64,000 nucleotides of DNA from Dehalococcoidia bacterium (GTDB lineage Bacteria; Chloroflexota; Dehalococcoidia; DSTF01; JACRBR01): NCBI GenBank assembly GCA_021462855.1, contig JAJTXQ010000014.1, positions 338,182 through 402,181 of the forward strand. The letters run 5' to 3'. This document shows, in pieces, positions 1-64,000 of the stretch; positions within the stretch are counted from its first letter, which is position 1; each line of letters begins with the position of its first letter. A program made the translations under genes and the position numbers. The notes below the pieces were generated by a model that made no database searches, had not been told where the DNA came from, and saw only the letters and a list, made by a program, of their open reading frames with translations.

Positions 1-265
1 CGAGCGTGGCTTCCGGTGTGACATCGCGATGCGCGATGCCGGTGCCGCCGGTCGTGAGGACGACGTCGGCGTCGCCGGCGTCGCACCAGGCGCGCAGCGT
101 CGCGGCGATCACGTCGCGCTCGTCGGGGACGATGTCGTAGCGCACAACCTCCCCGCCGATCCCCACGACCATCGCGCGGAGGGCGGTGCCGCTGGTGTCC
201 TCGCGTTCGCCGCGGCTCCCTTTGTCGCTCACGGTGAGGATCGCGATGCGGAGGGGTGTCGTCAT
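1..265 (-). CDS. MogA/MoaB family molybdenum cofactor biosynthesis protein (partial, runs off window start)
   Basis: Reverse-strand reading from ATG at 265: MTTPLRIAILTVSDKGSRGEREDTSGTALRAMVVGIGGEVVRYDIVPDERD...VVLTTGGTGIAHRDVTPEATL; TVSDKGSRGEREDTSG and LTTGGTGIxxRDVTPEA are MoaB/Mog motifs. Confidence 0.85.
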   Translation of the reverse strand, partial: MTTPLRIAILTVSDKGSRGEREDTSGTALRAMVVGIGGEVVRYDIVPDERDVIAATLRAWCDAGDADVVLTTGGTGIAHRDVTPEATL

Positions 266-372
266 GCCGCGCATGCTAGCAGCTTTGCCGTGGCCGCGGC
301 CTGGTTGCGCCCGCCACGGGCGCGGGCGGGAGATGCGTGGGGAAATATGGATCGAAGTTCTGTATATGCCCC

Positions 373-400
373 TTGACACCCACCGATTCGATGGTAGTCT
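373..400 (+). promoter_or_regulatory. Predicted promoter of the dcw cluster (TTGACA at 373, TAGTCT at 395)
   Basis: TTGACA 373-378, 16-bp spacer, TAGTCT 395-400, upstream of mraZ. Confidence 0.55.
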
Positions 401-436
401 GTGGGAGTTCGTGGGGAACACTGGCTCCGGATGGAC
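392..436 (+). promoter_or_regulatory. Probable MraZ operator: five TGGNN repeats with exact 10-bp period
   Basis: TGGTA(392) TGGGA(402) TGGGG(412) TGGCT(422) TGGAC(432), each separated by 5 nt; resembles known MraZ TGGGN-N5 direct repeats. Confidence 0.65.
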
Positions 437-470
437 CCGATGAGCGCCCGGCAGGACACCGAACGATCCC

Positions 471-908
471 GTGTACTTTCTCGGAACCTTCGATTATGCG
501 ATGGACGAGAGAGGGAGGGTTCCCCTCCCCCCCGCGTATCGCGACGCATTTCGAAGCGGGATCGTGCTCAGCCAGGGCTCCCCGGAACACTGCATCCGCG
601 TGTATACACCCGAGGCGTTCGAGGAGATGGCGCGCCGCTATACGGCGCCGTCGCCCATGGGCCGGAAGGGGCGCGCGCTGCGAAAGGTGCTCTTCTCGCG
701 TTCACATCACGCCCAGCTCGACCCGCAGAGCCGGGTGCTCGTGCCCGGGCCGCTGCGCCAGTACGCCGCGCTGGCGGGCAAGGTGCTGGTGATTGGCGCG
801 GGCGAGTGGCTGGAGATCTGGGCGCCGGCGGAGTACGACGAGATTATGTCTCGCATCGACGGCGGCCTGGAGTCTACGATGGAGTCGGTGGAATCGTGGG
901 AACGCTGA
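471..908 (+). CDS. mraZ: Transcriptional regulator MraZ
   Basis: MYFLGTFDYAMDERGRVPLPPAYRDAF...; first gene of dcw cluster. Confidence 0.95.
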   Translation: MYFLGTFDYAMDERGRVPLPPAYRDAFRSGIVLSQGSPEHCIRVYTPEAFEEMARRYTAPSPMGRKGRALRKVLFSRSHHAQLDPQSRVLVPGPLRQYAALAGKVLVIGAGEWLEIWAPAEYDEIMSRIDGGLESTMESVESWER

Positions 909-1849
909 TGGCCGGCATCGAAACAGCGCACGTCCCCGTGATGGTAGCTGAAGTGTTGTCCGCGCTGGACGTCCAATCCGGCGGACGTTATGTCGATTGT
1001 ACCGTCGGCGGCGCCGGCCACGCGGTCGCCATCCTCCAAGCCAGCCAGCCCGGCGGCACCCTGCTCGGCCTCGACGCCAGCGCGGCAGCCATCGAGCGCG
1101 CCCGCGCCCGCCTCGCCGCGCACGAGGGCAGCTTCCGCCTCGTGCAGGCCAACTTCAGCCAGCTTGGCGAGGTCGCGCGCCAGCTCGAATTCGCGCCGGT
1201 GAACGGCGTGCTCATGGACCTCGGCCTGTCCTCCGACCAGCTCGAAACGGGCGAAGGGTTCAGCTTCCTGCGCGAAACGCCGCTCGACATGCGCTTCGGC
1301 GACACCGGCGCGACCGCCGCGGACATCGTGAACGAATCCACCGAGCAGGAGCTCGCAGACATCATCTTTCAGTACGGAGAAGAGCCCGCGTCGCGCCGGA
1401 TCGCGCGCCGCATCATCGAAGCTCGCCCGTTGCGGACGAGCGCTGAACTTGCCAAAGCCGTCGAGCAGGCCGTGGGTAGGAGGGCCAATTCCAAAACCCA
1501 CCCCGCCACCAGGACATTTCAGGCCCTCCGCATCGCGGTTAACAATGAGCTAGACGTTCTAGCCGCCGCGCTTCCTCAGGCCCACGGCCTGCTCGGCTTT
1601 GGATCCCGCATCGCCGTCCTCAGCTATCACTCGCTCGAGGACCGCCTGGTGAAGGAGTACTTCCGGCGCGAGTCGCGCGATTGCATCTGCCCGCCAGGCA
1701 TGCCCGAGTGCCGGTGCGGCCACCGCGCGACGCTCCGGCTCGTCACGCGCGGCGCCATGACGCCGACGCTCGCCGAAATCGACGCCAACCCGCGGGCTCG
1801 CAGCGCCCGGCTGCGCGCCGCAGAGTGCATCCGCCCGCTGGCGGCCTGA
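908..1849 (+). CDS. rsmH: 16S rRNA (cytosine1402-N4)-methyltransferase RsmH
   Basis: MAGIETAHVPVMVAEVLSAL...YVDCTVGGAGHA...LSYHSLEDRLVKEYFRRE; ATG overlaps mraZ stop; the 401 start in the ORF track is too long. Confidence 0.96.
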   Translation: MAGIETAHVPVMVAEVLSALDVQSGGRYVDCTVGGAGHAVAILQASQPGGTLLGLDASAAAIERARARLAAHEGSFRLVQANFSQLGEVARQLEFAPVNGVLMDLGLSSDQLETGEGFSFLRETPLDMRFGDTGATAADIVNESTEQELADIIFQYGEEPASRRIARRIIEARPLRTSAELAKAVEQAVGRRANSKTHPATRTFQALRIAVNNELDVLAAALPQAHGLLGFGSRIAVLSYHSLEDRLVKEYFRRESRDCICPPGMPECRCGHRATLRLVTRGAMTPTLAEIDANPRARSARLRAAECIRPLAA

Positions 1850-1860
1850 CCGGAGCGCGG

Positions 1861-2301
1861 ATGGCAGCCCTGCAACGCCCCGCGCTCCCCTTCCCGCGGA
1901 ATGTGCCGAAGCCGGGCGGCGCGAGGGGCTGGCTGATCGGCGCCGTCGCGCTCGTCATCGTCATCGCGCTGGTGCAGGTGAACCAGTTCAGCCGGCTTAC
2001 GAGCACCGGCTACGAGATCGAGTCTCTGCGCCGCGAGCGCGACACGAAGGCGGCCGAGAACCACAAGCTCGAGGCGGAGGTCGGCAGGCTGTCGTCGCTT
2101 GCGCGCGTCGACATGGAAGCGAGGACGCGGCTGAAGATGGAGCCGGCGCAACGGCGCCTGTACATCTCGGTGAACCAGCCGGTGCCGGAACGGCGCGCGC
2201 TGCCGACGCGCTACCTCGCGCCGCAGGATGCGCCCGCCGTCCCGGCGGACAACGCCGGGCGTTCCCTCTGGCAGCGGTTGGTGGACCTGCTGCCCTTCTG
2301 A
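1861..2301 (+). CDS. ftsL: FtsL-like septum formation initiator protein
   Basis: Short protein with one TM (WLIGAVALVIVIALVQV) followed by coiled coil, between rsmH and the PBP. Confidence 0.7.
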   Translation: MAALQRPALPFPRNVPKPGGARGWLIGAVALVIVIALVQVNQFSRLTSTGYEIESLRRERDTKAAENHKLEAEVGRLSSLARVDMEARTRLKMEPAQRRLYISVNQPVPERRALPTRYLAPQDAPAVPADNAGRSLWQRLVDLLPF

Positions 2302-2340
2302 AGCGTGCCGTCCGCTCGCTGCGGATGAGCCCGGGGTGAG

Positions 2341-4080
2341 GTGACAATGTTCGGGCAACGCGGCCGGATGAACCTCCGCCTGTACGCGCTCGCCGCGGCG
2401 TTCGCGGTCGCCGGCGCGCTGCTCACCGCGCGCATCGCCTACGTCCAGCTCGTCGATGTCGGGCACTACAAGCAGGAGGCGCGCGCCGAGCACTTCGGCC
2501 AGCAAGAAGTGCGGGCCCCGCGCGGCGCCATCCTCGACCGCAACGGATACCCGCTCGCCACGACGGTCGACGCATGGGACATCTTTATCGACCGCAGCGA
2601 CTGGCAGGACATCGCCGCCGCGCGCACCGCCGCCGATGCGATCGCGCCCGTGATCGGACGCAAGCCCGAGGACCTCGTGAACGAAGTGCGCGCGGAGGCG
2701 AGCGGCCTCTACCTGGCGTACAGCGGCCTCGCCTTCGACGAGGGGGAACGCCTGCAAGGCGTCGAGGCGCCAGGGCTGCGCGTCGTGCGGACCGAAAAGC
2801 GCTACTGGCCGGAGGGCGACCTCGCCTCGACGCTGATCGGGTTCGTCGGGCGCGACCACGGCGGGCTCACCGGCATCGAAGCCGACTTCGACGCGCAACT
2901 CGGCGGCTCGCCGGGGACGATCTACTTCGAGCGGGACAGCATCGGCAACCGCATCGCCCTCGGCAAGGAGCGTTACGGGCGCGAGCCGCAGCCGGGCGGC
3001 GACATCCGGCTGACGATCGACCGCTACGTCCAGCGGCTCGTTGAAGGCGAGCTCGAGGCGCGGATCGCGAGCACCGGCGCGCTCGGCGGCACGATCATCG
3101 TCATGGAGCCGCAGACCGGCGCGATTCTGGCGATGGCCAGCCGCCCCGGCTTCCGGCTTTCCCAACTCGACTTCAACGACCCGGATGAAGGCCTGTTCCG
3201 CAACCGCGCCGTCACCGACGTGTACGAGCCCGGCTCCGTCTTCAAGACGCTCACCGCGGCGATGGCGATCGACACGGGGCACGTGACGCCGGAAAGCACG
3301 TACGACGACATCGGCGCCGCGTACATCGGGGAGTCGACGATCCGCAACTGGGACTACAGCGTGAACGGCGTCACGACGGTGACGCAGGTGCTGCAGCGCA
3401 GCCTCAACACCGGCGCCGTCTGGCTTGCGCAGGAGGTGGGCGCCGACGCGTTCTACCAGTACCTGCGCGCGTTCGGCATCGGCGAACCGACGCACTCCGG
3501 CCTGGGCGGCGAGCCGGGCGGGCTCCTGCGCACGAACGAAGACCCGCTGTGGGCCGATGTTGACCTCGCGACCAACAGCTTCGGGCAGGGCGTGGCGGCG
3601 ACGCCGCTGCAGGTGATCACGGCGATCGCCTCGCTCGTCAACGGCGGCCGGCTGATGCGCCCCTATATCGTCGAGCAGGAGATCACCGCGACGGGCACGC
3701 GGACGTTTGAGCCGGTCGTCGTGCGCCAGGTGGTGAGCGAAGAGACGGCGCACACGGTCGCTGACATGATGAACCTCGTGGTGGAGGGGATCCCGGGGCA
3801 CCTCGCGTCCGTGCGTGGCTACCACGTCGGCGGCAAGACGGGCACGACGACGGGCGCGACGCTCGCCGATGGCGCCGTGCTGGATGGCAACATCGCCTCG
3901 TTCGTCGGATTCGCGCCAGCAAATGATCCCCGGATGATCATGCTCGTGAAACTCGACTTCAAAGAAGATCGGCTCGGCGGCCAGGTTTCGGCGCCCGTGT
4001 TCGGCGCACTCGCCCCGTCGATCCTTGCGTACCTCGGCGTGCGCCCGGAGGGGTCGCAACTCGTATCGACCTCCCGCTGA
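2341..4080 (+). CDS. ftsI: Penicillin-binding protein (FtsI/PBP2 class transpeptidase)
   Basis: N-terminal TM, GSVFKTLTAAMAI (SxxK region), GGKTGTT (KTG) motif; dcw position. Confidence 0.92.
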   Translation: MTMFGQRGRMNLRLYALAAAFAVAGALLTARIAYVQLVDVGHYKQEARAEHFGQQEVRAPRGAILDRNGYPLATTVDAWDIFIDRSDWQDIAAARTAADAIAPVIGRKPEDLVNEVRAEASGLYLAYSGLAFDEGERLQGVEAPGLRVVRTEKRYWPEGDLASTLIGFVGRDHGGLTGIEADFDAQLGGSPGTIYFERDSIGNRIALGKERYGREPQPGGDIRLTIDRYVQRLVEGELEARIASTGALGGTIIVMEPQTGAILAMASRPGFRLSQLDFNDPDEGLFRNRAVTDVYEPGSVFKTLTAAMAIDTGHVTPESTYDDIGAAYIGESTIRNWDYSVNGVTTVTQVLQRSLNTGAVWLAQEVGADAFYQYLRAFGIGEPTHSGLGGEPGGLLRTNEDPLWADVDLATNSFGQGVAATPLQVITAIASLVNGGRLMRPYIVEQEITATGTRTFEPVVVRQVVSEETAHTVADMMNLVVEGIPGHLASVRGYHVGGKTGTTTGATLADGAVLDGNIASFVGFAPANDPRMIMLVKLDFKEDRLGGQVSAPVFGALAPSILAYLGVRPEGSQLVSTSR

Positions 4081-4116
4081 CGCGCGAGGACGCGCCGGAG
4101 GCAGGCCGGCACGTTC

Positions 4117-5478
4117 ATGATTAGCGCCATCGAACTCGCAACCGCGCTCCGCCCCACGCTCGTCCGCGGGCCGACGGTCGGGCCCATGCGGTTCCGCCGC
4201 GCGGCAGTCGACTCGCGGAAGGCCGGGCGCGGTGACCTGTTCTTCGCGCTCAAGGGCGAACGCGCCGACGGCCACGACTTTGTCGCCGATGCAGCGCGGC
4301 GCGGCGCGGCAGGCGCCGTCGTCGAGCGGCTCGTCGAGGCGGAGGGCGCGCAGTACGTCGTGCGCGACGTCCTCGCGGCACTCCAGCAGCTGGCGCGGCA
4401 GCGCCGGCAGGCGCGCGCGCGGCTGAAGGTGGTCGGCGTCACCGGCAGCGTCGGCAAGACGACGACGAAGGAGATCATCGCCGCGCTGCTGGCGACCCGC
4501 TACCGCGTGCTGAAGAACGAGGGCAACCTCAACAGCGAGATCGGCCTGCCGCTCGTGCTGCTCGACCTCACCACGCGCCACCAGCGCGCTGTGCTCGAGA
4601 TGGGCATGTGGGCGGAGGGCGAGATGGCGCTGCTCTGCGACATCGCCCGCCCGCAGATCGGCGTGGTGACGATGGTCGGCCCGGTGCACATGGAGCGCCT
4701 GGGCTCGGTCGACGCGATCGCGAAGGAGAAGGGCGACCTGCCGGCGTCGCTGCCGCCCGATGGCGTGGCGGTGCTCAACGCCGACGACGAGCGGGTGGCG
4801 GCGATGGCGGCGCGCACGCGCGCGCACGTTATGACGTTCGGGCTCGCCGCCGGCGCCGACGTGCGCGCGGAGGACATCGAAGCGCACGGGTTCAACGGCA
4901 CACGCTTCACGCTCGTGCACGGCAACGGCCGCGAGCACGTGTACTCGCACTTGCCGGGCCGAGCGCTCGTCTCGAACATGCTCGCCGCGGCGGCCGTCGG
5001 CATCGTCGACGGGCTGTCACTCGCCGAGGTGGCCGAGGCGCTGAGCGAGGTCCGCCCGCCAGCGCGCTTCACGATCGTCCGCGGCCGCAACGGCGCCACG
5101 ATCATCGACGACACGTACAACGCGAGCCCGGCATCGATGCACGCGGCGCTCGACCTGCTCGCCGGCGCGCCGGCGCGCAAGATCGCCGTGCTCGGCGACA
5201 TGCTCGAACTCGGCGCGGCCGAGGAGGCGAGCCACGCCGAGGTCGGCCGCGCCGCGGCGCAGGTGGCCGACGTGCTGTACGCCGTCGGGCCGCTCGGCCG
5301 GATGATCGGCGAGGCGGCGCGCGCCGCCGGCATGCGCGATGTCCACATCAGCGAGGCGAAGGACGGCGTCGCGGCGCACATCGCACGCGACCTGCGCGAG
5401 ACGGACAGCGTGCTGGTCAAGGCGTCGCGCGGTCTCGCGCTCGAAACGCTGGTCCAGGAGCTGAGGGGGGAAGCGTGA
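4117..5478 (+). CDS. murF: UDP-N-acetylmuramoyl-tripeptide--D-alanyl-D-alanine ligase MurF
   Basis: VTGSVGKTTTKEIIAALL, NEGNLNSEIGLPL, IIDDTYNASPASMHAAL. Confidence 0.96.
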   Translation: MISAIELATALRPTLVRGPTVGPMRFRRAAVDSRKAGRGDLFFALKGERADGHDFVADAARRGAAGAVVERLVEAEGAQYVVRDVLAALQQLARQRRQARARLKVVGVTGSVGKTTTKEIIAALLATRYRVLKNEGNLNSEIGLPLVLLDLTTRHQRAVLEMGMWAEGEMALLCDIARPQIGVVTMVGPVHMERLGSVDAIAKEKGDLPASLPPDGVAVLNADDERVAAMAARTRAHVMTFGLAAGADVRAEDIEAHGFNGTRFTLVHGNGREHVYSHLPGRALVSNMLAAAAVGIVDGLSLAEVAEALSEVRPPARFTIVRGRNGATIIDDTYNASPASMHAALDLLAGAPARKIAVLGDMLELGAAEEASHAEVGRAAAQVADVLYAVGPLGRMIGEAARAAGMRDVHISEAKDGVAAHIARDLRETDSVLVKASRGLALETLVQELRGEA

Positions 5479-6446
5479 CCTACGCGCTGCTGTCGGGTGT
5501 CGTTGCCGCGGCGATCTCGTTCGCGCTTGGCGGTCCGCTCGTGTCGTACCTGCGCGCGCGCAAGATCGGCAAGGCGATCGCCGCGGAGAGCCCCGACACG
5601 CACAACATCAAGGCCGGCACGCCGACGTTCGGCGGCCTGCTGTTCGCCGGCGTCGCTGCCGCGCTCGGCCTCGCGGTCGCGGTGCCGAAGGACCGCGACG
5701 TGCTGCTGCCGGTCGCCGCCGTCATCGTCATGGGCGCGGTCGGGTTCTACGACGACCTCGGCACGCTCGTCGACCGTGTGAAGCGCGACGCGCACAGCCG
5801 CGCAGGGATGATCCTCAAGGCGCTGGCCTACGCGATCTTCGGCGGCGTCGCCGCCGCGCTGCTCTACGGGCCGCTGGACGCGCCGCGCATGCTCGTGCCG
5901 CACTTCGGCGCGTACGACATCGGCCCGCTGTACATCGCCGTCGTCATCTTCATCATCGTCGCCACCACGTCGGCCGTCGATGTGAGCGACGGCCTGGACA
6001 CGCTGTGCGGCGGCATGAGCGCGATCGCCTTCACGGCGTTCGGCGCCATCGCCCTGCGGCAGGGGCAGGACGGCGTCGCCACGTTCTGCTTCGTCATGGT
6101 GGGCGCGCTCATGGGGTTCCTCTGGTTTAACGCCTACCCCGCCCGCCTGTTCATGGGCGACGTCGGCTCCGGCCCGCTCGGCGGCGCGCTGGCGATCGTC
6201 GCGCTGCAGACCGGGTGGTGGCTGCTGATCCCGGTCATCGGCGTCATGTTCGTCGCCGAGATCGCGGCGGACGTGGTCCAGATCGGCTACTTCCGGCTGA
6301 GCGGCGGCAAGCGCATCTTCCGCCGCGCGCCGCTCCACTGCCACTTCGAGCTGATGGACATCCCGGAGACGCGGATCACGGCGGCGTTCCTGCTGGTCAC
6401 GGCCGCAGGCGCGCTCGCGGGGGTCGCGCTTTCGGCGCTGGATTGA
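5475..6446 (+). CDS. mraY: Phospho-N-acetylmuramoyl-pentapeptide-transferase MraY
   Basis: GTG start overlapping murF stop; HNIKAGTPTFGG, DVSDGLDTLCGG, NAYPARLFMGDVGSGPLGG, HCHFE. Confidence 0.95.
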   Translation: MTYALLSGVVAAAISFALGGPLVSYLRARKIGKAIAAESPDTHNIKAGTPTFGGLLFAGVAAALGLAVAVPKDRDVLLPVAAVIVMGAVGFYDDLGTLVDRVKRDAHSRAGMILKALAYAIFGGVAAALLYGPLDAPRMLVPHFGAYDIGPLYIAVVIFIIVATTSAVDVSDGLDTLCGGMSAIAFTAFGAIALRQGQDGVATFCFVMVGALMGFLWFNAYPARLFMGDVGSGPLGGALAIVALQTGWWLLIPVIGVMFVAEIAADVVQIGYFRLSGGKRIFRRAPLHCHFELMDIPETRITAAFLLVTAAGALAGVALSALD

Positions 6447-6459
6447 CATGCGGGGGATC

Positions 6460-6489
6460 TTGACACGATATTTGCTAACGTGCTATGAC
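6460..6489 (+). promoter_or_regulatory. Predicted internal promoter for murD and downstream genes
   Basis: TTGACA 6460-6465, 18-bp spacer, extended -10 TGCTATGAC (6481-6489). Confidence 0.4.
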
Positions 6490-7885
6490 AGGTGAACGAG
6501 ACTTCCTGGTGGGGAAACGGGTGACCGTTATTGGTCTCGGTATCGAAGGCATCGATGTCGCACGCTACGCCGCTACCCACGGCGCCGCCCGCGTCTCCGC
6601 CCTCGATACCCGCACTCCCGATGCCCTCGCCGGCGCCCTGGAGCAGCTGCGGGGGCTCGACATTCAGTACACGCTCGGTCAGCACCGGCCCGACGACCTC
6701 GCAGGCAGCGACGTCGTCTTCGCGTCGCAGAGCATCTTCATGGACAACCCCTGGCTCGTCTATGCGCGCGAGCACGGCATGGAAGTTACGTCTATGACTC
6801 GCGCGTTCATGGAGCACTGCCCCGGCCCGACGATCGGCGTCACCGGCAGCAGCGGCAAGACCACCACCACCGCCCTCGTCGAGCACATGCTTGGCGCCGC
6901 CGGGCTGCCGCACATCGCCGGCGGCAACATCGGCGTCGGGCTGCTCGGCCAGCTCGACGGCATGCAATCGAGCACCTGGGCGGTCATGGAGATCAGCCAT
7001 ACGCAGCTGCAGCTCACGGACCGCAGCCCGCACATCGCCGCGATCCTGAACGTGACGCCGAACCACCTCGACCAGTTCACGTGGGACCGCTACGTCTCGC
7101 TCAAGATGAACATGGTGCGCCACCAGTCGCCCGACGATGATGTCGTGCTCAATCTCGACGACGACATCTCGGCCGCGATGGCCGACGCCACGCCGGCGCG
7201 CGCGGTGCACTTCACCCTCGGCGCGGCGCTGCCCGGCGACGGCGCGTTCCTGCGCGACGACGCGCTCTTCCTGCGCCGCGAGAACGTCGACGAGATGCTG
7301 CTGCCCGCCAGCGAGGTGCCGCTGCCCGGGCGCCACAACGTCGCGAACGCGCTGGCGGCGTCCGCCGTCGCTTCGCTCGCCGGCGTGCCGGCGGAGACGA
7401 TCGCCTCGGCCGTCCGCTCGTTCCATGCCGTCGCCCACCGCCTCGAGCTTGTCGCCGAGATCGACGGCGTGCGTTACGTCAACGACAGCATCGCCACCAC
7501 ACCCGAGCGCGCGCTCGCCGGCATCCGCTCGTTCGATGCGCCGATCGTGCTGCTGCTCGGCGGCAAGGACAAAGACCTGCCAAAGGACGAACTCGCCGCC
7601 GAGGCGCTGCGCCGCTGCTCCGGCATCGTCTTCTTCGGCGCGGACGGCGCGCTGTTCGAGGCGGCGGTCGAAGCGCATGCCGCCGAGGCGCCGTTCGAGG
7701 AGCGCCCCATCACCGTGCGCGCCGCCACGCTGGACGAGGCCGTCCGCGAGGCGCGCGCCATGGCCGAGGCCGGCGACGTCGTGCTGTGCTCGCCGGCCTG
7801 CACGAGCTTCGACGCATACCCGAACTTCGAGGCGCGCGGCGAGCACTTCCGCCGTCTCGTCCGCGCGCTGGCGGAGGCGAGCTGA
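6485..7885 (+). CDS. murD: UDP-N-acetylmuramoylalanine--D-glutamate ligase MurD
   Basis: IGVTGSSGKTTTTALVEHML, LNVTPNHLDQF, VNDSIATTPERALAGI; GTG at 6509 is an alternative start. Confidence 0.93.
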   Translation: MTGERDFLVGKRVTVIGLGIEGIDVARYAATHGAARVSALDTRTPDALAGALEQLRGLDIQYTLGQHRPDDLAGSDVVFASQSIFMDNPWLVYAREHGMEVTSMTRAFMEHCPGPTIGVTGSSGKTTTTALVEHMLGAAGLPHIAGGNIGVGLLGQLDGMQSSTWAVMEISHTQLQLTDRSPHIAAILNVTPNHLDQFTWDRYVSLKMNMVRHQSPDDDVVLNLDDDISAAMADATPARAVHFTLGAALPGDGAFLRDDALFLRRENVDEMLLPASEVPLPGRHNVANALAASAVASLAGVPAETIASAVRSFHAVAHRLELVAEIDGVRYVNDSIATTPERALAGIRSFDAPIVLLLGGKDKDLPKDELAAEALRRCSGIVFFGADGALFEAAVEAHAAEAPFEERPITVRAATLDEAVREARAMAEAGDVVLCSPACTSFDAYPNFEARGEHFRRLVRALAEAS

Positions 7886-9135
7886 TGGCCGTCACGGCGC
7901 ACCCCACCCGCCTGCGCGTCGGCACGCCCGACTACATGATCCTGTTCGCCGTCGGCGCGCTCGTCGTGTTTGGAATACTCGCCGTGTACAGCTCCAGCTT
8001 CGCGCTCGGCCTGCTGGAGTTCGGCGACGCCAACTACTTCGTCTATCGGCAGATCTTTTTCGCCGTGGTGGGCGGCGTGGCCCTGCTCGTGCTGATGAAG
8101 ATGGATTACCGGCAGTTGCGCGTGGTCAGTCCGCTGCTCATGCTCGGCGCGATCCTTTCCCTCGTCGCCGTGCTCGTCCCCGGGATCGGCGTCGAGCGGA
8201 ACGGAGCGGCGCGGTGGATCTCGCTCGGCGGGCCGGTGCCGCCGCTGCAGCCGAGCGAGTTCGCCAAGCTGGCGCTGATCATCTACGTCGCCGCGTGGCT
8301 GGCTGGCCGCGGCGAGCACGTAAAGGCGTTCTGGACCGGCTTCTTTCCGTTCGTCCTGCTGATGGGCCTCGTCGCCGGGCTGATCATGCTGCAGCCTGAC
8401 CTCGGCACGACCATCGTGATCGTCGCGACGACGCTGACGCTGGTGTTCGTCGCCGGCGCATCGCTCACGCACGTGTTCGCAACGGCGGGCGCCGGCGCCG
8501 TCGTGGCATCGATGCTGATCGCCGCCGGCCAGTACCGCGCCGACCGCATCTTCGCGTTCATCCGCGCCGAGGATGATCCGAGCGGGCGCGGCTTTCACAC
8601 GCTGCAGCTGCTCATCGCGCTTGGCAGCGGGGGCTGGCACGGGCTGGGGCTCGGCGAAAGCCGGCAGAAGTTCTTCTACGTACCCGGCGCGCACACCGAC
8701 GGCATCCTCGCGATCATCGGCGAGGAGATGGGGTTCATCGGCACGGCCGTCGTGCTCGGCCTGTTCGCGCTGCTGATGGTCCGCGGGTTCCGCGTCGTCG
8801 TACGCGCGCGCGATGACTTCGGCGCGCTGCTCGCCGTCGGCATCATCTCGTGGATCGGCTACCAGGCGATCATCAACATCGGCGGCGTGACGCGCGCCCT
8901 GCCGCTCACCGGCATCCCGCTGCCGTACGTGAGCTACGGCGGCTCCGCGCTCATGACGATGCTCGCCGCCGCCGGCATCCTGCTCAGCATTTCGCGCTAC
9001 GCCGTCGACCCGAAGACGATCGGCAAGAAGCAGCCGCCGGCGGACGGCTCGTCGGAGAAGATCGTGCGGCCCAAGCGGCGGACATCGCGCGAGACGCGAA
9101 AGGCGGCCTGGCCGCAGCGGAAGGGAGCGCGGTGA
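7885..9135 (+). CDS. ftsW: FtsW/RodA/SpoVE family SEDS glycosyltransferase
   Basis: Multi-TM; GAARWISLGG..LQPSEFAKLA, PLPYVSYGGSALM. Confidence 0.93.
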   Translation: MAVTAHPTRLRVGTPDYMILFAVGALVVFGILAVYSSSFALGLLEFGDANYFVYRQIFFAVVGGVALLVLMKMDYRQLRVVSPLLMLGAILSLVAVLVPGIGVERNGAARWISLGGPVPPLQPSEFAKLALIIYVAAWLAGRGEHVKAFWTGFFPFVLLMGLVAGLIMLQPDLGTTIVIVATTLTLVFVAGASLTHVFATAGAGAVVASMLIAAGQYRADRIFAFIRAEDDPSGRGFHTLQLLIALGSGGWHGLGLGESRQKFFYVPGAHTDGILAIIGEEMGFIGTAVVLGLFALLMVRGFRVVVRARDDFGALLAVGIISWIGYQAIINIGGVTRALPLTGIPLPYVSYGGSALMTMLAAAGILLSISRYAVDPKTIGKKQPPADGSSEKIVRPKRRTSRETRKAAWPQRKGAR

Positions 9136-10229
9136 AGGTGGCGCTTGCCGGAGGCGGAACGGGCGGCCACGTGTATCCCTGCCTGGCCGTCGCGCGCGCG
9201 CTCGCGGCCGAGACGGCGGCGCGCGGGGAGCCGCTCGACCTGCTGTACATCGGCGTGCGCGGCCGCGTCGATGAGACGATCGTGCCGCGCGCGGGCATCC
9301 CGTTCCGCGCCATCGCCGCCGGACCGATGCGCGTCGCGACGCCGCTGCTGTTCGCGCGGAACCTGCTGCGCCTGGCGGCCGGAACGGTGCAGTCGCTGTG
9401 GATCCTGTTGCGCTACCGCCCCGACGCCGTCTTCGCGACCGGCGGCTACGCCAGCGTGCCGGTCGGCATCGCCGCACGGTTGCTTCGACGCCCGCTGGTC
9501 GTGGAACTGCCCGATGTGACGCCCGGATGGGCCGTGCGCATGCTCGCCCGCCTCGCCACCCGCATGACAACAACGTCGGAGCGTGCGCTCGATCGTCTGC
9601 CGCGCGGCAAGACGGTTGTCACGGGCTACCCGGTGCGAGACGAATTCCGGACGCTCACCCGCGAGGAGGCGCGCGCGCGGCTCGGCATCGAGCCCGGCGA
9701 GAAGATGCTGCTGGTGACGGCTGGCAGCCTCGGCGCGCAACGGATCAACGACGCGGTCGGCGAAGCGCTGCCGCTGCTTCTGCCGCGTTGCATCGTGCTG
9801 CACATCGCCGGCCCGGCAGAGGAACAGCGGATGCTCGACCGGCGCGAGGCGCTGGCGCCGGCCGAACAGGCGCGCTACCGCGTGCACGGGTACACCGACG
9901 ACATGGCGGCGGCGATGCTCGCGGCTGACCTCGTCGTCTCGCGCGCCGGCGCGTCGGCGCTCGGCGAGCTGCCGGCGGCGGGCGTGGCATCGATCCTCGT
10001 CCCGGGCGAGTACGAGGGGGGGTCGCAGGCGCCGAACGCGGAGTTCATGCAGGACCGCGGCGCCGCCATCGTGCTGCGCAACGAAGGCCTGCCGGCGCTC
10101 GGCGCAGCGGTCGCCGCGTTGCTCGACGATGACGCGCGGCGCGGCGCAATGGCGCAGGCCGCGCGCGCGCTCGCCCGCCCGAATGCCACGCGCGACATCG
10201 CACGCGTGGTGCTGGAGGTGGCGGCATGA
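9132..10229 (+). CDS. murG: UDP-N-acetylglucosamine transferase MurG
   Basis: GTG start; VALAGGGTGGHVYPCLAVA; GSLGAQRINDAV; SRAGASALGEL. Confidence 0.96.
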   Translation: MKVALAGGGTGGHVYPCLAVARALAAETAARGEPLDLLYIGVRGRVDETIVPRAGIPFRAIAAGPMRVATPLLFARNLLRLAAGTVQSLWILLRYRPDAVFATGGYASVPVGIAARLLRRPLVVELPDVTPGWAVRMLARLATRMTTTSERALDRLPRGKTVVTGYPVRDEFRTLTREEARARLGIEPGEKMLLVTAGSLGAQRINDAVGEALPLLLPRCIVLHIAGPAEEQRMLDRREALAPAEQARYRVHGYTDDMAAAMLAADLVVSRAGASALGELPAAGVASILVPGEYEGGSQAPNAEFMQDRGAAIVLRNEGLPALGAAVAALLDDDARRGAMAQAARALARPNATRDIARVVLEVAA

Positions 10230-11611
10230 CGCTGGCGGCGAACGTGCCGGAGCGCGTGCACCTCGTCGGCGCCGGCGGCGCGCACATGTCGGCGATCGCG
10301 CAGATCCTCCACGCCTGGGGCCACACCGTCACCGGCTCCGACCAGCGCGCCTCGGCCATGACAGCGCGGCTCGAGGAACGGGGCATCTCCGTCGCCATCG
10401 GCCACGCGGCGCAGAACGTCGGCGATGCGCAGCTCGTCGTCACGACGTCCGCCGCGCACGCCGGCAACCCGGAGCTCGTCGAGGCGCAGCGCCGCGGCAT
10501 CCCGCTCATCAAGCGGGCGGAGATGGTCGCAAGGCTCATGCAGGGGCGCTACAGCATCGCCGTCGCCGGCACGCACGGGAAGACGACGACGAGCGGGCTC
10601 ATCGCCCACATGCTCGTGCATGCCGACCTCGACCCCACGTACCTGATCGGCGGCGACGTGCGAAGCCTGGGCACGAACGCCGCGCCCGGGAACAGCAAGT
10701 ACATCGTCGTCGAAGCCGACGAGTACGACCGGGCATTCCTCGCCTACACGCCCGATGTCGCGATCGTCACGAACATCGAGCCGGACCACCTCGATATCTA
10801 TGGCACCGAGGAAGAGCTCGCGGCGGCGTTCGGGCAGTTCATGGCCAGCGTGCCGCCAGAGGGACACCTCATCACCTGCGCCGACAGCCCGCGCGTGCGC
10901 GAGACGGCCGCCACGGCCGGGGTGCGCGCCGGCGACCGCCAGACCTACGGACTCACCGAGCCGGCGACGTGGAGCGCCGGCGGCATCGCTCACGACGAGC
11001 ACGGGCAATCGTTCGTCGTCGAGCACGAAGGGCACGGCATCGGCACGTTCACGATCGCGCTGCCGGGCAAGCACAACGTCAGCAATGCGCTCGCCGGCAT
11101 CGCCGCGGGGAACGCGATCGGCATCGAGGCATCGGTGATGCAGGCGGCGCTCGCGTCGTACCGGGGCGCGCAGCGCCGCTTCGAACACGTGGGCGAAGCC
11201 GCGGGCGTGACGGTGATGGACGACTACGCGCACCACCCGACGGAAGTGCAGGCGACGGTGCAGGCCGCCCGCGAGCGCTTCGGCGGGCGGCGGCTGGTGG
11301 TGCTCTTCCAACCGCATACGTTCACCCGCACGCGGTACCTGCTCGACGCGTGGCGCGCCTGCTTCGACGGCATCGACGCGCTGTACATCACGGAGACCTA
11401 CGCCGCCCGCGAGGAGCCGGAAGCCGGCATGACCGGCGCCGACCTCGCCGAGGCGATCCACGCGCCGCGCGCCTCGTTCGTGCCGCTTGCCGGCGCGGCG
11501 GCGACCGTCGCCGCCGCGCTTCTGCCGGGCGACGTGTTCTTCACCGTCGGCGCGGGCGATATCGACCGCGTCGGGCGGGAGGCGCTGGAGTTGCTGCGGA
11601 GCCGCCCGTGA
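10226..11611 (+). CDS. murC: UDP-N-acetylmuramate--L-alanine ligase MurC
   Basis: VHLVGAGGAHMSAIAQIL, VAGTHGKTTTSGLIAHML, DDYAHHPTEVQATV, FQPHTFTRTRYL. Confidence 0.96.
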   Translation: MTLAANVPERVHLVGAGGAHMSAIAQILHAWGHTVTGSDQRASAMTARLEERGISVAIGHAAQNVGDAQLVVTTSAAHAGNPELVEAQRRGIPLIKRAEMVARLMQGRYSIAVAGTHGKTTTSGLIAHMLVHADLDPTYLIGGDVRSLGTNAAPGNSKYIVVEADEYDRAFLAYTPDVAIVTNIEPDHLDIYGTEEELAAAFGQFMASVPPEGHLITCADSPRVRETAATAGVRAGDRQTYGLTEPATWSAGGIAHDEHGQSFVVEHEGHGIGTFTIALPGKHNVSNALAGIAAGNAIGIEASVMQAALASYRGAQRRFEHVGEAAGVTVMDDYAHHPTEVQATVQAARERFGGRRLVVLFQPHTFTRTRYLLDAWRACFDGIDALYITETYAAREEPEAGMTGADLAEAIHAPRASFVPLAGAAATVAAALLPGDVFFTVGAGDIDRVGREALELLRSRP

Positions 11612-12585
11612 GCGGCGCACTGCAGGCGCCGCCTCAACGGGAGAGGCGGCACGGAGGGACGGGACTGGACGCGGACCTGCTGCAACGGCTCTCGGCGATC
11701 GCGCCATCGCGCGCGGACGAGCCGCTCGCCCGCCACACGACGTTCGGCATCGGCGGGCCGGCGGACATCTTCGTCACCGTGCGCTCGGCCGACGAGCTGG
11801 CGCGCGCGGTGACGGAGGCGCGGGCGGCGGCGGCGCCGGTGTTCATCCTCGGCTCGGGAAGCAACATCCTCGTCGGCGACCGTGGCGTCCGCGGGGTGGT
11901 CATCGACAACCAGGCGAAGGACATCGAAGGACCGGCGCGTCGCGACGGCGCGTGGCTGCTGCGTGCGGAGTCCGGCGCGTCGTTCGCGGCGCTTGCCCGC
12001 CGCCTTGCGAAGGATGGGTACGGCGGGTTCGAGTGGGCCTCCGGCATCCCCGGCTCGGTCGGCGGCGCGGTGGTCTACAACGCCGGCGCCTACGGCGGCT
12101 GCGCGGCCGATGTGCTGCGCTCGGCGACACTGCTCCGCGCCGACGGCTCGCGCACGGCGACGCCCGCCGCAGACCTGAAGCTCACGTACCGCAACAGCAT
12201 CTTCACCCGCGGCGAGTGCGATGGCTGCGTCGTGCTCGACGCCACCCTCGAGGTGGTGCCGGGCGACGCCGCGGCGCTCGTCGCGCGCATCGACGCGATC
12301 GACGCCGAGCGCCTGTCGGCGCAGCCGCGCGGGCGCACCGGCGGCAGCACGTTCAAGAACCCGGAAGGCCGCCGCGCGTGGGAACTGATCGATGCCGTCG
12401 GCCTGCGCGGCCACCGCATCGGCGACGCGCAGATCTCGACGCTGCACTGCAACTTCTTCATGAACGTGGGCGCGGCGACCGCCGCGGACGTGTCCGCGCT
12501 GATGAGCGAGGCGCGCCGGCGCGTGAAGGAACGCTTCGGCATCGACCTGCAGAACGAGGTGGCACTCGTGGGAGAAGGCTTCTGA
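11608..12585 (+). CDS. murB: UDP-N-acetylenolpyruvoylglucosamine reductase MurB
   Basis: HTTFGIGGPADIFV, LGSGSNILVGD, GIPGSVGGAVVYNAGAYG, RGRTGGSTFKNPEG; GTG start overlapping murC. Confidence 0.95.
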   Translation: MSGALQAPPQRERRHGGTGLDADLLQRLSAIAPSRADEPLARHTTFGIGGPADIFVTVRSADELARAVTEARAAAAPVFILGSGSNILVGDRGVRGVVIDNQAKDIEGPARRDGAWLLRAESGASFAALARRLAKDGYGGFEWASGIPGSVGGAVVYNAGAYGGCAADVLRSATLLRADGSRTATPAADLKLTYRNSIFTRGECDGCVVLDATLEVVPGDAAALVARIDAIDAERLSAQPRGRTGGSTFKNPEGRRAWELIDAVGLRGHRIGDAQISTLHCNFFMNVGAATAADVSALMSEARRRVKERFGIDLQNEVALVGEGF

Positions 12586-13652
12586 TGGCGAAGCAGCGCC
12601 TCGGCGTCGTGTTCGGCGGGCGCTCGGTCGAGCACGAGGTCTCCGTCGTTTCGGCGATGGAGATGATGCAATCGATCGACCTTGAGCGCTTCGAGCCGGT
12701 GCCGTTCGCCGTCACGCGCGACGGCCGCTGGCTCACGCCCGAAGAGACGCGAGCGCAGATCGACCGCGGGGACGCGCTCTTCGCCAAGCGCATCGATGCC
12801 GATGTGCCACCGCTCGCCGAGCGGCCGGAAGTCATCGCCGCGCTCGCCGGCAACGATGCCGTCTTCCCGCTGATCCACGGAGTGAACGGCGAGGACGGGA
12901 CGCTGCAGGGCATGCTCGAGATGTTCCGCATCCCGTATGCCGGTTGCGGCGTGGCGGCAAGCGCGGTCGGGATGGACAAGGCGCTGCAGAAGCAGCTGTT
13001 CGAGCGCGCCGGACTGCGCGTCGCGCGGCACGTGGTCGTCATGTCGCACGAGTGGGCTGGCGGCGACGCCGGCATCACGCGGGGCGTCGAGCAGCGGCTC
13101 GGCTTCCCGGCGTTCGTCAAGCCGTCGAACGGCGGCAGCAGCGTCGGCGTGAGCAAGGTGCGCTCGCGCGAGGACCTGGGCGAGGCGATGTCGGCGGCGT
13201 TCGGCATGGACCGCAAGGTGCTGATCGAGGAGGCGATCACCGGCCGCGAGCTCGACTGCGCGGTGATCGGCAACGACGAGCCGCAGACGTCGCCCGTGGG
13301 CGAAGTCGTGGCGGGCGGCGAATTCTACGACTACGCCGCGAAGTACCTCGATGACTCGGCGCGCATCATCGCGCCGGCGGACATCCCCGCCGGTGCGTCC
13401 GATGCCGTGCGGCGCGACGCCGTCGCCGCGTTCCGCGCCATCGATGGTGCGGGGTTCGCGCGCATCGACTTCTTCCTGCCGGACGATGGCGTGCCCGTGG
13501 TGAACGAGATCAACACGCTGCCCGGCTTCCGGCCGGTAAGCATGTTCGCGACGCTCTGGCAGAAGGCCGGCGTCTCCTACAGCGAGTTGGTGAGCCGGAT
13601 CGTCGACCTGGCGTTCGAACGGTTCCGGCAGAGGGAGGCGTTCGGTGCCTAG
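12585..13652 (+). CDS. ddl: D-alanine--D-alanine ligase
   Basis: LGVVFGGRSVEHEVSVVSA, HGVNGEDGTLQGMLE, FVKPSNGGSSVGVSKV, NEINTLPGF. Confidence 0.95.
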   Translation: MAKQRLGVVFGGRSVEHEVSVVSAMEMMQSIDLERFEPVPFAVTRDGRWLTPEETRAQIDRGDALFAKRIDADVPPLAERPEVIAALAGNDAVFPLIHGVNGEDGTLQGMLEMFRIPYAGCGVAASAVGMDKALQKQLFERAGLRVARHVVVMSHEWAGGDAGITRGVEQRLGFPAFVKPSNGGSSVGVSKVRSREDLGEAMSAAFGMDRKVLIEEAITGRELDCAVIGNDEPQTSPVGEVVAGGEFYDYAAKYLDDSARIIAPADIPAGASDAVRRDAVAAFRAIDGAGFARIDFFLPDDGVPVVNEINTLPGFRPVSMFATLWQKAGVSYSELVSRIVDLAFERFRQREAFGA

Positions 13653-14505
13653 CGCGCGCACACCCGGGCGCTGGCCCTACCGCGCGGCGAAGCCCGCGCG
13701 CGCGCGGCGCGTCGTCCGCGCGCAGGACACAGCGCCGCGCGGCGTCCAGCGGCGCGACCCCGCGCCGCCGCCGTCGTTCCGGCTCACGCCACGGCAGGCG
13801 CGCTTCGCGCTGCTCGGGCTGATGGTCGCGGGCATCTGCTCGGCGGCCGTGTGGGCATATCGCTCGCCGTACCTGACGGTGCACGAGGTGAACGTCGTCG
13901 GGGCGTCGCAGCTGTCAACCGATGAAGTCCGCGCCGCCGCCGGCATCGACGGAGCAAGCGCGTTCACGGTCGACCTCGAGGCGGCGCGCGCGCGCGTGGC
14001 GGCGCTCCCGAAGGTGCGCAGCGCGACGATCGAGAAGCACGGCTGGACCGGCGCGACGATCACGATCGAAGAGCGCGTCGCGTGGGGATCGTGGCAGATC
14101 GGCGACGCACGCGTGCCGATCGACGCCGACGGCTACGTCCTGGACGGCGTCGCCGCGGCCGAGGACGCGCCGGTCATCGTCGAGGCGGAGCCGGAGGGCG
14201 CGATCAACGCCGGCGACCGCATGGACCCAGGCGCGGTGCAACTCGCCGCGCGCCTCGTCGACGAGTCGCGCACCGCCTTCGGGCGCGATGTGCTCGCGCT
14301 CATCTACCGGCGCACCGCCGGCCTCACCGTCGTGCTCTCTGGCGAGGACGTCGACGGCAAGCCGGTGTGGGTGACGTTCGGCGATTCACGGGACTACGAG
14401 TTCAAGGTCGCCACGCTGTACGTGCTCCTGGAGCGCGTGCGCGAGGACGACCTGGCGCTCAGCGCGATCGATCTGCGGTTTGGCGACCGGCTGAGCTTCA
14501 ACTAG
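13645..14505 (+). CDS. ftsQ: FtsQ-type cell division protein with POTRA domain
   Basis: Basic N-terminus, TM (ALLGLMVAGICSAAVW), LTVHEVNVVGASQLSTDEVRAAAGI; located between ddl and ftsA. Confidence 0.85.
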   Translation: MPSARTPGRWPYRAAKPARARRVVRAQDTAPRGVQRRDPAPPPSFRLTPRQARFALLGLMVAGICSAAVWAYRSPYLTVHEVNVVGASQLSTDEVRAAAGIDGASAFTVDLEAARARVAALPKVRSATIEKHGWTGATITIEERVAWGSWQIGDARVPIDADGYVLDGVAAAEDAPVIVEAEPEGAINAGDRMDPGAVQLAARLVDESRTAFGRDVLALIYRRTAGLTVVLSGEDVDGKPVWVTFGDSRDYEFKVATLYVLLERVREDDLALSAIDLRFGDRLSFN

Positions 14506-14518
14506 AGGGAGGCAACTC

Positions 14519-15763
14519 ATGGCACGCGGTGGCACCTTCGCATCAATCGACATCGGCACGACGAAAGTCTGCACGGTGGTCGGTGAGATCTCGCACGATG
14601 AGGAGATGCGCATCCTCGGCGTCGGCGTCGCGCCCGCGGCGGGGCTCTCGCGCGGGATGGTCGAGAACATCCGCGACGCGACGGACTCGATCAAGGCGTC
14701 GGTCGAGAAGGCGGAACGGTCGAGCGGCACGCGCATCCTGTCGGCGCACGTCGGTGTCGCCGGCGCGCACATCGCCTGCCTCAATAACCGCGGCATCGTC
14801 GCCATCCCCGACCGCACGCGGCCGATCATGCCCGATGACGTGACGCGCGTGCTCGATGGCGCACGCGTCGTCAGCATCCCGACCAACCGCGAGATCATCC
14901 ACGTCATCCCCCGCTACTACGTCGTCGATGGCCAGGACAACGTGTCCGACCCGGTCGGCATGTACGGCACCCGGCTCGATGTCGAGACGCACATCGTCAC
15001 CGGCATCGACAGCGCGATCCAGAACCTGACGCGGTGCGTCGAGAACGTCGGCGTGCAGGTCGACGGGCTGATCCTCGAGCCGCTGGCCGCGGCCGAGGCG
15101 GTGCTCGACGAGGAGGAGAAGGAGCAGGGCGTCGTGCTCGCCGACATCGGCGGCGGGACCGCGGCGATCGCGCTGTTCGTCGATGGCAGCGTCTACCACA
15201 CGGCGGTGATCCCCGTCGGCGGCAACCACGTGACGCGCGACATCGTCGTCGGGCTGCGCGCGCCCTACCAGGCGGCCGAGGACGCGAAGAAGAAGTGGGG
15301 CCACGCCATCCCGTCCATGGTCGACGCAGGCGAGGAGATCACGATCGAGGCGTTCGGCTCGGAAGGGACGAAGAGCGAGCTGCGCCGCCGCCTGTGCGAG
15401 ATCGTGCAGGCGCGCTGCGAGGAGATCCTCGAGATGATCGTCGCCGAGGTGAAGCGCGCGGTGCACGACGACATCATCTCGGCGGGGATCGTGCTCACGG
15501 GCGGCACGGCGAACCTCTCGGGGCTGGACCTGCTCGCCGAGCAGGTCACGGGGTGGCCGGCGCGCATCGGGACGCCGCGCGACTTGCACGGCCTGACGGA
15601 CGTGCTCATCGACCCCGCATACGCGACCAGCGTCGGCCTGCTGCAGTGGGCCGTACACGAAGCGGAGGCGAGCACGTGGCATCGCGCGCCACGGGCGTCG
15701 CTCAACCTGGGCAGCATGTGGCGCCGCGTCGGCAACTGGGCGCGCGTGCTCCTGCCCGAATAG
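14519..15763 (+). CDS. ftsA: Cell division protein FtsA
   Basis: [46 protein letters not shown]. Confidence 0.94.
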
Positions 15764-15788
15764 CGCGGAGGCAGAGGAAGGAGGCTGG

Positions 15789-17000
15789 ATGCCCGAATAC
15801 CGGCAGTCAGTGATGTTCGAAGAGGAACTGGCGCAACTCAAGCGGGAAGAAGCACGGAGGGAGAAGACCATGACACGGACGTATTCAGACGGTCTGCCGC
15901 CGATCAAGGTCGTCGGCGTCGGCGGCGGCGGCTGTAACGCCGTGAACCGCATGATCGCCGAGCAGATCGCCGGCGTGCAGTTCGTCGCCGTCAACACCGA
16001 CGCGCAGGCGCTGCAGCTCTCGCCGGCCGAAGTGCGGATCCGCATCGGCGACAAGCTGACGAAGGGACTCGGCGTCGGCGGCGACCCGGCGCGCGGCCTG
16101 CGCGCGGCCGAGGAATCGCGCGACGAGCTGCTCGAGTCGCTGCGCGGGTGCGAGATGGTGTTCGTCACCGCAGGCATGGGCGGCGGCACCGGCACCGGCG
16201 CCTCGCCCATCGTCGCCGAGGTGGCGAAGGAAGCGGGCGCGCTGACGATCGGCGTCGTCACCAAGCCGTTCGGGTTCGAGGGCAAGAAGCGGCTGCGCCA
16301 GGCCGAAGAAGGCATCCAGCGCCTGCAGGACAAGGTCGACACGCTGATCGTCATCCCCAACGACCGCCTGCTCGCGACCTGCGACGACAAGGCCACGGTC
16401 GAAGACGCGTTCCGCACCGCCGACGACATCCTGCTGCAGGGCATCCAGGGCATCAGCGAGATCATCACGCTGCCGGGTGAGATCAACCTCGACTTCGCCG
16501 ACGTACGCAAGATCATGGCCGAGGCGGGCCCCGCGCTGATGGCGATCGGCCGCGGCGCCGGCGCCGACCGCGCGGTCGAGGCGGCGCGCATGGCCATCGC
16601 CTCGCCGCTGCTCGATGTCGACATCCACGGCGCGAAGGGCGTGCTGTTCAACATCACCGGCGGCCACACGCTCGGGCTGCAGGAGCTCAACGCCGCGGCA
16701 CAGGTCATCGCCGAGGTCGTCGACCCCGAGGCGGAGATCATCTTCGGCACGGCGATCGACCCGAAGGTCGGCGACGAGGTGAAGATCACCGTCATCGCCA
16801 CCGGCTTCGCGCGGCCCGTCGCCGTGCACCCGATCCCGGAGCAGTACCGCCGCGACCAGCCGCTCGACGACGCGAGCGAGCCAGCCGAGGGCGAGGCCGC
16901 CGAGACGCAGGAGCCGGTGGCGATGCACCGCACGGGCGCTCCCGACGTCAACGACACCGAGCTGCCAACGTTCCTGCGCCGCACGGTGGCGGCGCGCTAG
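15789..17000 (+). CDS. ftsZ: Cell division protein FtsZ
   Basis: [37 protein letters not shown]-terminal ELPTFLRR; alternative internal start at 15870. Confidence 0.97.
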
Positions 17001-17039
17001 CAGGGGGCGTGGTGATTCCAGGAAAGGAGGTGCCTGTCT

Positions 17040-17245
17040 AGCCAGACCGTCCGGGAAACCGGACACTTTCCCCCACCAGGGAAAGGCATGGGCCGTGAGC
17101 GACGTTTTGGGAGATGACGCCGCTCACGGCCTTCCCCGTTTTCCCCGCCGCCTCAACGTGCGCCGGGAAGAAACAAGTAGCCCGACCCGGTGGAGCAGCA
17201 TGGGCAGATGCCGCAAGACCGGGAACCTGGGCTACTCGGCGGCCA
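17040..17245 (+). ncRNA. Candidate structured RNA / 3' regulatory element (unassigned), four consecutive hairpins
   Basis: GTCCGG-GAAA-CCGGAC (17049-17064), CTTTCCC/GGGAAAG (17066-17085), GGCCGTGAGCG/CGCTCACGGCC (17091-17131), nested AGTAGCCC-CCCGGT-GCAGCAT/ATGCCGC-ACCGGG-GGGCTACT (17176-17236). Confidence 0.45.
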
Positions 17246-17339
17246 TTCTAGCACCCTCGCGATCGCTTTTCCATAACGCCGCCCGTTTCATCATTACGTC
17301 ACGTTCGCCTGCCCGGCGTGCGCCCGCGCGCGCTACAGA

Positions 17340-17398
17340 CCACAACATCTAGTGCCTCCTTGCCTTGCGCACGTGTTGACAGCCCCCAGATGTAGTGG
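17340..17398 (+). promoter_or_regulatory. Two NrdR-box-like sites flanking the -35 of the nrdR promoter
   Basis: CCACAACATCTAGTGC (17340-17355) and CCCCCAGATGTAGTGG (17383-17398), 43 bp apart; TTGACA 17376-17381 and TACTCT 17399-17404. Confidence 0.55.
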
Positions 17399-17464
17399 TA
17401 CTCTCGCCGAACATGCGACGGGCGCGATGCCTGAGCGTTGGATGAGGGGAGCAGCGAGACCACT

Positions 17465-18112
17465 ATGCAGTGCCCGTTCTGCGGCTCTCTGGACTCGAAG
17501 GTCGTTGACTCACGCGATGTCGACGACTCGATCCGCCGCCGTCGGGAGTGCCTCTCGCCGGACTGCGCCGGCCGCTTCACCACCTACGAACGGGTACAGG
17601 CCGTCGCGCTGTACGTCGTGAAGAAGGACGGGCGCCGCGAGGAGTTCTCTCGCGAGAAGCTCGCCCTCGGGCTGCGCAAGGCGTGCGAGAAGCGCCCGCT
17701 GCCGTCCGAGGCGATCGAGGCCGTCGCCGATGACATCGAGCGCGCGCTGTACAAGCTCGGCGCGCCGGAAGTCCCTTCCGCCCTCGCCGGCGAGATGGTG
17801 ATGGAGCGCCTGCGCGAGCTTGACCCTGTTGCCTATGTCCGCTTCGCCAGCGTCTACCGCCAGTTCGGTGACCTCGAAGCATTCCGGGAGGAACTCGAAG
17901 CGCTCGACAGCGGCACGCGCCCGGCGGGGGCGCAACTGCCGCTGCTCGACGAGCCCGAGTTCGCTCCACTCTCTCTTCGGCTGCGACCGGCCGCACCGAT
18001 GTACCGAACCCGTACCCGCCGCCCGGTGCGGCCGGTGCAGACTCCTGTCCCGCTCCAGGGACAGGCCGACGCACCGCGGGAGCAGTCGAAGAGAGCACGC
18101 AACGCCCGATAA
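17465..18112 (+). CDS. nrdR: Transcriptional repressor NrdR with C-terminal extension
   Basis: [45 protein letters not shown]: NrdR zinc ribbon and ATP-cone. Confidence 0.94.
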
Positions 18113-18136
18113 CCCGCAACGCGCCAGAAGCAAGGA

Positions 18137-18520
18137 GTGCTGATCTACGTGCGTGTCGAAGGCAAGCTCATGAACATCGAGGGCGAATTCATCGCCAGCG
18201 GGCCGTGCGAGGTCAACCGCGACCGCGGCGAGGTGACCATGTGGCCCTCGTGGGAGCTGCACATGCTCGAGCGGGAGCGGCACGCGCTGACGCTGCACCT
18301 CGAAAGCGGCGCCGTGCTCGATATCAGCAACCGGCACCTGACGTTCAAGCTCCGCGGCCCTTCGGAGCAGCGCGTGTCGGTCTACCGCCTGCGCATCGTT
18401 GAGCGCGTGCCGGAGCACCTGGCCGCCGGCTACGCCACGCCCGTCACCGATACGGCGTCAGCGCCGCGCGATGCGGAAGCCGCGCTGGCCGAAGATGTCC
18501 GCGCCGAGCACGCGCACTGA
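18137..18520 (+). CDS. Hypothetical protein
   Basis: Intact ORF between nrdR and nrdJ, same strand; start uncertain (internal ATG MNIEGEF at 18170). Confidence 0.6.
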   Translation: MLIYVRVEGKLMNIEGEFIASGPCEVNRDRGEVTMWPSWELHMLERERHALTLHLESGAVLDISNRHLTFKLRGPSEQRVSVYRLRIVERVPEHLAAGYATPVTDTASAPRDAEAALAEDVRAEHAH

Positions 18521-18531
18521 GAGAGGGCACG

Positions 18532-18822
18532 ATGCCGAACGTCGAACGCTTCCTCGATGAGACCGTCGCCGACCTTCGCGGCCGCATGGCGCTCCTCGCC
18601 GACTCGGGCGAGCGCCGCGCCATCGAAGATGGCGTCGCCCTGCTGACCGACTACCGGCTCAGCGGGCTCGACGACGCGCGCTTCGAGGCGCTATTGCGCA
18701 CGCTGCGCGCCGGCCGCTCGCCGGTGCGCATGTCGGTGCTCAAGCCGGAGTCCCTCGCGCGCGAGCTCGCGCAGCGGTGGGAGACGTTCGCGCGGCCTGC
18801 GGCGGCCGCTCACGCGACGTAA
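18532..18822 (+). CDS. Hypothetical protein
   Basis: Intact 96-aa ORF with non-repetitive composition, preceded by GAGAGGG. Confidence 0.6.
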   Translation: MPNVERFLDETVADLRGRMALLADSGERRAIEDGVALLTDYRLSGLDDARFEALLRTLRAGRSPVRMSVLKPESLARELAQRWETFARPAAAAHAT

Positions 18823-19024
18823 GACAACATGACGGGGATTAGCGCTTCGAGAGGTTGGCGAAAACCGGTTGCGGCGATGGGACGCGTCCCGCAGTCTGTG
18901 CACACTCTCGCCCGCTCGCAGCGCCAGACGCACCGCAACGCTGCCCGCGCGATCGCGACGCACGGCGCGGCGATGACGAGGACAGACGACATTCAGGCAG
19001 GCTAGCGAAAGGATTCCCGCAGTC

Positions 19025-21805
19025 ATGGTCCTCCAGGCCGACCCCGAGACGAGGAGATCACTCGCCCAAACGGCCTTTACCGTCGAGCGCTTGTTCACGC
19101 GCTCCGGCGAAGACCCGTACGGCGCGATTACCTGGGAGTACCGCACCGCCAGCATCACCGACGAAAGCGGCGTCTCGTTCTTCGAACAGCGCGACGTCGA
19201 GATCCCCGACACCTGGTCGCAGACGGCGACGAACGTCGTCGTGTCGAAGTACTTCCGCGGCAAGATCGGCACCGACGCCCGCGAACGCAGCGTGAAACAG
19301 ATGATCCGCCGCGTGGCAAAGACGATCACGCAGTGGGGCGTCAGCGATGGCTACTTCCTCGACGACGCCGAAGCGCAGGCGTTCTACGACGAGCTGACGC
19401 ACCTGCTCGTCTACCAGAAGATGGCGTTCAACAGCCCGGTCTGGTTCAACGTCGGCGTCGAGGAGCGGCCGCAGTGTTCGGCGTGCTTCATCCTCTCGGT
19501 CGAGGACACCATGGAGTCGATCCTGGACTGGTGCAAGACGGAGGGCATGATCTTCAAGGGCGGCTCGGGCTCCGGCGTCAACCTCTCGCCGATCCGGTCA
19601 AGCAGGGAGACGCTGTCGGCCGGCGGGGCGGCGAGCGGGCCGGTCAGCTTCATGCGCGGCGCCGACAGCATCGCCGGGTCGATCAAGTCCGGCGGCAAGA
19701 CGCGGCGCGCGGCAAAGATGGTCGTGCTGAACGCCGACCACCCGGACATCGAGGAGTTCGTCGACTGCAAGGTGAACGAGGAGCGGAAGGCCCACGCCCT
19801 GGGCGAGGCCGGCTGGGACATGTCGCTGAACGGCGACGCCTGGTCGTCCATCCAGTTCCAGAATGCCAACAACTCGGTCCGGGTGACCGACGCCTTCATG
19901 CGCGCCGCCCTCACGGGCGCCCCCTGGGAGCTGAAGTCGGTGCTCGGCGGCGCCGCGGAGACGACGGTCGAGGCGAAGGACCTCCTGCGGCGCATCGCCG
20001 CGGCGGCGTGGGAGTGCGGCGACCCCGGCATGCAGTACGACACGACGATCAACGACTGGCACACGTGCGCGAACACCGCGCGGATCAACGCCAGCAACCC
20101 GTGCTCGGAGTACATGCACGTCGACAACTCGGCGTGCAACCTGGCATCGCTGAACCTGATGAAGTTCGTCGACGACGCCGGCACGTTCGACATCGCCGCG
20201 TTCCGCCATGCCGTCGCGGTGACGATCCTCGCGCAGGAGATCATCGTCGGCAACTCCAGCTACCCGACGGAGAAGATCGCCGCGAACACGATCGCGATGC
20301 GGCAGCTCGGACTGGGCTACGCGAACCTCGGCGCGCTGCTGATGTCGCTCGGACTTCCCTACGACAGCGACGAGGGGCGCGCGCACGCAGCGGCGATCAC
20401 CGCGCTGATGACCGGACACGCGTATGCGACGTCGGCATTGATCGCACAACGGGTCGGCCCTTTCGCCGCGTTCCACGAAAATCGCGACCCGATGTTGCGC
20501 GTTGTTGCAAAACACCGTGATGCATCGCGTACAATAGACATAGCGCTCGCACCGAAGGAGTTGGTCGACGCGGCGCACAAGGCTTGGGATGATGCAATCG
20601 ATCACGGATCGAAGTTCGGTTTTCGCAACGCACAGGCAACAGTGCTCGCGCCAACAGGGACCATCGCGTTCATGATGGACTGCGACACGACAGGCGTTGA
20701 GCCGGACATCGCGCTCGTGAAGTACAAGAAGCTCGTCGGCGGCGGGATGATCAAGATCGTCAACCAGACCGTCCCGCGCGCGCTCGAGCGTCTCGGCTAC
20801 GACGCGGCCGAGATCAGCGCGATCATCGCGCACATCAACGAACACGGCACGATCGAGGGCGCACCCGCGCTGCGCGAAGAACACCTCGCCGTGTTCGACT
20901 GCGCGTTCAAGCCGGAGAACGGCAAGCGCTCGATCCACCACATGGGCCACATCAAGATGATGGGCGCAACGCAACCATTCATCTCGGGAGCGATCTCCAA
21001 GACGGTAAACCTCCCTAACGAGGCAACGATCGAGGATGTGTCGGACACCTACCTGGAGGCGTGGCGCCACGGACTGAAGGCGATCGCCATCTACCGCGAT
21101 GGCTCCAAGCGCGTGCAGCCGCTCTCGACTTCGAAGGACGGGAAGGCCGCGGCCGCCGCGGCCGAGCCATCGCACCACCCGGTCCGCCGGAAGATGCTCG
21201 ACACCCGCGCCTCGGTGACGCACAAGTTCAGCATCGAAGGCCACGATGGCTACATCATCGTCGGGCTCTACGAGGACGGCACACCGGGGGAGATCTTCCT
21301 CTCGATGGCCAAGCAGGGCTCGACCGTCGCCGGGCTGATGGAAGCGTTCGGCCGGGCAATCTCCTACGCACTGCAGTACGGCGTCCCGATCGGTGACCTG
21401 GTGCGCAACTTCAGCCACATGCGCTTCGAGCCCATGGGGCGGACAGAGAACCGCGACCTGCCGTTCGCGCAGTCGATCATCGACTACGTGTTCCGCTGGA
21501 TCGCAAGCCAGTACATGTCGCCGCAAGAAGCGTACGAGGTCGGCGTGATGACGCCGGAGATCAAGGCCGCGCTCGCCGCCGGCCAGTACCCGCTGCCGAT
21601 GATCGAAGGCGGCGCGGTCGGCACGGCGAGCGTCAACAGCACCGCATCCGCATCGGAAGCCGATGCGGTGCCGCCCGCGTACCGCGCGCCACGCGCGAAC
21701 GGGCACGCCGATGCGCCCGCATGCGCGAACTGCGGGTGGATCATGATCAGGTCGGGGACGTGCTACCGCTGTGAAAACTGCGGTAGCACGAGTGGCTGCT
21801 CCTAA
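19025..21805 (+). CDS. nrdJ: Vitamin B12-dependent (class II) ribonucleoside-diphosphate reductase
   Basis: [72 protein letters not shown]-terminal Cys-rich zinc ribbon. Confidence 0.97.
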
Positions 21806-21848
21806 CGGGTAGGGGCACAGGTCCAAGAAGACAGGAGGCAGGAAAGGT

Positions 21849-22118
21849 ATGGCTGTAACCGCGAAGAAGCCGGCCGCCAGGAAGCCGGCGGCCAAGAAGG
21901 CAGCGGCCAAGAAGCCGGCGGCGAAGAAGAAGACCGTCGCCAAGAAGCCGGCGGCGAAGAAGACCGCCGCGAAGAAGCCGGCGGCGAAGAAGACCGCCGC
22001 GAAGAAGCCGGCGGCCCGCAAGACCGCCGCGAAGAAGCCGGCGCGCGCCGCTGCGGCAAAGTCCCGCACGACCGCGAAGCGGAAGCCGGCCGCCCGGAAG
22101 GCGGCCGCAAAGAAGTAG
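21849..22118 (+). CDS. Histone H1-like Lys/Ala/Pro-rich DNA-binding protein
   Basis: [38 protein letters not shown]...; strong RBS upstream (ACAGGAGGCAGG). Confidence 0.8.
21930..22045 (+). repeat. In-gene tandem repeat (about 30-bp units GCGAAGAAGCCGGCG/GCGAAGAAGACCGCC)
   Basis: Near-identical units repeated within the H1-like gene. Confidence 0.75.
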
Positions 22119-22183
22119 GTTTCGGCGGGTGGCGGCGTTCCCCGGCTGCCACCCGTCAACCTCACCCAACAGGAGGTGTCACC

Positions 22184-22336
22184 GTGGAGTTCGCACTGGC
22201 GCTCGGCGCCGTCGTGACCCTCGCGAGCGTGTACCTGCTCCACCAGTTCTGGTCGGGCGACCTCCGCAGCGAAGACGACCGCGCAGCCTCCCCGACGGAC
22301 CACGAGCCCCCGAACGAGGCGCTCAAGGCAGCCTGA
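22184..22336 (+). CDS. Small membrane-anchored protein (50 aa)
   Basis: AGGAGG RBS then GTG: MEFALALGAVVTLASVYLLHQFWSGDLRSEDDRAASPTDHEPPNEALKAA*; absent from the supplied ORF list. Confidence 0.6.
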   Translation: MEFALALGAVVTLASVYLLHQFWSGDLRSEDDRAASPTDHEPPNEALKAA

Positions 22337-22359
22337 GCGCACCCGGCACCCCGCATGCA

Positions 22360-22393
22360 GAAAGGCCTCATCGCGGAAACGCTGAGGCCTTTC
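22360..22393 (+). terminator. Rho-independent-like terminator
   Basis: GAAAGGCCTCA-tcgcggaaacgc-TGAGGCCTTTC, 11-bp perfect stem followed by TTTC. Confidence 0.7.
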
Positions 22394-22460
22394 AAATTGC
22401 ACATAAGAAATCTCCACCGCACCGCCTCGAGCGAGTAGTATCGGAGCGCGCACTCGTATG

Positions 22461-22522
22461 GCCCGCCGAAGGTCCGGTGGCGTCCGTAGCAGGGACGCTC
22501 CCCGCCGCCACCTTCGGCGGGC
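22461..22522 (+). promoter_or_regulatory. Large leader hairpin upstream of the modE-like gene
   Basis: GCCCGCCGAAGGT (22461-22473) / ACCTTCGGCGGGC (22510-22522), perfect 13 bp, with nested GCGTCC/GGACGC. Confidence 0.5.
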
Positions 22523-22560
22523 TTGCTCGTTGACAGGCTGGAGCCGCCCGGCGAGCGCGC

Positions 22561-22920
22561 TTGTCGTACCATGTCGCCGTGCAACGCTTCCAGCCGAAGA
22601 TCAAGCTCTGGGTCGAGCGCGAGGGCGCGCTTGTCCTCAGTGACTACCGCGTGCATCTCCTCGAACTCATCGAGGAGACCGGCTCGCTGGCCGAGGCCGC
22701 CGCGGCCATGCAGCTCTCCTACCGCCGCGCCTGGGGCAAGCTCAAGGAGATCGAGCGCAACCTCGGCGTGAAGCTCGTGGAAAGCGCGGCCGGCGGCGCC
22801 GGCGGAGGCCGCTCGCGCCTTACCGACGAAGGGCGCCGTCTCGTCGGCATGTACGCCAACTTCCGCCGTACCATGGAGCGCGACCTCGACCGCGAGTTCG
22901 CGCGCTTCTTCCCCAAGTAG
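22561..22920 (+). CDS. ModE-like winged-helix regulator (molybdate/tungstate)
   Basis: PKIKLWVEREGALVLSDYRVHLLELIEETGSLAEAAAAMQLSYRRAWGKLKEIERNLGVKLVES...GGRSRLTDEGRRLV: ModE N-terminal HTH; start could be GTG 22579. Confidence 0.85.
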   Translation: MSYHVAVQRFQPKIKLWVEREGALVLSDYRVHLLELIEETGSLAEAAAAMQLSYRRAWGKLKEIERNLGVKLVESAAGGAGGGRSRLTDEGRRLVGMYANFRRTMERDLDREFARFFPK

Positions 22921-22981
22921 ATCCACGGCGCCGCGCAGCGTCCACACGCACCGGCATCCTCTTCCGCTTGCATCTCCGTGC

Positions 22982-23005
22982 CGTTATGCTCTGGCGGGCA
23001 TATCG
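22982..23005 (+). promoter_or_regulatory. Candidate ModE-type operator upstream of tupA
   Basis: CGTTATGC-N8-GCATATCG inverted repeat (8+8+8). Confidence 0.5.
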
Positions 23006-23019
23006 AAGAAGGAGGAGCG

Positions 23020-23925
23020 ATGAAACGGCTGTCCCCGGCGCTGGCACTTCTCGCGTTCGCCGCCGCGTTCACATGGGCATGCGGCGATGACGACGGCAAC
23101 GGCGCTGTCACGCCGGCGGCGACCGCCGGCACACCCGCCGCGGCGACCGCGACGAAGGCGTCCGGCACGGTGATCCTCGCAACGACAACGAGCACGCAAG
23201 ACAGCGGGCTGCTCGACGTCCTCGTGCCGATGTTCCAGGACGAAACCGGCTATACCGTGAAGACGATCGCCGTCGGCTCGGGCCAGGCGATCGAGCAGGC
23301 GTCGCGCGGCGACGCCGACGTCGTATTCGCCCACTCGCCGGCGGCGGAGAAGAAGATGGTCGATGACGGCAACGGCATCGAGCGCGTGCTCGTGATGCAC
23401 AACGACTTCATCATCGTCGGGCCGGAGGCGGACCCGGCCGGCGTGAAGGCCACGGCCTCGCTCGAGGCGGCGATGCAGGCGATCGCCACGGGCAAGGCGC
23501 CGTTCATCAGCCGCGGCGACGACTCCGGCACGCACGCGCTCGAGCTCAAGCTCTGGAAGGCGTACAGCATCGATCCGGCCGGCCAGTCGTGGTACGAGGA
23601 GTCGGGCCAGGGCATGGGCGCGACGCTCCAGATCGCGAACCAGAAGGCGGCGTACACGATCAGCGACCGCGGCACGTTCCTCGCCCAGCGCGAGAACCTG
23701 GACCTCGCGATCCTGAGCGAAGGCGACAAGTCGCTGCTCAACGTCTACCACGTCATCGTCGTCAACCCGGAGAAGCACACGAAGGTGAACGCCGCCGGCG
23801 CGCGCGCATGGTCCGCGTTCGTCGTCCGCGACGACGTGCAGAAGATCATCGGCGAGTTCGGCGTGGACAAGTTCGGCGAGCCGCTGTTCTTCGCGGACGC
23901 GGGCAAGCCCGAGCCGGCGCAGTAG
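23020..23925 (+). CDS. tupA: Tungstate ABC transporter substrate-binding lipoprotein
   Basis: Lipobox (FTWAC), LATTTSTQDSGLLDVLVPMFQDETGYTVKTIAVGSGQA, SRGDDSGTHALE. Confidence 0.9.
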   Translation: MKRLSPALALLAFAAAFTWACGDDDGNGAVTPAATAGTPAAATATKASGTVILATTTSTQDSGLLDVLVPMFQDETGYTVKTIAVGSGQAIEQASRGDADVVFAHSPAAEKKMVDDGNGIERVLVMHNDFIIVGPEADPAGVKATASLEAAMQAIATGKAPFISRGDDSGTHALELKLWKAYSIDPAGQSWYEESGQGMGATLQIANQKAAYTISDRGTFLAQRENLDLAILSEGDKSLLNVYHVIVVNPEKHTKVNAAGARAWSAFVVRDDVQKIIGEFGVDKFGEPLFFADAGKPEPAQ

Positions 23926-23985
23926 CCACGCCGCCACGCCTCGTTACGGCGCGCGGTACGCTATGCGGCATCGCGAGGTGATGGC

Positions 23986-24735
23986 ATGGACCTGATCATC
24001 GATGGGTTCCGGGAAGCGCTCCGCCTGCTCGCGCACAATCAGCGCGATGTCTACGAGATCACGCTGCGTTCGCTCTACGTCTCGGGCACGGCGACGGCGA
24101 TCAGCCTCGTGCTGGGGGTGATGGCGGGCGCGGCGCTGGCATTCGGCCGGTTCCGCGGGCGGCTCATCCTGCTCGCGCTCGTGAACACGGGGATGGGCCT
24201 GCCGCCCGTCGTCGTCGGGCTCGTCGTCGCGATCCTGCTGTGGCGGAGCGGCCCGCTCGGCGATCTCGGCTGGATCTACACGCCGCGCGCGATGATCATC
24301 GCGCAGGCGATCATCGCCACGCCGGTGATCACCGGATTCACCGCCGCATCGCTCGCGTCGCTCCCGCCAAAGCTGCGGCTGCAGGTGTACGCCCTCGGCG
24401 CCTCGCGATTGCAGATGCTGTGGATCCTGCTGCGCGAGGTGCGCCTGCCATTGCTCGCCGCCGTGATGGCGGGCTTCGGCGCAGCGATCTCCGAGGTCGG
24501 CGCATCGGTAATGGTCGGCGGCAACATCGCCGGGGACACGCGCGTGCTGACGGGCGCGATCCTGCTCGAGCAGAGCCGTGGCGAGTTCGGCGCGGCGCTC
24601 GCGCTCGGCATCATCCTGCTGACGATGATGGTCGCCGTGAACGTGCTGTTCACGTGGGTGCAGTTCGGCGCGCGGCGCGACCGCTGGTCGGAAGGCGCCC
24701 CGGGCGAGCGCCGTGACATCGCATGGCCGCGCTGA
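23986..24735 (+). CDS. tupB: Tungstate ABC transporter permease
   Basis: Multi-TM; LASLPPKLRLQVYALGASRLQMLWILLREVRLPLLAAVMAGFGAAISEVGA. Confidence 0.88.
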   Translation: MDLIIDGFREALRLLAHNQRDVYEITLRSLYVSGTATAISLVLGVMAGAALAFGRFRGRLILLALVNTGMGLPPVVVGLVVAILLWRSGPLGDLGWIYTPRAMIIAQAIIATPVITGFTAASLASLPPKLRLQVYALGASRLQMLWILLREVRLPLLAAVMAGFGAAISEVGASVMVGGNIAGDTRVLTGAILLEQSRGEFGAALALGIILLTMMVAVNVLFTWVQFGARRDRWSEGAPGERRDIAWPR

Positions 24736-25805
24736 CGCCGAAACTCAGCGTGCGCGGCCTCGTCGCGAAGCGCGCCAGCCACCGCGTGCTCGATGTGCCG
24801 GCGCTCGACGTGCCGGCGGGCCGCGTGCTCGCGATCATCGGGCCAAACGGCGCAGGGAAGACGACACTCCTGCTGCACCTTGCGCTGCTCGAACGCCCGC
24901 AACGCGGCGACGTGCGGTTCGACGGCGCCCCGTCGAGCGGGCGTGAGCTGGCGCTGCGGCGGCGGATGGCCGTCGCGTTCCAGGAGCCGCTGCTGCTCGA
25001 CCGCACCGTCCGCGCGAACGTCGAGGAGGGGATGCGGCTGCGCGGCGTCGGCGGGCGTGAGCGGCGGGCGCGCGCGGACCGCTGGCTGCGCCAGTTCGGC
25101 ATCGAAGCGCTGGCGCAGCGCTCGGCGCGGACGCTGTCAGGCGGCGAGGCGCAACGCGCGAGCCTGGCGCGCGCGTTCGCACTCCAGCCAGAGGTGCTGC
25201 TGCTCGACGAGCCGTTCAGCGCGCTCGACCAGCCGACGCGCGAGACGCTGACCGCCGACCTCGCGGCGGCGCTCGCCGAGACCGGCGTGACCGCCGTGCT
25301 CGTCAGCCACGACCGCGATGAAGTCGCGCGGCTGGCCGACGAGGTGGCGGTGATGATCGACGGGCGCATCACGCAGATCGGCGCGCCGGCCGACGTGTTC
25401 CGTGCGCCCGCCGACGAAGCGACGGCGGCGTTCGTCGGCGTGCAGACGATGATTCCGGCCACCGTCGTCGGCGGCGCGGACGGCCTGCTCACGCTCGCCG
25501 CCGGCGCGCACCACATCGATGCGGTGTCCGGCGGCGGCTTCAGCGCGGCGCTCGTCTGCCTGCGGCCCGAGGACATCAGCATCGGCGCGGCGACGGAGGC
25601 GGCGGGCGGCAGCGCGCGCAATCACCTGCCCGGCGAGGTCACGCGCATCACCTACAGCGGCGCCGACGCGCGGGTGGAGATCGATGCCGGTGTGCCGCTG
25701 GTCGCGCGCGTCACCCGCCGATCGGCGGAGGAGTTGGCGCTGGCGCCCGGCGCGCGCGTCGTCGCCTCGTTCAAGGCGACGGCTGTGCACCTGATCCCGC
25801 GGTAG
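24723..25805 (+). CDS. tupC: Tungstate/molybdate ABC transporter ATP-binding protein
   Basis: GPNGAGKTTLLLHL (Walker A), LSGGEAQRASLARAF, LLLDEPFSALD, C-terminal TOBE-like region. Confidence 0.88.
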   Translation: MAALTPKLSVRGLVAKRASHRVLDVPALDVPAGRVLAIIGPNGAGKTTLLLHLALLERPQRGDVRFDGAPSSGRELALRRRMAVAFQEPLLLDRTVRANVEEGMRLRGVGGRERRARADRWLRQFGIEALAQRSARTLSGGEAQRASLARAFALQPEVLLLDEPFSALDQPTRETLTADLAAALAETGVTAVLVSHDRDEVARLADEVAVMIDGRITQIGAPADVFRAPADEATAAFVGVQTMIPATVVGGADGLLTLAAGAHHIDAVSGGGFSAALVCLRPEDISIGAATEAAGGSARNHLPGEVTRITYSGADARVEIDAGVPLVARVTRRSAEELALAPGARVVASFKATAVHLIPR

Positions 25806-25835
25806 ATCGTGATGCAGCGGGCGGTCCGAACGGCG

Positions 25836-26543
25836 CTACACGCCGTCGAACATCGCCATGTCGTCGGAGATGATGCCGTCGACGCGCCACGACAGCAACT
25901 CGCGGGCGCGAGCCGCGTCGTTCACCGTCCACGCGTAGACCTCCAGCCCGGCCGCATGGAACCGCTCGACGAGCCGCGGCCGCAGCAGCGTGTGCCGGAT
26001 CGATGTGCCCGCGGGGCGCCGGTCGCCCGCCGCCGCACGCCGCAACAGCGGCTCGACCGCGCGTGGATCGCCGATCGAATAGAACAGCCGCATGCCGGCG
26101 CCGGCGGCCGCGATGCGGTCAAGCAGCTTCCAGCGCGGCGATGACACCTGCGTCCGCGGCATCATGGCATCGAGGTCGCGACAGAGGCCGACGACGGCGT
26201 CGGCCGCGCGCGGCGTGGCGGACTTGATGTCGAGGAAGAGTTCCGTCCGGAAGTTGATCTCGCGCAACAGGTCGCGCAGCGACAGTTCGCCGAGCGCGAA
26301 GCGCAGGTGCCAGCGGTCGAACAGCACCGGGAGCAGCGGCAGCTTGCGCTCGTGCCGCAGGACGAGCCGGCCGCGGCTGTGCCAGAAGTCGCACTCGATC
26401 GCGTCAACGCCGGCCTCGATCGCCTCTTCGAGCGAATGGAGATTGTTGCCGGCGCGGTGGGCGATCGCGTAGAAGCCGCGCCGCCCGCGGCCGTGAGTTG
26501 CGTCGCCCGTGCTAGGCCGCTCCGACGACGTTGACGAGCACAC
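25836..26543 (-). CDS. Glycerophosphodiester phosphodiesterase family protein
   Basis: AIAHRAGNNLHSLEEAIEAGVDAIECDF...AWTVNDAARARELLSWRVDGIISDD. Confidence 0.88.
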   Translation of the reverse strand: MCSSTSSERPSTGDATHGRGRRGFYAIAHRAGNNLHSLEEAIEAGVDAIECDFWHSRGRLVLRHERKLPLLPVLFDRWHLRFALGELSLRDLLREINFRTELFLDIKSATPRAADAVVGLCRDLDAMMPRTQVSSPRWKLLDRIAAAGAGMRLFYSIGDPRAVEPLLRRAAAGDRRPAGTSIRHTLLRPRLVERFHAAGLEVYAWTVNDAARARELLSWRVDGIISDDMAMFDGV

Positions 26544-27018
26544 GGCGGAGCCGCGGGTGGTCGAGCTCGATGAGGAACACCCGCTGCCACGTGCCGAGCG
26601 CCAGCCGGCCGTCGATCACGGGGATCGTCTCGCTTGCCGAGAGAAACAGGTGCTGGCAATGGGCGTGGCCGTTCGCGCACTCGTCCTCGTTCATGTTGAC
26701 CGTGCGACGGGTGAAGTCGTTGTGCTCGTAGTAGGCGTTCGGCGGGGCGAACTGCCGCAGCGTGCGCGCGAGGTCGCGCAGCAGGAGCGGCTCGTTCTCG
26801 TTGATCTTGATGGCGGCCGTCGTGTGCTGCGAAAAGACCGTCACCTGGCCAAATTGCACGCGCGCCTCATCGACGATCCGCGTCAGGTCGTCCGTGATAT
26901 CGATGAACTCCGGCGCCGAGGCGGTCTCGTATTCCAGCGCCTCGCAGAACATCCTTGCGGCCGGCGTGTCGACGCGGGCCACGGACTCCCTCCGCGACTC
27001 GACCATGGTTGGCTTCAT
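26512..27018 (-). CDS. YjbQ / UPF0047 family protein
   Basis: VTVFSQHTTAAIKINENEP, NGHAHCQHLFLSASETIPVIDGRLALGTWQRVFLIELD. Confidence 0.9.
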   Translation of the reverse strand: MKPTMVESRRESVARVDTPAARMFCEALEYETASAPEFIDITDDLTRIVDEARVQFGQVTVFSQHTTAAIKINENEPLLLRDLARTLRQFAPPNAYYEHNDFTRRTVNMNEDECANGHAHCQHLFLSASETIPVIDGRLALGTWQRVFLIELDHPRLRRVLVNVVGAA

Positions 27019-27161
27019 TGCACCGCCTTCGCAGTTTCCCGGCTCAAACTGCGGATATTCTCACGGACGGTCGGGCTAAACGCAATTCTGCGGCCGCATA
27101 ATGCGAAGCTGGCCTCGCCAATTCGGCGAGGCCGCAACGCGCGCTGTTTGGATGCGCTGGA

Positions 27162-27665
27162 TTACTTAACGGTGAGCGTGCCGAACATCGTCGCGGGGTG
27201 GGCATCGCACTGGTAGTAGTACGACCCGGCGTCGAACTCCAGCTCGAGGACATCGGTCGCGGGACCGGGCTTGAGTTCCGTCGCGCCGACGAGGTCGGCG
27301 GTCGCGTCTGCGCCATCGAAGAACGCGAGGTTGTGCAGGATGCCGGGATCCTTGTTCTCGAACGTGAACTTGATCGTGCCGGCCGTCGCATCCAACTCGG
27401 TCACGTCGAACAGCGTGTTCAGGCCGACGATCGTGAACTCCTGCGCCTCACCGCCGCCATTGGACGGCGTCTCCGCCGGCGTTCCGGACGGCGTCTCCGC
27501 GGCCGTCGCGGTCGCGCCCGGCGTGCCCGACGCCGGGGTGAGCGGAGGCGTCAGCACGGGCGTCTGGTTTTCATCCGCCGGCTCGCCGCAAGCCATCGCG
27601 GCGAGCGCGAGCGCGCCGACCGCCAGCGCCGCCACGATGCGCGCCAGCATCGTCTGTGTCTTCAT
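27162..27665 (-). CDS. Cupredoxin-like lipoprotein (plastocyanin/azurin fold)
   Basis: Lipobox (ALAAMAC), Pro/Thr linker, FTFENKDPGILHNLAFFD...YYYQCDAHPATMFGTLTVK (His-Cys-His-Met copper ligand pattern). Confidence 0.85.
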   Translation of the reverse strand: MKTQTMLARIVAALAVGALALAAMACGEPADENQTPVLTPPLTPASGTPGATATAAETPSGTPAETPSNGGGEAQEFTIVGLNTLFDVTELDATAGTIKFTFENKDPGILHNLAFFDGADATADLVGATELKPGPATDVLELEFDAGSYYYQCDAHPATMFGTLTVK

Positions 27666-27776
27666 CGTCGCTCCTCCTCCGCGCGCGCCGTCCGCGTAAG
27701 CGCGCACGCCCATACCGATACCAACGATGCGCGGATGGCGGAAGGTGCCGAACGGCAGAACGTGCGGAAATGTGCG

Positions 27777-28169
27777 TCAGAGCGGCTGCCGGCCGGCGAA
27801 CCCGGCATCCACATCGTGCCAGAACGCGATGCGCTCCTCGCCGAGCTTCCAGCACAGGTAGACGACGCGCCCATCGCGCTCGCTCGGGAAGTCGAGCAGC
27901 CCTTCGTCGAGGTCCTTGAGCTCGATGCCCCACTCGTGGAAGCGCGCAAGCCGCTCGTTCAGTTCCTCGACCAGCGACTCGGCGCGGCGGCGCTTGGCGC
28001 CGAGCGTCGCTTCATCCTTCACGTGACCGTTCCCGGCAGACGCGCCGACGGCATGCCCGAGGTCGCCGCGCAGCGCATCGACCTGCGCCTTGCACGCCTG
28101 CATCGCGAGCAGTTCCTCTCGCGCGCGGGGGAGCAGCGCTTCGGCCTCATCGAGCGTGAAGAGCGTCAT
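27777..28169 (-). CDS. DUF2203 family protein
   Basis: FTLDEAEALLPRAREEL...IELKDLDEGLLDFPSERDGRVVYLCWKLGEERIAFWHDVDAGFAGRQPL. Confidence 0.85.
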   Translation of the reverse strand: MTLFTLDEAEALLPRAREELLAMQACKAQVDALRGDLGHAVGASAGNGHVKDEATLGAKRRRAESLVEELNERLARFHEWGIELKDLDEGLLDFPSERDGRVVYLCWKLGEERIAFWHDVDAGFAGRQPL

Positions 28170-28175
28170 GCGGCG

Positions 28176-29525
28176 TCACATCTCGCTGACGCCTGTGAAG
28201 CTCCATTTGGCGAGCTTGAGCGCGGGCACGCGCCGCACGCCGCCGCCGATGTCGCCGAGGACGAGCATGTCGTCGCGCCCGACCATGTCGACGTGGTTCA
28301 GCGCGTCGACGTAGCCCTGCGTGAACCGCATGTCGCGCACCGGCCCCACCACCTGGCCGTCTTCGATGAGGAACGTGCCATCGCGCGTCATGCCCGTCGT
28401 CACGACGTTCAGCGGGTGCACCGTGCGGGTGTACCAGAAGCGGCTCACCCACAGCCCGCGCCTCGTGGATCGAATCATCGCCTCGCGCGAGGCGTCGCCC
28501 GGCGCCATGAACATGTGCAGCGGCAGCGCGCCGATCGTCGTGCCGGCGGGCAGCGCGTGGCCGGTGGAGCGCGCATCGCCACCCTGCCGCCCGGCCAGGT
28601 ACGTGTCCCACACGACGCCCTTCGCAACGCCGCCTTCGATGAAGTCGACGCGCTGCTTCGGCACGCCCTCGTAATCGAACGGCGACGGGATGCCGTCGGT
28701 CGAGAGGCCGTCGTCCCAGATGCTGATCTTCTCGTCCATCACCCGCTCGCCGATGCGCCCGGCCATGAAGCTGCGCTTTTCCATGAACGCGAGCGCCCCG
28801 AACGACAGGTACGAGAAGAAGTCGAGCAGGTCGACGACGGCGTACGGCTCGAGGATCACCTCGTACTCGCCGGGCTCGACGGTCACCGGGTTCACGCCGC
28901 GGAGCGCGCGGTCGACGGCCTCCTGCCCGATCGCATCGCCGTCGATATCGGCGGCATCCTTGCTGACGCGCGCCGCATACCCGCTCGACGTTTCGGACAT
29001 GATGACGGTGTTGACATCGGCCTGCGTTTCGGTGTGGTAGGCGAACACGCCAAGCGAGTTCGCGAGCGCGATCTCCTGCACGGACGTGTGGTAGGCTCCG
29101 GCCGCCGTGAGCGCCGCCCGCGACGACGCATCGCAGATCTGCGCGACGACGGCCGCGCGCTCCTCGGGCCCGCAGCGCGCCGTGCGCTCGACGTACGCCT
29201 CGGCGCGCTGCACGGGCGCCGGCCGCGGCAACGAACGGAAGTCCTCGTTCTCGCGCTGGTGCTCGGCGATCTCAAACGCGCGCGCAGCGACGTTCGCCAG
29301 CGCCTCCGGCGACAGCTCATTCGTCGATGCGATGCCGATCTTGCGGCCGATCACCGAGCGCACGCGCACGTCCACATCGGTCAGCTCGACGTTCTGGTGG
29401 ATGTAGTTGTTGGCGAACCGCGTGAGCGCGGAGTTGTGCCAGAAGACCTCGACCTCGGTCTGGTCGGCGCGGCTGGCGCCGATCACCGTATCAGCGATGC
29501 GCCGGACCTCCTGCTCGCCGAGCAT
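28176..29525 (-). CDS. TldD/PmbA family metalloprotease-like protein
   Basis: 449 aa; YAARVSKDAADIDGDAIGQEAVDRAL, FDYEGVPKQRVDFIEGGVAKG..., WVSRFWYTRTVHPLNVVTTGMTRDGTFLIEDGQV. Confidence 0.88.
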   Translation of the reverse strand: MLGEQEVRRIADTVIGASRADQTEVEVFWHNSALTRFANNYIHQNVELTDVDVRVRSVIGRKIGIASTNELSPEALANVAARAFEIAEHQRENEDFRSLPRPAPVQRAEAYVERTARCGPEERAAVVAQICDASSRAALTAAGAYHTSVQEIALANSLGVFAYHTETQADVNTVIMSETSSGYAARVSKDAADIDGDAIGQEAVDRALRGVNPVTVEPGEYEVILEPYAVVDLLDFFSYLSFGALAFMEKRSFMAGRIGERVMDEKISIWDDGLSTDGIPSPFDYEGVPKQRVDFIEGGVAKGVVWDTYLAGRQGGDARSTGHALPAGTTIGALPLHMFMAPGDASREAMIRSTRRGLWVSRFWYTRTVHPLNVVTTGMTRDGTFLIEDGQVVGPVRDMRFTQGYVDALNHVDMVGRDDMLVLGDIGGGVRRVPALKLAKWSFTGVSEM

Positions 29526-29591
29526 GCAGCCTCCCCGCCGCGCCGCTTCGCGCGACGCCGCACTATACGATCGCCGCGCGGCGGGCGCACC

Positions 29592-30281
29592 TCAACCGGC
29601 GCGCGCCCACGTCAGGCAGCGGATGTCGGCCGCGCCGGCGTCGCGGAGGGCGCCGGCCGCCGCGTCGAGCGTGGCGCCGGTTGTCGCGACGTCGTCGACG
29701 AGCAGGATGCGCAGGCCGGCGACGGGCGGCCGCGCGGTGAACGCACCGGCGACGATCGCCCGGCGCTCCTCGCGGCGCATCGTCTTCGCAAGCGGCGCCG
29801 TCGCCCGCACGCGGACGAGCGCGCGGCGCAGGTACGGGACGCCGAGTTCCCGCGCCAGGAGACGCGCCAGCTCGGCCGACTGGTTGTAGCCGCGCGAGCG
29901 CGCCCGCCCGCGATGCAACGGCACGGCGATCACGGCGTCGCAGTCGCCCGGCGCGAGCGGCGCGAGCAGCCGCGCCATCGGCTCGGCGAGCGACGTAAGC
30001 CCCTCGTACTTGAGCTCGATCGCCAGGCGCCGTGCTCCACCCTCCATCACGTACCCCGAGCGGAGCGACGAGAACGCCGGCGGCGCGCCGAGGCAGTGGC
30101 GGCATGTCCCGCCGGACGGCCATGGCGTCCAGCACCCCGGGCAGCGCTCGCCAGCGGGCCGCGGCAGCGACGCGGCGCACGCGCCGCAAAGCAACGCGCC
30201 GTGTTGCCCGCACAGCGCACAGCGGGGCGGGAAGAGCAGGTCCAGGGCCGCCCGCGAGACGCGGTCGATCAACTGCGGCAT
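29592..30281 (-). CDS. ComF family phosphoribosyltransferase
   Basis: LLFPPRCALCGQHG..., AVPLHRGRARSRGYNQSAELAR, ILLVDDVATTGATLDA. Confidence 0.92.
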   Translation of the reverse strand: MPQLIDRVSRAALDLLFPPRCALCGQHGALLCGACAASLPRPAGERCPGCWTPWPSGGTCRHCLGAPPAFSSLRSGYVMEGGARRLAIELKYEGLTSLAEPMARLLAPLAPGDCDAVIAVPLHRGRARSRGYNQSAELARLLARELGVPYLRRALVRVRATAPLAKTMRREERRAIVAGAFTARPPVAGLRILLVDDVATTGATLDAAAGALRDAGAADIRCLTWARAG

Positions 30282-30360
30282 CGGCGCGAGTATACGCGCG
30301 CGTCATGCTCGGGCGAACCGCGCTCGGCGGCTACAATGTCAACATGAGCCGGGACGACCG

Positions 30361-30612
30361 ATGCCAAGCGTGAGCGTGCGCCTCTTCGCGAGCCTGCGAG
30401 AGAAGGTCGGCGAGCGCCAGGTCGATGTCGAGGTGCCGGAGGGCGCCGACGTCCGCGCGCTGTACCGGGCGCTGGCCGAGCGCTACCCGCAGGTCCGCCC
30501 GTACCTGGAGACGGCCGTGTGCGCCGTTGACGAGGAGTACGTGACGGCGGCGCACATCCTGCGCGATGGCGACCGCGTGGCGCTCATCCCGCCGGTAAGT
30601 GGAGGCTGCTGA
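30361..30612 (+). CDS. moaD: Molybdopterin synthase sulfur carrier subunit MoaD
   Basis: MPSVSVRLFASLREKVGERQVDVEVPEGADV...GDRVALIPPVSGGC with C-terminal GG. Confidence 0.88.
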   Translation: MPSVSVRLFASLREKVGERQVDVEVPEGADVRALYRALAERYPQVRPYLETAVCAVDEEYVTAAHILRDGDRVALIPPVSGGC

Positions 30613-31040
30613 TGTTCGAGATCACTGACCAGCCGCTGGACCCGGCGCCGCTCGTCGAAGCCGTGCACCGCGACGACGCCGGCGCCATCGCGCTGTTCTA
30701 CGGCATCGTCCGGAACGAGAACCTCGGCCGGCGCGTGCAGTACCTGGAGTACGACGCCTATCCCGAAATGGCGATGAAGAAGATGCGCGAGGTCGCCGAC
30801 GAGGTGCGCGCGAAGTTCCCGGTGCTCGAGATCGGCATCGTCCACCGCGTCGGAAGGCTCGAGATCGGCGAAACGAGCCTGCTCGTCGCCGTGTCGAGCG
30901 GGCACCGGGGCGAGTCGTTCGAGGCGTGCCACTATGCCGTCGACCGCATCAAGCAGATCGTGCCCGTATGGAAGAAGGAAGTGTGGGAGGACGGCTCGGA
31001 GTGGATCGAGGGCCACACGCCGGAGGTGCCGGCACGCTGA
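30612..31040 (+). CDS. moaE: Molybdopterin synthase catalytic subunit MoaE
   Basis: GAIALFYGIVRNENLGRRVQYLEYDAYPEMA, HRVGRLEIGETSLLVAVSSGHR, VPVWKKEVWEDGSEWIEG. Confidence 0.95.
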   Translation: MFEITDQPLDPAPLVEAVHRDDAGAIALFYGIVRNENLGRRVQYLEYDAYPEMAMKKMREVADEVRAKFPVLEIGIVHRVGRLEIGETSLLVAVSSGHRGESFEACHYAVDRIKQIVPVWKKEVWEDGSEWIEGHTPEVPAR

Positions 31041-31067
31041 TGTCGCGTGATCAGCGCGGGACACACG

Positions 31068-31098
31068 AACGCCCGCCGGGGTGTGATCGGCGGGCGTT
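31068..31098. terminator. Bidirectional terminator between convergent genes
   Basis: AACGCCCGCCG-gggtgtgat-CGGCGGGCGTT, 11-bp perfect inverted repeat. Confidence 0.6.
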
Positions 31099-31120
31099 AG
31101 CGTTACGTCCGAGCGGCGGG

Positions 31121-31411
31121 TCAGCTGGCGATCGACGCGCGGTCCTGGTCGAAGCAGTTGCTGCAGAGCACCGGGCGGTCCAGCCGCGGCACAAAGGGGA
31201 CCGTCGCCTCCCCGCCGCACTGGGCGCACGTGACGGTCGTCATCGCACGTCCGCCGGTGGTGCGATCGCGCCGGCGGTTGGCCCGGCAGCCGGGGCAGCG
31301 CTGGGGTTCATTGAGCAATCCCTTCTCGAGATAGAACCCTTGTTCGCCCGACGTGAAGACGAACGTCCCCGTGCAATCACGGCAGGTCAATGACTTATCT
31401 TCAAAGACCAC
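31121..31411 (-). CDS. Double zinc-ribbon protein
   Basis: GTG start with GGAGG RBS; VFEDKSLTCRDCTGTFVFTSGEQGFYLEKGLLNEPQRCPGCRANRRRD...VTCAQCGGEATVPF...PVLCSNCFDQ. Confidence 0.8.
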   Translation of the reverse strand: MVFEDKSLTCRDCTGTFVFTSGEQGFYLEKGLLNEPQRCPGCRANRRRDRTTGGRAMTTVTCAQCGGEATVPFVPRLDRPVLCSNCFDQDRASIAS

Positions 31412-31540
31412 CTTGCTCCCTCCTTGAGACAGGTTGTGACATGCCGGCGCGCAGGCTGGCGCGGCACGGCGCAGAGCATAGGCCTCATGCGTCGTTTCAG
31501 TCAAGCAATTCGCTCGCCAAAGTCATCTTCTCTGCTCGGG

Positions 31541-32083
31541 ATGTCAATCGTGCCTGAGCAACTGTTCACGCCGGTCCATTGCCAGCGCTGCGGACAGTTG
31601 CTGGAGGAACGGTATATCGATGCCGAGCGCCGGCGGCGGTTCCAGTGCGTGAACTGCGACTTCATCCACTACATGAACCCGCGCGTCGTCGCGGCGATCA
31701 TCGTCTGGCGCGGTCGCAGCGTCCTGCTGCAGCAGCGCGCGAACGAGCCGCGCGCCGGCTACTGGACATTCCCGGGCGGCTTCCTTGAGATGGGTGAGCT
31801 GCCCGCCCACGGCGCCGCGCGCGAAACGCTCGAGGAGGTGGGGCTCGCCGTCGAACCGGCGGCGCTCGTCGGCGTCTACGGCCGGGCGGACATCGGCATC
31901 GTGCTCGTCGCCTACTCCGGCGAGTCGCCCGCTGGCGAAGCGTACGTCGCCGATCCAGAATCGTTGCAGGTGCGCTGGTTCGACATCGACAACATCCCGT
32001 GGCAGGAGCTGGCGTTCGAGACGTCGGAGGCGGCGCTGCGCGACTGGATCGCGCGCCGGCAGTTCGCGGAGGGGGCGAAATGA
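31541..32083 (+). CDS. Nudix hydrolase with N-terminal zinc ribbon
   Basis: CQRCGQLLEE...CVNCDFIHYMNPR; GGFLEMGELPAHGAARETLEEVGL Nudix box. Confidence 0.9.
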   Translation: MSIVPEQLFTPVHCQRCGQLLEERYIDAERRRRFQCVNCDFIHYMNPRVVAAIIVWRGRSVLLQQRANEPRAGYWTFPGGFLEMGELPAHGAARETLEEVGLAVEPAALVGVYGRADIGIVLVAYSGESPAGEAYVADPESLQVRWFDIDNIPWQELAFETSEAALRDWIARRQFAEGAK

Positions 32084-32610
32084 TCCGCTCGATCGAGGCA
32101 TTCTTCTCGTACTTCGATGCCGTGCACCGGCGCGCGCGGCGCGACATCGCCGCGCTCCCGCCCGAGGCCGACGGATGGGCGCCGTCCACCGGCGCCGGCG
32201 AGGGCGCGTGGAGCATCAACACGCTTGTCGGGCACATGGCGGTGGCGCGGCTCTACTTCGCGAGCGCGTACCTCGGCCGTGGCTGGATCAGCCCGCCGAT
32301 GCCCGACGTCTCCCGGCGGGACGGCTGGCTGCCGGCGCTCGACGAAAGCGCCCGCGCGCTGCACGCGCTGCTCGACGGCACACCCGGCGCCTGGCTCGGC
32401 CGCAAGGTGACGATGATCGACACCGACGGCCAGCTCTCCGGCTGGCGCATCCTGATGATGATGATGGAGCACGACATCCATCACCGCAGCCAGGTCGACA
32501 CGTACGCAGGCATCAACGGCTGGGCCGTGCCCGACATCTACGGCCGCAGCGCGGAGAGCGTCGGCCTGCTGCAAGCGGAGCAGCGCGCCCGGCACGCGGG
32601 CGGCGCGTAG
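32080..32610 (+). CDS. DinB-like family protein
   Basis: [16 protein letters not shown]...[23 protein letters not shown]. Confidence 0.8.
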
Positions 32611-32617
32611 CGCGGCG

Positions 32618-33715
32618 ATGCGCATCGACATCGTCACGCTGTTCCCGGAGATGTTCGCAGGCGCGCTCGACGCCAGCATCATCGGGCGGGCGCGCACGAG
32701 CGGCGCGCTGACGATCGCGCTGCACAACCCGCGCGACTACACGCGCGACCGCCACCGCGTCGTCGACGACTACCCCTTCGGCGGCGGGCCCGGCATGGTG
32801 ATGAAGCCCGAGCCGATCTTTGAGTGCGTCGATGCGGTGCGTGCCATGGCGGAGCCCGCGGGTCGCGTCGTGCTGCTGACGCCGCAGGGGCGCACGCTGG
32901 ACCACGGCGTCGTCGCCGAGCTCGCGGACGCGGAACGATTGATCATCATCTGCGGCCACTACGAGGGCGTCGACGAGCGTGTGCGCGAGCATCTCGCCGA
33001 CGACGAGATCAGCATCGGCGACTACGTGCTGTCCGGCGGCGAGCCGGCGGCGATCGTCGTAGTCGACGCAGTCGCGCGGCATCAGCCGGGCGTCCTCGGC
33101 TCGCAGGAGTCGCTGGCGGAGGAGTCGCACGCCGCCGGCTTGCTCGAATACCCGCAGTACACGCGCCCGGCCGCGTACCGGGGCATGGCGGTGCCGGAGC
33201 CGCTCCTCTCGGGCCACCACGCGCGGATTGCCCGCTGGCGGCGGCGCCAGAGCATCGAGCGGACAGCGCGACGCCGGCCGGACATGATCGCGCGCGCGTC
33301 ACTGACGGCGGCCGAACAGCGCCTCGCCGCGGCGGCCGCGCCCGGCGCGCCGCCGGACGACCGCGCCCACCTCGCACGCGTCGCGCTGCCCGTCCATGAC
33401 ATCGACGCCGCGACGGTGTACTACGCCGCGCTGCTCGGGGATGCGGGCGAGCGCGTCGCGCCCGGCGAGCACGCGTTCCGCTGCGGCGGCGCCACGCTCG
33501 CCTGCGTCGCGACCGACGGCGACGCACGCCGCCCGGCCGAGGTGTGCTTCGCCGTGCCGGACCTGCGCGCGGCGCACGAGCGCGCGAAGGCCGCCGGAAG
33601 CGCATGGGTCGAGGGGCGGCCGCGCCGGCGCGCCAACGGCGAGCGCGCATTCGGCCTCCGCGACCCTTCCGGCAACCGGCTCTGCTTCATCGATGAGGCA
33701 ACGCTGGCGCCTTGA
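32618..33715 (+). CDS. trmD: tRNA (guanine37-N1)-methyltransferase TrmD fused to a C-terminal VOC/glyoxalase-like domain
   Basis: [47 protein letters not shown] (TrmD); then [29 protein letters not shown]...[21 protein letters not shown] (VOC). Confidence 0.92.
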
Positions 33716-33760
33716 CGCGCCTCGCGGGCGCCCGTAGGCTGACAGTGAATCGAAGGACGT

Positions 33761-33850
33761 TCTGCGGGAGCTGGGAGAAGCCCGGCTGAGAGGGCCGCCG
33801 GCGATGCGGTCGACCGCCGAACCTGACCGGGTAATGCCGGCGCAGGGAGT
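33761..33850 (+). promoter_or_regulatory. TPP (THI-box) riboswitch
   Basis: GGGAG...GGCTGAGAGGGC...CCGAACCTGACCGGGTAATGCCGGCGCAGGGA conserved THI-element core upstream of thiD. Confidence 0.95.
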
Positions 33851-33862
33851 GGACAGCGACAT

Positions 33863-33892
33863 GCGCCTCCGGCACCCGGGAGGCGCGTTTTC
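33863..33892 (+). terminator. Riboswitch expression platform: terminator hairpin containing the thiD Shine-Dalgarno
   Basis: GCGCCTCC-ggcaccc-GGGAGGCGC-GTTTTC immediately before ATG 33893. Confidence 0.75.
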
Positions 33893-34753
33893 ATGCCCGA
33901 CGAGTCATCGATCCCGCGCGCGCTTACGATCGCCGGCAGCGACTCCGGCGGCGGCGCCGGTATCCAGGCCGACCTCAAGACGTTCGCCGCCATGGGCGTC
34001 TACGGCGCGAGCGCGGTCACGGCCGTCACGGCGCAAAACACGCTCGGCGTCACCGACTGGCTCGCGATGCCGGAGCCGCTCGTCGCCGGCCAGATTGATG
34101 CCGTGCTCACGGATATCGGCGCCGGCGCGGTGAAGACCGGCATGCTCGCAAACGCCGGCATCATCGAGACGGTCGCCGCGCGGCTTCGCGCGCAGGGCGT
34201 GACGAACCTGGTCGTCGACCCCGTGATGGTCGCGAAGGGCGGATCGAAGCTCCTCGAAGACGACGCCATCGACGCGATGACCGCCTCGCTCATCCCGCTC
34301 GCGCTCATCGTCACGCCCAACGTGCCGGAGGCCGAAGTGCTGACACGGCGGCGCATCCGCGGGTGGGACGACGCGCGAGATGCGGCGGAGCGCATCGTCG
34401 GGCTGGGCGCGCGCGGCGTCGTGATGAAGGGCGGCCACTTCGAGCGGGACGAAGGCGCCACCGACCTGTACTACGACGGCACATCGTTCCGCGAGTTCAC
34501 GTCGGTCCGCGTGCGCACCCGCAACACGCACGGCACCGGCTGCACGTTCGCCGCGGCGATCGCCGCCGGACTCGCCAAAGGACTGGACGTGCCGTCCGCG
34601 ATCGCGCTGGCGAAGTCGTACGTCACGCTCGCCATCCAGCACTCGTACGACATCGGCCACGGGCACGGCCCGGTGCATCATTTCTACCGGTACTGGCAGC
34701 CAGTCGGGCCGAAGTACCGTCCCGGCATCCCGATCGATGCGGAGCGCGGCTGA
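33893..34753 (+). CDS. thiD: Hydroxymethylpyrimidine/phosphomethylpyrimidine kinase ThiD
   Basis: ALTIAGSDSGGGAGIQADLKTFAAMGVYGASAVTAVTAQNT, DPVMVAKGG, NTHGTGCTFAAAIAA. Confidence 0.96.
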   Translation: MPDESSIPRALTIAGSDSGGGAGIQADLKTFAAMGVYGASAVTAVTAQNTLGVTDWLAMPEPLVAGQIDAVLTDIGAGAVKTGMLANAGIIETVAARLRAQGVTNLVVDPVMVAKGGSKLLEDDAIDAMTASLIPLALIVTPNVPEAEVLTRRRIRGWDDARDAAERIVGLGARGVVMKGGHFERDEGATDLYYDGTSFREFTSVRVRTRNTHGTGCTFAAAIAAGLAKGLDVPSAIALAKSYVTLAIQHSYDIGHGHGPVHHFYRYWQPVGPKYRPGIPIDAERG

Positions 34754-35001
34754 TGCACCTGCTCTGGCGCCGCTGGTCGCGCTCCGGATACGCACCGTCG
34801 TGGTTCTACTACACGATGGCGGCGGCCTTCGCGGCGCTCGCGGCATGGGCGGCGGTGCGCGGCGACTGGCTCGTCTTGGCGATCGCCGCGGCGATGCTCG
34901 CCGTCGCAGTCGCGGGCAGCCGCTTGATGCGCCGGCTCGCCGAAGCGGCGCGCGCGTCCGATGAAGCACACCGGCAGACGGAGGCGAACGATGAACGATG
35001 A
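34753..35001 (+). CDS. Small two-TM membrane protein within the thiamine operon
   Basis: [69 protein letters not shown]; overlaps thiD stop and thiG start. Confidence 0.6.
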
Positions 35002-35791
35002 CACGCTGATGATCGCGGGCACGCCGCTGCGCTCCCGGCTGTTCCTGGGCACCGGCAAATACGCGAGCCCCGAGCAGACCGTCGCCGCGCTCGATGCGTC
35101 CGGCGCGGAGCTGGTGACCGTCGCCATCCGGCGGCTCGACCTCGACAACCCGAACGCGCGCACGGAGCTCGACTTCATCGACTGGCAGCGATACCGCGTG
35201 CTGCCGAACACGGCCGGTTGCCGCACGGTCGAGGAGGCGCTGTTCACGGCGCGGCTTGGGCGGTCCGTCACCGGCTCGAACTGGGTGAAGCTCGAGGTGA
35301 TCCCCGATCCCAAGTACCTGATGCCGGACCCCATCGGCACGCTGCGCGCGGCGGAGACGCTGATCGCCGAGGGCTTCGTCGTGCTGCCATACCTGCACGC
35401 CGACCCCGTGCTCGCGCGCCACCTGGAGGAGGCCGGCTGCGCGACCGTGATGCCGCTCGGGTCGGCGATCGGCTCGGGCCAGGGCATCCTCACGCTCGAG
35501 GAGATCCGCATCATCATCGAGCACGCGCAGGTGCCGGTCGTCGTCGACGCCGGCATCGGCGCCCCGTCCGATGCGGCGCTGGCGTTGGAGATCGGCGCCG
35601 ACGCGGTGCTCGTCAACACCGCCGTCGCGCGCTCCGCGGACCCGGCGCGCATGGCCGCGGCGATGCGGCTCGGTGTCGAGGCCGGCCGCGCCGCCTGCCT
35701 CGCCGGCCGCATCCCGATGCAGCGGTTCGCCGCGGCGAGCAGCCCCGTGCAGGGCGTCGCCCAGGCCACCGGCGCCGGCGCCGAGGAGTGA
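34991..35791 (+). CDS. thiG: Thiazole synthase ThiG
   Basis: [70 protein letters not shown]. Confidence 0.97.
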
Positions 35792-36444
35792 CGCGCGTGC
35801 CGCCTGCCATGCCGCGACCGGCGCTGGTGCTGGTCACCGACCGGCGGCGCGCCGAATCGCGCGGGCGGACGCTCGAGGAAGCCGTCGCCGCGGCAGTCGA
35901 AGGCGGCGCCGATGTCGTGCAGCTGCGCGAGAAGGACCTCTCGACGGCCGTGCTCGTCACCCTCGGCACGCGCGTGCGGGACGCAATCGCCGGCCGCGCG
36001 CTGCTACTCGTCAACGGCGATGCGGACGCCGCGGTCGCGCTCGGCGCGGCGGGCGTGCCCCTGCCGGCAGACGCGCGCGACATCGCCGGCGCGCGCACGC
36101 GGCTCGGCGGACAGATGCTGCTGTCTGTCGCCGCGCACAGCCTCGAAGAGGCGCGCCGCGCCGCCGAGGCGGGCGCGGACATCGTGCAGCTCGGCACGGC
36201 GTTTGCGTCAGCCTCGCACCCCGGCGCCACGCCGCTCGGCGTCGACGGCGTGCGCGCGATCTGCCGTTCGCTCAACGTGCCGGTGATCGCGATCGGCGGC
36301 GTCACCGCGGATAACGCCGCGGCGCTGATCGCCGCGGGCGTCGCGGGCGTCGCCGTCATCGGCGCGATGCTCGACGCGCCGGACCCGCGCGATGCCGCGA
36401 GCGCGCTCCGCCGCGCCATCGCCGCGGGGGCGCCAGCGAGATGA
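35788..36444 (+). CDS. thiE: Thiamine-phosphate synthase ThiE
   Basis: [75 protein letters not shown]. Confidence 0.92.
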
Positions 36445-36650
36445 TCAGCATCACCGTCAACGGCAAGCCGCGCCAGCTGCGCGCCGAGATGTCGGTGACA
36501 GCGATGCTCGCCGGGTTCGAGATCAATCCCCGGCTGGTCGCCGTCGCCGTCAATGGCGACGTGATCCCGAAGCCGGAGTACGAGCGCGTGGTCGTGCGCG
36601 ACGGCGACGCGATCGAAGTGGTGCGCATGGTCGGCGGCGGCGCGCGATGA
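36441..36650 (+). CDS. thiS: Sulfur carrier protein ThiS
   Basis: [24 protein letters not shown]...DAIEVVRMVGGGAR. Confidence 0.93.
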   Translation: MISITVNGKPRQLRAEMSVTAMLAGFEINPRLVAVAVNGDVIPKPEYERVVVRDGDAIEVVRMVGGGAR

Positions 36651-37765
36651 GCGACGTCGCGATCATCGGTGGCGGGATCGTCGGCTGCGCCTGCGCGTAC
36701 GAGCTCGCGAAGGCCGGCGCACAGGTCACCCTCGTCGAATACGGCAAGGCGGGCATGCAGGCGACGAACGCGGCCGCGGGCATGCTCGCGCCGTTTAGCG
36801 AATCGCACGCGCCGGACGCCATGCTGCGCCTCGGCCAGCGCGCGATGGCGGACTACCCGGGCGACGTCGCCGCCCTCGAGGCAGAGTGCGGGTTCGCGAT
36901 CGAGCTGCAGCAGTACGGCATCCTGCGCGTCGCGCTCGACGACGGCGGCGCGGAGACGCTGCGCCGCCGCCACGCCTGGCAGCGCGGCCTCGGCATCCCG
37001 CTGGAGTGGCTCGACGGCGACGCCTGCCGCGAGGTCGAGCCGCGCCTGTCCGGGCGCGTCATCGCCGGCCTGTACTCACCCGCCGAGGCCTCGGTAAATA
37101 ACCAGATGCTCGCGCTGGCGCTGCTGCGCGCCGCCGAATCGCGTGGCGCGCGCATCGTGGAGCGCACGCCGGTTCGGCGCCTGCGGCTCCGCGCCGGGCG
37201 CGTGTCGGCCGAAACCGGCGCGGGGGCCATCGATGCGGATGTCATCGTGCTTGCGGCGGGTGCGCGCTCCGGCCAGCTCGCGGCATCGGCGGGCGTCGGC
37301 CTGCCAGTGCGCCCGATCCGCGGGCAGATGATCGCGCTGGGCGGCATGCGCCCGCCGATCAGCCGCATCGTCTGGGGCCCGCGCGGATACCTGGTGCCGC
37401 GGGCGAACGGTCTCGTCTTCGCCGGCGCCACGGTGGAGGATGTTGGCTTCCGGCGGCGGACGACGGCCAGCGGCCTGCGCACGCTGCGCGCCGCCGCGCG
37501 CGCGCTGGTGCCGCAGCTCGGCGCGGCGCAGGTGCAGTTCGACTGGGCCGGCCTGCGCCCGGGCACCGCCGACGGCCTCCCGATCATCGGGCCGGTGGCG
37601 GGCACGAACCTCGTCGCCGCGACGGGGCATTACCGCAACGGCATCCTGCTCGGGCCCGTGACGGGGAAGATCGTGGCGCACGGCATCGCCACCGGCGACT
37701 GGCGCGACGTGCCGGCGGAGTTTTCGCCGCGGCGGTTCGGCCCGCGCGCGGCCGCCGACGCGTAG
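36647..37765 (+). CDS. thiO: Glycine oxidase ThiO (FAD-dependent)
   Basis: VAIIGGGIVGCACAYELAKAGAQVTLVE, AAAGMLAPFSES, GLRPGTADGLPIIGPV, GHYRNGILLGPVTG. Confidence 0.93.
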   Translation: MSDVAIIGGGIVGCACAYELAKAGAQVTLVEYGKAGMQATNAAAGMLAPFSESHAPDAMLRLGQRAMADYPGDVAALEAECGFAIELQQYGILRVALDDGGAETLRRRHAWQRGLGIPLEWLDGDACREVEPRLSGRVIAGLYSPAEASVNNQMLALALLRAAESRGARIVERTPVRRLRLRAGRVSAETGAGAIDADVIVLAAGARSGQLAASAGVGLPVRPIRGQMIALGGMRPPISRIVWGPRGYLVPRANGLVFAGATVEDVGFRRRTTASGLRTLRAAARALVPQLGAAQVQFDWAGLRPGTADGLPIIGPVAGTNLVAATGHYRNGILLGPVTGKIVAHGIATGDWRDVPAEFSPRRFGPRAAADA

Positions 37766-37841
37766 CTACGCGCGATACACGGGCGCGCGGCCGCTGCCGC
37801 CTTCGCTACACTGCCCCCGGCCACGCCGCACGGAGCGCCGA

Positions 37842-39122
37842 TTGAAGTACCACATCTGGACCGTCGGATGTCAGATGAACGTCGCCGACTCGCGCAAGCT
37901 GGCGGCCGGGCTCGACCGCGCCGGCTTCACGGCGGCCGGCGCGATGGACGACGCCGACCTCGTCGTGCTGAACACGTGCTCCGTCCGCGAGCACGCCGAG
38001 GACCGGGCGATCGGCCAGCTCGGGCGGCTGAAGAAGATGCGCGCGAAGGGTGGCGCGTTCAAGATCGCCGTCATGGGCTGCATGGTCGGCCCGCGCGCCG
38101 ACGAGCTTCGGCGCCGCTTCCCGTATGTCGATGTGTTCGCGCGGCCACAGGAGTTCGCGCCGATCCTCGAAGCTGTGGGCATCGCCGACACCGGCGGCGA
38201 GTTCTGGCCGGCGACCTGGGCCGAGCCCGATGCCGTAACCGCGTTCGTGCCCGTCATCCACGGCTGCGACAAGTTCTGCACCTACTGCATCGTCCCCTAC
38301 CGCCGTGGACGCGAGCGCAGCCGCACCATCGACGATATCCGCGCGGAGGTCGAGCACTACTGCGCGCGCGGCGTCCGCGAGGTGACGCTGCTCGGCCAGA
38401 CCGTCGAGGCGTATGGTCACGACTTGCCCGGATCGCCGGACCTCGGCGACCTGATGCGCGCGATCCACGACACGCCCGGCCTGGCGCGCATCCGCTTCCT
38501 GACGTCGTACCCGAAGGACATGACCGCGCGCATCATCGACGCCGTCGCCGGGCTGCCGAAGGTGTGCGAGAACTTCAACATCCCGGTGCAGGCGGGCGAC
38601 GACGGCGTGCTCGCGCGCATGCGGCGGGGCTACACGCTCGACGACTACCTGGCGAAGTTCGCGCTCGTGAAGGACCGCATCCCGCACGCGGCGATGGTCA
38701 CGGACGTGATCGTCGGATTCTGCGGCGAGACCGACGAAGAGTTCGGGAACACGTACCGGCTCCTCGAACGGCTGCGCTTCGACAAGGTGCACGTCGCCGC
38801 GTACTCGCCGCGCCCCGGCACGATCGCGCATCGCACGCTCGCCGACGATGTGCCGGCGGATGTGAAGCAGCAACGCCTGCACGCCATCGAGGAGCTCGAG
38901 GCGCGCGTCTCGGCGGAGATCAACGCCGTCTTACTTGACACGGTGCAAGAAGTCCTCGTGGAGTCCGTGCGCGACGGGCGCGCGAGCGGTCGTAATCCCG
39001 CAGGCAAGCTGGTACACTTCACCGCAGATGCGAGCCCCGGCGACATCGCCGCCGTCCGCATCGAACGGACGTCCGCGTGGTCGTTACAGGGAACAGCGCT
39101 CCCCGCGTCGGTGCCTGCGTAG
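37842..39122 (+). CDS. miaB: tRNA-2-methylthio-N6-dimethylallyladenosine synthase MiaB
   Basis: WTVGCQMNVADS, HGCDKFCTYCIVPYRRGRERSR, LLGQTVEAYGHD; TTG start. Confidence 0.94.
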   Translation: MKYHIWTVGCQMNVADSRKLAAGLDRAGFTAAGAMDDADLVVLNTCSVREHAEDRAIGQLGRLKKMRAKGGAFKIAVMGCMVGPRADELRRRFPYVDVFARPQEFAPILEAVGIADTGGEFWPATWAEPDAVTAFVPVIHGCDKFCTYCIVPYRRGRERSRTIDDIRAEVEHYCARGVREVTLLGQTVEAYGHDLPGSPDLGDLMRAIHDTPGLARIRFLTSYPKDMTARIIDAVAGLPKVCENFNIPVQAGDDGVLARMRRGYTLDDYLAKFALVKDRIPHAAMVTDVIVGFCGETDEEFGNTYRLLERLRFDKVHVAAYSPRPGTIAHRTLADDVPADVKQQRLHAIEELEARVSAEINAVLLDTVQEVLVESVRDGRASGRNPAGKLVHFTADASPGDIAAVRIERTSAWSLQGTALPASVPA

Positions 39123-39124
39123 CC

Positions 39125-39247
39125 ATGTCATCTGAGTACGAATTGATCATCGTGCCGCTGCTCACCGGCGTGGGCGTGTTCGCTCTCGTCGGCCTCATCT
39201 GGAACCTCACCGAGGGGTACTTCGAGGGACGCAAGGATCGGCGTTAG
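39125..39247 (+). CDS. 40-aa single-TM protein
   Basis: MSSEYELIIVPLLTGVGVFALVGLIWNLTEGYFEGRKDRR* immediately after miaB; not in the ORF list. Confidence 0.5.
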   Translation: MSSEYELIIVPLLTGVGVFALVGLIWNLTEGYFEGRKDRR

Positions 39248-39251
39248 TGGC

Positions 39252-39917
39252 GTGTCCCCGCCCGGCCACTCGCTGACACCGCCGCTCATCGCGGTGGTCG
39301 TCGTCATCCTCAGCGTGATCGAGGATGGCCTCCGCGTCTTGCTCATCCACCGAAGCGCCGGACCGTTCCGCGACTCGTGGGCGCTGCCCGGCGGTCTCCT
39401 CGCCCCGCCCGAATCGCTCGACCAGGCGGCCGCGCGCAAGCTCGTCGAGGAGACGGGCGTGGGCGATGTGTACCTCGAGCAGCTGTACACGTTCGGCGAG
39501 TTGCCCCGGGGCGATGCGACGGAGCGAGGCGTCGCGGTCGCCTATTTCGCGCTGGTCCAGTCGGCGCAGGTGCGCCTGCGCGAAAGCGATACCTGGCAAC
39601 CGGCGTGGCACAACGTGCACGTGCTGCCGCCGCTCGCGTTCGGCAACAACGCCGTCGTCGACTACGCCGTGCGGCGCCTGCGGTCCAAGCTCGAGTACAC
39701 GAACGTCGCGTACAGCCTCCTGCCCCGGCAGTTCACCCTGAGCGAGCTCCAACAGGTGTACGAGGCGATCCTCGACCGCGAGCTCGACAAGCGGAACTTC
39801 CGCCGGCGCATGCTCTCGCTTGGCGTGATCAAGCCGGCGGGCGGCACACGCATGGAAGGCGCGCACCGGCCGGCCCAGCTCTACACCTTCGCCCGGCGAG
39901 AGCCCGTCACGATCTGA
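39252..39917 (+). CDS. Nudix hydrolase / NrtR-like Nudix-winged-helix protein
   Basis: WALPGGLLAPPESLDQAAARKLVEETG; C-terminal RQFTLSELQQVYEAILDRELDKRNFRRRMLSLGVIKP wHTH. Confidence 0.88.
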   Translation: MSPPGHSLTPPLIAVVVVILSVIEDGLRVLLIHRSAGPFRDSWALPGGLLAPPESLDQAAARKLVEETGVGDVYLEQLYTFGELPRGDATERGVAVAYFALVQSAQVRLRESDTWQPAWHNVHVLPPLAFGNNAVVDYAVRRLRSKLEYTNVAYSLLPRQFTLSELQQVYEAILDRELDKRNFRRRMLSLGVIKPAGGTRMEGAHRPAQLYTFARREPVTI

Positions 39918-39976
39918 GGGATGGCCCGTAGGTGCGGCGCGCGCGCCGTGGCCGCCGATTGCCGACAATACCGCTG

Positions 39977-41380
39977 ATGGAACGCACAATGACCGGCGGC
40001 GCCGCGACCGTCGCGTGGCCGCAGCGCGCGCTCGACGCGATCGGCGCCCGCCGGGCCGAGGCCTGGTGCGCCGCTGCGCTCTTCGCGTGGCTGCTGGCGC
40101 TCGGCGCGCTGCTGCCGATCGATGCCGACGAAGGCGTCTACACCATCATCGCCCAAGGGATCCTCGACGGGCGCTGGCCGTACCGCGACCTGTTCGACCA
40201 CAAGCAGCCGCTGCTCTACGTGCTGTACCTGCCATCGGCCATCGCCGGGATCGAGGCGCAGCGTGCGATCGCCGCGGCCTGCGCCGCCGCCTCGGTGCCG
40301 GCGTTCGGCGCGCTCGCCCGGCGCTGGCTCGGCGCACGGCATGCCCGCGTGGCGATCGTCGTCTACGCGCTGCTGCTCGCCAACCCGCAGATCGGCGTCG
40401 TGCGCAACGCCGAGGCGTTCCTGCTGCTCCCCGTGCTGCTGGCGCTCGCCGCGCCCGGCGCGCTGCTTTCGGGCGCGCTGCTCGGCGCGGCCGTCGCGAC
40501 GAAGTCCGTTGCCGTGCTGTTCCTGCCGCTCGTGCTCTGGCGCTGGCGCCGCGACGCAGCGCGCGCGACGCTCGGCTTCGCAGCGCCGCTCGCCGTGTGC
40601 GCGCTCGCGCTCGCACCGGTCGCCCGTGACGCGTGGGCCGCTGCCATCGCCTTCAACCGCGCATACGCCGCGGCCGACGGCCCCGCGAGGTTCGCGTCGA
40701 CATTCGCGTTCGATCCGATGGCGCTGTGGTTCTCGCTGCCGCTGTGGCTCGCTGCCGCGGCGGGGCTGCCCCTGTGCCGCTCGCCGCGCGTCTTCCTCCT
40801 GGCCGCGCTGTCACTTGCCGCGGTGAAGGCGCCCGGCTACGACTTCTCGCACTACTACGCGCTCCTCGCGCCGGCGGCGGCGATGCTCGCCGCCATCGCG
40901 CTCCTGCGCGGCGCATCGTTCCTGCGCGACCGCGACGGGCCGCTGCCCGTCCGCGCGGCGCGCGCGACGCTCGTCTCGATCGCGGCGGTGTGCGCCGCTG
41001 CCGCAGCCATCGTGAATGTCGCCGGCATCGTGTATCTCGCCGTCAACGAAGACCCCTACGCGGACATCGCGCGCGCCGCGCGTGCGCATCCGGGCGAGGT
41101 CTATGTCCTCGGCGAGAAGGGCCAGGTGTACGTGCTCGCCGGCCGCATGCCGGAGCGCCGCTTCTTCACGTCGATCCCGCTCGCGGTGCGCGAGGACTGG
41201 GGGCAGGCGGCGCAGCGCGACCTGCGTGCGTGCCCGCCCGACGTGCTCGTCACGATCGGCGACAAGCCGCTGTTCGACATCCCGTGGCAACGGGAGATCG
41301 TGGCGATGTACGGGACGCACGTCGCGTTCGAGCACGGCGCGGTGCACACCGCGCCATCGCCGGCCTGCGACCTGCAGTAG
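39977..41380 (+). CDS. Multi-TM GT-C (GT39/GT87-like) membrane protein
   Basis: LPIDADEGVYTIIAQGILDGRWPYRDLFDHKQPLLYVLYLPSAI and repeated TM segments. Confidence 0.75.
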   Translation: MERTMTGGAATVAWPQRALDAIGARRAEAWCAAALFAWLLALGALLPIDADEGVYTIIAQGILDGRWPYRDLFDHKQPLLYVLYLPSAIAGIEAQRAIAAACAAASVPAFGALARRWLGARHARVAIVVYALLLANPQIGVVRNAEAFLLLPVLLALAAPGALLSGALLGAAVATKSVAVLFLPLVLWRWRRDAARATLGFAAPLAVCALALAPVARDAWAAAIAFNRAYAAADGPARFASTFAFDPMALWFSLPLWLAAAAGLPLCRSPRVFLLAALSLAAVKAPGYDFSHYYALLAPAAAMLAAIALLRGASFLRDRDGPLPVRAARATLVSIAAVCAAAAAIVNVAGIVYLAVNEDPYADIARAARAHPGEVYVLGEKGQVYVLAGRMPERRFFTSIPLAVREDWGQAAQRDLRACPPDVLVTIGDKPLFDIPWQREIVAMYGTHVAFEHGAVHTAPSPACDLQ

Positions 41381-41384
41381 CGGC

Positions 41385-41927
41385 TCAGGCGGCCCGGGAC
41401 GCTTCCTCGGCCTCCGGAAACTCGGCGTGGCCGATGGTGCGCTCAATCTCGGCGGCGTGCTCGGCGTCGTGCAGCGCCTGCCACACCGCCCACTCCTTGC
41501 AGTTGAGCGGGCCGAGCGCCTCTTCGTCGTGCGTCCTCGTCAGGTCGGTCATCGGCCACAGCGTGTCGACGAAACTGTGCACCTTCTGCTGGGCATCGTC
41601 GAGCGCGAGGCGCGCCCACGTGAGCGAAGGCAGCGCGAGCGACGGCGCGTCGGACAGCTCCGGCGGCGGCTCGCCGAGCGAAAGGGCGGTGCAGACACGC
41701 GCCGTGCGCCGCTTGCTCGCGGCGAGATGGCGCATGACATCGAGAATGGAGTCATGCGCCTCGCCGGCGGTCCAGTTGCCCTGCTCGTCGGTCAGCGCCT
41801 CGACGGCGTTGATGACGCGACGGTGCGCGCGCTCGCTTAGCACGTTGAGCGCGATCGGCTCCTTGTGCCCTTCTCGGCGGATGACGGCGCGGAGTTCGGC
41901 GAGGGCTTCGGGACTGCGTTCGATCAT
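41385..41927 (-). CDS. DinB-like family protein
   Basis: LNVLSERAHRRVINAVEALTDEQGNWTAGEAHDSILDVMRHL...EWAVWQALHDAEHAAEIERT. Confidence 0.65.
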   Translation of the reverse strand: MIERSPEALAELRAVIRREGHKEPIALNVLSERAHRRVINAVEALTDEQGNWTAGEAHDSILDVMRHLAASKRRTARVCTALSLGEPPPELSDAPSLALPSLTWARLALDDAQQKVHSFVDTLWPMTDLTRTHDEEALGPLNCKEWAVWQALHDAEHAAEIERTIGHAEFPEAEEASRAA

Positions 41928-42067
41928 TGCTGCTCCTGTGACCAGGCGCCGGACGTGGCCGCCCTGCTATATCGTCGGCAGCACGCCCGCCGGCATGAAC
42001 CCGGCGCCGGGGGCTGGCACCCACAGCGGGTTCGGCGTACGATCGCGCGGCAAAGGGGAGGATCGCG

Positions 42068-42940
42068 ATGAACTCAACGAACGGCAGCCGCCGGGCGGCG
42101 GTCGTGACCGGCGCTTCGACCGGGATCGGCAAGGCGGCGGCGGTGGAACTGGCCGGCCGCGGGTTCGAGGTGTTCGCCGGCGTCCGCCGCGACGCCGACG
42201 CGCAGGCGCTGCGCGAGGCCGCCGCCGGCATCACGCCGGTCACGCTCGACGTGACGGATGCGGCATCGATCGCCGCCGCGCGCGCATCGGTCGAGGCGGC
42301 GCTCGGCGAACGCGGGCTCGCCGGCCTGGTGAACAACGCCGGCATCGGCGTGGGCGGCCCGCTGGAGTTCGTCGGGATCGACGGCCTGCGGCGGCAGTTC
42401 GAGGTGAACGTAATCGGACAGATCGCCGTGACGCAGGCGTTCCTGCCGGCGATCCGGCGCGCGCGCGGCCGCATCGTCAACATGGGGTCGATCAGCGGAC
42501 GCATGGCGACGCCGTTCGTCGGCCCGTACTCCGCATCCAAGCACGCGATGGAGGCGCTGACCGACGCGCTCCGCATCGAGTTGCGCCCGTGGGGCATCGG
42601 CGTATCGATCGTCGAGCCGGGCGCGATCGATACGCCGATCTGGGACAAGGCGCGCACCATGACCGACGAGATCGAGCGCGACTTGCCACCGGAGGGCGCC
42701 GCGCTGTACGCGAATGCCGTCGTCGCCATGCGCGGATTCCTCGAGGAACAGGCGAAGAGCGGCATCCCGCCGGAGCGCGTCGCGAAGGCGGTCGCGCATG
42801 CGCTGACGTCGCGCCGGCCCAAGACGCGCTATCTCGTCGGCGCCGATGCGCGGATGCAGGCGGTCGCGGCGGCCGTGGTACCGGACCGGCTGCTCGACCG
42901 CCTCGTCGTGAGCCAGCTGCGCCTGCCGCGGCGCCCGTAA
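42068..42940 (+). CDS. SDR family oxidoreductase
   Basis: VVTGASTGIGKAAAVELAGRG, VNNAGIGVGGP, PYSASKHAMEALTDALRIEL. Confidence 0.93.
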   Translation: MNSTNGSRRAAVVTGASTGIGKAAAVELAGRGFEVFAGVRRDADAQALREAAAGITPVTLDVTDAASIAAARASVEAALGERGLAGLVNNAGIGVGGPLEFVGIDGLRRQFEVNVIGQIAVTQAFLPAIRRARGRIVNMGSISGRMATPFVGPYSASKHAMEALTDALRIELRPWGIGVSIVEPGAIDTPIWDKARTMTDEIERDLPPEGAALYANAVVAMRGFLEEQAKSGIPPERVAKAVAHALTSRRPKTRYLVGADARMQAVAAAVVPDRLLDRLVVSQLRLPRRP

Positions 42941-42966
42941 CCGCGCTTGTTGGCGGAAACCCCGAT

Positions 42967-42995
42967 TTGTAGGCGCACCGGCGCGCGCCTATACT
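42967..42995 (+). promoter_or_regulatory. Predicted promoter of the T-box/ileS transcript
   Basis: TTGTAG 42967-42972, 17-bp spacer, TATACT 42990-42995. Confidence 0.55.
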
Positions 42996-43007
42996 TCGCC
43001 CAACAGC

Positions 43008-43262
43008 CGTGACGGAGACGAGTACGTCGCGCTGCGCCGCATAGCGAGTCCGGGCATGGTGGAAGCCGGGCGCAGGCGTCGCGACGGAAGATCCCTCCCG
43101 AGCTGGCCCGCCGAACGGCGAGTAAGCGGGTCCGGAAGCCCCCGTTAGCAGGGCAGGGCGTGTTGGCGCCCGGTGAGTGCCCGCCATCGCGGCGGGAACA
43201 AGGGTGGTACCGCGGGCTCCGCACATCGGCGCTCGTCCCTTCTCGGGACGGGCGTTTTTCGT
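43008..43262 (+). promoter_or_regulatory. T-box riboswitch (isoleucine, ileS leader)
   Basis: AGTA stem I motif (43021), GGTGGAA, candidate AUC specifier at 43091-43093, AGGGTGGTACCGCGG T-box at 43201-43215, terminator GCTCGTCCC/GGGACGGGC-GTTTTTC. Confidence 0.93.
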
Positions 43263-43288
43263 GCGCGCCGCACGGTCAGGAGTGAGCG

Positions 43289-46200
43289 ATGTTCGGACCA
43301 GTCTCGACGCGGCCAGCGTTCGTGGAGATGGAGAAGGCCACGCTGCAGTGGTGGCGCGACCGCGACATGATCGCCCGCTACATCCGCCGCAACGAGAAAT
43401 CCGAGCGCCGCTGGTCGTTCATCGATGGCCCGATCACCGCGAACAACCCCATGGGCGTGCACCACGCGTGGGGCCGCTCGTACAAGGACCTCTGGCAGCG
43501 CTTCCACACCATGCTCGGCGAACGACAGCGCTACCAGAACGGCTTCGACTGCCAGGGCCTCTGGATCGAAGTCGAGGTCGAGAAAGAGCACGGCTTCACA
43601 TCGAAGAAGGACATCCTCGCGTACGGCGTCGCGAAGTTCGTGCAGGAATGCAAGGACCGCGTGCAACGCTTCGCCGGCGTGCAGACGCAGCAGTCCATCC
43701 GCCTCGGCTACTGGATGGACTGGGACAACTCGTACTACACCAACTCCGACGAGAACAACTACACCATCTGGGCGTTTCTGAAGACGTGCCACGAGCGCGG
43801 CTACGTCTACAAGGGCAACGACTCCATGCCCTGGTGCCCGCGCTGCGGCACCGGCCTCTCCGAGCACGAGATCGTCACCGACGGCTACCGCGAGATCACG
43901 CACACATCGGTGTACGTGAAGTTCCCGATCAACGAGCGGCCGGGCGAAGCGCTGCTGATCTGGACGACGACGCCGTGGACGCTGCCCGGCAACGTCGCCG
44001 CCGCGGTGCACCCTGAGCTCACGTACCTGAAGGTCCGCCAGGGCGACGAGGTGCTCTATCTCTCGAAGGGCGCGGCGGCGAGCGCGCTCAAGGGTGAGCA
44101 CGAGGTGCTCGGCGAGGTGACGGGCGACGCGCTCGTCGGGCTGACGTACCGCGGGCCGTTCGACGAGCTGCCTGCCGCCGAGGGCGTCGCGCACCGCGTG
44201 ATCCCGTGGAGCGACGTGTCCGACGCCGAGGGCACGGGCATCGTCCATATCGCGCCGGGATGCGGCAAGGAGGACTTCCACCTCAGCAAGGAGCTCGGCC
44301 TCGGCGTCATCGCGCCCGCCGACGACGAGGGCAACTACGTCGCCGGGTTCGCCGGGCTCAGCGGCCGCTTCGTCGCCGACGACGGCACGCGCGACGCCAT
44401 CTTCGCATCCCTGCGGGACAAGGGCGTGCTCTACCGCACGCAGCAGTACCGTCACCGTTATCCGCACTGCTGGCGTTGCGGCACCGAGCTCATCTTCCGG
44501 CTGGTCGACGAATGGTTCATCGGCATGGACGCGCTCCGCCACGACATCGCCGAGGTGTCGAAGCAGATCCGCTGGATCCCCGACTTCGGCCTCGCGCGCG
44601 AGCTCGACTGGCTGAAGAACATGGACGACTGGATGATCTCGAAGAAGCGCTACTACGGCCTCGCGCTGCCGATCTACGACTGCCACGAGTGCGGCGCGTT
44701 CGAGGTCATCGGCAGCGAGACCGAGCTGAAGGAGCGCGCGGTCGAGGGCTGGGACGTGTTCGACGGCCACTCGCCGCACAAGCCGTTCATCGACGCGGTG
44801 AAGATCGCCTGTAAGGCGTGCGGCAAGCACGTCTCCCGCATCCCGGACGTCGGCAACCCGTGGCTCGACGCGGGCATTGTGCCGTTCTCGACACTCGACT
44901 GGCGGCACGACCGCGCGTACTGGGAGCAGTGGTTCCCCGCGCACTTCATCACCGAGGCGTTCCCCGGCCAGTTCCGAAACTGGTTCTACTCGCTCCTGAC
45001 GATGTCCACGGTGCTCACGAACGCGCCGCCGTTCCGCACCGTGCTCGGCCATGCGATGGTGCGCGACGAGCACGGCGAGGAGATGCACAAGAGCAAGGGC
45101 AACGCCATCTGGTTCGATGACGCCGCCGATTCGATGGGCGCCGACGTGATGCGCTGGCTGTTCTTCCGCCAGAACCCGGCGAACAACGTCAACTTCGGCT
45201 ACGGCCCGGCCGACGAAGTGCGGCGCGGGCTGTTCCTGACGCTGTGGAACACCTACGCGTTCTTCGTCACGTACGCATCGCTCGACGGCTGGACGCCGGC
45301 GCGCGCGGCGGAGGGCGACGCCGGCCGCACAGAGCTCGACCGCTGGGCGCTGTCCGAGTTGCACACGCTCGTCCGCGGCGTCACCGATGCACTGGCGGCG
45401 TTCGACGCGCTCGCCGCGACGAAGCTCGTCGAGGGGTTCGTCGAGGACCTGTCGAACTGGTACGTCCGGCGCAGCCGCCGCCGCTTCTGGAAGTCCGAGA
45501 GCGACAGCGACAAGCTCGCGGCCTACGCCACGCTCTACGAGTGCCTCGTCACGCTCACGAAGCTCATGGCGCCGTTCACGCCGTTCCTGGCCGAGGCGAT
45601 GTACCAGAACCTCGTCCGCGCGCACGACGAGGACGCCCCGGAGAGCGTGCACCTCGCCGACTGGCCGCAGGGCGACGCGTCGAAGATCGACGTGGCGCTG
45701 GCCGACGAGACGCGGCTCGTGATGCGCATCGCATCGCTCGGCCGCGCGGCGCGGGCGAAGGCGCAGATCAAGGTCCGGCAGCCCGTCGCCGAGCTGTTCG
45801 TGAAGCTGCCGACAACGATGGAGGAGCACGCACTCGAGCGGCTCGCGCCCCAGCTGCTCGAAGAGCTGAACGTGAAAGAGCTGCGCATCGTCCGCGACCA
45901 GACCGACTTCCTGCGGTTCGAGGTGAAACCGAACCTCAAGCTGCTCGGCCAGAAGTACGGCCGCGCCGTGCAGGACATCGCGAGGGCGCTCGGCGCGATG
46001 CCCGACCGCGAGCTCGGCGAGCTCGCGCGCGCCGTTTCCGCCGGCCGCGAGGTCGAGGTCGCGGGCAAACGGCTGGCGCCAGACGAACTGCTCATCAACG
46101 GCCGCGAGAAGGAGGGGTTCGCCTCGGCCGAGGACCTTGGCGCCGTGGTGATCGTATCGACCGAGATGACACCGGAGCTCGAGCAGGAGGGCCTCGCGCG

Positions 46201-46441
46201 CGAGATCGTGCATCGCATCCAGAACCTGCGCAAGGACGCCGGGTTCGAGATCGCCGACCGCATCCGCACGTACGTCGCCGGCGACGGCGGCCTGCGCGAC
46301 GCGCTCGACCGCTTCGACGCGTACGTGCGGCAGGAGACGCTGTCCGTCGACCTGAGCGACGCGCCGCCGCCGGCCGGCGCCCACCGCGAGACGGCGAGCA
46401 TCGACGGGCGGGACGTGACGCTCGCCGTCGAGCGCGTGTGA
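43289..46441 (+). CDS. ileS: Isoleucyl-tRNA synthetase
   Basis: FIDGPITANNPMGVHHAWGR (HIGH region), LIWTTTPWTLPGNVA (editing domain), DEHGEEMHKSKGNAI (KMSKS). Confidence 0.96.
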   Translation: MFGPVSTRPAFVEMEKATLQWWRDRDMIARYIRRNEKSERRWSFIDGPITANNPMGVHHAWGRSYKDLWQRFHTMLGERQRYQNGFDCQGLWIEVEVEKEHGFTSKKDILAYGVAKFVQECKDRVQRFAGVQTQQSIRLGYWMDWDNSYYTNSDENNYTIWAFLKTCHERGYVYKGNDSMPWCPRCGTGLSEHEIVTDGYREITHTSVYVKFPINERPGEALLIWTTTPWTLPGNVAAAVHPELTYLKVRQGDEVLYLSKGAAASALKGEHEVLGEVTGDALVGLTYRGPFDELPAAEGVAHRVIPWSDVSDAEGTGIVHIAPGCGKEDFHLSKELGLGVIAPADDEGNYVAGFAGLSGRFVADDGTRDAIFASLRDKGVLYRTQQYRHRYPHCWRCGTELIFRLVDEWFIGMDALRHDIAEVSKQIRWIPDFGLARELDWLKNMDDWMISKKRYYGLALPIYDCHECGAFEVIGSETELKERAVEGWDVFDGHSPHKPFIDAVKIACKACGKHVSRIPDVGNPWLDAGIVPFSTLDWRHDRAYWEQWFPAHFITEAFPGQFRNWFYSLLTMSTVLTNAPPFRTVLGHAMVRDEHGEEMHKSKGNAIWFDDAADSMGADVMRWLFFRQNPANNVNFGYGPADEVRRGLFLTLWNTYAFFVTYASLDGWTPARAAEGDAGRTELDRWALSELHTLVRGVTDALAAFDALAATKLVEGFVEDLSNWYVRRSRRRFWKSESDSDKLAAYATLYECLVTLTKLMAPFTPFLAEAMYQNLVRAHDEDAPESVHLADWPQGDASKIDVALADETRLVMRIASLGRAARAKAQIKVRQPVAELFVKLPTTMEEHALERLAPQLLEELNVKELRIVRDQTDFLRFEVKPNLKLLGQKYGRAVQDIARALGAMPDRELGELARAVSAGREVEVAGKRLAPDELLINGREKEGFASAEDLGAVVIVSTEMTPELEQEGLAREIVHRIQNLRKDAGFEIADRIRTYVAGDGGLRDALDRFDAYVRQETLSVDLSDAPPPAGAHRETASIDGRDVTLAVERV

Positions 46442-47865
46442 CCGCGCGCGACTCGTCGGGAGGCATGCCGTCCCGCGGTGCGATGCTCGCGCTGGCCGCG
46501 ATCTTCGCCATCGCGCTGGCGCTGCGGCTCGCATGGCTCGCGCAGACCGACACCGAGCTGCTGCCGATGTCGGACCCGCAGTACTACCACGCCACGGCGG
46601 TGAACCTCGCCGGCGGGCGCGGGTACAGCGTCGCCGTCGACCCAACCGGCGCGGGCTTCATCCCCGGGCCGGAGAGCGAGGCGACGGCGTTCTGGGCGCC
46701 CGGCTATCCGTTCGCGCTGGCGCCGCTGTACTGGCTCTTCGGCGACGACCAGCGCATCGCGAAGGGGTTCAATGCCGTCGTCGGCGCGCTGACGGTGCTG
46801 CCGGTGTTCTACCTGGCATGGCGGCTCGGCGGCGCAGGCAAGCGCACGCTCACGATCCGCGAATGGTCATTCGATGCCCCGCCTGCGGCGGGCGAGGCGG
46901 CGACTCGCGAGATGCTCGAGTTCTCCCGCCTTCCGCAGATGCGCGCCGATGCCACGGGATTAACCGCCGCAGCGTTATTCGCGGTCATGCCATCGCTCGT
47001 GTACTGGACGGCGTCGCTGTTCAGCGAGCCGCTGTTCACGTTCGGTATCGCGGCGACGCTGGCGCTCGCGGCGTGGGGGGGCGACCGCGACGGCCGCGCG
47101 CGCGTCGCGGCGTGCTTCGCCGTGGGCCTGGCGCTGATCGCCACATCGTTCGTGCGCTCGCAGGGCACGCTGATGTTCGTGCCGGTCGCCGTGCTGCTCG
47201 TCCGTTCGTTCGATGTGCGGGCGCTGCTGCGCACGTTCGCGCCCGTCGCCGCCGGCGTCGCGCTGGTCGTCGTGCCGTGGGCCATCCGCAATGAGATGGC
47301 AATGGGGCGGCCGTGGCTGATCAACAGCAACCTCGGCTACAACATGCGCATCGCGCACGCCGAGTATTCGACGGGCACCTACGTGCCGCCGGACGACCTG
47401 TGGGGCGAGCAGCCCGGCATCTCGTTCAAGGAGCGCGAGATCCTGTTCGACGACCTCGGCCGCGAGCGCGCGATCGAGTACGCGCGGGAGCATCCGGGGC
47501 GCGAGATCGAACTCGCCGCGAAGCGCGTCGGCTACCTGTCGCGCTCCGACGCCGAGGCCGCGGTGCAATGGTCGGAGAGCCTCGGCGCGACGCAGCTCGC
47601 GGCGGGCGATCGCGGGCTCTGGATCATGCTCGGCGACCTGTTCTGGTATCCGCTCCTGATCCTCGCGCTGCTGTCCCTGGTCGTGGTCCCGCGCACGCGC
47701 ATGGCGTGGGCGATGTGGTCGGCCGTCGGCGTGTGGGTGCTGCTGCACACGGTGTTCGCCGGCGAGCCGCGCTATCACGTGCCGGTCGTGCCCGCGCTCG
47801 CCGTGCTCGCGGCGGCGACGCTCGTGCGCGCATGGGAACTGCTGCCCGACGAAGAGCGCGCCTGA
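46438..47865 (+). CDS. Glycosyltransferase family 39-like membrane protein
   Basis: ALRLAWLAQTDTELLPMSDPQYYHATAVNLAGGRGYS...APGYPFALAPLYWLFG, multi-TM. Confidence 0.8.
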   Translation: MTARDSSGGMPSRGAMLALAAIFAIALALRLAWLAQTDTELLPMSDPQYYHATAVNLAGGRGYSVAVDPTGAGFIPGPESEATAFWAPGYPFALAPLYWLFGDDQRIAKGFNAVVGALTVLPVFYLAWRLGGAGKRTLTIREWSFDAPPAAGEAATREMLEFSRLPQMRADATGLTAAALFAVMPSLVYWTASLFSEPLFTFGIAATLALAAWGGDRDGRARVAACFAVGLALIATSFVRSQGTLMFVPVAVLLVRSFDVRALLRTFAPVAAGVALVVVPWAIRNEMAMGRPWLINSNLGYNMRIAHAEYSTGTYVPPDDLWGEQPGISFKEREILFDDLGRERAIEYAREHPGREIELAAKRVGYLSRSDAEAAVQWSESLGATQLAAGDRGLWIMLGDLFWYPLLILALLSLVVVPRTRMAWAMWSAVGVWVLLHTVFAGEPRYHVPVVPALAVLAAATLVRAWELLPDEERA

Positions 47866-47868
47866 GCG

Positions 47869-49173
47869 TCAGGCCGCCTCCGCCTCCGCCCGCGCGGCGC
47901 CGGCCACCTCCGGCGACGACGACTCGGCGGGCCACAGCAGGTCGGACAGCAGCATCCACGAGAACGCGGCAAAGACGACCACGTTGAGCCCGGCGACGTA
48001 GTGCGTGCCGACGGCATCGTCCCAGCGCCGCATCCACGACTCCACCGGCGGCGCGACGAGCACCATGTTCACGAACAGCGTCGCCGACAGCGCCGCATAC
48101 ACCCACAGCAGCCGCCGCTCGACGAGCAGCGCCGGTGCGAGGAGCGCGATCGCCGGATACATGTACCGCTCGTGCGTATTCGTCGGCAGCACGTAAAAGG
48201 CGACGAAGAGGTACCCCGCCGCGACGAGCCCGGCGCGCAGCGTCGGGAAGCGCCAGGCGTACGCCGTCGCCAGCGCCGCCGCGACGAGCGAGCACCCGAG
48301 CGAGAACCGCTGGTACGTCACGCCGGCGAACAGCACGTCGGTCGACTCCGGCACCTTGTCGAACGGGATAAACCACCAAAGATTCCACGCGTTCTGCGTC
48401 AGCGCCGTCACGCCGTTGTTGTTGTTGAACAGCTTCCGGTACGTGTCCACGAGCCGCTCCGCGTCGCCGGCGACGAGCCAGGGCACAAGCGGCACGAGCA
48501 GCACGGCGGCCGCCGCGAAGCCACCCCGCACGAGCCCGCGCACGCCGGACGCGCGGACCACCAGCACACCGACCACCGGCGTGAAGATCACCGGCTGCGG
48601 CTTGTGCAGCACGCCGAACGCCAGCGCCGCGCACGCCAGCTCCGGGCGCCCGGCGGCGGCGAACGCCACCGCCGCCAGCCCCGAAACGGCGACCACCGCA
48701 TCGATCTGCGCCCAGACGGCGGAGTCGTAGACGACCACCGGGTGCAGCGCGACGAGCGCCGACACGCCGAGCGCGCCGAAGCTGGCGCGGTCGCGGGGAA
48801 GCAACGCCCGCGCCACCGCGTACACGACCGCGATCAGCGCGAGGTCGTAGAGCAGCGGCGGCGCCTTCACGAGCGCCTTCAATCCGAAGGCGTCGGTGTC
48901 GAACGCGCCGCCGAACCAGCCGTAGGGCAGCGCCAGCGCCCACATCAGGTACTGGTAGGCGACGTACGACGTCCCGGTGTCGCGGAACGAGTCGACCAGG
49001 CCGCGCTCATGGATAAACACGACGTGGCGCTTGAACGTGTACTCGTCGGTGAAGACCTCGGTGAGGTACGCCGTCGCCGGCAACAGCGCGAGGCGGAGCG
49101 CCGTCGCGATGGCGAGGATCAGCAGCAGCCAGCGGCCGTCTGTGGAACCCACGAACGCGCGAAGCCGTCCCAT
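47869..49173 (-). CDS. GT-C family polytopic membrane protein (mannosyltransferase-like)
   Basis: VFTDEYTFKRHVVFIHERGL..., VVYDSAVWAQIDAVVAVSGL, LHKPQPVIFTPVV, TNTHERYMYPAIALLAP. Confidence 0.78.
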   Translation of the reverse strand: MGRLRAFVGSTDGRWLLLILAIATALRLALLPATAYLTEVFTDEYTFKRHVVFIHERGLVDSFRDTGTSYVAYQYLMWALALPYGWFGGAFDTDAFGLKALVKAPPLLYDLALIAVVYAVARALLPRDRASFGALGVSALVALHPVVVYDSAVWAQIDAVVAVSGLAAVAFAAAGRPELACAALAFGVLHKPQPVIFTPVVGVLVVRASGVRGLVRGGFAAAAVLLVPLVPWLVAGDAERLVDTYRKLFNNNNGVTALTQNAWNLWWFIPFDKVPESTDVLFAGVTYQRFSLGCSLVAAALATAYAWRFPTLRAGLVAAGYLFVAFYVLPTNTHERYMYPAIALLAPALLVERRLLWVYAALSATLFVNMVLVAPPVESWMRRWDDAVGTHYVAGLNVVVFAAFSWMLLSDLLWPAESSSPEVAGAARAEAEAA

Positions 49174-49274
49174 CGCACCCCGCCGTCGCGCGCGATGTGG
49201 CGGCCGCACGACGGCGCGCGCATTGTAACCGGCGCCGCCTACCGCGAACGCCACCCCGCCGATACGCTGGCCAC

Positions 49275-50462
49275 ATGGACGGACGCGAACTCAAGGCGCG
49301 CGCGGCGATCAGCGGCCTCGGCATCTCCGAGATGGGCCGCGTCTATGGCCACGACGCCTCGCACTTCGCCGCCGAGGCCATCCAGCGCGCGGTCGCCGAT
49401 GCCGGCCTGCGCAAGGAGGACATCGACGGCCTGCTCGTCAGCCCGGGCGTCAGCATGACGGGGCAGATGGGCGGCGTCGGGCTGCAGAACTACCTGGGGC
49501 TGACGCACCTGCGCCTGCTCGCCAGCATGAACGTCGGCGGCGCGACCGCGAACGTGATGGTGCAGTACGCCGCGCTGGCCGTCATCCACGGCATGGCGAA
49601 TCACGTCGTCTGCGTCTTCGCCGATGCGCCGTTGCGCGAGGGACGGGGCGGCGCGGCGGCGTACAGCGGCGCCGCGCGCCCGCGGCCATCCGGCATGGGC
49701 GGGTTGTACTCGGCGTTCGGCGTCGTCGGCGTCAACGCCCTCTACGCGCTCGCCGCTCGCCGGCACATGGCGATGTACGGCACCACGAACGACCACCTCG
49801 GCGCGGTCGCCGTCGCGCAGCGGCGGTGGGCAGCGATGAACCCGATCGCCGAGCACCGCGCGCCGCTGACCATGGAGGACTACCACGCATCGCGCTGGGT
49901 CGCCGAGCCGCTGCACCTGCTCGACTGCTGCCTCGTGTCGAACGGCGGCGTCGCCGTCATCGTCTCGAGGGCGGAGGAAGCGCGCGACCTGGCGCAGCCG
50001 CCGGCGTACATCTGGGGCATGGGGCAGGGGCACCCCGGCGACATGCGCCGCCGCGGCTGGGACGTCGAGACCGAGACCGGCGCGCCGATGGCGAAGGAGA
50101 AGGCGTTCGCCATGGCCGGCATCGCCACCCGCGATGTCGACGTGCTGCAGGCGTACGACTGCTACACCTACACCGTGGTCGTGACGCTCGAGGACTACGG
50201 GTTCTGCGCCAAGGGCGATGGCGGCCCGTTCGCCGCGAGCGGCGCGCTCGCGCCCGGCGGCGCGCTGCCGACGAACACCGGCGGCGGCCAGCTCAGCGCG
50301 TACTACATGTGGGGCATGACGCCGCTGTCCGAAGGCGTCATCCAGGCGCGCGGGCAGGGTGGCGAACGCCAGGCGGCGAAGCGCGACATCGTGCTCGTGA
50401 CGGGAAACGGCGGCGTCCTCGACCACCACAGCACGCTCGTGCTGTCGCCGCACCCGGCGTAG
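49275..50462 (+). CDS. Thiolase family protein (SCP-x/lipid-transfer type)
   Basis: AISGLGISEMGRVYGHDASHFAAEAIQRAVADAGLRKEDIDGLLVSPG, CYTYTVVVTLEDYGFC, LPTNTGGGQLSAYYMWGMTPLSEGVIQARGQGG. Confidence 0.9.
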   Translation: MDGRELKARAAISGLGISEMGRVYGHDASHFAAEAIQRAVADAGLRKEDIDGLLVSPGVSMTGQMGGVGLQNYLGLTHLRLLASMNVGGATANVMVQYAALAVIHGMANHVVCVFADAPLREGRGGAAAYSGAARPRPSGMGGLYSAFGVVGVNALYALAARRHMAMYGTTNDHLGAVAVAQRRWAAMNPIAEHRAPLTMEDYHASRWVAEPLHLLDCCLVSNGGVAVIVSRAEEARDLAQPPAYIWGMGQGHPGDMRRRGWDVETETGAPMAKEKAFAMAGIATRDVDVLQAYDCYTYTVVVTLEDYGFCAKGDGGPFAASGALAPGGALPTNTGGGQLSAYYMWGMTPLSEGVIQARGQGGERQAAKRDIVLVTGNGGVLDHHSTLVLSPHPA

Positions 50463-50475
50463 GCGGAGGCGCGCG

Positions 50476-50856
50476 ATGGCGGGGCGGCACGGCGTGACGT
50501 TCAACCAGGTGCGGGAGATCATGCTCGCGTTGCCCGGCGTCACCGAAGGCACAAGCTACGGCACACCCGCGTTCCGCACGGGGACGAAGTTCATGTCTCG
50601 TCTGCGCGACGAGGATGTGCTCGTGCTGACGCCGGTGGACGACATCCAGCAACGGTTCCTGATGGAGACCCGGCCGGGGGCGTTCTTCACGACTGACCAC
50701 TACCGCGGCTACCCGACGATCCTGGTGCGGCTGTCGAAGGCGCGGGAGGGCGAGCTGCGCAACCTCATCGCCGGGTGCTGGCGCGCGCTGGCGACGGCGA
50801 AGATGCTCGCCGCGCGGCCAGGGGCGGCGCCGGCAAGGAAGCGAGGCGTGACATGA
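50476..50856 (+). CDS. MmcQ/YjbR family protein
   Basis: IMLALPGVTEGTSYGTPAFRTGTKFMSRLRDEDVLVL...FFTTDHYRGYPTILVRL. Confidence 0.85.
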   Translation: MAGRHGVTFNQVREIMLALPGVTEGTSYGTPAFRTGTKFMSRLRDEDVLVLTPVDDIQQRFLMETRPGAFFTTDHYRGYPTILVRLSKAREGELRNLIAGCWRALATAKMLAARPGAAPARKRGVT

Positions 50857-51257
50857 GCGAGTACCGCCGCCCCATCCCCCAGGCCGACGACGAGTCCCGC
50901 GAGTTCTACGATGGCGCGCGCCGCCACGAGCTGATGCTCATGCGCTGCAGGCGGTGCGGCGCCTGGCGCCTGCCGTCCCGGCCGCGCTGCCCCGACTGCT
51001 GGTCGACCGACACCGAGTGGGCGCGCGCAAGCGGACGCGGCACGCTCTACTCGTTCGGCATCATGCATCAGAAATACCCCGGGTTCGAGGACGAGGTGCC
51101 GTACAACTACGCCGTCGTCGAACTCGAGGAAGGGCCGCGCATCGTCTCGAATATCGTCGGTGTCGACGAGGCCGCGCTGCGCGTCGACATGCCCCTGCGC
51201 GCCGTGTTCGACGACGTGTCCGCCGACACGACGCTCGTCCGTTTCACCTCCGCCTGA
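50853..51257 (+). CDS. DUF35 zinc-ribbon/OB-fold protein
   Basis: MRCRRCGAWRLPSRPRCPDCWSTDTEWARASGRGTLYSFGIMHQ...YNYAVVELEEGPRIVSNIVG. Confidence 0.92.
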   Translation: MSEYRRPIPQADDESREFYDGARRHELMLMRCRRCGAWRLPSRPRCPDCWSTDTEWARASGRGTLYSFGIMHQKYPGFEDEVPYNYAVVELEEGPRIVSNIVGVDEAALRVDMPLRAVFDDVSADTTLVRFTSA

Positions 51258-51505
51258 TGCCCGGCAAATGGGTCCGCGGCGGCGAGCGCCCGCCCGGACG
51301 CGGCGGCGTCATCGTCGACGCCCGGGCGTTCGAGTTGCACGGCACGCCGTACGTCGCGCTTCGCTACCGCTTCGACGACGACCCGCCGGACGCCATGCGC
51401 GAGGCGCGCCTCTCCGCCGACATGACGTACGACGCACCGCAGCCCGGCGACCGCGTGATCATCGATGCCGTGCTCGGCGTGGTCGACCGCGTGCGCCGGG
51501 CGTAG
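51257..51505 (+). CDS. Hypothetical protein
   Basis: Start overlaps DUF35 stop; MPGKWVRGGERPPGRGGVIVDARAFELHGTPYVALRYRFDDDPPDAM... Confidence 0.55.
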   Translation: MPGKWVRGGERPPGRGGVIVDARAFELHGTPYVALRYRFDDDPPDAMREARLSADMTYDAPQPGDRVIIDAVLGVVDRVRRA

Positions 51506-51563
51506 GTCAGGTCCGGTAGCGCAGGATCGCTCCCACGCCGGGTTCACAACCGCGCATCGCCCG

Positions 51564-52211
51564 TCAGCGGAGGATGAACTGGCGCACGACCTCTTCGGCC
51601 AGCGAATCCACGACGAGGCCGGCGTCGCCGAGGTCGGGCGCCGGGCGGGTCGTCGTCACGCCGACGGCTCGCATCCCCGCCGCCTTCGCCGCTTGCAGCC
51701 CCGCCGGCGCGTCCTCGATGACCACGCAGGCGGCGGCGGCCACGCCGAGCCGGTGCGCCGCAACGAGGAACCCTTCCGGGTCCGGCTTGCCCTTCGTCGC
51801 GTCCTCCTCGGCGACGAGCGCGCCGAAGCGGCGGGCAAGGCCGAGCGTGTCGAGCGCCAGGTCGAGGTTCGCGCGTGGCGTGCTCGTCACGACGGCCGCA
51901 GCGACGGCGTGGACATCGAGCCAGTCGAGCAGCTCGCGGACCCCCGGCAGCACGGTCAGGCGCCCGCGCGCCCGTTCGCGGAACAGCGCCTCCTTGCGCG
52001 CGGCGAGCCGTCTGAACGCGCCGGGCGCGAGCCCCGGCCGCACACCGCCGATGATCGCGTCGTTGCGCAGCCCGAACGATCGATGGAAGTAGCCGTCCGG
52101 AGCGTCGGGCGCGTGCTCAAGCGCCCATGCTTCCCACGCCGCAAGGTGGTGCTCGCGGCTGTCGACGATCACGCCATCGAGGTCGAAGAGGACGGCGCGG
52201 TCACTCGGCAC
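51564..52211 (-). CDS. HAD-superfamily hydrolase (beta-phosphoglucomutase-like)
   Basis: VLFDLDGVIVDSREHHLAAWEAWALEH, VVTSTPRANLDLALDTLGL, KGKPDPEGFLVAAHRLGV, CVVIEDAPAGLQAAKAAGM. Confidence 0.93.
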   Translation of the reverse strand: MPSDRAVLFDLDGVIVDSREHHLAAWEAWALEHAPDAPDGYFHRSFGLRNDAIIGGVRPGLAPGAFRRLAARKEALFRERARGRLTVLPGVRELLDWLDVHAVAAAVVTSTPRANLDLALDTLGLARRFGALVAEEDATKGKPDPEGFLVAAHRLGVAAAACVVIEDAPAGLQAAKAAGMRAVGVTTTRPAPDLGDAGLVVDSLAEEVVRQFILR

Positions 52212-52740
52212 GGGGCGCGACGACGAGCCGGAAGCGCCGGTCGTACTGGCCGCGGCTGTAGCGCTCGCAGCAGGCGCGGCACGCGACCTTGTCGCGCCGC
52301 CGGCGCTGGTACGTGCGACGGCAGTTCGGGCAGTTCATCCGCCACATCCGCCGCTGCGCCCGCTCCTTATGTGCGAACGGAGGGCAGGTGATCGTGATCC
52401 GCGGGTCGAGCTCCTGCGCCACGGCGCGGAACTCGCGACCGTGCGGCGCGATCCGCCGGCCGTATCGCCAACGCGCCGCCCAGTGCGCCAGCTCGTGCTT
52501 CAGCACGAGCAGCGTGGCGTCGATGCCGTGGTCCCGGTGGTACAGCGTCGCGATGCGGATCTCGCCCGTATCCGGGTAGCACCGGCCGGCGCTCGATGTC
52601 ATGCGGTTGCTCAGCTCCAGGCGCGGATACGGCGAGCGCGGCATCGCCAGCACGTCGCGGAAGTGCTGCTTGATGACGCGGTCCATCGCGTCCTGCAGCT
52701 CGGCCTGGAGCCAGAACTCCGGGCCGCCGAGCGGCATCAT
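52201..52740 (-). CDS. SprT-like zinc metalloprotease-family protein
   Basis: LLVLKHELAHWAARWRYGRRIAPHGREFRAVAQ and C-terminal zinc ribbon CPNCRRTYQRRRRDKVACRACC. Confidence 0.85.
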   Translation of the reverse strand: MMPLGGPEFWLQAELQDAMDRVIKQHFRDVLAMPRSPYPRLELSNRMTSSAGRCYPDTGEIRIATLYHRDHGIDATLLVLKHELAHWAARWRYGRRIAPHGREFRAVAQELDPRITITCPPFAHKERAQRRMWRMNCPNCRRTYQRRRRDKVACRACCERYSRGQYDRRFRLVVAPRAE

Positions 52741-53174
52741 GTAGCCTTCGCCGTTGATCGTCCGGTTAACCACGCTGCCCTCGAACGCTGCCGGCAATCA
52801 TGCTCAATCCCTGTACGGGGCTACCTCGATCATCGGATGGCCGGGCCCTTCTGCCAGTGGCAGGCGGGCCTTCCCGCGGGAAGATCGCGGGGGCGGTCGG
52901 GGGCATCTTACAACGCGCGGGATCGGCCGTGGGGCCGCTCCGTGGCGCTCCGAAGTCAAATCCCCTGGAACGCGCCAAAATCTTTCGCTCGCATGTCAAC
53001 GTCCGTTCGGGCAACCGCATCGCCGGCCGGCCGTGGCATCGTTTTGTTCTATCGCCGCGGCCGCCGACGCCGGCGCCCACCGCTCGCATACGCGGCTCCT
53101 GGAGACTGGACGCTACGCCGCCCGCCTGAGACGATGCGCCTGACGGACGGCACGCAGCGAGAAGGAGACCGCGC

Positions 53175-53489
53175 ATGCTCATCAGCACGACTACGGCGAT
53201 CGAAGGGCGGCCCGTCGCCGAGTACCTCGGCGTCGTCACCGGCGAGTCGATCCTCGGCGCGAACATCTTCCGCGACATTGGCGCGCAGATCCGCAACATC
53301 ACCGGCGGCCGCGCCGCAGGCTACGAGAAGGAATTGCGCCGCGGCCGCGACGAGGCGATGGCCGAGTTGACACAGGCCGCCACCGACATGGGCGCGGACG
53401 CGGTCATCGGCGTCGATATCGATTACGAGACGGTCGGCGGGTCAATGCTCATGGTGACGGTGTCCGGCACGGCGGTGAAGCTGGGGTGA
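53175..53489 (+). CDS. YbjQ / UPF0145 family protein
   Basis: [81 protein letters not shown]. Confidence 0.93.
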
Positions 53490-53491
53490 GC

Positions 53492-54367
53492 ATGGAAGTC
53501 GACAGCTACAAGTGGCTGCCCCCGTCGCTGAAGGCGTGGTCCGCGAACCTCGCCGTACCGCCGTACGACGACGTGCCATGGACGCCGCTCGCCCGGCCGC
53601 TCGCCGAAGCGCGCATCGCGCTCGTGACGACGGCCGGGATCAACGTGCGCGGCGCGGAGCCGCCGTTCGACTACGAGCGCGAGCAGGACCACCCGAACTG
53701 GGGCGACCCGACGTACCGCGTCCTGCCGCGCGACCTGCGCCAGGAGCAGGTGCAGACCGGGCACCTGCACATCAACAACGACGACATCGACCGCGACGTG
53801 AACATCGCGCTGCCCGTGCACCGCATGCTCGAACTCGAGGCGGCGGGCGTCGTCGGCAGCCTTTCGCCGCGCAACTTCTCGTTCATGGGCTACCAGCCCG
53901 ACACGACCGAGTGGCGCGAGCGCTACGGCCCCGAAGCGGCCGCGCTGATGAAGGACGACCGCGTCGACGGCGTCGTCCTGACGCCCGTGTGACCGGACTG
54001 CTGCCGCGCCGTGAATGCGCTGGCACGCACGTTCGAGGCAGCCGGCCTCAGCACCGTCGTCGTCAACATGATGCCGGCTTGGGGCGGGCGGTACGGCACG
54101 CCGCGCACGCTCGGCGTCGAATTCCCGTTCGGGCACACGCTCGGCCTTCCCGGCGACGCGGCGATGCAGACGCGCGTGCTCCGGGCGGCGCTCTCCCTCC
54201 TTGAATCGGCCCGCCCACCCGGGCCGGTCGTCGCGCACTTCCAGGAACCATGGCCGGGCGACTTCGACGTGTGGAAGAAGGCGTGGCACCCGCCCGTGCC
54301 TTCGCCGATGATCCGCTGGCTGAAGGAGCAGGCGCTGAAGCGGCGCGCCGAGGCCGCGGACAGCTGA
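53492..54367 (+). CDS. GrdB-like (glycine/sarcosine/betaine reductase selenoprotein B family) protein with in-frame UGA predicted as selenocysteine
   Basis: ORFs 53486..53992 and 54011..54367 are in the same frame with only UGA (53990-53992) between them; reads ...DGVVLTPV-U-PDCCRAVNALARTFEAAGLSTVVVNMMPAWGGRYGTPRTLGVEFPFGHTLG... Confidence 0.75.
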
Positions 54368-54428
54368 CCGTCTGCTACAATCCGGCGCACATCCGCCGGG
54401 ATCCTTCATGCAATCATTCGGAGCAACG

Positions 54429-55664
54429 ATGTCGCTCGAGATCAGGCCGTATCGTGAAGACGAGGCCGACGCGTTCTACCGCGTGCCGTCGATCGTCTTC
54501 GGCAACTACACGGGACAACCACGATCGCCGGAAGCCAGCGCCGGCATGCTCCCCGACTGGTCGCTTTGCGCGTTCGAGGACGGCGAATTGGCGACCGCAT
54601 ACGGCGCCTTCCCGTTCACCATGCGCTTCAACGGCGGCGAAGCGCCGGCCGCCGGCGTGTCGTTCGTCGGCACGCTGCCGCACTGGCGGCGACGCGGCCA
54701 CCTGCGCAAGATCATGGAGGCAGACTTCCGTCGCCGCTACGAGCAGCGCATGCAGCCACTGGCGATCCTGCTCGCGTCGATCGCAGCGATCTACCAGCGC
54801 TACGGCTACGCCGTCTGCTCGTCGAAGTACCGATACGCGATCGACCCGCGCTGGATCGGCTTCGCGCCGTCGCTGCCGCGGCCACAGGGCACGTGGCGCG
54901 AGGTGATGAAGGACGACATCGCCGTCGTGCAGGAGATCTACCGCCAGTTCATCGCCGGGCGCACGGGCTACCTGCACCGCGCGCCGATCATGTGGGAGAT
55001 GCTGCTTGGCCTGCACCCCGAACTCGGCGGGGGCGAGTACGGCGCGAGCATCGCGGCGGTGTACGAGGAGGACGGCGCGCCGCGCGGGTATGTGCTGTAC
55101 GGGGCCAAGGGCTTCGAGACGCACCCGGACGGCGCGGGCCCCGGACAGCGCGTCATGGTCCGGGACTACGCATGGCTCACCCCCGGCGCCTGCAGGGCGA
55201 TGTGGGAGTACTTCAAGACGTTCGACCTCGCCGCGCGCATCCACGTCGACCGCGCGCCCGTCGATGACCCGGCATTCGACATCATGCTCGACCCGCGGGA
55301 GTTGAATGCGACGCGCGGCGACTGGCTGCTCGGTCGCGTCATCGACGTGGAGCGGCTCGTCCCGCTGCGGCGCTACGGCCGCGAAGGCCGCGCCGTGCTC
55401 GATCTGCGCGACGAGATGTGCCCGTGGAACGAAGGACGCTGGCTGATCGAGACAGGCGGGGAACAGACGTCGGTCCGGCGCACAAACGAGACGCCCGACC
55501 TCTCGCTCGACGTCTCGGCGCTTGCGCAGGTCCTCTTCGGTCAGGTCGCGCCGTCGCGCGCCGTGCGCTACGGCCGCGGCGAAGCGTCGCCGAACGCCGA
55601 CCTGGCGCGGCTCGACGCGATCTTCCGCACGGACTACGCGCCGTTCTGCCCCGACATGTTCTAG
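54429..55664 (+). CDS. Eis-like GNAT family N-acetyltransferase
   Basis: AAGVSFVGTLPHWRRRGHLRKIMEADFRRRYEQRMQPLAILLASIAAIYQRYGYAV; Eis-type tandem architecture and C-terminal DMF*. Confidence 0.88.
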   Translation: MSLEIRPYREDEADAFYRVPSIVFGNYTGQPRSPEASAGMLPDWSLCAFEDGELATAYGAFPFTMRFNGGEAPAAGVSFVGTLPHWRRRGHLRKIMEADFRRRYEQRMQPLAILLASIAAIYQRYGYAVCSSKYRYAIDPRWIGFAPSLPRPQGTWREVMKDDIAVVQEIYRQFIAGRTGYLHRAPIMWEMLLGLHPELGGGEYGASIAAVYEEDGAPRGYVLYGAKGFETHPDGAGPGQRVMVRDYAWLTPGACRAMWEYFKTFDLAARIHVDRAPVDDPAFDIMLDPRELNATRGDWLLGRVIDVERLVPLRRYGREGRAVLDLRDEMCPWNEGRWLIETGGEQTSVRRTNETPDLSLDVSALAQVLFGQVAPSRAVRYGRGEASPNADLARLDAIFRTDYAPFCPDMF

Positions 55665-56041
55665 GCGCCCGCTGATCCGGTGATCGACAGCAGGTTGCCG
55701 TCCGGGTCGCGGAACCAGGCGATCCTGGCGCCGCCCGGCGAAGCCCAGACGCCGCGGTCATCCTGCTCCATGCCCGGGTAGCGCTCGAACGTCACGCCGC
55801 GCGCCACCATCGCGCCGGCCGTCGCGGCGATGTCGTCGACGCGCCAGCCGAGCACCGTGTGCGGCGCCGGCGCGAGTTCCCGCACCTTCGCGATGCGCAG
55901 CGCCGTGCCCGCACAGTCGAACACCAGCGCGTACGGCTCATCGGCGGTCAGGCGCAGGCCCAGCACGCCCTCGTAGAATGCGCGCGCACGCTCGGCATCG
56001 ACCGTGGCGACGAACGCGATGACAGGAGCGGACCCGAGCAC
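55661..56041 (-). CDS. VOC/glyoxalase family protein
   Basis: VIAFVATVDAERARAFYEGVLGLRLTADEPYALVFDCAG...GGARIAWFRDPDGNLLSITG. Confidence 0.92.
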   Translation of the reverse strand: MLGSAPVIAFVATVDAERARAFYEGVLGLRLTADEPYALVFDCAGTALRIAKVRELAPAPHTVLGWRVDDIAATAGAMVARGVTFERYPGMEQDDRGVWASPGGARIAWFRDPDGNLLSITGSAGA

Positions 56042-56046
56042 GCCGG

Positions 56047-57237
56047 TTACTTTGTCGCGACCGGGTGGCGCGAGACAAAGCGGCGGATGCGCTCCATCGC
56101 TTCTTCGAGCTGCTCGTATGCGGCCGCGTAGCAGATGCGCACGTGGCCGGCGCCGGCCTCGCCGAACGCCGAGCCCGGGATGACGGCGACGCGCTCCTCG
56201 AGCAGCAGCCGCTCGGCGAATGTCTCGTCGTTCATGCCGGTGCCACCGACGTGCGGGAAGGCGTAGAACGCGCCCTTCGGCTCTCCGCAGGGCAGGCCCA
56301 TGCCATTCAGCGCGTTCACGACGAGCTGTCGCCGCCGGTCGTACTCGGCGACCATGCCGCGCACGTCCTCCTCGCCGTGGTTCAGCGCCTCGAGCGCGGC
56401 GAACTGGGCGGCGGTGGGCGCCGACATCATCACGTACTGGTGCACCTTCATCATCGCCTCGGTCAGCTCATTGCGCGCACAGGTGTACGCCAGCCGCCAG
56501 CCCGTCATCGCGTATGCCTTCGAGAAGCCGCCGAGCACGATCGTCCGCTCGCGCATCCCGGGCAGCGACGCGAACGCGACGTGCTCCGTGCCATAGACCA
56601 GGCGGTCGTATATCTCGTCGGAGATCACGAACAGGTTGTGCCGCTCGACGATGCGCGCGACCTCCTCCATCACGTCGCGCGGCATCACCGCGCCCGTTGG
56701 GTTCGCCGGGTACCCGATGAGCAGCGCCTTGGTGCGCGGCGTGATGCGCGATTCGATGTCGGCCGGGTGCAGCATGAAATCATCGTGGGAGCGCGTCGGC
56801 ACCTGCGTGTAGACTCCGCCGGCGAGCAGCACGCACGGCAGGTAGGCGACGTACCCGGGATCCGGGCTCAGCACTTCGTCGCCGGGGTCGATGATCGCCT
56901 CCAGCGCCAGGATCAGCGCCTCGCTGACGCCTGCCGTGACGATGATCTCTGTCCCGGAGTCGTAGCGCAGGCCATAGAGCCGGTTGAGATGCCGTGAGAT
57001 CGCCTGCCGCAGCTCCACCAGCCCGTAGTTCGACGTGTAGTACGTCTCCCCGTCCTCGATGCTGCGGATCGCGGCCTGGCGGATGTGGTTTGGCGTCACG
57101 AAGTCGGGCTGGCCCACGCCGAGCGAGATGACGCCCTCGATGCTCGCGAGCAGGTCGAAGAACCTGCGGATGCCGGACGACGGGATAGCCTGGACGTGCT
57201 GGGAGATGTTGCCGCGGTGCGTTACGCCATCATGCAT
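56047..57237 (-). CDS. Pyridoxal phosphate-dependent class I/II aminotransferase
   Basis: ISLGVGQPDFVTPNHIRQAA, YTSNYGLVELRQAIS, YPANPTGAVMP, FSKAYAMTGWRLAY. Confidence 0.95.
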   Translation of the reverse strand: MHDGVTHRGNISQHVQAIPSSGIRRFFDLLASIEGVISLGVGQPDFVTPNHIRQAAIRSIEDGETYYTSNYGLVELRQAISRHLNRLYGLRYDSGTEIIVTAGVSEALILALEAIIDPGDEVLSPDPGYVAYLPCVLLAGGVYTQVPTRSHDDFMLHPADIESRITPRTKALLIGYPANPTGAVMPRDVMEEVARIVERHNLFVISDEIYDRLVYGTEHVAFASLPGMRERTIVLGGFSKAYAMTGWRLAYTCARNELTEAMMKVHQYVMMSAPTAAQFAALEALNHGEEDVRGMVAEYDRRRQLVVNALNGMGLPCGEPKGAFYAFPHVGGTGMNDETFAERLLLEERVAVIPGSAFGEAGAGHVRICYAAAYEQLEEAMERIRRFVSRHPVATK

Positions 57238-57526
57238 CGTCCTGCGCCCGGCCCCTCCTGCGCACCACCGGCGCGCCGTCCTTCGCCATCACGCCCGACC
57301 AGAGGTCGAGTTCCGGCACATAATACATCAGCATCGATTCCCCGCCGGCGAGCAGCACGCGGAAGCCGATGCGCTCCTCCTCGCGCCAGCGCGCGAGCAC
57401 ACCCGCGACCTCGATGCGGCGGCCGTCGCGCTCGACCCACAGCGGCCGCTCGGGATACGACGCGCCAGCGTACGCGCCGACCGTGAGGGCGAACGCCCGC
57501 AGCCCGTCCTCCTCGTCCCTATCCAT
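57230..57526 (-). CDS. Hypothetical protein
   Basis: MDRDEEDGLRAFALTVGAYAGASYPERPLWVERDGRRIEVAGVLARWREEERIGFRVLLAGGESMLMYYVPELDLWSGV...; overlaps the aminotransferase start. Confidence 0.6.
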   Translation of the reverse strand: MDRDEEDGLRAFALTVGAYAGASYPERPLWVERDGRRIEVAGVLARWREEERIGFRVLLAGGESMLMYYVPELDLWSGVMAKDGAPVVRRRGRAQDDA

Positions 57527-57830
57527 TCGAGATGAGGTACACGCCGTCGCCCTGCTCGACGACGATGCGCTCGCCGCGCTCGAACCGCAGCAGGTGGCGC
57601 AGGTGCCCGAGCTCGAGGTGAAGGTGCTGGTGCGCCGGCGGCACGCAGTCGCAGTCCTCGGCCACGATGCGCGTGGCGAAACGCTGCCCGGCCGCCTCCA
57701 CACCGAACTCCCGCATCGGCGGCGGGAACGCGCGCCATCGCGCCTTCTCGATGAGCAGCGTACCGGTGGCGACATCCTCGGCGGACAGCTTCCTTATGTA
57801 AGGCGATCTGAGCGTCTTCCCGGCCGGCAT
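57519..57830 (-). CDS. Hypothetical protein
   Basis: MPAGKTLRSPYIRKLSAEDVATGTLLIEKARWRAFPPPMREFGVEAAGQRFATRIVAEDCDCVPPAHQHLHLELGHLRHLLRFERGERIVVEQGDGVYLISNG. Confidence 0.6.
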   Translation of the reverse strand: MPAGKTLRSPYIRKLSAEDVATGTLLIEKARWRAFPPPMREFGVEAAGQRFATRIVAEDCDCVPPAHQHLHLELGHLRHLLRFERGERIVVEQGDGVYLISNG

Positions 57831-57900
57831 GCGCCAAGTATACGGCTGCGGCGCCATGCGGCGGCCGCACGCGGCGCCGCCAGCAGCAATCGCGCCTGGC

Positions 57901-58443
57901 CTACGGCTTCGCGACCGTCCACACGCCGCCGAGTCCCTCCCCGTTCGTGTCCCCCGGCGCCTCGTCGTTCGCGAAGTAGTACAGCGGCAGGCCCTTGTAC
58001 GTCACCTGCGTCCCGCCATCACCCCGCGCGATCGTCGCGACATCGCCCGTGACGTCGGCGGACTTCGCCGGCGCCGCGCCGGTGATCAGCGGCGGCCAGG
58101 CGGTCGCGCATCCGCCGACGCAGGCGCTCTTGCCGCTGCCGGCAGTGTCGTTCGCGAACACGTAGAGCGTCATGCCGGCGGCGTCGGCCAGCACGGGCCC
58201 GAGCGTCGCCGTCTGCGCGACCTGCAGCGCAATCGCCGGCGCCGCCGTCGGGTTGGCGGCCGGCGTGCGCACGACCGTCGGGGCGCCGCTTGCCGGCGAG
58301 CCGGCGGCGCTGGTCGCGGCGGGCGTCCCGTCGCCGCCTCCATCGTCGTCGTCGGCGCAGGCCATGGCAAACGCCGATGCCGCCGCGAGTAGCGCCAGTG
58401 CGGTGATGGTGAACCGCGAACGTCGGCTGAAGTGGTGGAACAT
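57901..58443 (-). CDS. COG4315-type repeat lipoprotein
   Basis: Lipobox (SAFAMAC), GPVLADAAGMTLYVFANDTAGSGKSACVGGCATAWPPL...YKGLPLYYFANDEAPGDTNGEGLGGVWTVAKP. Confidence 0.9.
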   Translation of the reverse strand: MFHHFSRRSRFTITALALLAAASAFAMACADDDDGGGDGTPAATSAAGSPASGAPTVVRTPAANPTAAPAIALQVAQTATLGPVLADAAGMTLYVFANDTAGSGKSACVGGCATAWPPLITGAAPAKSADVTGDVATIARGDGGTQVTYKGLPLYYFANDEAPGDTNGEGLGGVWTVAKP

Positions 58444-58525
58444 CGTCTCCTCCCGTGGTTTGCGCGGGCGCGCGGTGCAGTCCGTTACGGAGGATATACG
58501 GGGGCGTGCGGGCGCCGGATGGGCC

Positions 58526-59992
58526 TCAGGCGGTCAGCGCCGGAGCGCGCATGTGCCAGTCCGCCGTCTGCTCGAAGGCGCGGGCCGCGCGCAGCACCGT
58601 CGCCTCATCGAACGGCTTGCCGATGATCTGCAGGCCCACCGGAAGCCCGTCGACGAACCCCGCCGGCACGGATATCCCGGGCAGCCCGGCGATGTTCACC
58701 GGCAGCGTGAACACGTCGTTCAGGTACATCGCGTACGGGTCGTCCGCCTTCTCGCCGATCTTGAACGCCGGCGTCGGCGTCACCGGCGAGACGATGACGT
58801 CGCATCGCTCGAACGCCGCGTCGAACTCGCGGCGGATCACCGTACGCACCTTCTGCGCCTTCAGGTAGTACGCGTCGTAATAGCCGGAGGACAGCGCGTA
58901 CGTGCCGATCATGATGCGGCGCTTCACCTCTGCGCCGAAGCCGCGGCCGCGCGTCTCCTCCATGTTCTCCCACATCGACTCGCCGCGCTGCCACGAGAAG
59001 CCGTACTTCACGCCGTCGTATCGCGCCAGGTTCGCCGACGCCTCGCTCGGCGCGATGATGTAGTACACGGCGAGCGCCGCCTCCGTGCTCGGCAGCGTCA
59101 GGTCGAGGTCGACGGTGGCGCCCTGCGCCTCGAACGCGCGCAGCGCATCTTCGATGCAGCGGCGGACGCCGGCGTCGAGCGTCGGCGGCATGTACTCGCG
59201 CGGCACGCCAACGCGCAGCCCGCGCGCGCCGGCGTCGATCCCCGCAGCGAAGTCAGGCGTATCAACCGGCGCAGACGTCGCATCGCCCGGGTCGTGTCCG
59301 CTAATGGCGTTGAGCACCGTCGCGCAGTCACGCACGTCGCGGGTGAACGGGCCGATCTGGTCGAGCGAGCTGGCGAACGCCACGAGCCCGTACCGGCTGA
59401 CGCGCCCGTACGTCGGCTTCATCCCGACGACGCCGCAGAGCGCCGCGGGCTGCCGGATGCTGCCGCCGGTGTCCGAGCCGAGCGCATACGTGGCCTCGCG
59501 CGCCGCGACGGCTGCCGCCGACCCGCCCGACGAGCCGCCCGGCACGCGCTCCAGGTCCCACGGGTTCCGCGTGGTGAAGAACGCCGAGTTCTCGGTCGAC
59601 GACCCCATCGCGAACTCATCCATGTTCGTCTTGCCGACGCTGACGGCGCCCGCTTCAGCGAGCCGCCGGACAACCGTCGCATCGTACGGCGGGACGAAGT
59701 GCTCGAGCATGCGCGAGCTGCACGTCGTCGGCACACCGGCCGTCGAGAGCACGTCCTTCAGCGCGACCGGCACGCCGAGCAACGGCCCGCGCTCGCCCGC
59801 GGCAAGCCGCTTGTCGGCGGCGTCGGCCTGCGCCAGCGCGCGCTCGCCGGTCACCGTCACGAACGCCTTCACGCGGTCATCGACCGCGGCGATGCGGTCG
59901 AGCGCCGCCTGCGTCAACTCGCGCGACGAAACCTCGCGCTTCGCCAGCAGGCCCGCGGCGGCGTGGACCGTCAGGTCGGTCAGGTCGGGCAT
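58526..59992 (-). CDS. gatA: Aspartyl/glutamyl-tRNA amidotransferase subunit A
   Basis: [85 protein letters not shown]. Confidence 0.96.
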
Positions 59993-59994
59993 CG

Positions 59995-60282
59995 CTACTC
60001 GAGCACCGCGCGGACGCGGAGATAGCCGTCCTCGGCAAGCGGCGCCAGGGCGAGCACCTCGTCCTGAGGCAGCGATGGCCGCGAGACGTCGTCGACCATG
60101 ACGTTGCGAAGCGGCAGCGTGTGCGCCGTCGGCTCGACGCCTTCGGTGTCGACGGCGTTCAGCGTGTCGAAGTGGCCGATGATCTCGGAAAGCTGCGCGC
60201 CGAACGTCTCGATCTCCTCGTCGGAGAGCGCGATCCGCGCCAGCCGGGCGATGTGGAGCACCGCATCCCGTTCCAGCTTCAT
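59995..60282 (-). CDS. gatC: Aspartyl/glutamyl-tRNA amidotransferase subunit C
   Basis: [47 protein letters not shown]. Confidence 0.94.
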
Positions 60283-60383
60283 GCGCGCAGGGTATCGGCG
60301 CCCGTTCGGAATGGGAAGATCGCACCACGCGGGCGCCCGGGCGTTCCTGCTACCATGTGCGCGGCGGGGGGCAGGAAGGAACC

Positions 60384-61139
60384 ATGGTCAAGGCGCCCGA
60401 TCGGGCCGAAGTTGCCCTCGGGAATCCAAGCTTCGTATGGCGGTTCGGGCAGGATCGCCGCCTGAATCTCATCCGGCACTACGCACCGCTCGAAGGCGCG
60501 CGCATCCTCGACATCGGCTGCGGGCTCGGCGTGTACGTGCGCAAGTTCCGCGAGTTCAGCGACCGCGTCAACGGCATCGATATCGACGCGAAACGCCTGC
60601 GCGAGGGCGCGCGCACGACCCCCGGGCTGATGCTGGCCGTCGGCGAGCACCTGCCGTTCCGCGACGCCAGCTTCGACGTGATCGTCCTGAACGAGGTGAT
60701 CGAGCACGTGACCAACGACCGCGAGACCATGCGCGAGGGCATGCGCATCCTGGCGCCTGGCGGCCGCATCGTCATCTACGCGCCGAACCGGCTCTACCCG
60801 TTCGAGACACACGGCATCTACCTCGGGAGGCGGTTCATCTTCGGGAACATCCCGTTTGTCAACTGGCTGCCGAATCCGCTGCGCAACCGGCTCGTGCCGC
60901 ACGCCCGCGCGTACACGAAGCGCGGCATCCGCCGCACGTTCGAGGGGCTGGGCGCCGGCGTGCTGGCCGAGACGTACGTATACCCGGGCTTCGACAACAT
61001 CATCGCCCGGCACAAGCGGTTGGGCGCGGTACTGCGCGCGGTGCTGTACCGCGCCGAGCGCACGCCGCTGCGGCTGTTCGGGTTGTCGCACTTCGTGGTC
61101 CTGCGCAAGCCCCCGGCGGCTGCGCAGACAGGGGGGTAG
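60384..61139 (+). CDS. Class I SAM-dependent methyltransferase
   Basis: ARILDIGCGLGVYVRKFREFSDRVNGIDID, SFDVIVLNEVIEHVTNDRETMREGMRILAPGGRIVIYAPN. Confidence 0.92.
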   Translation: MVKAPDRAEVALGNPSFVWRFGQDRRLNLIRHYAPLEGARILDIGCGLGVYVRKFREFSDRVNGIDIDAKRLREGARTTPGLMLAVGEHLPFRDASFDVIVLNEVIEHVTNDRETMREGMRILAPGGRIVIYAPNRLYPFETHGIYLGRRFIFGNIPFVNWLPNPLRNRLVPHARAYTKRGIRRTFEGLGAGVLAETYVYPGFDNIIARHKRLGAVLRAVLYRAERTPLRLFGLSHFVVLRKPPAAAQTGG

Positions 61140-61148
61140 GGAGGCAGC

Positions 61149-63932
61149 GTGGCGCGCGGTCATGCGGCGCGGCGGGTCCTGCGGGAGCGCCTGCGCAACA
61201 ACAGCGGAAGGCACAGCGGCAAAGGCCACGCATCGCGGTGGGTGCAGTTCGTGTTCGCGGTCGCCGGACTCGGCATCGTCGCCGTGGCGCTCGCCGGCGC
61301 GACGGGCTACGGCGTGTACCGCTCGTACGCCAACGATATGCTCCCGCCCGATGAAGCGATCGCGCAGCAACCTTCGGGCGGCGCCCAGATCTACGACCGC
61401 AACGGACGCCTGCTCTACGAGTTCGTCGACGACAAGTCCGGGCTCCGCTCGCCGGTCAAGCTCGAGGACATCTCGCCGTGGATGATCGCCGCGACGATCT
61501 CGACCGAAGACTTCAGCTACTGGGACAACCCGGGCGTGAACATCCGCGGACTCGTGCGCGCGGGGCTCGAGGGCATCGGCCTGCGCGAGGCGAACGCCGC
61601 GAGCAGCACGGGCGGCAGTTCGATCACGCAGCAGCTCGTGAAAAACGTCTACATCCCGGCCGAGGAGCGCTACGAGCGCTCGTACAAACGCAAGCTCAAG
61701 GAGACGATCTACGCGATCGAGCTCACCGACCGGTACTCCAAGAACCAGATCCTCGAGTGGTACCTGAACCAGATCTCCTACGGCGGCCTGTACAACGGCG
61801 TCGAGGCGGCCGCGCAGGGCTACTTCGGCAAGAGCGCGAAGGACCTGACGCTGCCCGAGGCCGCGCTGCTCGCCGGCATCCCGGCCAGTCCATCGCGCTA
61901 CGACCCGGTGAACAACCCGGAGGAGGCCGTCGAGCGGCGCAACGCGGTGCTGCGGTTGATGCGCACGCGGGCGCGCGTCGAAGTGGACAACGGCGCCGGG
62001 CAGGCGGAACCGGCTTCGCGCTTCCAGATCAGCGATGACGGGACGACCGTCGATGCGACCGACACGGCGTTCTACATCTCGACAGCATCCCCGCTGACGA
62101 TCGTGCCGCAGCGCTTCCCGGTGAAGGCGCCGCACTTCGTCTTCGGCCCGATCCAGGAGGAGCTCGAGCGCCGCTTCGGCAAGGAGGCGCTGTACAGCGG
62201 CGGCCTGCGCGTGACCACGACGCTCGACCTCGACCTGCAGGACAAGGCGCAGGCCGCGCTGGAGAAGTGGATCCGCGAATTCGAGGGAAGCTCCGGCGGC
62301 CACAACGGCGCGCTCGTCGCGATGGACCCGCGGACGTCCGAAGTGCTGGTGATGGTCGGCTCCCGCGACTACTTCCGCGATGACATCCAGGGCCGCAACA
62401 ACAACGCCACCGCGCTCAACTCTCCGGGCTCGACGCTCAAGCCGTTCACCTACGCCGCGGCGTTCGAGAACCTGGGCTGGGGCACCGACTCACTCATCCT
62501 CGACACGCCGATCAGCTTCCCGGACGGCGACAAGGTGTTCACGCCGCGCAACCCGAGCGGCAATTTCCAGGGGCCGATCAGCATCCGCAACTCGCTGGGC
62601 AACTCGCTGAACATCCCGGCGTTCAAGGCGGCATTGTACGTCGGCGTGCCGGGTGTCGTCGCCGAGTACAAGAAGTTCGGGATGACGACGCTCGACCGCG
62701 GCACGTACGGTCCGTCCGTGACGCTCGGCGGCGTCGACGTGAACCTGTTCGACGTGACGTACGCCTACACGGTGCTGGCAAACAACGGCGTCATGCGCGG
62801 CGTGCCGACGGCCCATGAGTACGGCGAGGGTAATCGGAAGCTTGACCCGGTCACCATCCTCCAGGTGACGCGCGAGTCCGACGGCAAGATCGTCTACCCG
62901 GAGACGGAAGACCATCGCGTGAAGGTGCAGGAGGAGCCCGTGATCTCCCCGCAGCACGCCTACATGATCACGAACATCCTCTCGGACCCCAGCGCATTCT
63001 GCATCACCTACGGCTGCGGCTCGCTGAGCATCGGCCGGACGTGGGCGGTGAAGACGGGGACGAGCGAGCCGTTCGAGACCTCCCGCGCGATCGGCGAAAC
63101 GTGGACGTACGGCTACACGCCGGACCTCGTCGCCGGCGTATGGGCGGGCAACTCCGACAACTCGCCGATGTACAACATCACGTCGACGTCCATCTCCTAT
63201 CGCTCACTCCGCGACTTCATGATCGAGGCGCTGAAGGAGACGCCGGCGACGCAGTTCGAACGTCCCGCCGGCCTCAAGGAGATGGAGCTGTGCCAGCCAT
63301 CGAACCTGAAGGCGACGCCGGAGTGCGGACGCAAGGTGAAGTCGCTGATCGCCGAGTCGACGGCGCCCAAGAAGGACGACGACTGGGGGAGGCGCGTGAA
63401 GGTCGACATCCGCGATGGCTTGCTGGCGACGGAGCTCACGCCGCCGCAGTTCGTGCAGGAACGCTTCGCGCTCGTGATCCCCGAGGATGTGCAGGGATTC
63501 GCGCGCACGCAGGCGGAGGAGTGGGCGCGCATCCTGAGCCTCGGCGTCGCTCCTACCGAGCGCAGCACGGGCGATGCGCCGGTACGACTCGATTCCCCGC
63601 GACAGGGGCAGCGGATCAAGAACGTCGTGACCATCGAAGGTATGGCCGACTCGCCTGACTTCATCGCGTATCGGGTGGAGTTTGGCGCCGGCAACCCACC
63701 GGTGGCATGGGAGTTGATCCTGCGGTCCGAGACAAAACAGCCCGACGGCGGCCTCGGCCTGTGGAACACCGATGGCCTGCCCGATGGCCTGTACACGCTG
63801 CGGCTGGTGGTCGAGGATGCCGTGCGCGGCGAGTTGTCGACGTTCGTCGTCGTATCCATCGGGGAAAACATCCGCCGCAGCCCCTCGCCGACGCCGACGC
63901 CCGATTCGATCTTCCGCAACGACGACGACTGA
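61149..63932 (+). CDS. Class A penicillin-binding protein (transglycosylase/transpeptidase)
   Basis: ISTEDFSYWDNPGVN, GGSSITQQLVKNVYIP, LNQISYGGLYNGVEAAAQGYFGKSAKDLTLPEAALLAGIP, SPGSTLKPFTYAAAFE, KTGTS. Confidence 0.95.
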   Translation: MARGHAARRVLRERLRNNSGRHSGKGHASRWVQFVFAVAGLGIVAVALAGATGYGVYRSYANDMLPPDEAIAQQPSGGAQIYDRNGRLLYEFVDDKSGLRSPVKLEDISPWMIAATISTEDFSYWDNPGVNIRGLVRAGLEGIGLREANAASSTGGSSITQQLVKNVYIPAEERYERSYKRKLKETIYAIELTDRYSKNQILEWYLNQISYGGLYNGVEAAAQGYFGKSAKDLTLPEAALLAGIPASPSRYDPVNNPEEAVERRNAVLRLMRTRARVEVDNGAGQAEPASRFQISDDGTTVDATDTAFYISTASPLTIVPQRFPVKAPHFVFGPIQEELERRFGKEALYSGGLRVTTTLDLDLQDKAQAALEKWIREFEGSSGGHNGALVAMDPRTSEVLVMVGSRDYFRDDIQGRNNNATALNSPGSTLKPFTYAAAFENLGWGTDSLILDTPISFPDGDKVFTPRNPSGNFQGPISIRNSLGNSLNIPAFKAALYVGVPGVVAEYKKFGMTTLDRGTYGPSVTLGGVDVNLFDVTYAYTVLANNGVMRGVPTAHEYGEGNRKLDPVTILQVTRESDGKIVYPETEDHRVKVQEEPVISPQHAYMITNILSDPSAFCITYGCGSLSIGRTWAVKTGTSEPFETSRAIGETWTYGYTPDLVAGVWAGNSDNSPMYNITSTSISYRSLRDFMIEALKETPATQFERPAGLKEMELCQPSNLKATPECGRKVKSLIAESTAPKKDDDWGRRVKVDIRDGLLATELTPPQFVQERFALVIPEDVQGFARTQAEEWARILSLGVAPTERSTGDAPVRLDSPRQGQRIKNVVTIEGMADSPDFIAYRVEFGAGNPPVAWELILRSETKQPDGGLGLWNTDGLPDGLYTLRLVVEDAVRGELSTFVVVSIGENIRRSPSPTPTPDSIFRNDDD

Positions 63933-64000
63933 CGCGTCGCAGGTTGGCAGACCGCGAGAAGCGCCCTGCCGCCCTTCCCGCTTGCCCGGATTGGCGGGCG

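Follow-up and report, generated by a model that had tools for sequence, protein, structure and literature searches.

In-frame TGA codon in a PrdB-like gene

Two open reading frames (ORFs) in a 64,000-nucleotide stretch of the genome of a Dehalococcoidia bacterium (hereinafter, the window; all features given by window coordinates are on its forward strand) raise the question of whether a standard stop codon separates two genes or, rather, is translated within a single one. The ORFs, 53486-53992 and 54011-54367, are in the same frame, and the TGA at 53990-53992 is the sole stop codon from 53486 up to the terminal TGA (54365-54367); this frame check bears out the initial annotation of the locus, in which the two ORFs were described as parted by the TGA alone. 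The gene produced by reading through this codon (53492-54367, with the coding sequence at 53492-54364) likely starts at the ATG at 53492, 2 nt past the end (53489) of the upstream YbjQ-like gene, and comprises 291 residues, with the TGA, counted from this ATG, at residue 167. The read-through product contains the sequence DGVVLTPV-U-PDC-CRAVNALA and hence the UxxC motif, in the form U-P-D-C, as originally quoted. Given the TGA/Cys column of the homologues and the selenocysteine (Sec) machinery of the genome (see below), we infer with high confidence that 53492-54364 is one gene in which the TGA at 53990-53992 is read as Sec.

The read-through product matches the Pfam family GRDB (PF07355) with 51.4 bits (E = 1.3e-13), above the gathering cut-off of 22. 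The best NCBIfam model is PrdB (TIGR04483), with 145.8 bits (E = 1.4e-42), which is below the equivalog cut-off of 300; this model is matched by all 14 of the 14 aligned homologues. The match to PrdB spans the TGA as a single stretch (residues 19-241 of 291) and, together with the GRDB match, covers both sides of the codon, in agreement with the homology initially noted there. The NCBIfam models of GrdH, GrdF and GrdB give 36-61 bits against cut-offs of 602-800; specifically, the GrdB equivalog (TIGR01917) gives 36.5 bits against 602.2, and the product has 291 residues compared with about 430 in full-length GrdB. Judging from these profile matches, the product is a PrdB-like member of the GRDB superfamily that lies outside the curated definitions of both PrdB and GrdB. 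Thus, the earlier description of the gene as GrdB-like holds at the level of the PrdB/GrdB family, but the closest model is PrdB, with GrdB-type models reaching only 36.5-61 bits.

Compared with PrdB of Clostridium sticklandii and C. difficile (TIGR04483), the window protein shares the UxxC Sec motif, a similar size and homology over residues 19-241, but scores half of the equivalog cut-off, has an extra C-terminal tail and comes from an aerobic-type genome in which no PrdA was found in a search run without a positive control. With the selenoprotein B components of glycine, sarcosine and betaine reductases (GrdB, GrdF and GrdH), it has in common the Pfam family and a Sec site at the matching place; however, the N-terminal approximately 200 positions of GrdB are absent, and no GrdE-type proprotein was found.

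Sec-containing PrdB proteins with a UxxC motif were reported from the Sargasso Sea in 2005, where, with 42 genes, they ranked third in abundance among the known selenoprotein families (PMC1088965), and in 2008 the GOS data set yielded 235 Sec and 110 Cys sequences of PrdB (pfam07355, UxxC), again among the most abundant families (PMC2398784). These marine 'Proline reductase PrdB' proteins resemble the window protein in the Pfam family, the UxxC motif and the existence of Sec and Cys forms, as compared by description rather than by alignment. Because Sec-containing PrdB is catalogued in both surveys, the kind is already known from marine metagenomes, and the window gene is a new, well-supported member.

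Sec and Cys alternate at a single column across the phylum

In a sample of 18 genomes from the order, the gene is present in 11, and every copy that spans the site carries TGA at the same codon. All 11 of these genomes with the UGA-containing gene encode SelB, complete or in part, and the three genomes without a trace of SelB, two of them 96% complete, also lack the gene. A scan of genome contigs yielded an Anaerolineales relative with 51% identity (L037). Across the phylum, a homologue was detected in 99 of the 400 genomes sampled. Of the fetched hit loci, 66 extend across the site; a few places, including the window's own gene, are represented twice in this number. At the column of residue 167, 49 of these loci have TGA and the other 17 have Cys; neither a third residue nor a TAA or TAG codon occurs. 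This distribution answers the question of whether Sec or Cys aligns at residue 167, and the recurrence of TGA at the identical column in 49 loci supports the original argument that a random stop is improbable. In addition, the excess of third-codon-position changes continues past the TGA (5, 4, 16 against homologue L022).

Of the genomes tested for SelB, all 20 that carry the Sec form encode it, as do 11 of the 15 that carry the Cys form. Because most of the Cys-form genomes still possess SelB, Sec apparently was replaced, or was never gained, without loss of the machinery. The Cys forms (L077-L092, motif CPLCHR) come mainly from large genomes, up to 13.7 Mb.

The family shows further variation at and beyond this site. 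In one PrdB-like homologue (L095, G317:C266:2466-3185), a second TGA takes the place of the motif Cys, giving U-P-I-U, a double-Sec redox motif. A second PrdB-like subfamily (L029, L030, L032, L035 and L064-L066) consists of proteins that are extended at the C-terminus, have a length of at least about 400 residues and likewise have TGA at the site; some genomes (for example, G401) contain up to five copies.

A predicted SECIS element downstream of the TGA

The minimum free energy (MFE) fold of the 46 nt that follow the UGA (-21.2 kcal/mol, z = -2.49) contains a bulged stem at 53994-54035 that we predict to be a bacterial SECIS element. Its upper stem (GCGC at 54006-54009 paired with GCGC at 54017-54020) carries the apical loop CGUGAAU (54010-54016), with G at the second loop position followed by U, and the loop lies 17 nt from the UGA. 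This hairpin falls within the published bacterial SECIS model (PMC13188914), which specifies a loop of 3-9 nt, an upper stem of 4-16 bp, G within the first two loop positions, a spacing of 16-37 nt and an MFE of -7.5 or lower. A different hairpin had been suggested initially (54016-54019 with 54026-54029, loop CTGGCA). Its bases are present, but the pairing is mutually exclusive with the 54006-54009/54017-54020 stem of the MFE fold and does not conform to the model; we therefore reject this candidate.

Because the DNA is GC-rich, the hairpin of the window gene is weak evidence by itself, with 48% of the synonymous shuffles of this gene also satisfying the SECIS model, and the support comes from the family. 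Raw folding energy compared with synonymous shuffles likewise proved too weak in GC-rich DNA and was replaced by a model-based count with the Cys forms as the control. A model-fitting hairpin is present in 44 of the 45 distinct Sec homologues, compared with 14.6 expected from synonymous-codon shuffles, whereas among the Cys homologues it occurs in 1 of 15, compared with 2.6 expected. The nominal z of 9.9 for this count is overstated because the sequences are related; the contrast between the Sec and Cys forms is nevertheless clear.

The distance from the UGA to the SECIS loop is 17 nt in the window's family (L021-L023) and 23 nt in other order families (L024-L027 and L037). The protein alignment is gap-free across this region, so that the SECIS element has shifted in register.

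The genome encodes the Sec machinery

The components that were to be sought elsewhere in the genome (3.02 Mb in 76 contigs) are all there: selA (518 bits), selB (domain match 55.7 bits; full selB 309.8 bits), selD (360 bits) and a tRNA-Sec with the UCA anticodon, at 70.8 bits, which exceeds the Rfam gathering score. Neither outcome that the initial annotation listed as a refutation, a genome devoid of this machinery or homologues with neither Sec nor Cys at the site, was observed. The selD gene (L014, G000:C35:65160-66095) itself contains an in-frame TGA, within SLASCAGUASKAG, and is thereby a second selenoprotein gene of this genome; the U of CAGUASK is at what we take to be the usual Sec/Cys site of SelD. 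No further PrdB-like gene was found elsewhere in the genome.

Alternative readings of the TGA

Standard gene calling yields two ORFs at this locus, so that, as the initial annotation pointed out, the selenoprotein gene is lost; the same output is what a genuine stop would give, be it in a pseudogene or in a gene split by a sequencing error, and the terminal stop of this very gene is also TGA. Such a reading is extremely improbable, being refuted by the conservation of the column, where TGA occupies the same codon in 49 loci phylum-wide and Cys is the sole alternative; moreover, protein-level constraint persists downstream of the TGA, and the SECIS-model hairpin goes with TGA rather than with Cys. 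We also find it very improbable that the locus encodes two separate proteins, one of 166 residues and another whose translation restarts at the GTG at 54011: an in-frame GTG is indeed available 18 nt past the TGA, but both the U-P-x-C motif and C170, a conserved residue, fall between the two codons, the Cys homologues continue through the site as a single protein, and the match to the NCBIfam PrdB model is unbroken across it. Reassignment of TGA to another residue, such as tryptophan, has a negligible probability; the open frame is all that speaks for it, and it is refuted by the column, in which the homologues have Cys and never Trp, as well as by the use of TGA as the terminal stop of the gene and by the full Sec machinery of the genome. 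The Sec reading of the TGA is accordingly the one retained below.

Genomic context and likely function

The upstream neighbour, a YbjQ-family gene (PF01906; 53175-53489), ends 2 nt before the start of the selenoprotein gene, and the two are possibly co-transcribed, but the association of YbjQ with the PrdB-like gene is not conserved. The downstream GNAT/SCP2 (Eis-like) acetyltransferase gene (54429-55664) retains its adjacency only in three relatives from the same family, and a SprT-like gene is also among the neighbours. In other lineages, the neighbours differ (by eye, PhzF-, nitroreductase- and amidohydrolase-like), and no single neighbour recurs in every lineage. Nothing recognisable as a prd or grd gene, or as a PrdA/GrdE-type partner, was found among the neighbours in the lineages examined. 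Profile searches of the window's genome, both run without a positive control, gave no match for PrdA or for the glycine reductase family PF09338. The genome encodes two COX1 genes, which suggests aerobic respiration.

These observations bear on the possibility that the protein functions as the PrdB of an authentic Stickland D-proline reductase, partnered by the PrdA pyruvoyl subunit. TIGR04483 is the top NCBIfam model and the UxxC motif is shared, but we regard this assignment as very unlikely, considering the score of less than half the cut-off, the failure to find PrdA in the genome (in the search without a positive control) or nearby, the two COX1 genes indicative of aerobic life, and neighbourhoods that vary between families and contain no prd genes. 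A role in a D-proline or glycine reductase complex is unlikely because no Stickland partner gene was recognised alongside, COX1 is present twice in the genome and the gene neighbours vary between lineages; the protein is, in our estimate, likely to have a stand-alone, non-Stickland role.

The predicted structure of the protein (pLDDT 91.5) places Sec167 at the junction between a beta strand (160-164) and the N-terminal end of a helix (168-183), from which it could plausibly act with Cys170 as a redox pair. Searches of the PDB by sequence and by fold gave no convincing match. In the mechanism we envisage, SelB and Sec-tRNA(UCA) would bind the SECIS hairpin just 3' of the UGA at 53990-53992, and selenocysteine would be inserted at residue 167 during translation. 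Sec167 and Cys170 of U-P-D-C could then form a selenenylsulfide/selenolate redox pair, and the protein most likely acts as a stand-alone, selenium- and thiol-dependent oxidoreductase or reductase, presumably on a small substrate.

Implications

Automatic annotation would cut this gene in two, and the selenoprotein reading mends the mis-split; the PrdB-like gene is, furthermore, evidence of Sec use in this genome. The family offers a clean comparative set, with Sec forms that have a SECIS element and Cys forms that lack it. We somewhat favour the view that the window gene belongs to a large group of stand-alone PrdB-like Sec/Cys oxidoreductases that is widespread in aerobic-type Chloroflexota and catalyses a non-Stickland redox reaction. 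The name 'proline reductase', under which this family is abundant in marine metagenomes, is probably misleading.
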